From Oscillibacter sp. (GTDB taxonomy: Bacteria; Bacillota; Clostridia; Oscillospirales; Oscillospiraceae): 46,792 nucleotides of DNA. The position numbers and the translations under genes are program-made. Within the stretch, counting starts at the first letter, position 1; every line of letters begins with the position of its first letter. Shown piece by piece: positions 1-46,792 of this stretch. The notes under the pieces were generated by a model. It ran no database searches. It was not told the origin of the DNA and saw only the letters and a list, made by a program, of their open reading frames with translations. The DNA lies in the NCBI GenBank assembly GCA_017446225.1, contig JAFSRH010000029.1, positions 1 to 46,792 on the forward strand, written 5' to 3'.

Positions 1-1005
1 CTGAAAGAACTGGCTGTGAGCGACTGGGACACTACCAGCTTAACGGACATTGGCGGAATATTCGGCGACACCGGCATAACGACAATGGATTTGAGCAAGT
101 GGAACACTTACGGCTTCACCGACGTACACGGGGTATTTACGGACTGCGCCGCGCTGACGGAAGTGCGCGTAAACAACTGGGATACCTCAATGGTGACGAC
201 ATTTGCCGCAACTTTCCGGAACTGCACTGGCCTGACAGAGGTGGATTTGTCCGGCTGGGACACGTCTAAAGGCGCAAACCTCGCGCAGATGTTCATGGGT
301 TGCGAAAACCTGAAGACCATCCTTGTTTCTGAGCGTTTTGTAACTCCGAACGCGACGCTGGTGGAAAATATGTTTACGGGTTGCGCATCGCTGGTGGGCG
401 GCGCCGGAACCAAATACAATGCCGAACGCACGGATAACGCTTACGCACGGATTGACAGTCCCGATGCGCCGGGATACTTCACGCTTGCGGGCGCGGAGAC
501 GCCGGAAGCGTATGTCGTGAGTTTCAACGCCAACGGCGGCGGCGGGTCCATGGACAGCGTCACGGTTATCAAAGGCGGCTCCTTCACGCTCCCGCAAAAC
601 GGATTCAGCGCGCCCTCTCAGAAAAAATTCCGTATCTGGGCGGTCGGGAATATCGAATACGCGCCGGGAAGCGTCCTGACGGTGAACGCTCCCGTGACGG
701 TCACGGCGCAATGGGAGAACGCGTCCGCGTCCGCGCAGGGCTGTTATGTGGCCACTTCGGTTTACGGCTCCTATGACTGTCCGGAGGTCTGGACGTTGCG
801 CCGCTTCCGCGACAATGTGCTTGCAAAGACGTGGTACGGACGGCTGTTCATCCGCTTCTATTACGCCGTCAGCCCCACGGCCGTGCGGCTCTTCGGCGAC
901 TGCGAATGGTTCCAAAACTTCTTCCGGGGCCGTCTGGACAAGATGGTTGACGGCTTGCAGTCCAGCGGCTTTGCCTCCACGCCCTATCAGGACAAAGACT
1001 GGTAA
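1..1005 (+). CDS. BspA/DUF285-type surface protein with CFI-box C-terminus (5' truncated)
   Basis: The reading frame is open from base 1, so the start lies outside the window; the GTG at 16 is internal. Residues 1 to about 110 carry repeats of the form WDTS..T....F..C..L, typical of the DUF285/BspA-like leucine-rich family of surface proteins. About residues 170-240 resemble an InlB-type B-repeat (VSFNANGGGGS at its start, VTVTAQW at its end). From residue 248 the segment CYVATSVYGSYDCPEVWTLR, followed by LAKTWYGRLFIRFYY, matches the CFI-box-CTERM domain found at the end of many clostridial proteins, whose role is not known. No LPXTG motif or C-terminal hydrophobic anchor is visible. Likely exported and cell-associated; the ligand is unknown. 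A nested inverted repeat follows the stop. Confidence 0.85.
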   Translation: MKELAVSDWDTTSLTDIGGIFGDTGITTMDLSKWNTYGFTDVHGVFTDCAALTEVRVNNWDTSMVTTFAATFRNCTGLTEVDLSGWDTSKGANLAQMFMGCENLKTILVSERFVTPNATLVENMFTGCASLVGGAGTKYNAERTDNAYARIDSPDAPGYFTLAGAETPEAYVVSFNANGGGGSMDSVTVIKGGSFTLPQNGFSAPSQKKFRIWAVGNIEYAPGSVLTVNAPVTVTAQWENASASAQGCYVATSVYGSYDCPEVWTLRRFRDNVLAKTWYGRLFIRFYYAVSPTAVRLFGDCEWFQNFFRGRLDKMVDGLQSSGFASTPYQDKDW

Positions 1006-1016
1006 GCGGTCACTGA

Positions 1017-1110
1017 AAACAGGGGGATGTTTCGGAACCGGCCAATAGCCTTTTCTCTGGGAACGTCTCCCCTGTTTCCGGGACTGTCTCACAACGTTGA
1101 GGCAGTCCCG
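1017..1110 (+). terminator. Nested inverted repeats after the surface-protein gene, possible terminator
   Basis: The 160-base gap between the first two genes holds two inverted repeats. AAACAGGGGGA at 1018-1028 can pair with TCCCCTGTTT near 1068-1077, and CGGGACTG at 1079-1086 pairs perfectly with CAGTCCCG at 1103-1110, with CTCA/TGAG extending the stem inside the loop. There is no T-run directly after the second stem (an ATTTT occurs about 10 bases later), so a Rho-independent terminator is only a possibility. A third small stem, GGGCC/GGCCC, lies near 1127-1145. Confidence 0.4.
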
Positions 1111-1165
1111 ATCCTCAAATTTTAGCGGGGCCTTTCCGTGTGGCCCGTAATGAGGAGAAAATTGT

Positions 1166-1930
1166 ATGAAAAAGAAAAGCAAAAAATCGCTTGTTCTCAA
1201 GATTCTGCTTGTCCTTCTTGTTTTGGCTCTGCTGTGGGTTGCGCGTATCGTGTTCTTCGTGCTCCAACATCAGGCCGGCGCGAATGAAACGGCATTGGAG
1301 GCCATGAAAGGCGGCGGAGGCGTTACGGTAGAGGAAATTCCCGAGGGCTGGCTGTTTGACGGGCCGTCCGGGGATACGGCCCTTGTGTTTTATGTCGGCT
1401 TCCGGGTAGAGGAAGCCGCGTACGCGCCCCTTCTCCTGCTGGTCGCTCAGGAAAGCGCGGACGTGTTTCTTGTGAAAATGCCGTTGCTCATCTCCTATCT
1501 GGGGGTCGGCAAGGCCGATGAGATACGCAACGCCTATTCTTACGAACACTGGTATATTGCCGGACATTCCATGGGCGGAAACGCGGCGGCAAGTTACGCG
1601 CTTTCCGCCAAAAATCCGCCGGACGGCCTGATTATGCTTTCCGCCTTTCTGAGAAGCGGGACGAAAATAAATACCAGAACGCTGGCGCTTTACGGCTCCC
1701 ATGATCAGGCCATTGACGTAAGTCAGTTTGAACCCATGCGGGCCTTCCTGCCCGAAGGTTCGGAGGTACACTGTATCGAGGGCGGCAATCACGGGCAGTT
1801 CGGCAGTTACGGACAGCAGACCGGCGATGGGCTTCCCGAAATCACGCCGGAAGAGCAATGGCGTGAGGCGGCCGACTGGATTCGCTGGTTTATCCGGGAC
1901 GGCAACGCCGCTTCCGCGCCGGACGCCTGA
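1166..1930 (+). CDS. Membrane-anchored alpha/beta hydrolase (Abhydrolase_5-like)
   Basis: A 254-aa protein with a lysine-rich N-terminus and one membrane helix (about residues 8-33), leaving the hydrolase domain outside the cell. The nucleophile elbow GHSMGG places the catalytic Ser at 135; SHD gives Asp180 and GGNHGQFG gives His209, so the triad is complete. The layout fits the short alpha/beta hydrolases of the Abhydrolase_5 group; substrate unknown, probably an ester. The ATG at 1166 is chosen for GAGGAG at 1152-1157. The next gene starts 41 bases downstream, so the two may be co-transcribed. Confidence 0.85.
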   Translation: MKKKSKKSLVLKILLVLLVLALLWVARIVFFVLQHQAGANETALEAMKGGGGVTVEEIPEGWLFDGPSGDTALVFYVGFRVEEAAYAPLLLLVAQESADVFLVKMPLLISYLGVGKADEIRNAYSYEHWYIAGHSMGGNAAASYALSAKNPPDGLIMLSAFLRSGTKINTRTLALYGSHDQAIDVSQFEPMRAFLPEGSEVHCIEGGNHGQFGSYGQQTGDGLPEITPEEQWREAADWIRWFIRDGNAASAPDA

Positions 1931-1971
1931 CCGGGAAACGGCGTTACAGCAACGCATGGGGTGAAAATGGC

Positions 1972-2940
1972 ATGAGCCACAAAAAACGAATCGTTTGCTT
2001 TTTTATGCTTATCGTCCTGTTCGCGCTCTCCGCGTGCGCTTCCGGACAGAACGCCGCTCCCGAACAGCCAAAGGATGATACCGCGGCGGAACTTTCCGTT
2101 GTGGCGACAGGCGGCGAGAAAATCGTACGGCTGGGCAGTTCGCCTTACGCCCTGCGGATCTCCGCCGAACTTTCGCCTTTACGCGTATCCAATGAGGATT
2201 GGGCGGACGATATGGTAGCCCATTATTGCGACAACGACAAACTGTTGGATTTTTCGGTCTACCAGTTTTCCAAAGAGGGCTACCCGGACACGCTGAAAGA
2301 GTTTGTCGAACAGGAAGCGGAGGAGTACGAAGCCACGGAAATGGTAACCGATATGACTGTCAACGGAATCTCCATAGGATATTACCGCGCTATGGATAGT
2401 TATGACGGCGTGTTTCGCGATGGCGTTACCTATGTGCTGGATAACCATGACGAGTATATCGAGATTGACTTCTGGTTCATTGGCTATCAGTCGGAACAGA
2501 AAACGCGGGAGATTATCAATACGCTGACCGTCATTGAAAGCGACGTCCTTCCGTTAGGCGCGTACCGGATACGGCTTCCGCGGGATTTTACGCTTGTCTC
2601 CGCCGCGGACGCGAATCCCGCCGTTTACAAGAGCGGAAATATGTCCCTGTGCCTGTATATCAGCCGCTTTCCCGCGGCGCAAACGTCCTTGGCGGATTTT
2701 GTCCGCGCGGAAGCCTCGCGCAAAAACGGCTCGAATCTTGAAACGGACGCGGAAATTAACGGCATTCCGGCGGCGTCCTATTGCGCCGTGGAAGTCATGG
2801 ACGGCGCGTTTCACAGTACATTGACCCGTGTCCTGAAGGACGATGGCGGCTTTACGGCGCTGACGTTCCGTCTGGACGGAATCACGGCGGAGGCGGAGGC
2901 GGCGAACATCTTAAACACGCTCGGCGCAATGGAACTTTGA
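1972..2940 (+). CDS. Lipoprotein with two tandem copies of one domain
   Basis: The 322-aa product begins with a charged n-region, a hydrophobic stretch and the lipobox LSAC (Cys23), so it should be lipid-anchored on the outer face of the membrane. The mature part looks like an internal duplication: about residues 50-185 and 195-322 each run through a YALRI/YRIRL-type strand, a ...FV..EA segment, an NGI...Y segment, a V.DG.F....TYVL/TRVL segment and end in (I/L)NTL. I do not recognise the domain; it resembles small clostridial lipoprotein domains of unknown role. It sits 13 bases before the STAS gene, so it may be the first gene of the signalling operon and a candidate surface input, which is inference. 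An ATG at 1967 is out of frame; 1972 is the start. Confidence 0.8.
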   Translation: MSHKKRIVCFFMLIVLFALSACASGQNAAPEQPKDDTAAELSVVATGGEKIVRLGSSPYALRISAELSPLRVSNEDWADDMVAHYCDNDKLLDFSVYQFSKEGYPDTLKEFVEQEAEEYEATEMVTDMTVNGISIGYYRAMDSYDGVFRDGVTYVLDNHDEYIEIDFWFIGYQSEQKTREIINTLTVIESDVLPLGAYRIRLPRDFTLVSAADANPAVYKSGNMSLCLYISRFPAAQTSLADFVRAEASRKNGSNLETDAEINGIPAASYCAVEVMDGAFHSTLTRVLKDDGGFTALTFRLDGITAEAEAANILNTLGAMEL

Positions 2941-2953
2941 AAGGGGTTACACA

Positions 2954-3259
2954 ATGGCATTGTTGATTGACATGAAGCGCAACGGCGACAGCCTGACGGT
3001 TTCTCCGGAAGGAAGGCTGGACACAAGCACCGCCCCGAACTTGGACGCGCAACTCCGGCCTGTTCTCAGTGAGGGCGTGAAGAATCTGGAAATAGACCTG
3101 AAAGCGCTGGATTACATTTCCTCCGCCGGACTGCGTCTCCTGCTTTCCGTTCAGAAAATCATGAGCGCTCAGGGGAACATGGTCGTGCGGAACGTCAACG
3201 AATCCGTGATGGAAGTCTTTCAAATCACGGGGTTTACGAACCTTCTGACCATTGAATGA
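2954..3259 (+). CDS. STAS-domain anti-sigma factor antagonist (SpoIIAA/RsbV-like)
   Basis: A 101-aa single STAS domain. The strand GRLDTSTAP and the signature YISSAGLRLLLS are typical; by alignment with RsbV the phosphorylated residue would be Ser57, the second serine. Proteins of this family bind a GHKL-type kinase when unphosphorylated and release its target; phosphorylation by the kinase inactivates them and a PP2C phosphatase reactivates them. Both a phosphatase (7409) and a kinase (9081) are encoded on the same strand downstream, so the set is a complete partner-switching triad. The AAAGGGG site at 2940-2946 precedes the ATG. No sigma factor gene is adjacent. Confidence 0.92.
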   Translation: MALLIDMKRNGDSLTVSPEGRLDTSTAPNLDAQLRPVLSEGVKNLEIDLKALDYISSAGLRLLLSVQKIMSAQGNMVVRNVNESVMEVFQITGFTNLLTIE

Positions 3260-3304
3260 ACCCGTATCCCATCGGCAACGCGGCCGATAGAAAGGAAATT
3301 TATC

Positions 3305-4411
3305 TTGGAATACAGCATTCAAGAAATGATCTTCCGGAAAGGGCGCGCTCCGGAAGAGACGGATTATGTCAACTCTAATGAGAGTATGTTAAACTTTCGC
3401 CTGTTTTCCGGGGACTTTTACGAGTGGAACGGCGGCAAACTGCGCTTTAAGCAGTGCGCCGATGTGATGGATTTTGAACAGGCGGCGAAAGCCTTTCCGC
3501 CTTTCGCGGGCATTACGTATAAGAACCGGGAGAAATTTCCGTACTTTGTCGGCGGTCTGGACCTGTTGGCCGGGTCCATGGAACGCGGGGAACCAATCGC
3601 GGTGGAAGGCGGGCCTTGTCTGTTCGGGGAATATGAGGTGACCGTTTCCGTCCGGCTGAAAGACGGACAAACGCGCCTGTTCGACTACGCCAACGGGAAA
3701 GCCTATCTGGAAGAAACCGAGTTTGAGGAAACCGACGATCTGGTGTCCTATCTGCGCACGAACGGGGAGCGCGTGGAGGAAATCCGCTTCCGGCAGAACA
3801 AATGGGACCTGACGCCGCAGGAATATTTGAACCTTTGCTACCCGTTCGAGATCGCCGCCGCCCTTCGCGGTCCGCTGGTCATTCCCATTCCGGATATGTC
3901 CTACCGGAAGTATCTGTTCTACGCGCTGGAATACGTCCCGGAGAAGATCCGGGCGGAGACCATGGAAGCGTTCGATGCCATCCTGAACCGGATTGCCGAT
4001 GTTTATCTGAACGTGATCGCGAAATTACAGGCGCGGTTTCAAATTGAGCGTTTCGCGTGCGTCCACCGGCGCGACCCGGAAGCCCTGAAAATCTGGTACG
4101 AAAAACGCGTCCCCTACATTGAGCGCGGAAAGGTCCTGCGGAGCCTGACGCGTCTGCCGGAAAAAATCGAACCCATCAAGGACTATATCTCTATGCCCGC
4201 ACTGCCGTTTTACCTCTTCGGCTCGACCAACCTTCTGCAAGTGGACAGCGTGGACGAAACGGACTCGTACCGGAAATGCAAGAAGGCGCACAAAAACGCC
4301 TGTCAAATGGGCTGCTTCCTGATTCCGGAACTTCTCAGCGGAGACGGCGTCCATACGCTCTACAGCGCGCCGTTACAGTGGAAGGAGTACGGCAATTACA
4401 ATGAGCCGTGA
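3305..4411 (+). CDS. Uncharacterised 368-aa cytoplasmic protein inside the partner-switching block
   Basis: I do not recognise this family. The protein has no signal peptide or membrane helix and is rich in aromatic and charged residues. It appears to have an N-terminal beta-rich part (about 1-165) and a helical C-terminal part (about 175-368) with conserved-looking stretches such as ALRGPLVIPIPDMSYRK and LPFYLFGSTNLLQVD. Three cysteines fall near the C-terminus (RKCKKAHKNACQMGC), which might bind metal, but this is a guess. The start is a TTG at 3305 behind AAAGGAAA; there is no better ATG. It lies between the STAS gene and the sensor-MFS gene with short gaps, so a role in the same signal pathway is likely from context only. 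Confidence 0.8.
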   Translation: MEYSIQEMIFRKGRAPEETDYVNSNESMLNFRLFSGDFYEWNGGKLRFKQCADVMDFEQAAKAFPPFAGITYKNREKFPYFVGGLDLLAGSMERGEPIAVEGGPCLFGEYEVTVSVRLKDGQTRLFDYANGKAYLEETEFEETDDLVSYLRTNGERVEEIRFRQNKWDLTPQEYLNLCYPFEIAAALRGPLVIPIPDMSYRKYLFYALEYVPEKIRAETMEAFDAILNRIADVYLNVIAKLQARFQIERFACVHRRDPEALKIWYEKRVPYIERGKVLRSLTRLPEKIEPIKDYISMPALPFYLFGSTNLLQVDSVDETDSYRKCKKAHKNACQMGCFLIPELLSGDGVHTLYSAPLQWKEYGNYNEP

Positions 4412-4427
4412 TAAGGGGGATTGGTTT

Positions 4428-7412
4428 ATGTTGCGAACGCTCCAAGAGAAAGCGCGAAACGCCTTCCGCGTTTTCAGGGAGTACCTCTTCTCTCGCGGAC
4501 TGAAGCCCGCGGATTTGACGATAGCGCTTCTTGCCGTGGCGCTGGTTTTATTCTGCTGGCTGTTTTCCATGCCCTTTTCGGAAGTTGTGACGTCCACCAT
4601 GGATATCACGCTGGGCTACAGCGCGAAACAGGACGAGCAGGGGCTTTATTACGTTGTGGACGATGGGCACAGCCGCCTGTTTTGCTTCAATGAGGAAGCC
4701 GACATTCGATACGCCATTGTGAATCCTTCGGACGGCGATGGGAACCTTTATATTGATGATTTCGCTGTTGAGAACGGCCTTGTTTACCTCTCCGCCACGG
4801 AATGGAACGGAATGCTCTTGTCAAGAGAAGTCATTGTCGTTTTCAAGAACGGACGCTACCTCCGTACGATTGCGGAGCGGGATTACAGCGCCGTGCTGGT
4901 GAACAAGCACCGCTTCCACGGAATCACGGTCCGGGACGGCGTGCTGTCCTATGTCGAATGCGAGGACAACGCGCTCATTCCCCATTGGATTACGTTGGCG
5001 GACGGGGAGGAGCGCACACAGAAAATTTACTTCGATAACGCCTTTAACGCGGTCAGCGACTGCGCGTTTTACGGCAACGGCTTCTACGTCATGGAAAAGA
5101 ACGGGCGTATTACGGCCTTCGAGGACGGGCGGCGGACGCTGGCCTATTCCACCCGCTGGAAAGGCGAGGAAAGCCGCTTCCCTTACCGTATGACGCTTGA
5201 CCCGCACGGCACGATTTGCTTTATAGATCTCCGCGCGGAAGAAGCGGTAAAAGTTGACAGCGCGCTTCAACGGAGCGTTTCCATCTGTGAGGAAACGATC
5301 TCTCAAACCGTTCATTTCACACAGGACGGAACCGGGGCCTTGTATCTGGAAGAGGACGGCTTACACGTGCTTTCCGACACGGGAACGAAAACCTACCTCA
5401 CGTTACACAAACCCCTGTGGCGCATTGCGTTGCAAATCGTATGGTGCGCGGCAATGGCGGTACTGACGCTTCTGCTCGCCACGCTCCTGCTCCGCGGCGT
5501 CATTGCCTTCGTGACCCGGAAATACACTACGGTGCAGTTAATTTCCTTCTGGGTCATTGGCACGGTGTCCACGGTTTCGGCCTTGCTTTGCGGAATGCTG
5601 ATCGGCAATTTCAGCGACATTTACCGGACCCGGATTACAAGCCAGATGGAGAACAGCGCCCGGATTGTGGCCAATCAGATTCCGTATGGGGTCATTGCCC
5701 AGATACAGCGGGCGGAAGACTTTGACGGCGAGGCCTACGAAACCCTGTGCAATGTCATGGAACAGGTCTTTCCTATGGACTTAGACCTCAACCGGCAGCT
5801 TTACTGTAACATTCTGCGTCTCTCGGAGGACGGCTCCATGGGTTTTGCCGTGGCGTATCTGGATCAGTCCATAGGGACCTATTTCCCGCTGGACGAAAGC
5901 GAACTGGCGGAAATGCGGGAAACGTACCAAGTGGAAGGAAGCGCGCAAAGCGTATGGAATAACGAGCTGGCGGATGTTTCCGGTACGTATCTTTCGGTGA
6001 CAGTCCCCGTTTATGAAAACGGGAAAGTCAGCGGCATTGTGGCGGTCGGAACGGAAACGAAGATCATCCAAGACATCATTACGCGTCTGCAAATCCAGAT
6101 TTTCCTCTCCATTATTGTTATCATGATGCTGATCTGGCTGATTATCTCCGAGGTGATGGCATGGTTCAGCAACCGGGGACTGTACCTGCGCACAATCAAC
6201 GAGGGAGACCTCAGCGCCCTGCCCGGGCACATGGTCCGTCTGCTGGTGTTCGCGGTGTTCGCCTGCTACAATATGACGACAACCTTCCTGCCGGTCTGGA
6301 TTCTGCGTAACAGTGAACTCTTCCCGGAAGCGTCGCGGGATTTCATGGCCTCCCTGCCGCTGACGGTGAATATCTTTGTCATTGGCGTGATGTCCCTGTT
6401 TACCTCCGCCGCCGTGCGCCGTCTGGGACTGGGAAGAATTATGACGCTCAGCACGCTTTCGTCCCTCTGCGGAAATCTGCTGATGTTCCTGTTTCCTTCC
6501 TATTACGCCATTTTCGCCGGACTGCTGTTGGACGGTATCGGCGTGGGCCTGATTACGAACGCGACTTATGTTCTGTTGACGTATATCAAAGATGAGGTCA
6601 ACCAGCAATGGGGTTTCACCCTCTACAACGCGGCGTATCTGTCGGGAATCAACTTCGGAATGCTGTTAGGCTCCCTGCTGGCCGTGGGAATCGGACAACG
6701 GCCCGTGTTCCTGATAGTGGCTCTGGTGTGGCTCTCCCTGACGCTGATCGGGAACCTGATGTTACGGCAACTGTCGGGACTGCTGAACTCGGAGACACAG
6801 GAAGAGGAAGCGCAGGAAGCCGGGATTTCCTTCGGGCGGTTCCTGTTCAACAAGCCGGTGATGAGCTTTATTGTCATGATTCAGAACCCCTATATTGTCT
6901 TTAACAGTTTCGTGTTCTACTTCGTCCCGCTGTTCTGCGGCAACATGGGCTACGATGAGACCATTGTCTCTATTTTGATTATGCTGTACTCGGAAGTGGC
7001 CGTGCTGACGGGCGATATGCTCACGCACCGTATCGCAAAAGCGCTGGGCAATAAGGGAATGTACGCCGCGTACCTGACCAATGTCCTTGCCGTAATGACC
7101 TTCGCGCTGACGCGTAATATGCTGGGCGTGGTGCTGGCCCTGCTGATGATGGGAGTCGCCGCCGCCTACGGAAAGACCCTGCAACAGACATGGTTCCTGA
7201 AACAAAAACAGGTCCGGCAATACGGCGAGGACCGCGCTATGGGCGTTTACAATTTCACGGAAAATATCGGCGAATCGCTGGGACCGATTGTGTTTGCCAA
7301 TCTGATGGCGCGGCGTCCTCTTCTGGGCGCGGTATCCTTGTTCTGCGGCGGGGTTGCCGCGCTTGGCGCCGGACACTTTGCCCTCAATCGAAAGGAGCTG
7401 AAAGAAAAATGA
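4428..7412 (+). CDS. Sensor-MFS fusion membrane protein
   Basis: About 994 aa. In order: membrane helix (30-50), a long extracytoplasmic beta-rich region that reads like propeller blades (55-330), two helices (332-362 and 371-395), a second extracytoplasmic region resembling a Cache/PDC sensor (400-550, ending in VPVYENGKVSGIVAVG), a helix (555-578), then a full MFS-type domain of about 12 helices (601 to the end). Ordinary MFS carriers are 380-450 aa, so the N-terminal 600 residues are an added sensory half. The ATG at 4428 is preferred to that at 4401 because AAGGGGG lies 8 bases before it; starting at 4401 would add nine residues and overlap the upstream gene by 11 bases. The stop overlaps the phosphatase start as ATGA, implying coupled translation. 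I infer a transporter-like receptor feeding the phosphatase. Confidence 0.85.
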   Translation: MLRTLQEKARNAFRVFREYLFSRGLKPADLTIALLAVALVLFCWLFSMPFSEVVTSTMDITLGYSAKQDEQGLYYVVDDGHSRLFCFNEEADIRYAIVNPSDGDGNLYIDDFAVENGLVYLSATEWNGMLLSREVIVVFKNGRYLRTIAERDYSAVLVNKHRFHGITVRDGVLSYVECEDNALIPHWITLADGEERTQKIYFDNAFNAVSDCAFYGNGFYVMEKNGRITAFEDGRRTLAYSTRWKGEESRFPYRMTLDPHGTICFIDLRAEEAVKVDSALQRSVSICEETISQTVHFTQDGTGALYLEEDGLHVLSDTGTKTYLTLHKPLWRIALQIVWCAAMAVLTLLLATLLLRGVIAFVTRKYTTVQLISFWVIGTVSTVSALLCGMLIGNFSDIYRTRITSQMENSARIVANQIPYGVIAQIQRAEDFDGEAYETLCNVMEQVFPMDLDLNRQLYCNILRLSEDGSMGFAVAYLDQSIGTYFPLDESELAEMRETYQVEGSAQSVWNNELADVSGTYLSVTVPVYENGKVSGIVAVGTETKIIQDIITRLQIQIFLSIIVIMMLIWLIISEVMAWFSNRGLYLRTINEGDLSALPGHMVRLLVFAVFACYNMTTTFLPVWILRNSELFPEASRDFMASLPLTVNIFVIGVMSLFTSAAVRRLGLGRIMTLSTLSSLCGNLLMFLFPSYYAIFAGLLLDGIGVGLITNATYVLLTYIKDEVNQQWGFTLYNAAYLSGINFGMLLGSLLAVGIGQRPVFLIVALVWLSLTLIGNLMLRQLSGLLNSETQEEEAQEAGISFGRFLFNKPVMSFIVMIQNPYIVFNSFVFYFVPLFCGNMGYDETIVSILIMLYSEVAVLTGDMLTHRIAKALGNKGMYAAYLTNVLAVMTFALTRNMLGVVLALLMMGVAAAYGKTLQQTWFLKQKQVRQYGEDRAMGVYNFTENIGESLGPIVFANLMARRPLLGAVSLFCGGVAALGAGHFALNRKELKEK

Positions 7413-9058
7413 AAACATACCGGAATCCGCTCCGGCGCAGTATTCTGTTCGGGTGCGGGATGTTCGTAATTTTGCTGTGCCTGACGCTCTCCGTGCTGGG
7501 CTTTGCGATCTACTATAATGGGATGATGGAAAAGTACCAGACCTACATCGGGGACGCTTTGACCCTGACCATGACGGAAATTGACGGGGAGGATTTGAAA
7601 CGCTGTATCGAAAGCGGGGAAAAATCCGAACAGTTTCAGCATACGCAGGACTTTCTCAACCGGGTTATGGATCGTTACGATTTCTATTTTTTATATATCG
7701 TAAAGCCCTTGAACCTGAACAAAACCGACAACATGATGGACGTAATGGCAGGTATGACGGAGGCGGAACGGGAAGCGTTAAACGGCGTCAGCTCCGTTAC
7801 GCTGGGCGGACTGACGGGCGAGAGCTATCCCCCGAAAGTCGCGCAATTCTATCTGAACGCTATGGACGGCGGACAGAAAATCAGTTACTACCTTAACTAC
7901 ACGGAGTTCGGCTTTATGTATACGGGTCTGGTACCTGTTTTGGACGCTTCCGGAAACGCGGTCGCAATTCTGGCGGCGGACTTAAGCATCCGTGAGGTGG
8001 TAGACGTATTTCTCCGCTACGTTCTGATCGTGCTGGCGGAAATCGTGATTTTGTCAACGCTCTTCCTGTTCATTCTGTACCGCTGGCTCAACCGGCGTGT
8101 GATCGCGCCCATGACAAAGCTGGAGCGTTCCGCGCAAAGTTTCGTTTTGAGCAGTCAGGGAGAGGAGAACCCGGACGCGCTCACGTTCAAGGACCCGGAA
8201 ATTCATACCGGCGATGAACTGGAATCTCTTTCCAGCGCGCTCAGTTCCATGTCGTATGACATGAAACGCTTCATGAAAAACCTGTTGAAAGTCACCGCCG
8301 AAAAGGAGCGTATCGGCGCCGAACTGAACGTGGCCACGAAAATTCAGGCCGATATGCTGCCGCGCATTTTCCCGGCGTTCCCGGATCGCAAGGAGTTTGA
8401 CCTTTACGCGACCATGACGCCGGCCAAAGAAGTCGGCGGCGATTTCTACGACTTCTTCATGATTGACGATGACCGCCTTGCCATGGTTATGGCGGACGTA
8501 TCCGGCAAGGGCGTGCCCGCCGCGCTGTTTATGGTGATTGCCAAGACGCTGTTGAAGAACCGCGCGCAACAGGACGCCGGAAGGGAAATTCATCCCGGCC
8601 AAATCCTCGCGGACGTGAACAATCAGCTTTGCGAAAACAACGATGAGGAACTGTTCGTAACCGTATGGCTGGGCGTGCTGGCGATTTCCACGGGACATCT
8701 GATTTCCGCGAGCGCGGGCCACGAGTACCCCGCTTTCTACCGCGCCGGGGCGAAATTCGAGCTGCAAAAGGAACGTCACGGCCCGCCGCTGGCGACCTTG
8801 TCGGGGTTGCGTTACCGGGAGAACGAGACGGATTTGGGCCACGGAGACGCGCTGTTTATTTATACGGACGGCGTGACGGAGGCGACCAGCGCGCAGGAGG
8901 AATTGTTCGGCGAGGAACGCATGATCAACGCGCTCAACGTCCACGCGGAAGACGCGCCGGAAACGATTATCAGCGATGTGCGGAAAGACATTGACGCGTT
9001 CGTGAAGGAAGCGCCGCAGTTTGACGACATTACGATGCTTTGCCTTCGCTATCGCTGA
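7409..9058 (+). CDS. Membrane-bound SpoIIE-type PP2C serine phosphatase with extracytoplasmic sensor
   Basis: 549 aa. Helix at 12-34, an extracellular sensor region (about 35-203) resembling single Cache domains, a second helix (204-227), a HAMP-like linker, a coiled linker (LKVTAEKERIGAELNVATKI) and a PP2C/SpoIIE domain. The metal-binding aspartates are in place: GGDFYDFF (Asp345), ADVSGKG (Asp363), YTDGVTEA (Asp487) and FDDIT (Asp539/540). The family dephosphorylates STAS antagonists such as the one encoded at 2954. The ATG at 7409 is chosen for AAAGGAG at 7391-7397 and the 4-base overlap with the previous stop; the frame stays open upstream but without a ribosome site. Confidence 0.92.
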   Translation: MKTYRNPLRRSILFGCGMFVILLCLTLSVLGFAIYYNGMMEKYQTYIGDALTLTMTEIDGEDLKRCIESGEKSEQFQHTQDFLNRVMDRYDFYFLYIVKPLNLNKTDNMMDVMAGMTEAEREALNGVSSVTLGGLTGESYPPKVAQFYLNAMDGGQKISYYLNYTEFGFMYTGLVPVLDASGNAVAILAADLSIREVVDVFLRYVLIVLAEIVILSTLFLFILYRWLNRRVIAPMTKLERSAQSFVLSSQGEENPDALTFKDPEIHTGDELESLSSALSSMSYDMKRFMKNLLKVTAEKERIGAELNVATKIQADMLPRIFPAFPDRKEFDLYATMTPAKEVGGDFYDFFMIDDDRLAMVMADVSGKGVPAALFMVIAKTLLKNRAQQDAGREIHPGQILADVNNQLCENNDEELFVTVWLGVLAISTGHLISASAGHEYPAFYRAGAKFELQKERHGPPLATLSGLRYRENETDLGHGDALFIYTDGVTEATSAQEELFGEERMINALNVHAEDAPETIISDVRKDIDAFVKEAPQFDDITMLCLRYR

Positions 9059-9080
9059 CGGTTGGACAGGAGGAGATCGT

Positions 9081-9482
9081 ATGTCTGAATTGAAACTTGC
9101 GGCAATGGTCGAAAACTTGGAACCGCTCACGGCCTTTATAGACGAACAACTGGAAGCTCACAACTGTTCCATGAAGGCCCGGACACAGCTTGATATTGCC
9201 ATAGACGAACTGTTTACCAATATCGCCCGTTACGCCTACGGCACGGAGACGGGAGAGGCGGTCGTTTCCGTGGAGTTCCCGGACGGCTTCGCGGAAATCA
9301 CGTTCCGCGACTGGGGAACGCCTTACAACCCGCTGGAACATGAGGACCCGGACGTAACGCTTTCGGCGGAGGAGCGGGGCATTGGCGGACTCGGTATCTT
9401 TATCGTCAAGAAGACTATGGACGCCGTTTCCTACCGCTACGAAAACGGGCAAAACGTCCTTACCATTCGCCGGAAACTGTAA
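9081..9482 (+). CDS. RsbW/SpoIIAB-like anti-sigma kinase (GHKL ATPase)
   Basis: A 133-aa stand-alone HATPase_c_2 domain. The N box is IDELFTNIARYAYG, the G1 box RDWGTPYNPL and the G2 box GIGGLGIFIVKKTMD. Such proteins phosphorylate a STAS antagonist and hold a sigma factor or another target in check. It is the third member of the triad with the STAS protein at 2954 and the phosphatase just upstream (22-base gap). ACAGGAGGAG directly before the ATG at 9081 fixes the start. Its target is not visible here; no sigma factor is encoded within the window. Confidence 0.93.
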   Translation: MSELKLAAMVENLEPLTAFIDEQLEAHNCSMKARTQLDIAIDELFTNIARYAYGTETGEAVVSVEFPDGFAEITFRDWGTPYNPLEHEDPDVTLSAEERGIGGLGIFIVKKTMDAVSYRYENGQNVLTIRRKL

Positions 9483-9499
9483 CGGACAGGGAGGCTTTC

Positions 9500-11158
9500 A
9501 TGACTACAGGAAGCGTAGCGCGCAGACTGGCAACGTTAGCCCTGATCATTGGGGTCATATGGCTGTGGGGCGTCCGCGCGCTGGCGGCTTCCGTGGATTC
9601 CGACACGAAAGCCGTTGTAAAAGAGGCGCCTGACGGGGACTACAGCGGGAAAACGGTCATTCTACACTCAAACGATGTGATGGGAGCCGTGGAGGGCTAT
9701 CCGCGTATGGCATGGCTGAAACAGGAATTTGAACGGCTGGGCGCGGAAACGATTCTGGTTGACGCCGGGAACTTCAGTACGAGCGCCATTTACACGGCCA
9801 GTAAAGGCGCCGATGCCGTGGAACTGATGAATCTGACGGGCTACGATGTGGCCGGAATGGGCCGCTTTGACTTCTCTTACGGCTATGACGCCGTACAGCG
9901 GAATATGCGCCGGGCGGCGTTTCCGATCCTGTGCGCCAACGCCTTGGAAAACGAGGAAGTCATCTGTACGCCAAATTACAGCCATACGACAAAAAGCGGC
10001 CTGACCGTTGGATTTTTCGGACTTATCACGCCGAAAGCCGAAGCCAATATGAACCTCATGAGTACCCGCAATGTTAAAATTTTGGAACGCTGGCATATTT
10101 ACAAATGCGTGCAGGCTCAAATTGACACGCTCCGCCAGTCCGGAAGCGTGGTCCCCGGCGCGGATGTGGTCATTGCCCTTAGCAGTATCGGGACACAGAA
10201 CGAGTCGAACGCCGCCGGTTACAGTTCGCTGAACATCTTCTCCAAGGCGCGGGGCTTGGATATGATTTTGGACGTCATGACAGAAAACGCCATGACGTCC
10301 GGGCCGCAAGGCGAGCTTGTGCAGGCATGCGGCGAAGCGTTCGCCCATATCGGCGTGATCGTCATTGACAACGCCACAAAATCCGTCACGGATCATTACC
10401 TGATCGCCGCCGATACTTTGGAATCGGATGAAACCGTGTCGCAAGCGGTGGAACGGCTTCAGAACCGTTACCAAGAGGGATACAACGCCATATTGGCCCG
10501 GACGGAGACGGATTTGAACGGCGATCACTGTACGCGGGAAACCAATCTGGGAAACCTGATCGCGGACGCAATGGTCTGGACGGCGCGTCAGAATTTTCAA
10601 ACTCCGTTCACCGATGAGGCGCATATGATTGGACTGACGAACGGCGCGGCGATACGGGCCGAAATTTTGGAAGGGTATATTACCAGAAACCATATCGCCG
10701 CCGTATACCCTTACAATGATCAGGTTTGCGTGGTCCGCTTGACGGGCGCGGAACTGCTGGAAGCGTTGGAGGCGGCTACATGGTGCCTCCCGGAGAAAGA
10801 CAACAGTTACCCCCAAACCAGCGGCATTTCCTTTACCATAGATGAGCGTATTCCTTTTGAGGCGGAGGAGCTTTACCCGAATTCCAGATATTACCGCCCC
10901 GCGGCCGTCCGCCGGGTACACATTGACAGCGTACGCGGACAGCCATTCAACCCCAAAGCCCTGTACGCCGTGGTAACCAACAGCTATTGCGCAAGCGGCT
11001 TCGGCACGTTTTATCTCCTTGGCGCGGCGAAAGAGCGTTACGATTCTACCATTACCATGGAACAGTCCATTACGGATTATATCCATCTCGGGCTTGGCGG
11101 CGTGGTGACGGAAGCGGCGTACGGCAAGCCCAAGGGAGAACATACCATTCTGTCTTGA
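9500..11158 (+). CDS. Secreted UshA/5'-nucleotidase-like protein lacking the metal site (pseudoenzyme)
   Basis: 552 aa with a signal peptide (cleavage probably after RALA, about residue 29). The architecture is that of UshA-type 5'-nucleotidases: an N-terminal metallophosphoesterase fold (about 50-300) and a C-terminal 5'-nucleotidase domain (about 330-530; ETNLGNLIADAM, TNGAAIR, LTGAELLEALEAAT). The metal-binding motifs are degenerate: NDxHG reads NDVMG (Met61 for His), the GD pair reads GN (Asn91), GNHE reads GRFD (Arg122, Phe123), the LSHxG histidine is Ser229, and no GHxH motif follows. Hydrolysis at the usual two-metal site is therefore unlikely. It lies 18 bases after the anti-sigma kinase, so a ligand-binding role for the signalling block is my inference. 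Confidence 0.88.
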   Translation: MTTGSVARRLATLALIIGVIWLWGVRALAASVDSDTKAVVKEAPDGDYSGKTVILHSNDVMGAVEGYPRMAWLKQEFERLGAETILVDAGNFSTSAIYTASKGADAVELMNLTGYDVAGMGRFDFSYGYDAVQRNMRRAAFPILCANALENEEVICTPNYSHTTKSGLTVGFFGLITPKAEANMNLMSTRNVKILERWHIYKCVQAQIDTLRQSGSVVPGADVVIALSSIGTQNESNAAGYSSLNIFSKARGLDMILDVMTENAMTSGPQGELVQACGEAFAHIGVIVIDNATKSVTDHYLIAADTLESDETVSQAVERLQNRYQEGYNAILARTETDLNGDHCTRETNLGNLIADAMVWTARQNFQTPFTDEAHMIGLTNGAAIRAEILEGYITRNHIAAVYPYNDQVCVVRLTGAELLEALEAATWCLPEKDNSYPQTSGISFTIDERIPFEAEELYPNSRYYRPAAVRRVHIDSVRGQPFNPKALYAVVTNSYCASGFGTFYLLGAAKERYDSTITMEQSITDYIHLGLGGVVTEAAYGKPKGEHTILS

Positions 11159-11194
11159 AAGAGCGCCGCGCCGGTTTAAAATTTGAAATTCCCG

Positions 11195-11223
11195 TTGCAA
11201 GTTTTTGGTTCGTGTGCTATGAT
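11195..11223 (+). promoter_or_regulatory. Sigma-A-type promoter of the DUF3298 lipoprotein gene
   Basis: TTGCAA at 11195-11200 and TATGAT at 11218-11223 are separated by 17 bases, with an extended -10 (TGC before TATGAT). Transcription would begin near 11230, giving a leader of about 28 bases, so the lipoprotein gene has its own transcription unit, separate from the nucleotidase-like gene. Confidence 0.75.
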
Positions 11224-11257
11224 GAGGCCATCATAACGAACATGGGAGCGTGAGACC

Positions 11258-12973
11258 ATGGAACAAACGATAAAGCGTAAAAACCGTCCCGTGTGGCGCG
11301 GACTGCTGTCGGCGACGTTGACGCTGTCGGTTATACTCTCGGGTTGCGGCGGCGGTCCCGATGTGAGCAAAAGCCCCGATATCGAACCGGCCCCGGAAGT
11401 CGTGGACACGCCGGAACCGGCCGCGCCGGCGGTTCGTCCCGTGCTGGGCCTGACCTTGAATACGGACTACCACTATGACGAAGGCCTCGGTATGGTCGTC
11501 AACAGCATGGAAACGTATCTGCCCGGGGCGGACGCCGCCACACGGGAGGAGTACCCGGAACTCTGCGCCGCCCTTGACCGCTTCCGTGAGACCGCCCTTG
11601 CCAACGCGCGGGAAGCCTATCAGGACCGGGAAGCCATGCTCCCGCCGGAGGACCCCGGACAGGCGTTCGGCGGGGAAGTACGCTCCCTGATTCGCAGAGC
11701 GGACGCGCGCGTTGTTAGCATTGTCAATTACTGGTGGGACTACTCCGGCGGCGCCCATATGAGTTACGGCTACGGCGCGGCCAACTTTGATACCGCCACC
11801 GGCGCGGAAATCACGCTCGGCGATATCCTGACCGAAGAGGGCAAACTGACCATTAACAGCCGGATCGGACAGGAACTCAATACCGTTTACGCCTCCCTCT
11901 CCCCCGGCGGTATGGTCGCCGACTACCTGTTAGACGATTATACCTTCTCGCTGGAGCCGGACGGCGTCACCTTCTGGTTCAACCCCTATGAAATCGCCTC
12001 CTACGCGGACGGTCTGCTGACTGTCAAACTCTACTTTGACCGGGACGCCGATTTGTTACGGGACGCCTACAAGGGAGATTATGACGCGTGGTTTGTGGAA
12101 ATCGGCACGGAGGCCCCGTACCGTTTCGCCGCCGCGGACGGGAACGCGTTCCGGACCGTGGAGGCGTGGGAAATCGAAGAGCCGGATTACCCCGACTGGT
12201 ACAGCGCCTTTGCGCTGGAATTTGACGCCCCCCAAGGTTCCGAACGCTGGGCGGACCGTCCCGCGGCCGAAGATCTGGATACCGACTGGGCCGCCCCCGA
12301 AGGCCGTAACATTGTGCTGGACAACACCGGCTTTTTCGATGGAAACTACTATTACGCCCATCTTCCCGAAGGGGATTACGTGATTGTAGATCTAAGTATG
12401 GAAGATGACTCGAACGGAATCATTATGTACGGCGCGGACGGCGCTTCCGTTGGAACAATGGAAATGACCAGACTCGGCTACTTTTCCTATCCGGAACCGC
12501 CGGAAGATAGCAGTACCGTGGATGACTGGTCCCTGTATGTCTTTTACAATGCTGTCCCAACGGACCCGTACAACGTCCCGCTCTATACGCGCATGGACCT
12601 GTTCGGCACATGGTCCGCTTCCGGGACGTACCGCCTGACCCCCGCCGGATTCCGCCTGATGGGCGACCTGCTCTATCAGACCGGAGAGTATGTCCTGACG
12701 CTCCAACAGGATTTGACCGTCACGCGCCGCGCCGCCGACAACTGGACGGTGTCCATGGAGGAGGACGTCACGCTTCCGGCCGGTACGGAAGCGGAGGTTG
12801 CCGCCACGGACGGAAACGGCACGGTATTTTTCCGCGCCACGAACCCGCCGGAGGAGTTGTCAACGGATCTGATTTTCGCGCTCAAGTATGATGACGGCCC
12901 GGAGGAATGGTCCCGTAACGTGGGCGGCGTGCCGGAAGACGAACTCTTTGACGGCCTGCTCTACGCCGGATAA
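11258..12973 (+). CDS. Lipoprotein with a PdaC/RsiV-type DUF3298 domain
   Basis: 571 aa beginning with a signal sequence and lipobox LSGC (Cys31), then a proline-rich linker (about 38-65). About residues 70-280 match the DUF4163/DUF3298 pair seen in PdaC and the extracellular part of RsiV: YWWDYSGGAHMSYG, ANFDTATGAEITLGDIL and GVTFWFNPYEIASYADG are typical. In RsiV this module binds lysozyme; here there is no anti-sigma part, so the role is unknown. The C-terminal 280 residues are acidic and beta-rich with no recognised domain (LPEGDYVIVDL, YRLTPAGFRLMGDLL). GGGAGCGTGAGACC precedes the ATG at 11258. Confidence 0.82.
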   Translation: MEQTIKRKNRPVWRGLLSATLTLSVILSGCGGGPDVSKSPDIEPAPEVVDTPEPAAPAVRPVLGLTLNTDYHYDEGLGMVVNSMETYLPGADAATREEYPELCAALDRFRETALANAREAYQDREAMLPPEDPGQAFGGEVRSLIRRADARVVSIVNYWWDYSGGAHMSYGYGAANFDTATGAEITLGDILTEEGKLTINSRIGQELNTVYASLSPGGMVADYLLDDYTFSLEPDGVTFWFNPYEIASYADGLLTVKLYFDRDADLLRDAYKGDYDAWFVEIGTEAPYRFAAADGNAFRTVEAWEIEEPDYPDWYSAFALEFDAPQGSERWADRPAAEDLDTDWAAPEGRNIVLDNTGFFDGNYYYAHLPEGDYVIVDLSMEDDSNGIIMYGADGASVGTMEMTRLGYFSYPEPPEDSSTVDDWSLYVFYNAVPTDPYNVPLYTRMDLFGTWSASGTYRLTPAGFRLMGDLLYQTGEYVLTLQQDLTVTRRAADNWTVSMEEDVTLPAGTEAEVAATDGNGTVFFRATNPPEELSTDLIFALKYDDGPEEWSRNVGGVPEDELFDGLLYAG

Positions 12974-12990
12974 TCTTTCCGTAAGGACTA

Positions 12991-13019
12991 TGGACTTTTT
13001 CCGTTGCCTGTGCTATACT
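12991..13019 (+). promoter_or_regulatory. Extended -10 promoter of the SPFH/zinc-ribbon/TPM operon
   Basis: TGGACT at 12991-12996 (four of six matches to TTGACA) lies 17 bases before TATACT at 13014-13019, which has the extended TGC. The element TGTGCTAT is shared with the promoter at 11195-11223. The predicted leader is about 55 bases and ends in AAAGGAG at 13064-13070. Confidence 0.6.
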
Positions 13020-13080
13020 GTTTTCCGCGTTCCATACGCCATCCGATTTCCGTATTCCACAACGAAAGGAGTTCCGAACT

Positions 13081-14364
13081 ATGGGACTGATTCATGCCGC
13101 GATCAACTCTCTGACCGGCGAGCTTGCCGAACAGTACAAGGAGTATTTCTACTGTGAGGCGTTGCCCGCCGATGTGCTGGCCGTCAAGGGCGTAAAGCGC
13201 AAGGACCGGCGTTCGACCAACAAGGGCAGTGACAACGTCATTACCACCGGTTCCGTCATTGCCGTGGCGGACGGACAGTGCATGATGATTGTCGAACAGG
13301 GCAAGGTCGTGGAACTGTGCGCCGAAACGGGGCATTACGTCTATGACGCCTCTACGGAGCCTTCCATCTTCGTGGGCAGTCTGGGGCAGAGCCTTAAGGA
13401 CTTTTTCGCCAAAGTCGGCGAGAGAATCACGTTCGGCGGACAGAAGGCCAAGGACCAGCGCGTGTACTATTTCAACACCAAGGAAATTATCGGCAACAAG
13501 TACGGCACCCCCAGCGCGGTACCGTTCCGCGTGGTCGATGAGCGCGCCGGGATTGATATCGACATTTCCGTCCGCTGTTTCGGCGAGTACAGCTACAAGA
13601 TTACGAACCCCATGCTGTTCTATACGAACGTATGTGGGAACGTGTCCGAGGAGTACACCCGCGACCGGTTGGACAGTCAGTTAAAGAGCGAGTTCTTGAC
13701 GGCCTTGCAGCCCGCCTTTGCCCGTATTTCCGATATGGGTATCCGCTATTCCTCCCTCCCCGGCCATACCGCCGAACTGGCCCAAGCCATGAACGAGGCG
13801 TTGTCCGGCAAGTGGCGCGACTTACGCGGCATTGAGGTTGTCAGCGTGGGCGTTTCGTCCGTGAAGGCCAGCGAAGAGGACGAGGCCATGTTGAAGGCCA
13901 TGCAGAAGGACGCCGCCTACATGGACCCGCGCCGCGCCGCCGCCGCCCTCACCGGCGCGCAGGCGGACGCAATGCGTACCGCCGCCGGAAACGCGGGCGG
14001 GGCCGCGGTTGGATTCATGGGTATGAACATGGCCGCCCAGACCGGAGGCGTCAACGCCGCCCAGCTCTACCAGATGGGCCAGCAACAGCCCTCCGTAGCC
14101 GCCGCGTCCGCCGATACGTGGACCTGTCCGAAATGCGGCAAGCCCGCGCGCGGGAAATTCTGCACGGAGTGCGGGACCAAGAAGCCGGAGACGGAAGCCG
14201 GATGGACCTGTCCGAAGTGCGGCAAGGTCAACACTGGGAAGTTCTGCATGGAGTGCGGCGCGCAAAGGCCCTCCGCCGTGACGGCCTGCCCGAAATGCGG
14301 GTGGGCGGTTCCGAATCCGGCACAGCCGCCGAAATTCTGCCCAGAATGCGGCAACGCGTTCTGA
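13081..14364 (+). CDS. SPFH-domain protein with three C-terminal zinc ribbons (YdjI-like)
   Basis: 427 aa. An SPFH/virion-core-like domain occupies about residues 20-265 (VKGVKRKDRRSTNKGSDN, DERAGIDIDISVRCFGEYSY); there is no membrane helix. A Gly/Ala-rich linker follows, then three CxxC...CxxC zinc ribbons at about 349-365, 379-396 and 404-425 (CPKCGKPARGKFCTECG is the first). Family and order of the following genes match Bacillus subtilis ydjI, ydjG and ydjH, which belong to the SigW envelope-stress regulon together with the PspA homologue ydjF; a PspA gene is absent here. Likely a peripheral membrane scaffold or stress protein. Confidence 0.88.
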   Translation: MGLIHAAINSLTGELAEQYKEYFYCEALPADVLAVKGVKRKDRRSTNKGSDNVITTGSVIAVADGQCMMIVEQGKVVELCAETGHYVYDASTEPSIFVGSLGQSLKDFFAKVGERITFGGQKAKDQRVYYFNTKEIIGNKYGTPSAVPFRVVDERAGIDIDISVRCFGEYSYKITNPMLFYTNVCGNVSEEYTRDRLDSQLKSEFLTALQPAFARISDMGIRYSSLPGHTAELAQAMNEALSGKWRDLRGIEVVSVGVSSVKASEEDEAMLKAMQKDAAYMDPRRAAAALTGAQADAMRTAAGNAGGAAVGFMGMNMAAQTGGVNAAQLYQMGQQQPSVAAASADTWTCPKCGKPARGKFCTECGTKKPETEAGWTCPKCGKVNTGKFCMECGAQRPSAVTACPKCGWAVPNPAQPPKFCPECGNAF

Positions 14365-14393
14365 GGAACCTTACCGGGAAGGAGTGACGGAAA

Positions 14394-15482
14394 ATGCCCT
14401 CCCAAGTTACTAATTACAAGTGCCCCGCGTGCGGCGGTCCTTTGCGTTTCGCGGAGGACAGCGGAAAGTTACAGTGCGATTACTGCGGGAGCAGTTATGA
14501 CGTCTCCGAGTTTGAAAAGAGCATGGAGAGCGCCGACGCCAAGGCGGCGGAAGCGTTTCGGGACAACGGCACGTGGGACACGTCCGAAATCGGTCAGGAC
14601 TGGGGCGCGGACGCCTCCGAAATGAAGGCGTATTCCTGCCCGTCCTGCGGGGCCGAACTCATCTGTGAGGCCTCCACCGCCGCCACGAGCTGTCCCTACT
14701 GCGGCAACAATACCATCGTGCCCGGACAGTTCGCCGGAGACCTGAAACCGGACTACGTCCTTCCGTTCAAACTGGACAAAAAAGCCGCGGTCGCCGCACT
14801 GAAAAAGCATTATAAAGGGAAGTTCTTCCTTGCAAAGGCCTTTTCGGACGAGAACCATATTGAAAAAGTACAGGGCGTGTACGTGCCGTTCTGGCTCTTT
14901 GACGGGACCGCGGACGCCGATGTGCACTTTGCCGCCACTACGGAAAGTTCCCGCCGGGAAGGCCAGTATGAAGTGACCACCACCCGTCACTATGACGTGC
15001 ATCGCGCCGGAAGCGTGGACTTTGAGCGCGTGCCCGTGGACGCGTCCAAGCGTATGCCCGATGACCTTATGGACTCTATCGAACCGTTCGATTACGGCGA
15101 ACTCAAGCCCTTTTCTATGGCCTTCCTCCCGGGGTTTCTGGCCGACAGATACGATGTGACCGTAGAGGAAAGCGCCCGCCGTGCCGATGAACGCTGTATG
15201 AACACGATTGTCAGTATGCTGGAAAACACGGTCAAGGGTTACGCGACCTGTTCCATCACCGCGAAAACGGTCAACCTGAAGCGCGGCAAAGTACACTACG
15301 CCCTTTTGCCCGTCTGGATCCTCAACACAAAGTGGAAGGGGAAAGACTATCTCTTTGCCATGAACGCCCAGACCGGTAAAATGGTCGGCGACCTGCCCAT
15401 GAATTACGCGAAATTCTGGCTGACGTTCGCCGGGATTTTCGCGCCCTTGGCCGCCTTCCTCTACTGGTTCCTGTATCTTTGA
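14394..15482 (+). CDS. TFIIB-type zinc-ribbon membrane protein (YdjG-like)
   Basis: 362 aa. Two zinc ribbons at the N-terminus (YKCPACGG...CDYCG at about 8-32; YSCPSCGAE...CPYCG at about 79-104), a central domain with YVLPFKLDKKAAVAALKKHY and VQGVYVPFWLFDGTADADV, and a C-terminal hydrophobic segment (about 340-362) that should insert in the membrane. This matches YdjG of Bacillus, a zinc-ribbon partner of YdjI and YdjH. The gene starts 29 bases after the SPFH gene behind AAGGAGTGA. Biochemical role unknown. Confidence 0.87.
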   Translation: MPSQVTNYKCPACGGPLRFAEDSGKLQCDYCGSSYDVSEFEKSMESADAKAAEAFRDNGTWDTSEIGQDWGADASEMKAYSCPSCGAELICEASTAATSCPYCGNNTIVPGQFAGDLKPDYVLPFKLDKKAAVAALKKHYKGKFFLAKAFSDENHIEKVQGVYVPFWLFDGTADADVHFAATTESSRREGQYEVTTTRHYDVHRAGSVDFERVPVDASKRMPDDLMDSIEPFDYGELKPFSMAFLPGFLADRYDVTVEESARRADERCMNTIVSMLENTVKGYATCSITAKTVNLKRGKVHYALLPVWILNTKWKGKDYLFAMNAQTGKMVGDLPMNYAKFWLTFAGIFAPLAAFLYWFLYL

Positions 15483-15497
15483 AAGGGGGCGTGGAAC

Positions 15498-16322
15498 GTG
15501 AAGCGTTTTTATGCTCCCGCTCTGGCCGGACTGCTTTTGCTCTTCTGCCTGACGCTGAGCGTACCCGCGGCGGCGTTTGAAGGCGCGTACGTGCTCGATG
15601 AGTCCGGCATTCTCTCCGATGAGGAGGCCCGGACGCTCGAGGATCAGGCCGCGTCCATGGCGCAAACGTACCAGTTCGGCGTGTATCTGGTCACCGTGGA
15701 CGACTTTACCGACTACGGCTTTGATGACGTCTACGACTGCGCGGTAGCCTTTTACGAGCAATCCGAACTCGGTTTCGGCGATGACTACGATGGCGAACTG
15801 CTCTTTATGAGCATGAGCAACCGGAAGTACGCGCTTGTGTACACCGGCTACGGCGACACCGCCTTTACGGAACTCGGACGCGATCAGCTCGAAGAGGCTA
15901 TGCTGGACTGCTTCCGTAATGACGACTGGTACAACGGATTCAAGCAGTACATGGACTGGAGCGAATACCTTCTTTCGGAGGCGGCCAACGGCGAGCCGGT
16001 CGGCTGGGATGAGTCCGGCGACTACCACCCCAATGACGCCGATTACGATGACGGACCGGGACTGTTTGAAATTTTAATTTTTGTGGGCGTACCCCTTCTG
16101 ATTTCCGGGGTCGTGTGCGGGATGCTGGCCTTACAACTCGTCACCGTGCATGAGGCCGCGGAAGCGCGGGAGTACGCGGTAGAGGGGAGTTTACAAATCC
16201 GCGCGAAATCCGACCGCTTTACCCACGCCACCGAAACCCGCGTCAAAATCGAGAGCGACAGCGATGGCGGCAGTTCCCATCACAGCGGCGGCGGCCACTC
16301 CGGACGCAGCGGAAGTTTCTGA
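15498..16322 (+). CDS. TPM-domain membrane protein (YdjH-like)
   Basis: 274 aa. Signal sequence (1-25), then a TPM domain (about 28-165; YVLDESGILSDEEARTLEDQ, FGVYLVTVDDF, FMSMSNRKYALVYTGYGD), an acidic stretch, a membrane helix (about 192-214) and a cytoplasmic tail ending in a Ser/Gly/His-rich segment (SSHHSGGGHSGRSGSF), typical for TPM proteins. The domain is assigned phosphatase activity in some relatives, but activity here is not certain. The GTG at 15498 is the start, with AAAGGGGG upstream. Last gene of the operon; a strong terminator follows. Confidence 0.87.
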   Translation: MKRFYAPALAGLLLLFCLTLSVPAAAFEGAYVLDESGILSDEEARTLEDQAASMAQTYQFGVYLVTVDDFTDYGFDDVYDCAVAFYEQSELGFGDDYDGELLFMSMSNRKYALVYTGYGDTAFTELGRDQLEEAMLDCFRNDDWYNGFKQYMDWSEYLLSEAANGEPVGWDESGDYHPNDADYDDGPGLFEILIFVGVPLLISGVVCGMLALQLVTVHEAAEAREYAVEGSLQIRAKSDRFTHATETRVKIESDSDGGSSHHSGGGHSGRSGSF

Positions 16323-16360
16323 GGACTTGCCCAAAAAACGGACGCCGTACGCAAACAACA

Positions 16361-16390
16361 AAACCCTCCCGAACGGGAGGGCTTTTTGTG
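16361..16390. terminator. Bidirectional terminator between convergent operons
   Basis: CCCTCCCG at 16365-16372 and CGGGAGGG at 16375-16382 form a perfect 8-bp stem with a 2-base gap, followed by CTTTTT on the plus strand. On the minus strand the same stem is followed by TTTTGTT. It separates the plus-strand TPM operon from the minus-strand ligase operon and can serve both. Confidence 0.85.
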
Positions 16391-16391
16391 C

Positions 16392-16417
16392 TTACGCTTC
16401 TTCCGGGAAGCGTAAGA
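16392..16417 (-). terminator. Second hairpin at the 3' end of the ligase operon
   Basis: CTTACGCTTC (16392-16401) and GAAGCGTAAG (16408-16417) form a perfect 10-bp stem with a 6-base loop, directly before the bidirectional terminator in the direction of the ligase operon. There is no T-run of its own. The hairpin contains GAAGCGTAA, the same Glu-Ala-stop sequence that ends both the ligase gene (16450) and the carrier-protein gene (18016). It may stabilise the 3' end of the mRNA. Confidence 0.5.
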
Positions 16418-16449
16418 TAAGGTTATAGCAACGGGAAGGCGTTTTGTTT

Positions 16450-17994
16450 TTACGCTTCGTCCGGGGGCGCGTCCACTTCCGCCAGCGGACGCTTGATTTT
16501 ACGCGTGGCGCTCTTGAGGAACGGGTACTTCCGTACGACCAGTTTCGTAATGGCCCGGTACGTGGGCTGTCTGCGGTTGTAACGGTCCAAAATTTCCTGT
16601 AAGGCGCCCTGTACGGCGTCCGCGTCCATGCCGCGCTGTTCGACATAGTCCGGGTCCGGGTAAATCCGCGCCGTCAGGCCGTTGCTCTCTCCGGTTACGA
16701 TGACTTCGGAAACCAGCGGTTCCAGCGCGAAATTCCCTTCCACTTCCTCCGGCGACACGTTCTCCCCGTTCGACAGAATGATCAGGTTTTTCAGGCGTCC
16801 CGTGATGAACAGGAAGCCGTCCTCGTCCAGATGTCCCAAGTCGCCGGTATGGAGCCAGCCGTCTTTGAGCGCCTCGGCGGTCTCGGCGGGCATTTTGTAG
16901 TAGCCCTTCATCACGGACGAACCGCGTACCTGTACCTCTCCGTTGACAAAGCGGACTTCCGCGTTGTCCAGCGGACGGCCCACGGACCCCGGTTTGTTGC
17001 CCAGTTCGTTATTAGAGCTGATGGTCGGCGAACACTCCGACATCCCGTACCCTTCGTAAACCTCTATGCCGTACTTCTCCATGGCCCCAATATAGTAAGG
17101 GTCCAAATGCGCGCCCCCGGCGTACACGCGCCGCAGATTCGGGCCGGTAATCGCCCGTACGGCGTCCGGGCCTTCCTTCTCGGCGGCTTGCAGACGCTTG
17201 CAAAGCGTCTCAATCATCAGGGGGACCATGAGCATGATGTTCGGCCGGAAGCGGCCGATGTTGCGAATCATGTGGAGCAGGGAGTCGTTGATACAGAGGG
17301 TGGCGCCCTTGTTGAAGCCCATCAGCCAGTCCATGACCAGACAGTAGGCGTGATGAATGGGCAGGACGCTGAGCATGACCGTCCCCGGTTCTACCGTGAC
17401 GTACACGTTTTTCATGTTGTCGTAGAGGTTGCGCTGTGTCAGCATGACGCCCTTGCTCTTGCCGGTGGTGCCGGACGTGTAAATGATGGTGCACACATCG
17501 TCTTCACCGGGCGGGTCGGCGCTTTCGGAATCGGAGGCTTCCGCGAGAAGGTCGCCGAACGTGACCGCGCCCGGAACGGTCTCTTCCGTCAGCGAAACGA
17601 TAAGGCGCACATTGGGACAGGACTGTTTTACAACGGGCGCCAGACTGTCCAGTTTCGGACTCAGGAAGAGCGCCTGAGAGTCGGAGCGGTTCAGCAAATC
17701 GACCAGTTCCTCGGCGGGAAGTCCGGCGTCCAGAGGGACGGCGGTAGACTTGCCGCTGACCAGTCCCAGATAGGACGCGATCCACGGATAGGAACTCGTA
17801 CCAATCAGCGCGACATGCGCGCCGGTAAAGCCCCGCGCGGCCATTGCGTTCCGGACGCGCTTCCGGTCGGAGTCGAGCCGGGCATAGGAGCGTTCTTCGG
17901 TATTCTTGCGTACGGCCCAGCGGACGGCGGGCAGGTCAGCGTACCGTTCCGCGCTGCGCCGGATGATTTCGGGAATCAGCCTCTGTTCGGACAT
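16450..17994 (-). CDS. AMP-forming acyl-CoA/acyl-ACP ligase
   Basis: 514 aa, full length for the ANL superfamily. The core motifs are present: P-loop YTSGTTGKSKGVMLTQRN, YEGYGMSECSP (A5), TGDLGHLDEDGFLFITGR (A7/A8 hinge), NGENVSPEEVE and the A10 lysine in SATRKIKRP. The sequence is closest in feel to long-chain fatty acyl ligases and not to amino-acid adenylation domains, since the Asp of the amino-acid-binding A4 motif is not evident. The gene directly follows a carrier protein (21-base gap), so it probably loads an acyl group on that carrier. GGAGGAACGT before the ATG at 17994 supports the start. Last gene of a four-gene operon. Confidence 0.9.
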   Translation of the reverse strand: MSEQRLIPEIIRRSAERYADLPAVRWAVRKNTEERSYARLDSDRKRVRNAMAARGFTGAHVALIGTSSYPWIASYLGLVSGKSTAVPLDAGLPAEELVDLLNRSDSQALFLSPKLDSLAPVVKQSCPNVRLIVSLTEETVPGAVTFGDLLAEASDSESADPPGEDDVCTIIYTSGTTGKSKGVMLTQRNLYDNMKNVYVTVEPGTVMLSVLPIHHAYCLVMDWLMGFNKGATLCINDSLLHMIRNIGRFRPNIMLMVPLMIETLCKRLQAAEKEGPDAVRAITGPNLRRVYAGGAHLDPYYIGAMEKYGIEVYEGYGMSECSPTISSNNELGNKPGSVGRPLDNAEVRFVNGEVQVRGSSVMKGYYKMPAETAEALKDGWLHTGDLGHLDEDGFLFITGRLKNLIILSNGENVSPEEVEGNFALEPLVSEVIVTGESNGLTARIYPDPDYVEQRGMDADAVQGALQEILDRYNRRQPTYRAITKLVVRKYPFLKSATRKIKRPLAEVDAPPDEA

Positions 17995-18015
17995 ACGTTC
18001 CTCCTTCGGTTGCGC

Positions 18016-18264
18016 TTACGCTTCCTCCTGCGTGAGTTCTTCCAGATAGTCCAACGCCTCGGCGACAGTGGTCAGCGTGACGGCCTTCTGTTCGTCCAGT
18101 TCCACGTCAAACGTATCCTCGATATCGCCCAGAAACGCCATGAAGTTCAGGGAATTGAATCCCAAATCCTCCCGGAAACGCATTTCCGGCTTGAGGTCGT
18201 TTTCCGGCATTTCGCAGTATTGCGAGATCAGCCCCAGAAACTCTTTTTTCATTTGTTCGCTCAT
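18016..18264 (-). CDS. Acyl carrier protein with an Asn-Ser-Leu attachment motif
   Basis: 82 aa, acidic, helical. The phosphopantetheine site reads LGFNSLNF: Ser38 is present, but the usual Asp before it is Asn37. The following helix (FLGDIEDTFDVELDEQ) is typical of ACPs. Placement between an acyl ligase and a condensation-like protein suggests a dedicated carrier for that operon and not the ACP of fatty acid synthesis. AAAAGGAG precedes the ATG at 18264. Confidence 0.92.
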   Translation of the reverse strand: MSEQMKKEFLGLISQYCEMPENDLKPEMRFREDLGFNSLNFMAFLGDIEDTFDVELDEQKAVTLTTVAEALDYLEELTQEEA

Positions 18265-18292
18265 TGCTTACTCTCCTTTTCTGAAATTCCGC

Positions 18293-19684
18293 TCAAATGT
18301 AGGTGATGATTTCGCCGATGGTCATGTCCGGCTCCGCGATACCCTTATAGATAATCTTCATCATATAATAATACAGCAGTTCCATATCGTGGTAGGTCAG
18401 GGACGCCTTCTGATAATGGAAGTCGAAAATCAGTCCGCCGTCATTGGTACTGTGCGTGACGGTGAGGTAAATTTTCTTGGTGGCCGCGCCGTTCGGGTAC
18501 CACACGCTCCGGACGTTGATTCCTTTCAGGTGCTCGTTCTTCATCCGTACCGGCATGGGCTGGTAGGTGAGGGACATACTGATATACTCGGTATCGTCCG
18601 GCGTGGGATACAGTTCCTTCATCATGGCCTTGACCTTCATGGGGTCGTAGTTGCTGTGGAGGTAGACGCGGTTCTGCACGTCCTGTACTTTGTAGGCGGC
18701 GTCCAGAAACTCGGTGTCGGGGGTGATGATGGTCCGGCAGGGATAGGACAGCGTCCGGCTTCCGCCGCAGGTCCACTCTTCCCGCGTGGAACGCCGGGAA
18801 ACGAAGTTCCGAAGCGTAATGTCCTGTTGTCCGCCGTTCATCTTGGAAAGATAGGTCCGCATGGCCAGCAGAATCAGGTTCGTCATGGAGATGTTATGAT
18901 TCATGCAGAAGTCCATCATATTCTGTGTGGCCTCCGGCTCCAAATGGAAGTCGGCGATTCCAACGGAGCGGTCTTTCTTCTCCACGTCCGCCGCGCACAG
19001 GGTACGGTCCCCGTGGGCCTTGCGGCTGGCCCGAAGCACGCCCGGACCCTGAATGTCGGAGTAAATCGGCTCTCCGTGTTCGGTCAGCATATCGCGCCAG
19101 AATTTTTCGTCCTTGGCCTGACGCTTACTGTTGCCGGCTTTTTCAAGGTCCTTTTTGAGCACGTCAATAAAGGACGCCAGCGGCGCGGGGTACTCACTGC
19201 CGAAACGGTAGTGGCAGTAAATTTCCATGATGTCATTGACGGTGACGATCAGGGCGGTGGAGTCGGTCAGGCGGTGGTCAATGTGGATATACAGGCCGTT
19301 GTAGCCCTCCGGCATTTTGACCATCGTAAACTCGGCCATGGGGATGTCGGGGGCGTTGAACTCCTCATAGGTCTTGCTCTGCAAGTACGCGTCCGCCTCC
19401 GACATGGTCATGCCGGACAGGTCCAGAAACGGCACGTCCCGGTCGTCATGGTCGACAACGTACTGCATGACATCGCCGTTTTCATCGGGAGCGGTGAAGC
19501 GCAGACGCAGACAGTCCGCGCGCTGAAACTCGTCCTGTACGGCGTGTTTCAGAAGCCCGAAGTCGATCGGCGACTGAAGGCCGCAAAACACGCTGATGTT
19601 GCAACAGCGCTGTGTGCCGGTCTCCTTGATGGGAAGGTATTGCAACATCTGGCCCACGTTTAACGGGTAAAGTTCCTTTTCCAT
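18293..19684 (-). CDS. Stand-alone condensation-domain acyltransferase-like protein
   Basis: 463 aa from the ATG at 19684, which has GGGAGGA before it; the frame stays open upstream without a ribosome site. The protein has the two-lobed outline of NRPS condensation domains and related chloramphenicol-acetyltransferase-fold transferases. The active-site motif HHxxxDG appears as DHRLTDS: the catalytic His137 and Asp141 are kept while the first His and the Gly are changed. The C-lobe contains NDGGLIFDFHYQKASLTYHD. It should move the acyl group from the carrier encoded next to it onto an amine or alcohol; the acceptor is unknown. Not part of a multidomain NRPS, which is unusual. Confidence 0.82.
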   Translation of the reverse strand: MEKELYPLNVGQMLQYLPIKETGTQRCCNISVFCGLQSPIDFGLLKHAVQDEFQRADCLRLRFTAPDENGDVMQYVVDHDDRDVPFLDLSGMTMSEADAYLQSKTYEEFNAPDIPMAEFTMVKMPEGYNGLYIHIDHRLTDSTALIVTVNDIMEIYCHYRFGSEYPAPLASFIDVLKKDLEKAGNSKRQAKDEKFWRDMLTEHGEPIYSDIQGPGVLRASRKAHGDRTLCAADVEKKDRSVGIADFHLEPEATQNMMDFCMNHNISMTNLILLAMRTYLSKMNGGQQDITLRNFVSRRSTREEWTCGGSRTLSYPCRTIITPDTEFLDAAYKVQDVQNRVYLHSNYDPMKVKAMMKELYPTPDDTEYISMSLTYQPMPVRMKNEHLKGINVRSVWYPNGAATKKIYLTVTHSTNDGGLIFDFHYQKASLTYHDMELLYYYMMKIIYKGIAEPDMTIGEIITYI

Positions 19685-19758
19685 AAGTCCTCCCAAGCCT
19701 CCGCGCAAGTTTTGTAAAGGGACGTCCTGCCGCCCGAAGGCGGAAAGGGTCAGCGTGA

Positions 19759-20904
19759 TTATATCGCCTGTTGAAAGAGCCAGTCCCGCATCTCCTGATT
19801 GTGGTAACAGACCTCCCACGCGAAATGCCCGGACTGCCAGAAAATCATGCCGGCGGGATAACGGGTCAGACGGTACTTGACGCCCGCGTTGTCCATGGCC
19901 GCCAGACACGGGTCAAGCGTCCAAGACGGGGCAATGAGCGGGTCATCATCGGAATGGAAAATCCACATGGGGATTCCTTTTAACAGGTTGATTTTGTCGG
20001 GATTGGCCGCGCAACTGACCGGGACCAGTCCGGCGAACGCGTTGGGGTGCTCCATCGCCAGCACGTACACCGCGAACCCGCCGGACGAGACGCCCGTCAG
20101 ATAAATCCGCCGCTCGTCTACGCTGTACTCTTCCACCAGCTTCCGGAGGAGGTTCCACACGGCCTTGAGCTGGGGGAAGGGCCAGAAGGGGGAATTGGAG
20201 TGGCCGTTCACGAACTGGATTAAAGACGTCCAGTTGTCCTCCTGATTGTAATGCACGCGGCACTGCGGGACCAGTACGAAACATTGATTGTGTCCCCGTT
20301 CGGAGTCCTCGGCCCACGCGGTGGCCATGGCCATTTTTTCCAAAATGGCCTCAATAGGTTCTTCCCGCTCCCCGGTGCCGTGCAAGGCGACCACGATCGG
20401 GTAGCGCTTGGACGGGTCGTAATCGGAAGGCATATAGAGGGCATAGGGGACCGTGACCTGATACTCGGTATCGTCATAGACGCTCTCCCGGAAGAGCTTC
20501 CGGACTTCGCAAAGGGACCTGCGCAGAAGATGAATTTCATACGCTTCCTCGCCGAACTCATAGGAACCGGCCCGGATATGAATCGTCATGCGCATATCCT
20601 GCTCAAAACAGGACTGGCGCTTATCGAGGCGGACAATATAACCATCGTAATATTCGTAATAGGGGACTTCCGTCCCGGCGATATAGTCCCCCATAGCGGG
20701 GTCAAGGTCTTCAAAGCCATATCGGCCCGCGTCATGGTCCGCCCGGATACTGATATAATAGGCGGGGTTGTAGTCCAAGTGAAATTTCAGGGCAAAGCAG
20801 TCGGGGGGGACTTCTATTTCGTACTCTCTCACATCCGGGTCGAACGGAATCAGACTTTCCGTGGAAGCGTTAATACGGACTTCCATCTTGTATATTGCGC
20901 TCAT
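19759..20904 (-). CDS. Esterase of the PHB-depolymerase/LpqC type with an N-terminal beta domain
   Basis: 381 aa without signal peptide. Residues 1 to about 125 form a beta-rich domain similar to cadherin-like or Ig-like domains fused to esterases (FDPDVREYEIEVP). The rest is an alpha/beta hydrolase: VALHGTG oxyanion region, nucleophile elbow GVSSGG with Ser273, acid in HSDDDPLI and histidine in GHFAWEV. First gene of the operon with the condensation protein, carrier and ligase; it might hydrolyse the product or release the acyl chain. AGGAGTAACCGAAT precedes the ATG at 20904. Confidence 0.85.
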   Translation of the reverse strand: MSAIYKMEVRINASTESLIPFDPDVREYEIEVPPDCFALKFHLDYNPAYYISIRADHDAGRYGFEDLDPAMGDYIAGTEVPYYEYYDGYIVRLDKRQSCFEQDMRMTIHIRAGSYEFGEEAYEIHLLRRSLCEVRKLFRESVYDDTEYQVTVPYALYMPSDYDPSKRYPIVVALHGTGEREEPIEAILEKMAMATAWAEDSERGHNQCFVLVPQCRVHYNQEDNWTSLIQFVNGHSNSPFWPFPQLKAVWNLLRKLVEEYSVDERRIYLTGVSSGGFAVYVLAMEHPNAFAGLVPVSCAANPDKINLLKGIPMWIFHSDDDPLIAPSWTLDPCLAAMDNAGVKYRLTRYPAGMIFWQSGHFAWEVCYHNQEMRDWLFQQAI

Positions 20905-20972
20905 ATTCGGTTACTCCTGACGAAATCGTAATGCGGCCCGCGTCCGGGCGGGACCGTGCGGGAAGTGCCTAC

Positions 20973-21001
20973 AGTATACCGGAAAAAGACGGGGATTGCA
21001 A
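20973..21001 (-). promoter_or_regulatory. Promoter of the esterase-condensation-ACP-ligase operon
   Basis: On the minus strand TTGCAA (plus coordinates 20996-21001) is followed after 17 bases by TATACT (20973-20978), close to the sigma-A consensus. Transcription would start near 20966, about 60 bases before the esterase ATG. Confidence 0.75.
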
Positions 21002-21031
21002 CAGTCCCGTGATATTTTTCCGGCTCCGGCG

Positions 21032-21718
21032 TCACGGCGCCGGGGGGTACTCGCCGCACAGAAGCCGGTAAGGCGGTTCGTCCTCCTCAATGGTGGGGAA
21101 GCGTCCGACCGGGGGGTTGAAACGGTTGTCGGTGTTGTCATCGTTGCACTGGCTGACTTCCCCCAGTAAAACCGGCCCGGTGCCCGGCTCTACCGTGAAA
21201 TCGTGGTAGAGCCTCTGTTGAATGTGAATGCTTTCGCCGGGAGTGAGGCGGATTTGCGTCCCGGCCGGGACCGCGTACGTCCGCCCGTCCGTGTGCACGG
21301 TCACGTCCGAATTGCGGTCGATTTCCTCATCCGGCAGGGAGTTGTAGACGCGGATCAGGACGTTTCCGCCGGCGCGGTTGATGATGTCCTCCGTCTTGTA
21401 CCAGTGGAAGTGATTGGGCGAATACTGGCCTTCTTTCAAATAGAGCAGTTTTTCGGCGTAGACTTTCGGGTACTTGTCGGGCATGGAGCGGTTGCCGTTG
21501 CGGATGGTAATCAGGGAAAAGCCGACTTCATTGAACTTGCCAAGGCCGTAGTCCGTGATATCCCAGCCGAGCATACAGTCCCGGACCTCGTCATAATCGT
21601 GTCCGATGGTCCGCCACTGTTCCGGGGTAAACCCGCAGAACGGCGGCAGGGAAATGCGGTAGTCTTGAATCATACGTTCCATTTCCCGGAGCGCGGCGTT
21701 AATTTCACTGCGTTTCAT
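21032..21718 (-). CDS. D-lyxose/D-mannose ketol-isomerase family protein (cupin)
   Basis: 228 aa, matching the length of clostridial D-lyxose isomerases (YdaE-like). The cupin metal site is visible as HFHWYKTEDIINR (two His and a Glu) and the later His in LYHDFTVEP. These enzymes interconvert D-lyxose with D-xylulose or D-mannose with D-fructose using Mn or Co. The ATG at 21718 begins MKRSEINAAL; the ribosome site is weak (GCGGGTG). Single-gene unit with its own promoter; a GC hairpin without T-run overlaps the stop (21026-21043). Confidence 0.85.
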   Translation of the reverse strand: MKRSEINAALREMERMIQDYRISLPPFCGFTPEQWRTIGHDYDEVRDCMLGWDITDYGLGKFNEVGFSLITIRNGNRSMPDKYPKVYAEKLLYLKEGQYSPNHFHWYKTEDIINRAGGNVLIRVYNSLPDEEIDRNSDVTVHTDGRTYAVPAGTQIRLTPGESIHIQQRLYHDFTVEPGTGPVLLGEVSQCNDDNTDNRFNPPVGRFPTIEEDEPPYRLLCGEYPPAP

Positions 21719-21766
21719 GTGGGGCACCCGCTTTCTTTTGAATTGCGCGGAACGGTCCGCCAGTCC

Positions 21767-21795
21767 AGTATAGCGTGTTTGGAGGCGAAACGCAA
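21767..21795 (-). promoter_or_regulatory. Promoter of the lyxose isomerase-like gene
   Basis: On the minus strand TTGCGT (21790-21795) and TATACT (21767-21772) are separated by 17 bases. It lies just downstream of the terminator at 21854-21886, so the isomerase gene is transcribed on its own. Confidence 0.7.
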
Positions 21796-21853
21796 GGGAG
21801 AAAATGTCAAAGGGCATGACGCGAAAGCGGCAACGGGCCTTCCGCGGACCATC

Positions 21854-21886
21854 AAAAACGGACCGGTCCTGTTCGGACCAGTCCGT
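21854..21886 (-). terminator. Rho-independent terminator after the thioesterase gene
   Basis: Reading the minus strand, ACGGACTGGTCC and GGACCGGTCCGT pair over 12 positions with one T-G wobble around a 5-base loop and are followed directly by a T-run. It ends the thioesterase-containing operon 32 bases after the stop at 21918. Confidence 0.85.
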
Positions 21887-21917
21887 TGTGACCGTATCGG
21901 GGGATTCGGACCGCCGT

Positions 21918-22331
21918 TCAGGGAAGGTCCAGCTTTTCCGGGAGCAGGTAAAAGGTAAACGTTCCGCTTCCCAAAAGCTGGCCGCGCTGGTCGGTAACGC
22001 GGACCTCAAAGACAGCGGTTGTGTTTCCGCGGTGCAGTTCGGCGGCCACGGCCGTGAGAATGTCCCCGGGGCGCGCGGCGTGGTAGTAGTGATAGGACGC
22101 GTCCAGTGTGACGGTCTTGTAGCCGTACGTATGGGCGGCGGATCCGGCGGTACTGTCGGCAAGGGTGAAGTAAACGCCGCCCTGCGCGTATCCGAGCGGG
22201 TTCGTGTCGTCCACTTCCACGGTTTTCCGGGCCAGCGCGTAGCCCGTCCGGAGTTCCTCCAGAACGATTCCCAGCCGCGTACTGAAACGGTTGTAACGGT
22301 TGCGGTACGCAATCAATTTTTCAAAGTCCAT
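21918..22331 (-). CDS. PaaI-type hotdog thioesterase
   Basis: 137 aa from the ATG at 22331, with AGGAGG 8 bases upstream; an ATG at 22349 would overlap the previous gene but lacks a ribosome site. The hotdog core is clear: NPLGYAQGGVYFTLADSTAG (with the Asp of the PaaI motif) and VTLDASYHYYHAARPGDIL. Such enzymes hydrolyse acyl-CoA or acyl-ACP thioesters. It is encoded close to, but in a different transcription unit from, the carrier-protein operon; a supporting role there is possible. Confidence 0.88.
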   Translation of the reverse strand: MDFEKLIAYRNRYNRFSTRLGIVLEELRTGYALARKTVEVDDTNPLGYAQGGVYFTLADSTAGSAAHTYGYKTVTLDASYHYYHAARPGDILTAVAAELHRGNTTAVFEVRVTDQRGQLLGSGTFTFYLLPEKLDLP

Positions 22332-22348
22332 AGCGGCGCCTCCTGACA

Positions 22349-23752
22349 TCAGAGCAGTTTTTCAAAGTAGAAGTAGGTTTCGTCCTCCGCGATGCGGCGC
22401 ATACAGGACGATAACATCTTATAGGAAGCGGTATTCTCCCGGAAACATTTTGCGATCACGCGGCTGAGATGTACCCGGTACAGGCCCCACTCCGCCACGG
22501 CGGCGAAGGCCTCCGTACCGTAACCCTGCCCGGCGTATTCGGCGGCAACGCGGCAGCCTAATTCCGCGCTGCCCCGGTAGTCGAAATTGTACAGCACCGC
22601 CTCCCCGACAAAAACCCCGTCCAGACGAATGGCGAAGTTCGCGGCCAACCGGCGTTCAAAGTCCTGTTGCGCCACGTTATAGAAACTGCGTACGGACACC
22701 GGCTCTTTCAGTCCGGCAACGTCATCGTAACCCCACCAGCGGTTCCGGTTTTCGTCAAGGACGAGTTTGTTATAGGCGGGAATATCGTCCTCCGTCAAGG
22801 CGGAGAGGGTCAGGCGGGCGGTTTTCAATTCGGGGATGGCGTTCACGTGCCGCAAAAGCTCGTTTTGCGGCTCGAAACAGTATTTGGGCGCCAGCCGTAC
22901 GGGGGAGTATTGCAGTTTGGACGTACGAAGTCCGCGGTCCGCCGCATCGTCCTCCCGGTTGATGACGCGGCACCCCTCCCCGAAGGCGTTCGCGAACTCC
23001 TGTACCAACGCCGGATAGACGCCGATGTAGGAATACAACGCCTTTTCAACGTGGATGATCAGCGTACCGCCGCACCGCTCCGCCAGAGCCAGCGCAATGA
23101 GCCGTTCCCCGTCAAAGAAGCCCCCGGAGAGGAACCACGGCCTGTCAATCAGCGTCAACATCCGTTTGGCGTAGGACAGTTCTTTGACGGCCTTTTCGTT
23201 GTCGCCCTTTGGAAACTCCGCCTCGAACTCCGTCCAGAATTGTTCAATGGCGGGGAAGTCGTTCCCGTCCAACGGACGAAACAGCGCGTCCGGACAGCGC
23301 GCGCGGAACTTCTTGATATGGTTCCGCTGTCCGGAGTAACGCCGCCCGCTGAAGAGGCGCAAGTCGCACGGGTCATAAAGATAGTCCTGCCACGTGCGGA
23401 TATTGCTCACCCGGACGTAGGGGTAGCGCGACATCAGATACGCCGCTTTACGCTCCGGTACGACCGTAATCCGAGGCTGTACGCCGTTGGACAGGCACTC
23501 CCGTTCAATGGCGCACAGCGCGGCGTCCTCGTTCCCGTCCGGTCCGGCTACCGGGTAGTCAAAGACCCAGTGTCCCTCGTCCTCGTTCCGGATGACCAGA
23601 CAGCCCGCCACTTCCGCCCAGCATGGTTTGAGTTTCTCGCGCCACATCAGTTTTGTTCCCAGCGAATACTCACATAATTCATAGTCGCAGTCCGCGTAAT
23701 ACCGCCGCAAAAGGTCGGCGTCACTTTGACTCACAGGTTTGAACGCAATCAT
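22349..23752 (-). CDS. Fusion of a DUF2156 domain and a GNAT acetyltransferase
   Basis: 467 aa. The N-terminal 290 residues match DUF2156, the GNAT-fold domain related to the C-terminal transferase part of MprF (INREDDAADRGLRTSKLQYS is the signature). About residues 300-467 form a RimJ/RimL-type GNAT domain (ELGCRVAAEYAGQGYGTEAF holds the acetyl-CoA loop). The start is the ATG at 23752 with AAAAGGGG upstream; a TTG at 23758 is too close to that site. Substrates unknown; such fusions may acylate a metabolite or lipid. Confidence 0.85.
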   Translation of the reverse strand: MIAFKPVSQSDADLLRRYYADCDYELCEYSLGTKLMWREKLKPCWAEVAGCLVIRNEDEGHWVFDYPVAGPDGNEDAALCAIERECLSNGVQPRITVVPERKAAYLMSRYPYVRVSNIRTWQDYLYDPCDLRLFSGRRYSGQRNHIKKFRARCPDALFRPLDGNDFPAIEQFWTEFEAEFPKGDNEKAVKELSYAKRMLTLIDRPWFLSGGFFDGERLIALALAERCGGTLIIHVEKALYSYIGVYPALVQEFANAFGEGCRVINREDDAADRGLRTSKLQYSPVRLAPKYCFEPQNELLRHVNAIPELKTARLTLSALTEDDIPAYNKLVLDENRNRWWGYDDVAGLKEPVSVRSFYNVAQQDFERRLAANFAIRLDGVFVGEAVLYNFDYRGSAELGCRVAAEYAGQGYGTEAFAAVAEWGLYRVHLSRVIAKCFRENTASYKMLSSCMRRIAEDETYFYFEKLL

Positions 23753-23803
23753 GTGCAAGCCCCTTTTCTTGTGCCATGGAAAATTTATCCGAATCGAACC
23801 TTC

Positions 23804-24667
23804 TCAGCGCAGAATGTACACCCCCGCCAGTACCAGCGCAATCCCAAGGACGCCGGTCCATCCCATGGTCTCGTGAAAGACCAGCACGCCGGTTAGAGAC
23901 GCGACAACCGGTTCAAGACTGGCCATAATGGACGCGTGTCCGGCTTCAACGCGGGCCAGTCCGGCGGTATAGAGCAGGTACGGCAGAAGCGTGGAGAACA
24001 CGACCAGTCCGAGCGCGGCGGCGAGTACGGGCGGCGAACGCAACGCGGCCATGCGCGCCGGACGCAGTAAAAACAGCGACGCGCTCCCGGCAAACAGAAA
24101 CGTCCAGACGGTAACCGTCATGGAGGACGCGGACGCCAGCGCGTAACGTCCGAAGATACTGTAGAGGGCGTAAAAGAACCCCGCGCCCAGCCCGTACAGG
24201 ACGCCCGCGGCCGTGACGGTCAGGCCGTCCGCGGTCAGTCCGCACACCAGCGCGCAGCCGCAGAGCGTCAGGGCCAGCGCCAGCGTTTTCGGACGCGTGA
24301 CCGGCTCCTTCCAGAGCAGGGCCGAGAGCGCAACGACAAAGGAAGGCGCCGTGTAGAGCAGGACGGACGCCACGGAGAGCGAACAAATTTTCTGACAGGA
24401 AAAATAACAGACCGTGAAGAACAGTACGCTGACCACGCCCGTACCGAAAAAGTACGGCAAAACGGCGGGTTTCACCCGGAACACGGACCGGTCCCGGAAC
24501 AGAAACAGCCCGGACAACAATACCATGCCCCCAAAGTTGCGGATTACCACAATGTCCGTGGGCGACAGCCCCGCCGACAACAGTCGACGGTTCCATAACC
24601 CGATGATCCCCCACAGGGCCGCGGCGGAGAGTATCGACAGCGCGGCACGTTGTTCCGTCCCGCTCAT
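23804..24667 (-). CDS. EamA-family (DMT superfamily) transporter
   Basis: 287 aa with about ten hydrophobic segments arranged as two EamA halves (first half near 5-138, second near 150-287). The second half ends in a typical motif, [17 protein letters not shown]. These proteins export or import small metabolites such as amino acids; the substrate cannot be read from the sequence. The ATG overlaps the uvrB stop as ATGA, so it is translationally coupled to uvrB. Confidence 0.9.
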
Positions 24668-26634
24668 GTCTGCCCCCTTAATTCTATAATCCGGTCCCGC
24701 AGGGCGGCCGCGTATTCAAATTCCAGCATTTTACTGGCTTCCCGCATGGCCTTCTCTAATTTCCGGATCTCCGCGTCCCGTTCGGCCTCCGTCAGTTTGC
24801 GTCTCTTGCGTTGCGTGACCGTCTCCTCGTCCGCCGTCTTGGCGATTTCCAGTATCTCCCGCACGCCCTTGACAATCGTTTTCGGCTCGATTCCGTGGGC
24901 CTTGTTGTAGGCCTCCTGAATCGCGCGCCGCCGCGCGGTTTCGTCCATGGCCCCGCGCATGGCCGCCGTTACCTCGTCCGCGTACAGGATGACAAGGCCG
25001 TTGGCGTTCCGGGCCGCGCGGCCCGTGGTCTGTATCAGGGACGTTTCCGAACGAAGGAAGCCTTCCTTGTCGGCGTCCAGCACCGCCACGAGGCTGACTT
25101 CCGGCAGGTCCAGCCCCTCCCGTAACAGGTTGATTCCTACCAGTACGTCAAACTCTCCAAGGCGCAAGTCCCGGATAATCTCCATACGCTCTATCGTTTG
25201 CACGTCCGAGTGGAGATAGCGGACCTTCACGCCGGCCGCGCTCAGGTACTCCGTGAGGTCCTCCGCCATTTTTTTGGTCAGCGTGGTGACAAGTACCCGC
25301 TCTTTGCGCTCCGTCCGGAGGCGGATTTCCGACAACAGGTCGTCAATCTGTCCGGTCACGGGACGCGTTTCCACGCGCGGGTCCAGCAGTCCGGTCGGGC
25401 GGATGACCTGTTCCACAATGTTGTCGGCCTGTTCGCGCTCATAGGGTCCCGGCGTGGCGGACACGAACACCGCCTGACCGATACGCGCTTCAAACTCTTC
25501 AAACGTCAGGGGCCGGTTGTCGTAGGCGCACGGAAGCCGGAAGCCGTACTTTACGAGGCTGTCTTTCCGCGCATGGTCGCCGTTATACATGGCCCGGACC
25601 TGCGGAAGGGTGACATGACTTTCGTCCACGAACAGTAAAAAGTCTTTGGGGAAGAAATCCAGAAGCGTCATGGGCGCGGAGCCTTTCGGACGGTTCGAGA
25701 TAATCCGGGAGTAGTTTTCGATTCCGGAACAGTAGCCCAGTTCGGATATCATCTCCATATCGTATTCCGTACGCTGGCGGATACGCTGGGCCTCCACAAG
25801 CTGGTTGCGGTCGGTGAAATACTTGACCTGTTCCTCCAACTCCTCCCGGATTTGGACAAGGGCGCGGTCCATTTTCGGCCGGGTGGTTACGAAGTGGCTG
25901 GCGGGGTAGATCGCCACGTGCTTCAGACGCCGGTTGACGGCGCCTGTCAGCGGCTGGAAGTCGCTGATACGCTCGATCTCATCCCCGAAGAACTCCACCC
26001 GGATGGCGCGGTCCCGGTAATAGGCGGGGTAAATTTCCACGGTGTCGCCGCGCACACGGAATTTGTTCCGCTCAAAGGCCACATCGTTCCGCTCGTAACG
26101 GTTCTCCACCAGACGCCTTAACAGTTCGTCCCGGTTGAACTCCGCTCCCACGCGGAGGGAAATTACCAGCTTTGCGAAGTCGTCCGGCTCCCCCAGCCCG
26201 TAGATACAGGACACGGACGAGACCACAATCACGTCCCGGCGTTCCAGCAGCGCGCAGGTCGCCGAAAGGCGTAAACGGTCGATTTCATCATTGGTCGCGG
26301 CGTCCTTGGCAATATAGGTGTCGGTGTGGGGGATGTACGCCTCCGGCTGATAGTAGTCGTAGTAGCTGACGAAGTATTCCACGGCGTTGTTTGGGAAGTA
26401 TTCTTTGAATTCCGCGCACAACTGCCCGGCCAGCGTCTTGTTATGGGCCAGTATCAGGGTCGGACGCTGGACCCGTTCAATGACGTTGGCCATGGTAAAG
26501 GTCTTGCCGGAACCCGTGACCCCTAACAGGACCTGATTCCGCAAGCCGTTTTCAAGGCCTTGCGCAAGGGCGTCAATGGCCTGCGGCTGGTCCCCGGAAG
26601 GACGGTATTCCGATACCAGTTCAAAACGGGACAT
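24664..26634 (-). CDS. uvrB: UvrABC excision nuclease subunit B
   Basis: 656 aa from the ATG at 26634 (AAGGAAGGA upstream); the longer frame has no ribosome site. Walker A GVTGSGKT is at 38-45, the DNA-clamping beta-hairpin is seen in [20 protein letters not shown], Walker B in [12 protein letters not shown], and helicase motif VI in QTTGRAARN. The C-terminal UVR domain (about 620-652) that contacts UvrC is intact. UvrB is the damage-verification helicase of nucleotide excision repair. The start overlaps the upstream RadC-like gene by 14 bases. uvrA and uvrC are not in the window. Confidence 0.97.
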
Positions 26635-27319
26635 ACTCAATGATCCTTCCTTTCTGTGTCGCGGAGACGCTTTCCGACAGGGAGACAAAATCATCGTCCG
26701 AAACCACCAGATAGTCCCGGAACGATACCCGGACGGTGTCCAGCGCGGCGCGGAGATTCTCCGCGGTTTCGGCGTCTTTTACGGAGAGGGTGAGCAATCC
26801 GCCCGTCTGACGGCGGCATATGGCCACGTTGTCCGCCGCGGACTCCAACGCGCCTTCCACGCTGTGCCGAATCAGGTCCTGTCCGCCATTGGGGAGCGGG
26901 TAACAGGCAAGGAAAGCGTTTCCGCTCAGGCAGAGTTCGTAAAACATTTCCCGGGACTGTCCGTGCACCAGCTCCATGAAATAGCGTCCGATATCCGGCA
27001 CGCCCGCGAAGGTGTCGGGCCTCCGCTCCATGCTTTCCAAAAATATCTGCCGTCCGGTCTGGGCGATCAGCGCGAGAAACACGGCGGCGGATTCGTTCAG
27101 TCCGCCCACGGCCTTTAGCTGGCCAACGGAGGAGAAGAGCAGATTTTGAATGGAGCCGTACTTTTTCAGGACGCTTTCCGACAGGGCGCGGTTGTCCGAC
27201 CGCGGGAAAACGTAACTCAACAGCAGTTCCAAAATTTCCTGCGCGCTCAGGGCCTCGATACCGACCGCAATCAGACGCTGACGGATGTCTTTCAGACGGG
27301 TTCGGGACGTTTCTTCCAT
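26621..27319 (-). CDS. RadC-like protein with a degenerate JAMM site
   Basis: 232 aa. N-terminal helix-hairpin-helix part (about 1-90; [20 protein letters not shown]) followed by a JAB/MPN-like domain (about 105-215). In RadC the metal site is HNHPSG...D; here the matching stretch is [16 protein letters not shown], so both histidines are lost while the aspartate remains. A metal-dependent activity is unlikely. The ATG at 27319 has AAGGAG before it. The 3' end overlaps uvrB by 14 bases, which suggests joint expression with repair genes. Confidence 0.82.
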
Positions 27320-27357
27320 TATGTCCACTCCTTCGGGGATACGGCAAACCGGGGAAA

Positions 27358-27383
27358 GGGCAACCTCATTCCTGAAGTTGCCC
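27358..27383 (-). terminator. Weak hairpin between divIVA and the RadC-like gene
   Basis: GGGCAAC (27358-27364) pairs with GTTGCCC (27377-27383). In the minus direction it is followed by TTTCCCC, only a short T-run. It may attenuate read-through from the sepF-divIVA genes into the RadC-like gene. Confidence 0.4.
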
Positions 27384-27419
27384 GGTTTTCCCGCCTCATA
27401 CGAGATATCGTCCGAACGG

Positions 27420-28007
27420 TCAGTCTTTTTGGAGCGACTGGCCAAATTTGAGCGCTTCCAGATGGGGCGCGGATTCTGTCCCTTCCGTTTCCGGATGTAC
27501 GTCTTTCTGTCCGGACGGCGTTTCCGCGTCCTCCTCCTCCGGGAGCGTCACGTTCACCTGCATTTGCGGCAACTGTTCCAGAAATTTCAGTTCCTGCGAA
27601 CAAAGTTCCCGGCCGGAAGCGATAAACCGCGCCATTTCCGTACGGCCCCGGCGCATCCGTTCCTCTAATTCCGCCACCTCTCTGCGGCAGTCGTCCCGCC
27701 GCGCCAAGGCCTCGTCGCTGGCGTTGGCAAGGATTTCGTCCCGCCGGGTTTCGGCGTCCTTGAGGATTCCTTCCGCGGTTCTCTGCGCGGCCAGCAACGC
27801 CGAACGCATGGCTTCCTCTGTGGCGCGGTATTCCTCCACCTTGTCAACCATGACCTTCAACTTCGATTTCAGGTTTGCGTTCTCCTTATGCAGCGCGGCG
27901 TAATCCTCCGCCACGGCGTCCAGAAACTCATCGACCGCGGACATGGAGTACCCGCGAAAGAGCGCCTTCGTAAAAACATGGCCGGAAACTTCCTGTGGTT
28001 TGAGCAT
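27420..28007 (-). CDS. divIVA: DivIVA-domain cell-division/polarity protein
   Basis: 195 aa. The N-terminal DivIVA domain (LKPQEVSGHVFTKALFRGYS, then VDEFLDAVAEDY) is followed by a long coiled coil (about 35-140) and an acidic, proline-containing tail. DivIVA binds negatively curved membrane at poles and septa. Typical neighbour of sepF in Firmicutes. The short C-terminal tail differs from that of Bacillus DivIVA. Confidence 0.9.
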   Translation of the reverse strand: MLKPQEVSGHVFTKALFRGYSMSAVDEFLDAVAEDYAALHKENANLKSKLKVMVDKVEEYRATEEAMRSALLAAQRTAEGILKDAETRRDEILANASDEALARRDDCRREVAELEERMRRGRTEMARFIASGRELCSQELKFLEQLPQMQVNVTLPEEEDAETPSGQKDVHPETEGTESAPHLEALKFGQSLQKD

Positions 28008-28062
28008 AACGTATTCGTCCTCTCTTTATTGTTGAATTTCGCGCGCAACGGCGCGGAACCGG

Positions 28063-28509
28063 TTAGAAATACAGACCGCTGCTTTCGAGTTCGTCAATCA
28101 AATCCCCCTCAATTTCCACGTGATAGGGGGTGATCAGGTAGGTATTGGCGGCGATTTTCTTAATTTTGCCCTCCCCGGCATAGGCCACGCCGGAGAGGAA
28201 GTCCAACAGCCGCTTCGCCTCCTCTTTCGGCGTGGATTCCAGATTCAGCACCACGGTGCGGCGGTCTTTGAGGTGGTCGGCGATTTCCGCGGCGTTCTCA
28301 AAGCGTTCCGGCTTGACGAGCATGACCCGTAACTGAGTGGTGGCGTGAATGCTGACCAGCTTCCCGCGGCGTTCCTCGGCTCTGGGGCGGCGTTCCTCGT
28401 AGGAGCCACGACCACGCGTGTCGGTTTCCTCATCCTCATATTCATCGGAATATTCGTCCTCATCGGCATAGGGGTGAGTAATCTTTTTCAGCTCCTCGAA
28501 GATGTTCAT
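28063..28509 (-). CDS. sepF: Cell-division protein SepF
   Basis: 148 aa. The N-terminus MNIFEELKKI is the amphipathic membrane anchor, an acidic and Arg-rich linker follows (about 15-50), and the SepF core occupies about 58-145 (LVKPERFENAAEIADHLKDR, VVLNLE, RLLDFLSGVAYA). SepF tethers FtsZ to the membrane and forms arcs at the septum. It overlaps the stop of the upstream YggS-type gene by 4 bases (ATGA), so the pair is translationally coupled. Confidence 0.95.
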   Translation of the reverse strand: MNIFEELKKITHPYADEDEYSDEYEDEETDTRGRGSYEERRPRAEERRGKLVSIHATTQLRVMLVKPERFENAAEIADHLKDRRTVVLNLESTPKEEAKRLLDFLSGVAYAGEGKIKKIAANTYLITPYHVEIEGDLIDELESSGLYF

Positions 28510-29216
28510 ATCTTAGCGCCTCCTGTATCATAATGGCGCGCCCCGAAAATGGCCGTGCCCACACGGACCATCGTTGCCCCGGCGCGGACGGCGTCCTCAT
28601 AGTCGCCGCTCATCCCCATGGAAAGTTCCATAGGCACATTATGAAACAATTTTTCTCTGATGTCAACATAAAGAGCGCGGACTTCTTGAAAATAGTGGCA
28701 AGTGGCGAGACGGTCGGCGTTGGCGGGCGGGACGGTCATCACGCCGCGCATACGGACATGGGGCAGGGAAAGGGTCCGCTCCGCGGCGCGGAAGAGTTCC
28801 GAAGGGGCAAAGCCGCTTTTCGCGGCCTCCGCGCCGATATTGACTTCCAGAAGCACCGGCTGAACGAGATTTCGCGCGGCGGCGGCCTTTTCGATTTCCA
28901 GCAGAAGCGCCTCCGAGCCGACCGACTGTATCAAGGCAACCTGTCCGACCACCTGCCGGACCTTGTTCCGCTGTAAGTGGCCGATAAAGTGAAGGGGGAC
29001 GCCGTCATAGGCGCGTTCGGCGAGTTTGGCGCGCATTTCCTGCACGCGGTTTTCCCCGAGCGCGTCAATTCCCGCCGCGGCGGCCGCCTGACAGGCGGCG
29101 GCGTCCGTCATTTTACTGGCGCCCACCAGCGTGATATCACGTCCTGTCCGGCCCGATTCGCGGGCGGCGGCGTCAATTTTTTCGCGTACCAGCGCGATAT
29201 TTTCCGCAATGGACAT
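28506..29216 (-). CDS. YggS/PROSC-type PLP homeostasis protein
   Basis: 236 aa, single-domain PLP-binding barrel. The PLP lysine is in LVGASKM; GENRVQE, HFIGHLQRNK and the C-terminal MGMSGDYEDAV and RVGTAIFG motifs are typical. In Bacillus the homologue is ylmE, next to sepF (ylmF). The family buffers pyridoxal phosphate and has no known catalytic reaction. The ATG at 29216 has AAAAGGAG eight bases upstream; the GTG at 29225 is too close to it. Confidence 0.95.
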   Translation of the reverse strand: MSIAENIALVREKIDAAARESGRTGRDITLVGASKMTDAAACQAAAAAGIDALGENRVQEMRAKLAERAYDGVPLHFIGHLQRNKVRQVVGQVALIQSVGSEALLLEIEKAAAARNLVQPVLLEVNIGAEAAKSGFAPSELFRAAERTLSLPHVRMRGVMTVPPANADRLATCHYFQEVRALYVDIREKLFHNVPMELSMGMSGDYEDAVRAGATMVRVGTAIFGARHYDTGGAKI

Positions 29217-29246
29217 TCGTCCCACTCCTTTTGATTCTTTTTCTAC

Positions 29247-30512
29247 TCAGCGCGCCATGTCGCCCAGACCGGTCAGGATTTTGCCATCGTAGAGGTCCCG
29301 CGCGCGCACAATGACCTCGTCCCCGGCGCGTACGCGGAGAATGTCGGACGCCTCCGGCGCGGCCCGTACCAGAAGGAAGTCCTCCCCGGTATAAAACACC
29401 TCCACGGGCTTGAAGCGGGCTTCCGTGCCCATGACGCAGTAGACGCCCTGCCGTTTTTCCTCGTCCTCCCCGGCGGGGAGCAGCCGGAGCGCCTCCCGGG
29501 GGACCCGCAAGCCCTCCCGGCTTCCGTATACCAGCAACGCCTTCTGACGCCGCAACAGGGTGACGTCCGACAAGTATTCCTGACAGCGCAGTACAATGAC
29601 GGCGCGTCCGTTTTCCTCCTCCCCGACAAGGTACAGCTCCACGGGGAAGTCGCGGTCAATGCCCCTTGTGAAGCGCAGAAGCAACGGCGCGGAGACGGCA
29701 CGGGCGCGCAGTTCCTCTATGCGGTCCGTGGGAAGGGCGGCGGCGTAGTACCACGCGTCGCCGTAGACCATCTTTCCGGCGGGGGAAATGGCCTGTTCGT
29801 CCGGGTCCAGCGCGGCAAGGCCGGACGGCGTCAGGTCCCGGAGCGTTTCGGGGGTCAGGACCGCCTCATAGCCGTCCGTAACGGACGAGTACAGCCCGGA
29901 ACGGGACGCCGTGATTTTGCGGACTTCCCGTTCCGTGCGGTCGCGCAGGGTTTCGAGCGAGTTTTCCAGCTCCCCGATTTCCATATCAAGATTGTTCAGG
30001 TCGGCGGGGGCGTAGTCACGCTTCAGGATGAGCGTCCGCAGCTGAGAACCCTCTTCCCGGGCGCGGTCGAGACGGTCCGCCGACAGCGCGGCGCGGTACC
30101 GCAAGAGACATTGAAAAATCTGGCTGTCCATCTGGGACGACACCTCCGCGCCCGTGGCGGTATCCCGCGCGTAGCGCAGTTGTTCCAGACGGCGTTCCAC
30201 CGCGTCCATCTCCGTCTGCATATTCAGCGCGGCTTGGTCCGCGTACACCCGCGCTACGGCGCCGTGTACCGATACCCGCTCCCCCTCCGCCCGGCCGGAA
30301 CGTATAAAGGCCCCGTCCCCGGCCGGAAGCGCGGCCTCCTCCCGGATGACACATCCGTTGAGTTCCACGCTCTCCTCGAAGCGGTAAAGCCAGACCGCCG
30401 TGGTGGAAAACGGGTCGGCGAAGTAACGGACGGTCTGGACTCCGAAGTAAACGGACGACAACAACACCAGCAGGCCCACCAGAAGGCGGAACCCTAAACC
30501 GCGTGTGTTCAT
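29247..30512 (-). CDS. HlyD-like membrane-anchored adaptor protein
   Basis: 421 aa. One N-terminal membrane helix (about 6-28), then a split lipoyl-like/coiled-coil layout: VELNGCVIREE and SGRAEGERVSVHGAVARVY form the first half-motif, a coiled coil runs from about 95 to 215 (QTEMDAVERRLEQLRYA), and a C-terminal beta-rich part includes VPREALRLLP and ILRVRAGDEVIVRA. This resembles the periplasmic adaptor/HlyD family, though no ABC or RND transporter is adjacent. Its place between hfq and sepF suggests an envelope or division role. The ATG at 30512 has GAGAGGAG upstream. Confidence 0.75.
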   Translation of the reverse strand: MNTRGLGFRLLVGLLVLLSSVYFGVQTVRYFADPFSTTAVWLYRFEESVELNGCVIREEAALPAGDGAFIRSGRAEGERVSVHGAVARVYADQAALNMQTEMDAVERRLEQLRYARDTATGAEVSSQMDSQIFQCLLRYRAALSADRLDRAREEGSQLRTLILKRDYAPADLNNLDMEIGELENSLETLRDRTEREVRKITASRSGLYSSVTDGYEAVLTPETLRDLTPSGLAALDPDEQAISPAGKMVYGDAWYYAAALPTDRIEELRARAVSAPLLLRFTRGIDRDFPVELYLVGEEENGRAVIVLRCQEYLSDVTLLRRQKALLVYGSREGLRVPREALRLLPAGEDEEKRQGVYCVMGTEARFKPVEVFYTGEDFLLVRAAPEASDILRVRAGDEVIVRARDLYDGKILTGLGDMAR

Positions 30513-30607
30513 ACGCGAAAACTCCTCTCTGTCTTTGTTCCTCACGGTTCATAAAGCCCGGAGCGTATCGGGGCTTGTCCGCGACCGCTCCGGAATGTAG
30601 GTTCAGG

Positions 30608-30844
30608 TCATAAAAAGGCGTTTTCTTCGGTCAGGTCCACGGGCCGGGACGGGGCAATGGTAGAAATTGCGTGCTTGTAAATCATCTGCTGGCGGCCCTC
30701 GCTGTCGAGAATGACGGCGAAGGCGTCAAAGCCCGTGATGATTCCGCGCATTTGAAAGCCGTTCATCAGGAACATGGTAACGGGCACCCGGTCCCGCCTC
30801 GCGCGGATGAGGAAGAGTTCCTGTAAGTTTGCCTTGTTCTGCAT
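30608..30844 (-). CDS. hfq: RNA chaperone Hfq
   Basis: 78 aa, full length for Gram-positive Hfq. Sm1 motif [20 protein letters not shown] and Sm2 motif YKHAISTI are intact. Forms a hexameric ring that binds A-rich and U-rich RNA. AAAAAGGAG lies before the ATG at 30844; the frame continues far upstream as a shadow of miaA. Order miaA-hfq is conserved in many bacteria. A hairpin AAGCCC/GGGCTT at 30554-30576 downstream has no clear T-run. Confidence 0.95.
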
Positions 30845-30963
30845 GTGTATCGCTCCTTTTTCTGTTTTTCGGCCCGTGACCGGAGACGGGCGCGGGGAAC
30901 TTCTCCGCCCGCGCGGCGTCCGCCGGAACAGTCCCAACCGCGGACGGGGGTTGTCCGCTGTCT

Positions 30964-31905
30964 TTAGCATACGCCATGGCTCAAGAGGTAATTTGTCGAA
31001 AGCCGGCCTATCTCCGAAAAATCCTGTCCCGTCCGGCGTTCCAGCCAGTACATTTCCGGATTGCGCCGGAACCACGTCAACTGCCGTTTGGCGTACTGCC
31101 GGGTACGGAGTTTGACTTCCGCAATCCCTTCTTGCAAGGTTACGCGCCCGTCCAGCACGGGCAAAAGTTCCTTGTAGCCGATTGCCTGTAGCGCGGTGGC
31201 GTCCGGCGGCACGCGGGCGGCGAGCGCGCGGACTTCTTCCAGCAAACCGTCCGCCATCATCCGGTCTACCCGGCGGTCCAGCGCGGCCTTCATTTCCTCC
31301 CGGTCGTGGTAACGCAGTCCCAGCCAGAGGGCGCGGTAACGCGGCGGCAGGGCCTGCGTTGCGGCATTGTGGGCCGTGATGGTCCGCCCGGTCTCCCGGT
31401 AGACTTCCAGCGCACGGAGCACGCGTTTTTTGTCGGACGGGTGGATTCTGGCGGCGGCGGCCGGGTCCGCCGCGCGCAGTTCGCGTAACAGAGGTTCGAT
31501 TCCGTCCCGGAGCAGTTCGGCCTCCAAGGCGCGCCGGACGTCTCCTCCGCTCTGTCCGGGGGCGAATCCGCTTTGACGAAGCAGGGCTTCCATCCAAAGT
31601 CCGGTACCGCCGACCACAAACGGACGTTTCCCGCGGGCAAGAATGTCATCGACCACCGGGGCGGCGGCTTGCACGTAACGCGCCACGGACCACGCCTCCG
31701 AGGGGTCCGCGACCGCGAGCATGTGATGAGGAACGCCGCGCATTTCCTCCGGAGTCGGCGCGGCGGAGCCAATGGACATCCCCCGGTAAATCTGCATGGA
31801 GTCGGCGGAGACCACTTCCCCGCCAAAGCGCCGGGCCAGCAGGACGCCTAACGCGGTTTTCCCGCACCCGGTCGGCCCGGCGACACAAATCAGCGGTTCG
31901 GGCAC
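30964..31905 (-). CDS. miaA: tRNA dimethylallyltransferase MiaA
   Basis: 313 aa. P-loop [12 protein letters not shown] near the N-terminus, [23 protein letters not shown], and [16 protein letters not shown] near the C-terminus are family hallmarks. Transfers a dimethylallyl group to A37 of tRNAs reading UNN codons, the substrate that MiaB (37905) then thiolates. Start chosen as the GTG at 31905, nine bases after AAAGGAG; the ATG at 31941 lies upstream of that ribosome site. The upstream 158 bases are AT-rich, with no convincing promoter. Confidence 0.95.
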
Positions 31906-32063
31906 ATTCTCACGCTCCTTTCCCGTATGGCTACACTCCATATAATAATTCGTAAAACCGGGGAAATTTTTCGGGGTCGGCCAAGAAAAAAATTAGGAAT
32001 TGCACAATCAAAATGCCCGCGCCGCCGTCCGGACAGCGTTCCCCGCCGAACGGCAAGCCGATT

Positions 32064-34079
32064 TTATACCCTTTTAAAAAGTTTTTCAATCTCAAATTTT
32101 GTGATTTTTATGGCGACCGGCCGCCCGTGCGGACAGTAACGCACCTCCCCGCTCTGCACTTTGTCCACCAGCGCGCGCAATTCGCGCGGGGACGTCTCCT
32201 CCCCGCCCCGGATGGCCGACTTACACGCTATGGTCCGGTACATCGCCTCCCGCCGCTCTTCCGTACTGTGCCCGGTCCGCAGATTCTCCGACAGTTCCTC
32301 CAGCGTGGCGGTGAGGTCCGCGGGGTCCATGTCGGACGGAATCTCCCGGACCAGTAACGTACTCCCGCCGAAGTCCTCGCACAGAAAGCCCAACTGTTCC
32401 AAGGCGTCCAGATGGTCCAGCAGAAGCGCGGCGTCCTCGCGTGACAGTTCCACGGTGGCGGGTTGAAGGAGCGTCTGCCGCATGGGGGACGCGTCCCCCG
32501 CCTGTAGACGGTCAAAGCGGATCCGTTCATGTACGGCGTGCTTGTCGATCAGGTACAGGTTCCCGGAACTGTCCTCACAGACAATGTACGTGGCCAGCGC
32601 TTTCCCGACAATCCGCCAAGGCGCGGTACGGGGTTCCGGCAAGATATCGCGCTGTCCGGGGATTTCGTCCCGGCGTGGCCTCTCCGGACTGCCGGACGGT
32701 TGCGGCGTATCGGAAACATGAAACGGTTCCGGCGTATCCGGATTTTGCGGCGTATCGGAAATGTTGGACGGTTCCGGCGCGGTCTGATTTTGCGGCGTAT
32801 CGGGAACATCGAACGGTCCCGGCGCGGCCGGATTTTGCGGCGTATCGGGAACATCGGACGGTCCCGGCGTATCCGGATTTTGCGCCGTATCGGAAACGTG
32901 GAACGCTCCCGGCGCGGCCGGATTTTGCGGGCGTCCCGGCGTACGCGGCGGCATGGTTTCCGCGTCCGAAAAGCGGTTGACGGTGGTCCGATTCTTTCCG
33001 GAAGCGTCCGCGGCCTCCCGCCGGTACGTTTGCGCGTCCACGTTCCGGAAGAAGTCCGTACGCGGCGCGGCGGACGCCGTCACGGGGCCGCCTTTCGCGT
33101 TCAGCTCGTCCAGAACCGTGTGATAGACCGCCCGAAAGACGTCCTGCTCCTTGGAAAACTTGACTTCCGTCTTGGCCGGGTGTACGTTCACGTCCACCAT
33201 GTGGGCGGGCATGGTCACCGACAGCACGCAGCCCGGGAATTTCCCCTTCAACATCTGGTTCCGGTACGCCTCTTCCAGCGCGGCGGTCAAAATCTGGGAC
33301 TTGATGAACCGTCCGTTGAGGAAAAAAATCTGCATGGCGCGGGACCCCCGGCCGAATACCGGAAGCGTCACAAAGCCCGATACCGCGATATCGCCGCCGC
33401 GGCCCTCCGCCGCCAGCAGGGAACGCGCGAATTCCCGTCCGTACGCCGCGTACACCGCCGACAGCAGATTTCCGTCTCCGGGGGTCTGGAACACGCTCAC
33501 GCCGTCCTTCTCGAACCGGAACGAAATATCCGGATGTGACAGGGCCAAATGCTGTACGAGGCCGTTAATGGCGGCGGTTTCCGCGCTGTCCTTGCGCATG
33601 AACTTCAACCGCGCGGGCGTGTTATAGAACAGGTTCCGAACCGTGATGACGGTCCCCGCCGGCGTTCCGACTTCTTCCGGCGCGCCAAACTGCCCGCCTT
33701 CCACGCACAGACGCGCCCCCGTTTCCGCGTCCCGCCGGCGGGTCCGCGCCTCCACCCGGCTGACCGCGCAAATCGCCGCCAACGCCTCCCCGCGAAAGCC
33801 GAGCGTCTCAATTTGTCCAAGGTCATCGGCGGAGCGTACTTTGCTGGTCGCGTGACGTAAAAACGCCGTGGAAAGGTCCTCCGGGTCCATTCCGGTTCCA
33901 TCGTCCCGGACCGTAATCGAGGCCATACCGCCGCGCCGTATCGACACGCTGATGTTGTGACTTTGCGCGTCAATGGCGTTCTCGACCAGTTCCTTGACCA
34001 CGCTGGCCGGACGTTCCACCACTTCACCCGCCGCGATCAACTCCGCCACATGATGGTCCAATACCTGAATCTGTGCCAT
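32064..34079 (-). CDS. mutL: DNA mismatch repair protein MutL
   Basis: 671 aa. The GHKL ATPase motifs ELVENAIDAQ, DDGTGMD and GFRGEALAAI are at the N-terminus, the transducer domain follows, and the C-terminal dimerisation/endonuclease domain is from about 480. The endonuclease motif DQHAxxERIxxE reads DKHAVHERIRFD, with Gln to Lys and the last Glu to Asp; ACKSAIR and CPHGRP are present, so nuclease activity is plausible but not certain. The linker holds five 15-aa repeats (about residues 385-460). The start overlaps the upstream gene by 56 bases. Confidence 0.96.
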   Translation of the reverse strand: MAQIQVLDHHVAELIAAGEVVERPASVVKELVENAIDAQSHNISVSIRRGGMASITVRDDGTGMDPEDLSTAFLRHATSKVRSADDLGQIETLGFRGEALAAICAVSRVEARTRRRDAETGARLCVEGGQFGAPEEVGTPAGTVITVRNLFYNTPARLKFMRKDSAETAAINGLVQHLALSHPDISFRFEKDGVSVFQTPGDGNLLSAVYAAYGREFARSLLAAEGRGGDIAVSGFVTLPVFGRGSRAMQIFFLNGRFIKSQILTAALEEAYRNQMLKGKFPGCVLSVTMPAHMVDVNVHPAKTEVKFSKEQDVFRAVYHTVLDELNAKGGPVTASAAPRTDFFRNVDAQTYRREAADASGKNRTTVNRFSDAETMPPRTPGRPQNPAAPGAFHVSDTAQNPDTPGPSDVPDTPQNPAAPGPFDVPDTPQNQTAPEPSNISDTPQNPDTPEPFHVSDTPQPSGSPERPRRDEIPGQRDILPEPRTAPWRIVGKALATYIVCEDSSGNLYLIDKHAVHERIRFDRLQAGDASPMRQTLLQPATVELSREDAALLLDHLDALEQLGFLCEDFGGSTLLVREIPSDMDPADLTATLEELSENLRTGHSTEERREAMYRTIACKSAIRGGEETSPRELRALVDKVQSGEVRYCPHGRPVAIKITKFEIEKLFKRV
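32701..32925 (-). repeat. 45-bp tandem repeat (about five units) in the MutL linker
   Basis: The string TGCGGCGTATCGG or a near copy recurs on the plus strand at 32701, 32746, 32791, 32836 and 32881, exactly every 45 bases; a decayed copy follows at 32926. In MutL it encodes 15-residue units of the type QNPxxPxPFxVxDTP. The period keeps the frame, so copy number could vary without disrupting the protein. Confidence 0.95.
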
Positions 34080-34497
34080 GTTCTTCCGCCTTTCCGTGGT
34101 TCAGCGCGCTGACCAGCGTTTCCAAGGCCTCCGCGTCCGGGGAGCGCAGAAGCGTGTTTTTACGATTGGTTTCGATATTGACCACCCGTCCGGGGCGCGT
34201 ATGGCCGAAGGCGTCCCGGTTGGGCCAGCAGTACACCGCGCGGATCGAGGCGCGCGGAATCGTTTTGCCGTCAAGGACAAGGTCCGCGTCCGTCAACTCC
34301 CACGCAATCAGGCGGAGCGTGCCGGACGGGTTCAAGGCCCCGTACACGCCCCGGCACAGGACGTACGCCGTCAACGCGGCGACCGCGCCGCGCGCCTCCA
34401 TGAAACGGAACAGGACCAGCGTCAGCGCGAACGTAACCGCCAGCGCGGCAAACTCCGCCTTGAGGTTTCGCTTTTGAATACGGATTTCCCCCGTCAT
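34024..34497 (-). CDS. Small membrane protein with a PH-like C-terminal part
   Basis: 157 aa. Two hydrophobic segments (about 15-32 and 36-54) are followed by a soluble domain with LIAWELTDADLVLDGKTIPR and ASIRAVYCWPN, which resembles small bacterial PH-like domains (YcxB/bPH type). I do not recognise an exact family. AAAGGAGG before the ATG at 34497 supports the start. The last 56 bases overlap the start of mutL in another frame. Confidence 0.65.
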   Translation of the reverse strand: MTGEIRIQKRNLKAEFAALAVTFALTLVLFRFMEARGAVAALTAYVLCRGVYGALNPSGTLRLIAWELTDADLVLDGKTIPRASIRAVYCWPNRDAFGHTRPGRVVNIETNRKNTLLRSPDAEALETLVSALNHGKAEEHGTDSGIGPSCGGVDRGG

Positions 34498-34517
34498 GCC
34501 CGTGCCTCCTTTCTGTG

Positions 34518-34940
34518 TCATCCAAACGCGGAAACCGGTGTACAGAGGTAAACGACATGAAACGCGCCCAGCGCGCCCAGCTCCATCAGGAATCCCGATA
34601 CGCAGTAGGGGCCGATTTCCTCTTCCGTCAGCCGGTCCCGGCCGTACAGCGACCACGCCCGCAGAAAAATTCCCACGCCGCACAGTAACGTTACCGTAAC
34701 CGCCGCCAGCGTCACTTTCCCGGAGAGACGGAAGCCCGTTTCGGGTCCGAAGTAGCGTACGAACACGCGAAACAGGAGCAACGCAATCATCAGCAGGACC
34801 GTAAAGAACAGCGAGAGCGCGGAGAGCCAGTTTTTACGGGTCCTGTTCATATTCCGCGTTGCGAGAAGCCCCAGCAGCCAGCAGGACAGCGGAATGAGTA
34901 CCGGCGGAAACACGCTTTGAAGAAACCATGGAAATTTCAT
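34518..34940 (-). CDS. Hypothetical four-helix membrane protein
   Basis: 140 aa, very hydrophobic, with probable helices at about 5-27, 38-62, 75-95 and 112-135. No motif identifies a function. It is encoded 20 bases upstream of the PH-like membrane protein, so the two may form a pair. Upstream lies the AT-rich segment flanked by a 12-bp direct repeat. Confidence 0.65.
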   Translation of the reverse strand: MKFPWFLQSVFPPVLIPLSCWLLGLLATRNMNRTRKNWLSALSLFFTVLLMIALLLFRVFVRYFGPETGFRLSGKVTLAAVTVTLLCGVGIFLRAWSLYGRDRLTEEEIGPYCVSGFLMELGALGAFHVVYLCTPVSAFG

Positions 34941-34965
34941 GCGCGCAAATCCCCTTTCATCATTG

Positions 34966-35144
34966 GATGTTATGTCAGCAATCCAAGACTTGATTTTTTG
35001 AGAAAATCAAGTATCCTATTCTTCGGAGAAAGGAGGGAAAACGAATACGAAAAGGACGGATCTCTGTCCCTTTGTCATAATGATTGTTTTCCGAAAGCGA
35101 TTAAAATTCCTGATGATTATGTGGGTTGAAATGATGTTATGTCA
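34966..35144. repeat. AT-rich segment flanked by 12-bp direct repeats
   Basis: GATGTTATGTCA occurs at 34966-34977 and again at 35133-35144; the second copy contains the mutS stop codon. The 155 bases between them are clearly richer in A and T than the surroundings. They hold a perfect 9-bp hairpin (CTTGATTTT at 34989-34997 and AAAATCAAG at 35003-35011), an unattached AAAGGAGGG at about 35029-35037, and short AT-rich frames with no clear start. The layout looks like a small inserted or decayed element; I cannot identify it. Confidence 0.5.
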
Positions 35145-37887
35145 ATGATTTTTTCCACTCGTACAGTAAACTCATGGCCTCTATGGGCGTCAGGGAATCG
35201 GGCTGACAGCGGCGTAAGGCGTCTATCACGGCCTGTTCCGCCATGGATGTCATGGAAACCTGTGTGTTCTCCTGCGCGGGGGCCGGACGCGGCTTTCCGG
35301 CGTCCGCCTCCAGTTCTTTCAGAATCACGCGGGCGCGGTTCAACACGCGCGGCGGCAGTCCGGCCAGTTTGGCGACCTCAATGCCGTAACTCCGGTCCGC
35401 GCCGCCCGGTATGATTTTCCGTAAGAATACGATATCCTCGCCCCGCGCCTTGACCGCTATCGTGTAATTGGCCGTGCCGGGAAGGGTATGCTCCAATTCG
35501 GTAAGCTCGTGGTAGTGCGTGGCAAACAGGGTCTTTGCCCTGATTTTCCGGGCACAGTGTTCGAGTACGGCGCGGGCAATGCTCATACCGTCATAAGTGG
35601 ACGTGCCGCGCCCGATTTCGTCCAGTATCAGCAGAGAACGGGACGTGGCCGAACGTAAAATGTCCGCGACTTCCGTCATCTCCACCATAAACGTGGACTG
35701 TCCCGCCGACAGGTCATCACTGGCCCCCACGCGCGTAAAGATACGGTCCACAACGCCGATACGCGCCGAGGACGCCGGAATGAAACTCCCAATCTGCGCC
35801 ATTAGCACGATTAACGCCACCTGACGCATATACGTGGATTTCCCCGCCATGTTCGGCCCCGTGATAATGTCAACGCGCTGTTCCGTCTCTCCCATAAAGG
35901 TATCGTTCGGGACAAACAGGGCGTCTTTCAACATCTGTTCGACCACGGGATGACGCCCGTCATGGATTTCAATCACGCTGGATTCGTCCACTTCCGGGCA
36001 ACAGTAACGATTGGCCACGGCGACCGCCGCCAGCGACGCCAGCGCGTCCGCGCCCGCAATCGCCTGCGCCGTCCGCGTGACGCGCGACACGGCCGAAGTC
36101 ACTTCCTTGCGGAGCCGTTCAAAGAGTTCGTATTCCAGCGCGGAAACCCGTTCGGAGGCGGTCAGAATCGACTCTTCCAGATTTTTCAGTTCCTGCGTGA
36201 TAAAACGTTCCCCGTTGACGAGCGTCTGTTTCCGTACATAGCTTTCGGGCACTTGGTCCTTGAACGAGTTCGAGACTTCGATATAATAGCCGAACACCTT
36301 ATTATATCGGATTTTCAGCGTACGGATTCCGGTTGCCTCCCGTTCTTTGGCCTCCATTTCGGCGATAATCCCCTTGCCGCCGTTCAGGATATGCCGCAAG
36401 CGGTCCACCTCCGGATCGTAGCCGTCCCGAATAAACCCGCCTTCCCGTACGGACATGGGCGGCTCATCGCCCAGCGTTTCCGCAATCCGGGCGGACAGGT
36501 CCTCCAAAGGGTCCATAGCGTCCATGACTTCCTTGATCAGCCGGTCCGGAAACGCCGACAGACAGCGGCGGATTTCCGGGACTTTCTCCATGGCCGTCCG
36601 TAGCTGTACGAGTTCCCGCGCGCCCGCCGTGCCGTACACGATACGTCCCGTCAGGCGTTCCATGTCGCCCAGCCCGGACAACGCCGCGATCAGTTCCTCC
36701 CGTCCGATATTGTCCGAGACCATCGCCGACACGGCCCCGTTGCGGCGGCGGATATCCGTCACCCGCAAGAGCGGACGTTCCAGCCAGCCGCGCAGCAGCC
36801 GCGCGCCCATGGGCGTACGCGTCCGGTCGAGCACCCATAACAGGCTTCCGCGCCGTTCCCGGTCGCGGTACGTGCGCGTCAGTTCGAGGTTCCGGCGGGC
36901 GTTGAGGTCCAGTTCCATGAAACGGTTCTGCTCATCGTAGTCAATCCGGTTGATGTGGGACAGGTCGGTTTTCTGCGTTTCGTACAGGTAGCTCAACAGC
37001 GCGCCGAGGGCCAGTATGGCGGCCTCTTTGCCGGTGAGGACCGCCGCGCCGTTTTCGCCGAACTGACGTTGTATGAGCGTTTTTGCGGCGGCGGGGTCGA
37101 AACGGTTGAAGCCGTTTTCCATATGGCAGGCGTAGCGGTCGCGGAGCGTCACGACCAGCGGCAGACACGAATACGCGCCCGCGCTCAGAATCGCCTCCAC
37201 CGGGGAATAACGTCCCAGTTCGTTGGTCAGGCGCCGCACGCGGTCCGGGCCTTGAAAGGAGGCCACGTGTACCTCTCCGGTGGACAGGTCGCAGAACGCC
37301 GCTCCGGCGGATGCCGGAATCGGAGGAAGTACGCCGTCCTGAGGCGCGGACTCCGGCGCGTCCTGAAAGAATTCCCGGTAAAGTCCGGAATCCTCCGCGC
37401 CTATGACCGGTTCGTCCGCCAACTTCCGCCCCGACTGGATGTGCCGCGACAGGTCCTCATCGGAGATGGGGTTGTCCAGATACAGCGCGCAGAGGTAGTT
37501 ACTGTGACGCTCGTCCAGTGAGGCCGCGTCCATGACCGTCCCCGGCGTCACGACCCGCAGAATGTCGCGTTTGACCAGTCCCTTTGCCGTGGCGGGGTCC
37601 TCCATCTGCTCGCAGATCGCGACTTTGTAGCCCTTCGCAATCAGGCGGGCAATGTAGGCGTCGCAGGCGTGGTACGGTACGCCGCACATGGGCACGAGTT
37701 CCTGTTGCGCCTTTTTTGATTTGCCGTGATTCCGGCTTGTCAGGGTGAGGTCAAGTTCCCGCGAGGCAATCTTCGCGTCATCGTTGAACATCTCGTAAAA
37801 GTCCCCCAGACGGAAAAATAACAGGCAGTCCGGGTGGGCCTTCTTGATTTCCAGATACTGTTTCATCATAGGGGTAAGGTCCGGCAT
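35137..37887 (-). CDS. mutS: DNA mismatch repair protein MutS
   Basis: 916 aa from the ATG at 37887 (GGAGGGAGCT upstream), somewhat longer than the usual 850-880. The mismatch-reading Phe-x-Glu is in LGDFYEMF near residue 40; the ATPase domain has GPNMAGKSTYMRQVA, DEIGRGTSTYDG and FATHYHELTELE. The extra length lies mainly in an insertion between about residues 150 and 210 (acidic, including RHIQSGRKLADEP). Co-directional with miaB (17-base gap) upstream and mutL downstream. Confidence 0.97.
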   Translation of the reverse strand: MPDLTPMMKQYLEIKKAHPDCLLFFRLGDFYEMFNDDAKIASRELDLTLTSRNHGKSKKAQQELVPMCGVPYHACDAYIARLIAKGYKVAICEQMEDPATAKGLVKRDILRVVTPGTVMDAASLDERHSNYLCALYLDNPISDEDLSRHIQSGRKLADEPVIGAEDSGLYREFFQDAPESAPQDGVLPPIPASAGAAFCDLSTGEVHVASFQGPDRVRRLTNELGRYSPVEAILSAGAYSCLPLVVTLRDRYACHMENGFNRFDPAAAKTLIQRQFGENGAAVLTGKEAAILALGALLSYLYETQKTDLSHINRIDYDEQNRFMELDLNARRNLELTRTYRDRERRGSLLWVLDRTRTPMGARLLRGWLERPLLRVTDIRRRNGAVSAMVSDNIGREELIAALSGLGDMERLTGRIVYGTAGARELVQLRTAMEKVPEIRRCLSAFPDRLIKEVMDAMDPLEDLSARIAETLGDEPPMSVREGGFIRDGYDPEVDRLRHILNGGKGIIAEMEAKEREATGIRTLKIRYNKVFGYYIEVSNSFKDQVPESYVRKQTLVNGERFITQELKNLEESILTASERVSALEYELFERLRKEVTSAVSRVTRTAQAIAGADALASLAAVAVANRYCCPEVDESSVIEIHDGRHPVVEQMLKDALFVPNDTFMGETEQRVDIITGPNMAGKSTYMRQVALIVLMAQIGSFIPASSARIGVVDRIFTRVGASDDLSAGQSTFMVEMTEVADILRSATSRSLLILDEIGRGTSTYDGMSIARAVLEHCARKIRAKTLFATHYHELTELEHTLPGTANYTIAVKARGEDIVFLRKIIPGGADRSYGIEVAKLAGLPPRVLNRARVILKELEADAGKPRPAPAQENTQVSMTSMAEQAVIDALRRCQPDSLTPIEAMSLLYEWKKSLT

Positions 37888-37904
37888 AGCTCCCTCCGAT
37901 TTCG

Positions 37905-39311
37905 TTATGTCTCCGCCTCGCCGTACAGGGACCAAGTGGTGTTTCCGGTGATGGCAACGTCCGTAAAGCCGCCAATGAGGTCCGGACTTCCGGTAAAGCG
38001 TACCAGCCGGTTTCCCTCCGTGCGTCCCGTGAGGGGGTAGGCGGGGTCATCGCTCCGGCCGTCCGCAAGTACGCGGAGCGTCCGGCCAACGCAGGCCGCG
38101 TGCAGGGCCGCGGACCGCGCGTTTTGTACGGCAAGGAGTTTGTCAAACCGGCGCTGTTTCTCTTCGCGCGGGACCGGGTCCGGCATGGACGCCGCTTTCG
38201 TCCCCGGGCGCGGGGAGTACAGGAACGTGAAAAGCGCGTGAAAGCCGACTTCCTCTACTAAAGAGATGGTATCGTCCGCTTCGGCTTCGGTCTCGCCGGG
38301 GAAGCCGATAATCACGTCCGAGGTCAGGACGAGTTCCGGCATGGCCGCGCGGGCCGCGGCAATCAGGGACAGGTACCGCTCCCGCGTGTAACGGCGGTTC
38401 ATGGCCTGTAAGACGCGGTCATTGCCGGACTGAAACGGCAAGTGTAATTGTCGCGCGATGTGTTCGCCGTTGGCCATGGTCCGGAAGAGTTTGTCCGAGG
38501 CGTCGCGCGGGTGACTGGACATGAAGCGTAACCAGTAACGGCCGGGAATGCGGTCCAGACGGGCCAGCAGGGTCGCAAAATCGCAATCGGTCCCGCGCCC
38601 GTAGGAGTTGACGTTCTGCCCCAAGAGCGTAATGTCCTTGTAACCGGCCTCCACGAGTTCGCGCACTTCGGCCTCCACCGCCTCCGGCGTACGCGACCGC
38701 TCCCGGCCCCGTACGTACGGCACGATACAGTACGAACAGAAATTGTTACACCCGTACATAATCGACACCCAAGCGCGTACGCCCGCGTTGCGTTCGACCG
38801 GCGTCCCCTCCGCGATGGAACCGGCCTCTTCCTCCACCGCGAACACGCGCGTTCTGTGTTCGTAGACCTCCCATAACAGTTCCGGGAACCGCCAGAGCGC
38901 GTGCGGGCCAAAGACAAGGTCCACGTGGGAATAGGACCGCCGCACGCGTTCGCTTACGCGCGGTTCCTGTGCCATACAGCCGCAGAGCGCGATAATTTGC
39001 GCCGGGTTTTCGCGTTTCGTATGCGTCAGCGCGCCCAGATTTCCAAACACGCGCTGTTCGGCGTGTTCGCGTACGGCGCAGGTGTTGAGAAGGACAAGGT
39101 CCGCTTCGCGCGGGTCCTTCGTGAACGAAAAGCCCATGTTTTTCAACATCCCCGCCAGCCGTTCTCCGTCCGCTACGTTCTGCTGACATCCGAACGTGTC
39201 CACCAGCGCCACGGGGTGCGCCTCCCGTTCCTCAAACCGCGCCCGGATGGCCCGCTCGTACTCCCGCTGACGGGATAACTCCGCCTCCGTGATTTGTCTT
39301 GTTTCGTTCAT
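37905..39311 (-). CDS. miaB: tRNA 2-methylthio-N6-isopentenyladenosine synthase MiaB
   Basis: 468 aa. N-terminal UPF0004 domain with three cluster cysteines (DTFGCQQN, NTCAVRE, CGCMAQ), the radical-SAM motif YGCNNFCSYCIVPY, and a C-terminal TRAM domain (about 405-468). It adds a methylthio group to the base made by MiaA. GGGAGG before the ATG at 39311 sets the start; a longer in-frame ATG at 39353 lies within the promoter. Confidence 0.97.
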   Translation of the reverse strand: MNETRQITEAELSRQREYERAIRARFEEREAHPVALVDTFGCQQNVADGERLAGMLKNMGFSFTKDPREADLVLLNTCAVREHAEQRVFGNLGALTHTKRENPAQIIALCGCMAQEPRVSERVRRSYSHVDLVFGPHALWRFPELLWEVYEHRTRVFAVEEEAGSIAEGTPVERNAGVRAWVSIMYGCNNFCSYCIVPYVRGRERSRTPEAVEAEVRELVEAGYKDITLLGQNVNSYGRGTDCDFATLLARLDRIPGRYWLRFMSSHPRDASDKLFRTMANGEHIARQLHLPFQSGNDRVLQAMNRRYTRERYLSLIAAARAAMPELVLTSDVIIGFPGETEAEADDTISLVEEVGFHALFTFLYSPRPGTKAASMPDPVPREEKQRRFDKLLAVQNARSAALHAACVGRTLRVLADGRSDDPAYPLTGRTEGNRLVRFTGSPDLIGGFTDVAITGNTTWSLYGEAET

Positions 39312-39348
39312 GCCTACGCCTCCCGCCGTGCCGTAAAAATCTTCGCCT

Positions 39349-39376
39349 ATCATACCACAACGCCGGAAAAAAACAA
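39349..39376 (-). promoter_or_regulatory. Promoter of the miaB-mutS operon
   Basis: On the minus strand TTGTTT (39371-39376) and TATGAT (39349-39354) are 16 bases apart, and the -10 box has an extended TGG. The predicted leader before the miaB ATG is about 30 bases. Confidence 0.65.
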
Positions 39377-39747
39377 GGGCAAAGTAACCGCCGTCAAAGT
39401 CTCCGGTCCGCGTGGAATGTCATATTCTGTCAATCCGTTTATCGCTCTCCGTTCGCCGGATTATCACAGGCGCCTTTTCGCGGCCCCGCCCGCGGGAGTA
39501 AAAAACGGCTTGTCGTAAAACTGCCGCGGCGGCCGTTCGGGCCTGAATTTTGGTTTGCGTACGCCTAAAACAGTCCCGCAAAGCCGGACGGCCCCGCCCG
39601 GGAGAAAACGCCCTTAAAAAACGGAAGAAAAAAATGAAAAAAAGTTGAAAAATTTCAAAAGAAACTATTGCGTTTTCTTTCGCGAGCTATTATAATACCC
39701 TTGTAGCGGATATCTGATGACTTTATTTTTTACAGGAGGGTATTTTT
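39377..39747. other. Intergenic region between divergent units
   Basis: About 370 bases without a supported gene. The left part (39377-39600) is GC-rich with no coding frame I believe; the right part (39616-39665) is strongly A-rich, including the palindrome TTGAAAAATTTCAA, and lies upstream of the promoter at 39668-39696, where it could act as an UP element. Confidence 0.6.
39668..39696 (+). promoter_or_regulatory. Strong promoter of the DUF6465-like gene
   Basis: TTGCGT at 39668-39673, 17 bases, then a perfect TATAAT at 39691-39696, preceded by an A-tract. The leader is about 45 bases and ends in ACAGGAGGG, an excellent ribosome site. High expression is expected. Confidence 0.85.
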
Positions 39748-40092
39748 ATGGATGAAAACAATGTCATGGAAGCGCAGGAAACCTTACAGGAAGTAGTTCC
39801 CGGAAAGAAGCCGCGCAAGCCCCGCCGTAAGATGACGCCGGAAGAGAAGGAAGAAGCCGCCCGGAAACGCGCCGAACGCAAGGCGCAGGCCGACAGCATG
39901 AAACCCGCCGTTTATGTGCAGTACGAGGGCGCGGAAGCCCTGATTGACGACCTCATTGAGGCCGCCACCGCCGATTTCCGCAAGGAAAAGAAACGCGCCA
40001 AAATCATTGAATTCAAGCTCTATGTCAAGCCCGAAGAGCGCGCCGCCTATTATGTGATCAACGGCACGTATGACGGGAAGGTCGAATACTGA
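39748..40092 (+). CDS. Small basic protein, DUF6465-like
   Basis: 114 aa. Acidic first 18 residues, a very basic lysine/arginine-rich stretch (about 19-48; KKPRKPRRKMTPEEKEE), then a compact domain (about 52-114) with VYVQYEGAEALIDDLIEAA and FKLYVKPEERAAYYVINGTY, as in the clostridial DUF6465 family. Function unknown; the basic stretch could bind nucleic acid. It is expressed from a strong promoter, and its mRNA appears to run 350 bases further to the terminator at 40413-40442. Confidence 0.82.
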   Translation: MDENNVMEAQETLQEVVPGKKPRKPRRKMTPEEKEEAARKRAERKAQADSMKPAVYVQYEGAEALIDDLIEAATADFRKEKKRAKIIEFKLYVKPEERAAYYVINGTYDGKVEY

Positions 40093-40412
40093 GCTTCCGT
40101 ATCCCGAAAGGCCCGGAACGGACGGCGCCTTTCCGGAAAGTTTCGGCGGCGCGGCCGCTCCAAGCGTCCGGCTATGTTCCGGTCCAGCCGTAAGGCGGCT
40201 CTAAGCTCTTGGGAGACGCCGTACATTGGCCCGGCGTGAGCGATAAGTCAGCCTTAACGCGCCCGGAGCGCGTGCGCATATGTTCCGGTGCGTTATCGGA
40301 CGGCGTGAGGAGTGACGCCCGCGCCGCCGGGGATTTCGCGGCAATGATAAGGCAATTCTAAACCTGTAAAGCGCCTTGCGCAAGCGTACGGGACGGCTAC
40401 AACAGGCGGACA
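40093..40412 (+). other. GC-rich structured region, candidate non-coding RNA or long 3' UTR
   Basis: About 320 bases between the DUF6465-like stop and an intrinsic terminator. Several local stems can be drawn: AGCCG/CGGCT (40186-40200), ACGCCG/CGGCGT (40216-40237), ACGCGC/GCGCGT (40257-40273), GGCGT/ACGCC (40302-40319) and CTTGCGCAAG (40374-40383). The 11-mer TATGTTCCGGT occurs twice (40173-40183 and 40279-40289). No protein frame is convincing. It does not show the conserved cores of tmRNA, RNase P RNA or SRP RNA. No internal promoter was recognised. Confidence 0.45.
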
Positions 40413-40442
40413 GAAACCGGATTACGTATCCGGTTTCTTTTT
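40413..40442 (+). terminator. Strong Rho-independent terminator
   Basis: GAAACCGGAT and ATCCGGTTTC form a perfect 10-bp stem with a 5-base loop (TACGT), followed directly by TTTTT. The T-run shows that it works on plus-strand transcripts. It overlaps the last codons of the convergent histidine kinase gene, whose stop is at 40422-40424. Confidence 0.92.
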
Positions 40443-41654
40443 GCGCGCCGAAGCCGCCCGGGAGAGCGGAAGCGAAACAAGAAACCGCGTGGAAATCTCA
40501 TCGCTTTCCGCGCGTATGCTCGCTTTGTGTTCCTTGGCAATGGCGGCGGCAATACTCAGCCCCAGCCCAAAGCCGGAGGATTCCCCCCGGGAAGCGTCCC
40601 CGCGGTAAAAACGCTCAAAAAGATGGGACAATGTTTCCGGCGGAATCGGCGCGCCGGGATTGCTGACCGTCAATTTCGCCTGACGGTCGGACTTTTCCAG
40701 CGTCAGGCGCACCGTACCGCCGTTGGCGCCGTACTTAAGGGCGTTGTCCAAGAGGATGGACACCAGACGCCGCAACTTTTCGGCGTCCCCGCAGACGGTC
40801 ACGCCCGGCGTGATTTCGTACTGTAACGGCTTGTCCGCCTCGAAGGCCACCGGCTCAAAGGACAGCGCGCAGTCCAACGCCGTGTCCGACAGCGACACGT
40901 CCCCGTAAGCCGCGGACGGAACCGCGTTGTCGGCGCGCGCCAGCGTCAGCATTTCCTCTACCAGCGTTTTCATACGCCCGGCCTCGGCCCGGATGTTTTC
41001 CGTCCACCGTTCCGGACGCTCCGGCAGGCCGGACGCCCCCAACAGTTCCGCGTTCGACAGAATCACCGTCAGGGGCGTTTTCAACTCGTGGGACGCGTCC
41101 GACAGAAACTGCCTCTGCTGTTTCCACGCCCGTTCCACCGGCGACACCGCCCACTGTGACAACGCCGCCGAAACCCCTAACAAGGGTATCAACGCCAGAA
41201 GGGCGATGACAAACTGTGAGCGTACGGTTTTCCGGAGCGTCTCCACTTCCATGGACATATCCACGAAGGCGGCGCGCAGGTATAAGCCGTTATCCTGTCT
41301 CAGATAGCGCAGGCCGTACGCCGGAAGCTGTCCCTCGTTTTCGGGCTGTTCCAGACAGGCGCTGACAATGGCTCTCAGGCGTTCCTCGTCCTGTAAGGAT
41401 AACTCGGCGTAAGTCCCGGAAGTCAGGTAAATCGTACCGTTAAAGACATTGACCGTAAAGCAGGGCAGGGACACGGGCCGCTCTCCGGGTTCCGGGGCCA
41501 AGTCTCCCCGCATGGCCCGCCGCAGGACGTTTTTACTGATCTGTTTCAGATTGTCCCGCGCGGACACCACCGCCGCGCACATGACCACCGCCAGCACAAC
41601 GGTTACCAGCGACATGGACAGCGCGACAAATTTCAGACGCAGTTTCCGAAGCAT
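40422..41654 (-). CDS. Membrane sensor histidine kinase
   Basis: 410 aa. Helix 1 (about 8-30), a short extracytoplasmic sensor (about 31-148), helix 2 (about 149-170), then the HisKA domain with the phosphorylated His in FLSDASHELKTPLTV, and a HATPase domain (N box LLDNALKYG, later LFERFYR and GFGLGLSIAAAIA). No clear HAMP domain. It follows the response regulator by three bases and forms a two-component system with it. The stimulus is not visible. The gene runs into the convergent terminator. Confidence 0.94.
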   Translation of the reverse strand: MLRKLRLKFVALSMSLVTVVLAVVMCAAVVSARDNLKQISKNVLRRAMRGDLAPEPGERPVSLPCFTVNVFNGTIYLTSGTYAELSLQDEERLRAIVSACLEQPENEGQLPAYGLRYLRQDNGLYLRAAFVDMSMEVETLRKTVRSQFVIALLALIPLLGVSAALSQWAVSPVERAWKQQRQFLSDASHELKTPLTVILSNAELLGASGLPERPERWTENIRAEAGRMKTLVEEMLTLARADNAVPSAAYGDVSLSDTALDCALSFEPVAFEADKPLQYEITPGVTVCGDAEKLRRLVSILLDNALKYGANGGTVRLTLEKSDRQAKLTVSNPGAPIPPETLSHLFERFYRGDASRGESSGFGLGLSIAAAIAKEHKASIRAESDEISTRFLVSLPLSRAASARKKKPDT

Positions 41655-41657
41655 AGC

Positions 41658-42341
41658 CTATTCCCCTTCCGGGCCTTTTTCCAGACAGTAGCCCGCCATG
41701 CGTATCGTACGAATACGGACGCCGGAACGCAAATGCGAAAGTTTCCGCCGCAGAAAGGAAATGTAGACTTCCACGCTGTTTTCGTCCCCGCTCTCGTAGC
41801 CCCAGATTTTCAGAAGGATGTTCTCTTTTGTCAGGACTACGTCCCGGTTTAACATAAACAGTTCCATGAGGTCGTATTCCTTTTTGCTCAGCCGGAGGTT
41901 CCGTTCCCCGCAACGCAGGACAAAGCCGTTTTTTTCTAATTTCAGGTCTCCGTACTCCATCACGCCCGTTTCGCGTAATTCGGGCTGACGGCGCGTCAGG
42001 GCGCGCAGACAGGCCAGCAGTTCTTTCGGCTCAAAGGGTTTGGTCAGATAGTAGTCGGCCCCGCTGTCGAGTCCGCGTACGCGGTCCGTGACTTCCGAGC
42101 GCGCCGTCAGCAACAGGACCGGAAGCCCGCTTTTCGCCTCACGGAGCCGCCGCAAGACCGCGAAGCCGTCTAATTTCGGGAGCATGACGTCTAAAACGCA
42201 GACATCGTAAATGCCGGACAAAGCCTCGTCCAGTCCGCTTTCCCCATCGTGGCGCACGTCCACGGTATAGCCGTCCATTTCCAGCATATCCTTCAGAGTC
42301 GCGGCAAGGCGCGTCTCATCCTCCACCACCAGTACCCGCAC
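41658..42341 (-). CDS. OmpR/PhoB-type response regulator
   Basis: 227 aa. Receiver domain with the acidic pair in VVEDE, the phosphorylated Asp in CVLDVMLPKLDG, Thr in LLLTAR and Lys in YLTKPFEPKEL; then a winged-helix DNA-binding domain (about 128-222; YDLMELFMLNRD, VEVYISFLRRKL). The start is a GTG at 42341 behind AAGGGGG. Its own promoter region holds a palindrome and tandem TATGATA boxes, compatible with autoregulation. Confidence 0.95.
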   Translation of the reverse strand: MRVLVVEDETRLAATLKDMLEMDGYTVDVRHDGESGLDEALSGIYDVCVLDVMLPKLDGFAVLRRLREAKSGLPVLLLTARSEVTDRVRGLDSGADYYLTKPFEPKELLACLRALTRRQPELRETGVMEYGDLKLEKNGFVLRCGERNLRLSKKEYDLMELFMLNRDVVLTKENILLKIWGYESGDENSVEVYISFLRRKLSHLRSGVRIRTIRMAGYCLEKGPEGE

Positions 42342-42355
42342 ACGCGTTCCCCCTT

Positions 42356-42393
42356 ATCATAGCACCTATCATACGGTAACGGACCGTCCGTTA
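42356..42393 (-). promoter_or_regulatory. Promoter and palindromic operator of the two-component operon
   Basis: On the minus strand an extended -10 (TGCTATGAT, box at 42356-42361) is preceded by a second TATGAT (42368-42373) 12 bases upstream. The perfect palindrome TAACGGAC-G-GTCCGTTA (42377-42393) covers the -35 position and ends inside the stop codon of the upstream SDR gene. It could be an operator or a short hairpin. Confidence 0.5.
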
Positions 42394-43137
42394 AACAACA
42401 AAGCCGCCATCGGCGGTGAGAACCTGTCCGGTAACGAAGGACGCGCCCTCCGAGCACAGAAACAGCGCGGCTTGCGCAATCTCGTCCGGGGTTCCCAGCC
42501 GGCCCAAGGGCGTTTGCGCGGCGAGGTCCCGCAAGGTCTCCGCGCCGAGCGCGCGTACCATGTCCGTGTCAATGACGCCGGGGGCGATACAGTTCACGCG
42601 GATTCCGGACGGCGCCAGCTCCAACGCAAGGGAACGCGTCAGGGCAATGAGCGCGGCCTTCGTACAGGCGTACGCGGTCTCACAGCTTGCCCCGCGCAGG
42701 CCCCAAATAGAGGAGATGTTCAGGATACAGCCGCGCTTTTCGTGGAGCATATGCGGGAGTACGGCGCGGATACTGTTCCGCGCCCCGCCCAGATTGACCG
42801 AAAGGTAACGGTCCCACAACGCGTCCGTGATATCCTGAAACAGACATTGTCCGGCAACGCCGGCGTTGTTTACGAGCAGTTCCACGGGACCGAGCCGGTT
42901 TTCCGTTTCGTGTACCATGTGGGACACGGCGTCCATGTCGGCCACGTCCGCGCCCACGGCGATGGCCTCCCCGCCGCGCGTCCGGATTTCCTGTACCAGA
43001 TGTTCGGCGGCGTCCCGGCGTTGGTGCCAGTTCACGCATACCGGCCAGCCGTCCAGCGCCAGCCGGAAGGCGATTGCGCGTCCAATGCCGCGCGAGGAGC
43101 CGGTAACCAGCGCGGCGGCGCGTTGTCTGACGGACAT
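42391..43137 (-). CDS. Short-chain dehydrogenase/reductase (FabG-like)
   Basis: 248 aa, classical SDR. Cofactor motif TGSSRGIG at the N-terminus, NNAG, catalytic Ser in NISSIWG and Tyr-x-x-x-Lys in AYACTK, and the C-terminal TADGG. The length and motifs resemble 3-oxoacyl-ACP reductases, but the gene is not in a fatty acid operon, so the substrate is open. AGAAGGG lies before the ATG at 43137. It has its own strong promoter and a leader of about 155 bases. Confidence 0.92.
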   Translation of the reverse strand: MSVRQRAAALVTGSSRGIGRAIAFRLALDGWPVCVNWHQRRDAAEHLVQEIRTRGGEAIAVGADVADMDAVSHMVHETENRLGPVELLVNNAGVAGQCLFQDITDALWDRYLSVNLGGARNSIRAVLPHMLHEKRGCILNISSIWGLRGASCETAYACTKAALIALTRSLALELAPSGIRVNCIAPGVIDTDMVRALGAETLRDLAAQTPLGRLGTPDEIAQAALFLCSEGASFVTGQVLTADGGFVV

Positions 43138-43292
43138 ACGAACCCTTCTCCCAAATTATATGATTTTTAAAGATAACAGCGCGGGCAGAAATCGGAAATT
43201 CCTGTCCGCGCACAGCGCGTAACGGAAGCGTTATCCGTTCCGCCGCGGGAACCGGAAAACACGCTTCGTTTGAGTTGCCGTTTTTTCCAACG
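43138..43292 (-). promoter_or_regulatory. Long structured 5' leader of the SDR gene
   Basis: The predicted transcript begins near 43292. It contains a 10-position hairpin (GCGCGGGCAG at 43179-43188 and CTGTCCGCGC at 43202-43211, one wobble). GATAAC (43172-43177) and GTTATC (43230-43235) could close a larger stem, or AACGGA/TCCGTT (43221-43239) could form instead. No known riboswitch core was recognised, and no T-run follows the main hairpin. Confidence 0.4.
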
Positions 43293-43298
43293 AAAGCT

Positions 43299-43327
43299 AC
43301 TATACGCCGCGAAAAAAAACTTGTCAA
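43299..43327 (-). promoter_or_regulatory. Near-consensus sigma-A promoter of the SDR gene
   Basis: On the minus strand a perfect TTGACA (43322-43327) and TATAGT (43299-43304) are separated by 17 bases including a T-rich run. This is among the strongest promoter matches in the window. Confidence 0.85.
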
Positions 43328-43363
43328 GAAGTTTCAAAGAAAAATTTCCGCTTCCGCCCTGTT

Positions 43364-43984
43364 TTAGCGCGCGACAAGACAGGACGTAATGCGCGCGGTC
43401 ATGCCCCAGATGGCGCGGCCGTGCCAGTACCATACCGGCACCTCTACGCGTCCCTGTGCCCAGCGGTAATCGGACGTGATCCCGACCGCCTCATAGGGGA
43501 AGTCGGCGGGCGGACGCGGAATCAGGTCGTAAACGTACGTTTCGGGCGCGGTCCGCCGGAAGAAGGATACCGGCACTGTAAAAGTATCCGACACTTCCGC
43601 CGGGGACGCCTTTAAGAATCGCAGTCCGTCCGCGCTGACATAGCCCGGTACCGGGTGGAGCAGAAACCCCCGCTGATTGCACAGAAAGTCCATACGGCCC
43701 AGCGGCGTGACGTACGCGCGGGGAATGGAAAGTTCCTCTTCCGTCTCGCGCAGGGCGCAGGCAAGGGGCGTCTCCCCGGGTTCCATACGCCCGCCGGGGA
43801 AGCAGACTTCCCCGCCCTGACGAATCCCGGCGGCCCGGACTTCAAAGAGCAGTTCCGGACCGTCCGGGCCGTCCACAAACGGACAGAGTACGGCATAGGC
43901 CCGGGTTGCGCCGAGCAGTCCGGGCGTGTGGGCGTGGAAGCGCCGCCGGAACTCCTCCACGCTCTCCGGCGCTCCTGACCTCAT
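43364..43984 (-). CDS. CoA pyrophosphatase-type Nudix hydrolase
   Basis: 206 aa. The Nudix box is GGRMEPGETPLACALRETEE followed by EL, with Ser in place of the usual Gly after the last Leu. The C-terminal motif SPAEVSDTFTVPVSFF matches the extra signature of the CoA-diphosphatase subgroup, which cleaves CoA to 4'-phosphopantetheine and 3',5'-ADP. The ATG at 43984 overlaps the azlD stop as ATGA; there is no clear ribosome site, so translation is probably coupled. Confidence 0.88.
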   Translation of the reverse strand: MRSGAPESVEEFRRRFHAHTPGLLGATRAYAVLCPFVDGPDGPELLFEVRAAGIRQGGEVCFPGGRMEPGETPLACALRETEEELSIPRAYVTPLGRMDFLCNQRGFLLHPVPGYVSADGLRFLKASPAEVSDTFTVPVSFFRRTAPETYVYDLIPRPPADFPYEAVGITSDYRWAQGRVEVPVWYWHGRAIWGMTARITSCLVAR

Positions 43985-44295
43985 GCCGACACCAGAAACC
44001 ATTCCAGCACGAACACCACCGCGCAACACGATGCCGCTACCGGAAACAGTCCCGCGCCCATCCACGCCAGCAGAATCCCGAACCCGAGCGCGGCGCCTCC
44101 GGCCACGGGCGAACGGGTCGCCTCAATAATGGACGGGAAGGTCATCACGGACAACGTGACATAGGGCACATAATAAAGAAAGGAACGCAGGAAACGGTTC
44201 CGAATCCGTTTCCGCAGAAGGGTGAGCGGAAGTACGCGAATCGCGTAGCAGACCGCGGCCATGACCGCCAGATAGAGCCAGATTTGATGTTTCAT
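43981..44295 (-). CDS. azlD: AzlD-family branched-chain amino acid transport subunit
   Basis: 104 aa with about four membrane helices (LYLAVMAAVCYAIRVLPLTL is the start of the conserved region; FLYYVPYVTLSVMTFP follows). AzlD is the small partner of AzlC in export of branched-chain amino acids. The ATG at 44295 overlaps the azlC stop by 4 bases. Confidence 0.92.
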   Translation of the reverse strand: MKHQIWLYLAVMAAVCYAIRVLPLTLLRKRIRNRFLRSFLYYVPYVTLSVMTFPSIIEATRSPVAGGAALGFGILLAWMGAGLFPVAASCCAVVFVLEWFLVSA

Positions 44296-45035
44296 ACGTC
44301 CACCTCTTTCTGTGTTTCGGTATCGTCCGGGACGGGGAAAAGCGTTGCCGCGAGGCCGGACAACAGGAGCGTCAGAAGGATGGTACGCGTCCCCCCGGAG
44401 AGCATTGGCAGGAGCCGGGACGCCGCGAAGGACGCGCCAAAACTTAACAACGCGAACAGTCCGATGACTTTGTCCCGTTTCGCGGGCGGCACGACCACGG
44501 CAATGAACATCCCGAACAACGCCACGCTCAACGCGCTGACAACCCGCGCCGGAAGCAGATTTCCGGCAATCACGCCGACCGCCGTGCCGGACGCCCAGCA
44601 CGGAATGGCGACCAGATAGGAGCCGTAACAGTACCACGGGTCCAGCGGCACGGGCCGCGCGACCGCGATTCCGAAAAGTTCGTCCGTGATGGAGTAGCCA
44701 ACGAAAAGCCGGTGACGCAACGGGGCGGCCGGGTCCATGCGCTGACTTAACGCGAAACTCATTAACAAGTACCGCGCGTTCGTAATCAGCGTAACCAGAG
44801 CCATTTCCAGATAGGACGCGTTCGCGGCGATGACCGTAATGGCGGCGTACTCCCCGGCGGAGGCCATGCCGAAGAAACTCAGGAAAAACCCCTGTATAGC
44901 CGTCAATCCGGCGTTCCGGGCGGCAATGCCCAGCGAAAAGGCCACGGCGAAGTAGCCCAATCCAATCGGCACGCCGTCCCGCGCGCCCAAGCGGAGGGAA
45001 CGCCGATGTTCCTGTAAAAAGCGCAACCTGATCAC
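44292..45035 (-). CDS. azlC: AzlC-family branched-chain amino acid exporter
   Basis: 247 aa with about seven or eight helices. DGVPIGLGYFAVAFSLGI, ASAGEYAAITVI and LITNARYLLMS are family motifs. Together with AzlD it exports branched-chain amino acids such as leucine analogues. The start is unsure: the GTG at 45035 is almost on top of the AGGA site, while a TTG at 45026 has better spacing and would shorten the protein by three residues. It lies six bases after lepA. Confidence 0.9.
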   Translation of the reverse strand: MIRLRFLQEHRRSLRLGARDGVPIGLGYFAVAFSLGIAARNAGLTAIQGFFLSFFGMASAGEYAAITVIAANASYLEMALVTLITNARYLLMSFALSQRMDPAAPLRHRLFVGYSITDELFGIAVARPVPLDPWYCYGSYLVAIPCWASGTAVGVIAGNLLPARVVSALSVALFGMFIAVVVPPAKRDKVIGLFALLSFGASFAASRLLPMLSGGTRTILLTLLLSGLAATLFPVPDDTETQKEVDV

Positions 45036-45041
45036 TTCCTG

Positions 45042-46792
45042 TTATTCGTCCAGTTTGAGCACGGCAAGGAAGGCCTCCGTGGGAATTTGTACGCTCCCCA
45101 GACTGCGCATTTTCTTCTTGCCCTCTTTCTGCTTCTCCAAGAGTTTCTTTTTCCGGGTGATGTCGCCGCCGTAACACTTGGCGAGCACGTCTTTCCGCAT
45201 GGCCATGACCGTCTCCCGCGCGATGATCCGTCCGCCGATGGCCGCCTGTATCGGCACCTCGAACAACTGCCGCGGAATGTTTTCCTTCAGCTTTTCGCAC
45301 AGTTTCCGCGCCCGCGCGTACGCCTTGTCTTTGTGCGCGATAAAACTTAACGCGTCCACCTGTTCGCCGTTGACCAGAAGGTTGACTTTTACCAGTTCGC
45401 TGGGGCGGTACGCGGACAACTCATAATCAAGGGAAGCGTAGCCGCGCGTACTGGCTTTGAGAGCGTCAAAGAAGTCGTAGATAATCTCATTGAGGGGCAT
45501 TTCATAATGGAGTTCGACAAGGCGCGTGTCGAGATACTGCATATCTTTGAACTGTCCGCGCCGGTCCTGACACATGGGCATGATGGCCCCCACGTAGTCG
45601 TTCGGCGAAATAATGGATACTTTGACATACGGCTCCTCCGCGCGCTCAATGGACGCCGGGTCCGGGTAGTTGTGGGGATTGTCCACGCGCACGGTCGTTC
45701 CGTCCGTTTTCGTGACCTCGTAAATGACGGACGGAAGGGTCGTGACAAGGTCCAAGTCAAATTCCCGTTCGATACGTTCCTGTGTCACCTCCATATGGAG
45801 CATACCCAGAAAGCCGCAGCGGAAACCGAATCCCAGAGCAACGGAAGATTCCGGCTCAAAGGACAGGGACGCGTCGTTCAGACGGAGCTTTTCGAGCGCG
45901 TCCCGTAAATCGGGATAACGGGAACCGTCCTCCGTATAGATCCCACAGTAGACCATGGGCTGTACCGGACGGTATCCGGGCAGGGGTTCGGCGGCGGGAC
46001 GGTCCGCGTCCGTGACCGTGTCGCCAACGCGCGTGTCGGCCACGTTCTTAATGGACGCCGTAAAGTAGCCCACGTCCCCGGCCTCCAGCGTGTCACAGGG
46101 TTCCAGTCCGAGCGGGAGCAGGTGTCCGCACTCCACGACCTGATAGGACGCGCCGGTAGCCATCAGGCGTACCGTTCCGCCCTTGCGTAAGCGGCCCTCC
46201 ATGAGGCGCAGATAGACGATAACGCCCCGGTAACTGTCGTACTGGCTGTCGAACACCAGCGCTTTTAACGGCGCGTCCGGGTCCCCGGACGGCGGGGGGA
46301 CGTTGGCTATGATATCTTCCAGAACGGCGTCAATATTCAGTCCGAGTTTCGCGGAAATCTCCGGGGCGTCCAGCGCGGGCAGTCCGATGATGTCCTCCAC
46401 TTCCTGTTTCGCGCGCCGGGGGTCGGCGGCGGGCAGGTCGATTTTATTGAACACGGGCAGGATTTCGAGATCGTGTTCCATGGCAAGGTACGTATTGGCG
46501 AGCGTTTGCGCCTCTACGCCTTGCGTGGCGTCCACGACCAGTAAGGCCCCCTCACAGGCCGCCAGCGAACGCGAGACCTCATAGTGAAAGTCGACATGGC
46601 CGGGGGTGTCGATCAGGTTGAGCGTGTAAGTTTGTCCGTCCTTGGCCGGATAGCGCAGGCGTACGGCGCGGGCCTTGATGGTAATGCCGCGTTCCCGTTC
46701 GAGGTCCATGTTGTCAAGGAGCTGGTTTTCCATCTGGCGGGCCTCCACCGCGCCGCACTTTTCCAGCAGACGGTCCGCCAGCGTGGATTTGC
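45042..46792 (-). CDS. lepA: Translation elongation factor 4 (LepA), 5' truncated
   Basis: The frame is open to the right edge of the window, so about 18 N-terminal residues including the start of the P-loop are missing; the first visible residues are [13 protein letters not shown]. The GTPase motifs [17 protein letters not shown] and [10 protein letters not shown] are present, as are domain II, the EF-G-like domain V and the LepA-specific C-terminus ([40 protein letters not shown]). Back-translocates or remodels stalled ribosomes. First visible gene of the lepA-azlC-azlD-nudix run. Confidence 0.97.

Follow-up and report, generated by a model that had tools for sequence, protein, structure and literature searches.

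The closest described relatives of the locus that we analyzed are the partner-switching systems RsbU/RsbW/RsbV and SpoIIE/SpoIIAB/SpoIIAA: as in those systems, a PP2C phosphatase, a GHKL kinase, and a STAS protein, each with the motifs of its class, are encoded in one operon. The locus differs from them in that no sigma factor adjoins it and in that genes for a sensor-MFS fusion and for a protein of 368 amino acids (U368) are interleaved in the operon. UhpC is an MFS-type sugar-phosphate sensor that feeds a signaling pathway; unlike the fusion, it lacks both propeller and Cache domains and serves a histidine kinase. An excerpt of PMC7096432 names UhpC as a transporter associated with signaling and describes CbrA and CrbS, which are SLC5 transporter–histidine kinase transceptors with a complete secondary-transporter domain and signaling in one chain. 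The fusion has an MFS domain instead of an SLC5 domain; also, CbrA carries the kinase in its own chain, whereas the fusion's extra domains are extracellular and its phosphatase partner is encoded by a gene of its own. Finally, in the portion of PMC4601284 that covers PknD of Mycobacterium tuberculosis, a related propeller is described as an osmosensor and PknD phosphorylates an anti-anti-sigma protein. PknD thus resembles our system in its extracytoplasmic NHL propeller and its anti-anti-sigma target, but it is a Hanks-type kinase with neither an MFS nor a Cache domain.

The locus is from Oscillibacter sp. (assembly GCA_017446225.1, contig JAFSRH010000029.1), and our window is a 46,792-nt stretch of the forward strand. 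The genes for the STAS protein, U368, the fusion, the phosphatase, and the kinase form one tight operon (Table 1). All five components that the original prediction placed on one strand are there, and all but U368, which has no family, are supported by Pfam or motifs. The spacing is as follows: a 45-base gap between STAS and U368, an 11-base overlap between U368 and the fusion, a 4-base ATGA overlap between the fusion and the phosphatase, and a 22-base gap before the kinase. The 5'-nucleotidase-like gene follows the kinase after 17 bases. Within the window, we found no Rfam matches at gathering thresholds and no tRNAs, and promoter-like sites (4 versus 5.0) and terminator-like sites (15 versus 11.7, standard deviation 3.4) were at the level of shuffled sequence.

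Table 1. Features of the window. Positions are in nucleotides from the start of the window, and residue numbers are those of the fusion protein.
Feature	Position	Strand	Evidence
Lipoprotein-like protein (predicted), 322 aa, upstream of STAS	1972..2940	+	No Pfam family
STAS-only protein, anti-anti-sigma type	2954..3259	+	Pfam STAS 1.8e-15; DYISSAG motif
U368, 368 aa, TTG start	3305..4411	+	No Pfam family
Sensor-MFS fusion, 1003 aa from first ATG (994 aa with ATG at 4428)	4401..7412	+	
Fusion: NHL-type beta-propeller ectodomain, residues ~61-332	4581..5396	+	PDB profile search, local profile, hydropathy
Fusion: Cache-like ectodomain, residues ~399-565	5595..6095	+	sCache_3_2 matches, hydropathy
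Fusion: MFS domain, residues ~602-1002	6204..7406	+	MFS_1 full length; motif A alignment
Membrane-anchored PP2C (SpoIIE-type) phosphatase, 549 aa	7409..9058	+	SpoIIE 1.7e-47; PDB serine phosphatases; motifs
GHKL serine kinase / anti-sigma type, 133 aa	9081..9482	+	HATPase_c_2 3e-22; motifs
5'-nucleotidase-like protein, N-terminal hydrophobic segment	9500..11158	+	5_nucleotid_C 3e-30
DUF2156 (LPG_synthase_C) + GNAT protein	22349..23758	-	LPG_synthase_C 4.2e-23

The fusion combines an NHL-type propeller, a Cache-like region, and a complete MFS domain. This agrees with the claim of two extracytoplasmic sensor-like regions joined to a transporter domain in a single protein, although the first ATG gives a slightly longer protein than the roughly 994 amino acids proposed. 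The propeller lies between hydrophobic peaks at residues 41–51 and 348–366. When searched against PDB, a profile of this region (alignment A5) matched Pizza propellers (1.3e-15) and PknD (4.5e-9); the window's protein searched alone gave weak matches. The Cache-like region lies between hydrophobic peaks at residues 384–398 and 568–585. The window's protein alone matches sCache_3_2 at 0.0023 (18.5 bits, versus a curated cut-off of 28.4), and 8 of 11 fusion members match it at E < 0.01. MFS_1 aligns to residues 615–962 over profile positions 4–347 of 347 (1.2e-22, 80.7 bits, cut-off 33.4). A sequencing error, or two separate proteins, was considered and rejected because the frame is open here, as it is in full-length homologues from other genomes, whose domains follow the same order. 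A phage origin was also rejected: in a phage collection, tblastn found no match to the fusion.

The MFS region has lost a standard feature of transporters. The aspartate of motif A, which is an arginine in the window's fusion, is absent from all 19 full fusions but is present in 4 of 15 shorter relatives and 12 of 12 ordinary MFS proteins. This loss does not prove that transport was lost, because some motif A variants that lack the canonical aspartate remain capable of transport, according to an excerpt of PMC4601019. E853, E954, and N951 are conserved in the MFS region. The propeller-Cache head is also found joined to a class III cyclase-like domain in sister proteins, so the MFS domain occupies what is usually the output position. 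(A PDB search with X320 on its own gave nothing at E 0.01; it is labeled a cyclase because of its likeness to the tail of the L080 protein.)

By sequence, the STAS protein, the kinase, and the phosphatase would qualify as a partner-switching system. The STAS protein has the motif DYISSAG, with the predicted phosphorylatable serine; the kinase has DELFTN, RDWG, and GIGGLG, as expected for N and G boxes; and the phosphatase has GGDFYD, ADVSGKG, YTDG, and FDDIT, as expected for the metal-binding aspartates. We assume that these motifs carry their catalytic meaning here. The phosphatase was described originally as Cache-like, but its ectodomain is just weakly Cache/HAMP-like (0.083 and 0.06). The phosphatase also has its own membrane part, and in one locus (L102) it forms a single protein with the kinase. 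As predicted, no sigma factor is nearby: there are 11 Sigma70_r2 matches in the window's genome and none on the window's contig.

U368, which the original prediction left aside, is probably a soluble, enzyme-like protein of an undescribed family. It had no match in Pfam, NCBIfam, or PHROG and no credible match in PDB (four libraries). Its one PDB match, a designed barrel with an E-value of 0.13, was taken as chance, weak Pfam matches among its members also look like chance, and distant relatedness to DUF2156 was not supported (hhalign probability 0.3 percent). A search of genome contigs found 16 U368 loci. The motifs GGPCLFG and VIPIPDMSY are kept in 14 of 14 rows of alignment A4, and the homologues begin at the place that the TTG start implies. 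Some relatives have about 460 amino acids; these carry an additional helical segment, inserted after residue ~47, and the short homologues start like U368, so U368 is not a truncated protein. U368 would be a conserved family without a described relative in the libraries searched. It is also the fusion's closest partner and nearest constant companion: the fusion is directly downstream of U368 in 14 of 17 U368 loci, including 3 without PP2C. In a tree of the fusions, the 11 U368-linked members and L065 (cut off on the upstream side) form one clade of 12 rows with moderate support (88/91); the branches are long, and long-branch attraction may affect this tree.

We compared the neighbors of the fusion across genomes. 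PP2C adjoins 9 of the 11 fusions from the fusion query (1 miss and 1 cut by a contig end) but none of the 20 ordinary MFS loci used as controls, which were taken from other genomes among the matches listed and were not matched to the fusions by lineage. The set of 20 full-fusion loci includes L103 (broken frames) and L088 (contig ends inside the fusion) but excludes L094 (internal deletion), L098 (contig ends in U368), and L099 and L101 (no fusion found). Within this set, profiles identified PP2C in 14 loci, tblastn added L100, where the gene is at a contig end, and there is none in the 18–21 kb read at L022, L092, L096, and L103. Rare linkage in related genomes and a sequencing error that splits the fusion had been named as outcomes that would count against the original prediction; we looked for both and found neither. 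The kinase is present in 8 of 20 loci and STAS in 5 of 20, so the whole switch is often non-local. U368 adjoins the fusion in 13 of 20; in another 5, a DUF2156 gene is directly adjacent in place of U368. In L031, a GNAT protein is beside the fusion, and a D-Ala-D-Ala-ligase-like gene is beside a shorter relative in L023, with a homologue of that gene in L076.

To our knowledge, little is understood of how bacteria time the use of their contractile injection systems (CIS) or peptide exporters. A link to these machines was outside the view of the original prediction. CIS or NHLP markers, from profiles built from one or a few loci, lie beside 13 of the 26 sensor-MFS loci that fusion queries recovered and beside 0 of 20 controls. 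For CIS markers alone, the counts were 4 of 11 versus 0 of 20, which is a weak result (Fisher p = 0.01, ignoring kinship). Relatives of the fusion and propeller-Cache-cyclase proteins adjoin genes for Pvc16_N, DUF4280, CIS_tube, gp25, and Baseplate_J, and fusion relatives lie inside clostridial eCIS-like clusters. The NHLP bacteriocin export proteins TIGR03796 and TIGR03797 are beside the fusion, above cut-off, in L022 and L092. In contrast, CIS marker profiles had no match within the window, and the best match to NHLP ABC1 (TIGR03796) in the window's genome was 361.7 bits versus a cut-off of 853.3. The genome-wide CIS search covered sheath and Pvc16_N. The sheath model had 0 matches in the window's genome (G000), but it also missed 3 of 10 other genomes (G011, G467, and G832), each with CIS markers near a sensor-MFS gene, and the Pvc16_N controls gave no match either. 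The operon may be a control unit for toxin-injection or peptide-export machines that stands alone here.

We tentatively favor the fusion as the sensory head of a membrane signaling unit that would inform U368 and the partner switch, with a core of U368 and the fusion, usually with PP2C; we rate this reading as a real possibility but short of probable. On the cell's exterior, the propeller and Cache domain would bind either a ligand or a surface cue. The change would travel via the transmembrane helices and the MFS core, which would serve chiefly as a conformational relay (a transceptor), and reach U368 and the neighboring PP2C. Active PP2C would dephosphorylate STAS, free STAS would bind the GHKL kinase, and the kinase would let go of its bound target. 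Because related sensor-MFS proteins are built into CIS and NHLP clusters, the unit might best be regarded as a portable device that controls secretion or delivery functions and that in the window's genome would be alone with the nucleotidase and with no local sigma factor. The linkage to PP2C and to U368, the U368 clade, the PP2C-kinase protein of L102, the loss of the motif A aspartate, the CIS and NHLP markers, and the analogy to PknD all point this way. Pulling against a strict pathway from fusion to PP2C are the four loci without PP2C, the membrane part of the phosphatase, and U368 being the nearest companion; the often non-local switch and the weak count for CIS alone also weigh against the receptor reading.

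The original idea of a transporter-like receptor as input is just one of two readings, because the sister proteins with the same head end in a cyclase-like output domain. In the other reading, which we consider rather unlikely and less likely than the receptor, the MFS domain is itself the output: the propeller and Cache domain would gate transport, or flipping, of the product of the neighboring enzyme (U368 here; DUF2156, ATP-grasp, or GNAT elsewhere), and the PP2C switch would control the same process separately. The position of the MFS domain and the small enzyme-like genes beside the fusions fit this reading. In MprF, a lipid aminoacylase-flippase, the transferase domain is a DUF2156 domain, and this resemblance and the three conserved residues of the MFS region fit as well. 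But this reading has to accommodate the missing aspartate in all 19 full fusions, and it leaves the PP2C linkage as a side fact. An improbable alternative makes the unit a signal-making circuit: U368 or DUF2156 would make a small signal, the MFS domain would export it, the ectodomains would detect the returning signal, and either PP2C or a cyclase would relay it, giving a cell-density device that releases toxins or peptides. The adjoining enzyme, exporter-like, and sensor genes and their recurrence beside NHLP exporters and CIS suit such a circuit, but product, transport, and sensing are all putative. PP2C, STAS, GHKL, and MFS genes are common, so an ordinary partner-switch operon might lie beside an ordinary transporter without any shared function. 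This is hard to hold and very improbable, as the fusion's architecture and neighbors are kept at 20–48% identity in distant genomes and no ordinary MFS locus had a PP2C match.

We regard a broader proposal as doubtful: sensor-MFS proteins (two ectodomains on an MFS core) and their propeller-Cache-cyclase sisters would be dedicated, interchangeable sensors of CIS and NHLP exporters in Bacillota and some diderm lineages, U368 would be a new enzyme family serving the device, and the window's operon would be a free-living copy that reports via partner switching to a non-sigma target. A membrane sensor family that recurs beside both machines, and also beside a phosphorylation switch, would offer a concrete gene to delete or swap, and in the fusion large external sensor domains would use, or gate, a transporter fold.

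Some flanking genes may also belong with the operon. The DUF2156+GNAT protein in the window is from a family common to the enzyme beside other fusions, but it is only a possible partner because it is 13 kb away and on the opposite strand. Whether the 322-aa lipoprotein-like protein is a member of the operon is uncertain; a 325-aa homologue lies upstream of the corresponding operon in L097. A homologue of the 5'-nucleotidase-like gene lies 3' of that same operon, and another, with broken frames, is in L101.

We confirmed, at the predicted positions and on a single strand, all five genes of the window operon: those for a STAS protein, the 368-aa protein U368, a sensor-MFS fusion, a PP2C phosphatase and a GHKL kinase. 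STAS and U368 are separated by 45 bases, U368 and the fusion overlap by 11 bases, the fusion and PP2C genes overlap by a 4-base ATGA, and 22 bases lie between PP2C and the kinase; a 5'-nucleotidase-like gene lies 17 bases downstream of the operon. In Pfam searches, the STAS protein matched STAS (1.8e-15), the fusion matched MFS_1 across the whole profile (1.2e-22), the phosphatase matched a SpoIIE-type domain (1.7e-47), the kinase matched HATPase_c_2 (3e-22), and U368 was assigned to no family. The phosphatase, kinase and STAS protein each carry characteristic motifs, which we take to be those expected for an active phosphatase, an active kinase and a STAS substrate. The closest relative, L097 from an Oscillibacter MAG, has an identical gene order, and its fusion and U368 are 79 and 82 percent identical, respectively, to those of the window. 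Overall, the signalling operon is genuine and conserved, and it combines an unusual sensor-MFS protein with an undescribed partner family, U368. The MAG with L097 (RGIG3329) carries the U368-fusion operon in duplicate (L097 and L100).

The reported lack of a nearby sigma factor also held, as none of the 11 Sigma70_r2 matches in the window's genome falls on the window's contig. (The genome has three SpoIIE-domain matches, two of them above the cut-off.) STAS systems with unknown targets are noted in the available portion of PMC8256260, so the absence of a local sigma factor does not by itself make a partner switch novel. Among the open-licence papers listed by full-text searches, none described, by title and start of abstract, a fusion of MFS, Cache and propeller together with partner switching or a contractile injection system (CIS), and no open-licence full text combined three or more of major facilitator, cache domain, PP2C and partner switching. 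Neither transporter nor facilitator occurs as a word in the available part of the Cache survey PMC4822843, nor did a word search of the available part of PMC12923769 find phosphatase, MFS, cyclase, sensor, Clostridia or NHLP (a peptide exporter).

A profile of 11 fusions matched known structures of NHL propellers (designed Pizza proteins, 1.3e-15; PknD, 4.5e-9). The second ectodomain is Cache-like: sCache_3_2 matched it at E<0.01 in 8 of 11 members, with the window's own match below the cut-off. Upstream of the MFS region, hydropathy averaged over 18 fusions peaks at residues 41-51, 348-366, 384-398 and 568-585, and the plan is therefore TM, propeller, TM, TM, Cache, TM, MFS. In seven of nine shorter sensor-MFS relatives the four hydrophobic segments come in the same order, the first loop being smaller; L023 and L027 deviate. 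The 12 helices of the MFS domain are predicted from the full-length Pfam match; the hydropathy scan left some of the twelve unresolved.

Linkage to PP2C, which the original prediction proposed to count, was frequent: PP2C adjoined 9 of the 11 fusions found with fusion queries, and 20 ordinary MFS loci (each about 19 kb, one 10 kb) had no PP2C, kinase, STAS or U368 (Fisher p 2.7e-6 for PP2C linkage, uncorrected for kinship). The exceptions were L022, without PP2C, and L078/L088, where the contig stops within the fusion. In a larger set of 20 full-fusion loci, partly reached via U368, profiles matched PP2C in 14, kinase in 8, STAS in 5 and U368 in 13. L100 additionally has a PP2C start at the contig end, and no PP2C was found beside the fusion in L092, L096 or L103. 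A parallel arrangement with a different partner enzyme occurs in L023 and L076: a shorter MFS protein adjoins both a PP2C protein, which in L023 matches dCache and HAMP, and a D-Ala-D-Ala-ligase-like gene (labelled by Pfam in L023, a homologue in L076).

A pattern scan of 84,980 species found U368 at 16 loci, which is a lower bound because of the method; by profile, 391 class genomes gave two strong matches and three more that were weak and partial. Including the window's, 14 of 17 U368 loci have a fusion directly downstream (counting a remnant, a copy whose frames are broken and a copy truncated by the contig end); L099 and L101 have none, and the downstream side of L098 is not readable. PP2C is present at 11 of the 17, absent from 4 and not readable at 2. 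GGPCLFG and VIPIPDMSY are conserved in all 14 aligned members and suggest a putative active site. In a tree of 18 fusions, the 11 U368-linked fusions group with L065, which is truncated on its upstream side, as a set of 12 (moderate support, 88/91), and the Bacillota part has support of 100/99. Five fusions outside this group (L020, L021, L022, L026 and L064) adjoin a gene of the DUF2156 enzyme family, and none of these loci has U368.

Relatives lie beside genes of delivery machines. MORN and Pvc16_N genes precede the U368-fusion pair at L019/L090, L063/L089 and L078/L088, two of which have DUF4280, and L089/L117 also has CIS_tube, Phage_base_V, gp25, Baseplate_J and Tail_P2_I. L031, from the window's own family, has Pvc16_N, DUF4280 and an AAA ATPase, then PP2C together with a fusion that is only 23 percent identical. 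NHLP exporters scoring above curated cut-offs adjoin the fusions of L022 and L092. Among 15 shorter relatives, 5 had CIS markers, 3 NHLP, 3 PP2C and 4 none. CIS or NHLP occurred at 13 of 26 sensor-MFS loci from fusion queries versus 0 of 20 controls (p 1.4e-4), and CIS alone at 4 of 11 full fusions versus 0 of 20 (p 0.01). The boldest interpretation, in which sensor-MFS proteins would form a family of exchangeable sensors serving both CIS and NHLP machines, has support from gene position only. The window's genome had no sheath (PF04984) match and no NHLP ABC1 above the cut-off. Of 10 other genomes searched, the sheath model picked out 7; the three that it missed (G011, G467 and G832) all carry CIS markers, so absence of a sheath is likely, not proven. 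Pvc16_N matched neither the window's genome nor the controls, and that search says little.

Six loci (L067, L070, L079, L080, L127/L129 and L128/L130) encode a Cache-like head fused to a class III cyclase-like domain; all except L080 have a propeller match, four have CIS markers, and the L067 tail matched PDB cyclases at 9.4e-17. X320, a 309-aa gene just upstream of U368 in CIS loci, is 40 percent identical to the L080 tail over 260 residues and by itself matched no PDB entry. One sensor head is thus used with either a cyclase-like or an MFS partner, and mainly because of this pairing a sensor-gated transporter stays a serious rival to a receptor role of the MFS. All 19 full fusions lack the motif A aspartate (glutamate in one), which 4 of 15 shorter relatives and 12 of 12 ordinary MFS proteins have; its loss fits a relay that has given up transport. 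Even so, the available part of PMC4601019 describes MFS pumps that remain functional with variant motif A. On a single contig (G837:C70; L067 and L132), a propeller-Cache-cyclase protein is encoded along with a shorter sensor-MFS protein, and the contig also has CIS markers and an above-cut-off NHLP ABC1 gene.

Single-protein searches matched 3 of 150 genomes in the window's family and 13 of 391 in the class, many only partially; by the fusion profile, 6 of the 391, including the window's, have full-length fusions. The phylum search matched 100 of 398 genomes, mostly via the MFS part only, and yielded further fusions in G878, G739, G800 and G618; with the one in G011, fusion queries gave 11 fusions in all. 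Some copies are decaying: the L094 fusion has an internal deletion, L101 has U368 split over two frames and no fusion, and in L103 both genes are in several frames.

Other features in the window and at two related loci
Location	Strand	Feature	Remark
Window 16-1005		ORF at edge	Repeat-rich, presumably surface-protein-like (by eye)
Window 16450-20904	-	AMP-binding ligase, acyl-carrier-like protein, condensation-domain protein, esterase-like gene	All in one direction; resembles a small NRPS-like cluster for acyl conjugation, close to the operon
Window 18016-18264		82-aa protein	Presumably acyl-carrier-like
Window 22349-23758	-	DUF2156 domain fused to GNAT domain	DUF2156 directly neighbours five other fusions
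L031 6694-8358		First PP2C protein of a pair adjoining the fusion; kinase-like tail	Usual motifs lost (NCAFYD, GQVPGSG, TADLGE instead); presumably a pseudo-phosphatase
L093 7678-12127		GH3-family proteins (two) and PGA_cap protein	Downstream of the STAS gene in this operon copy
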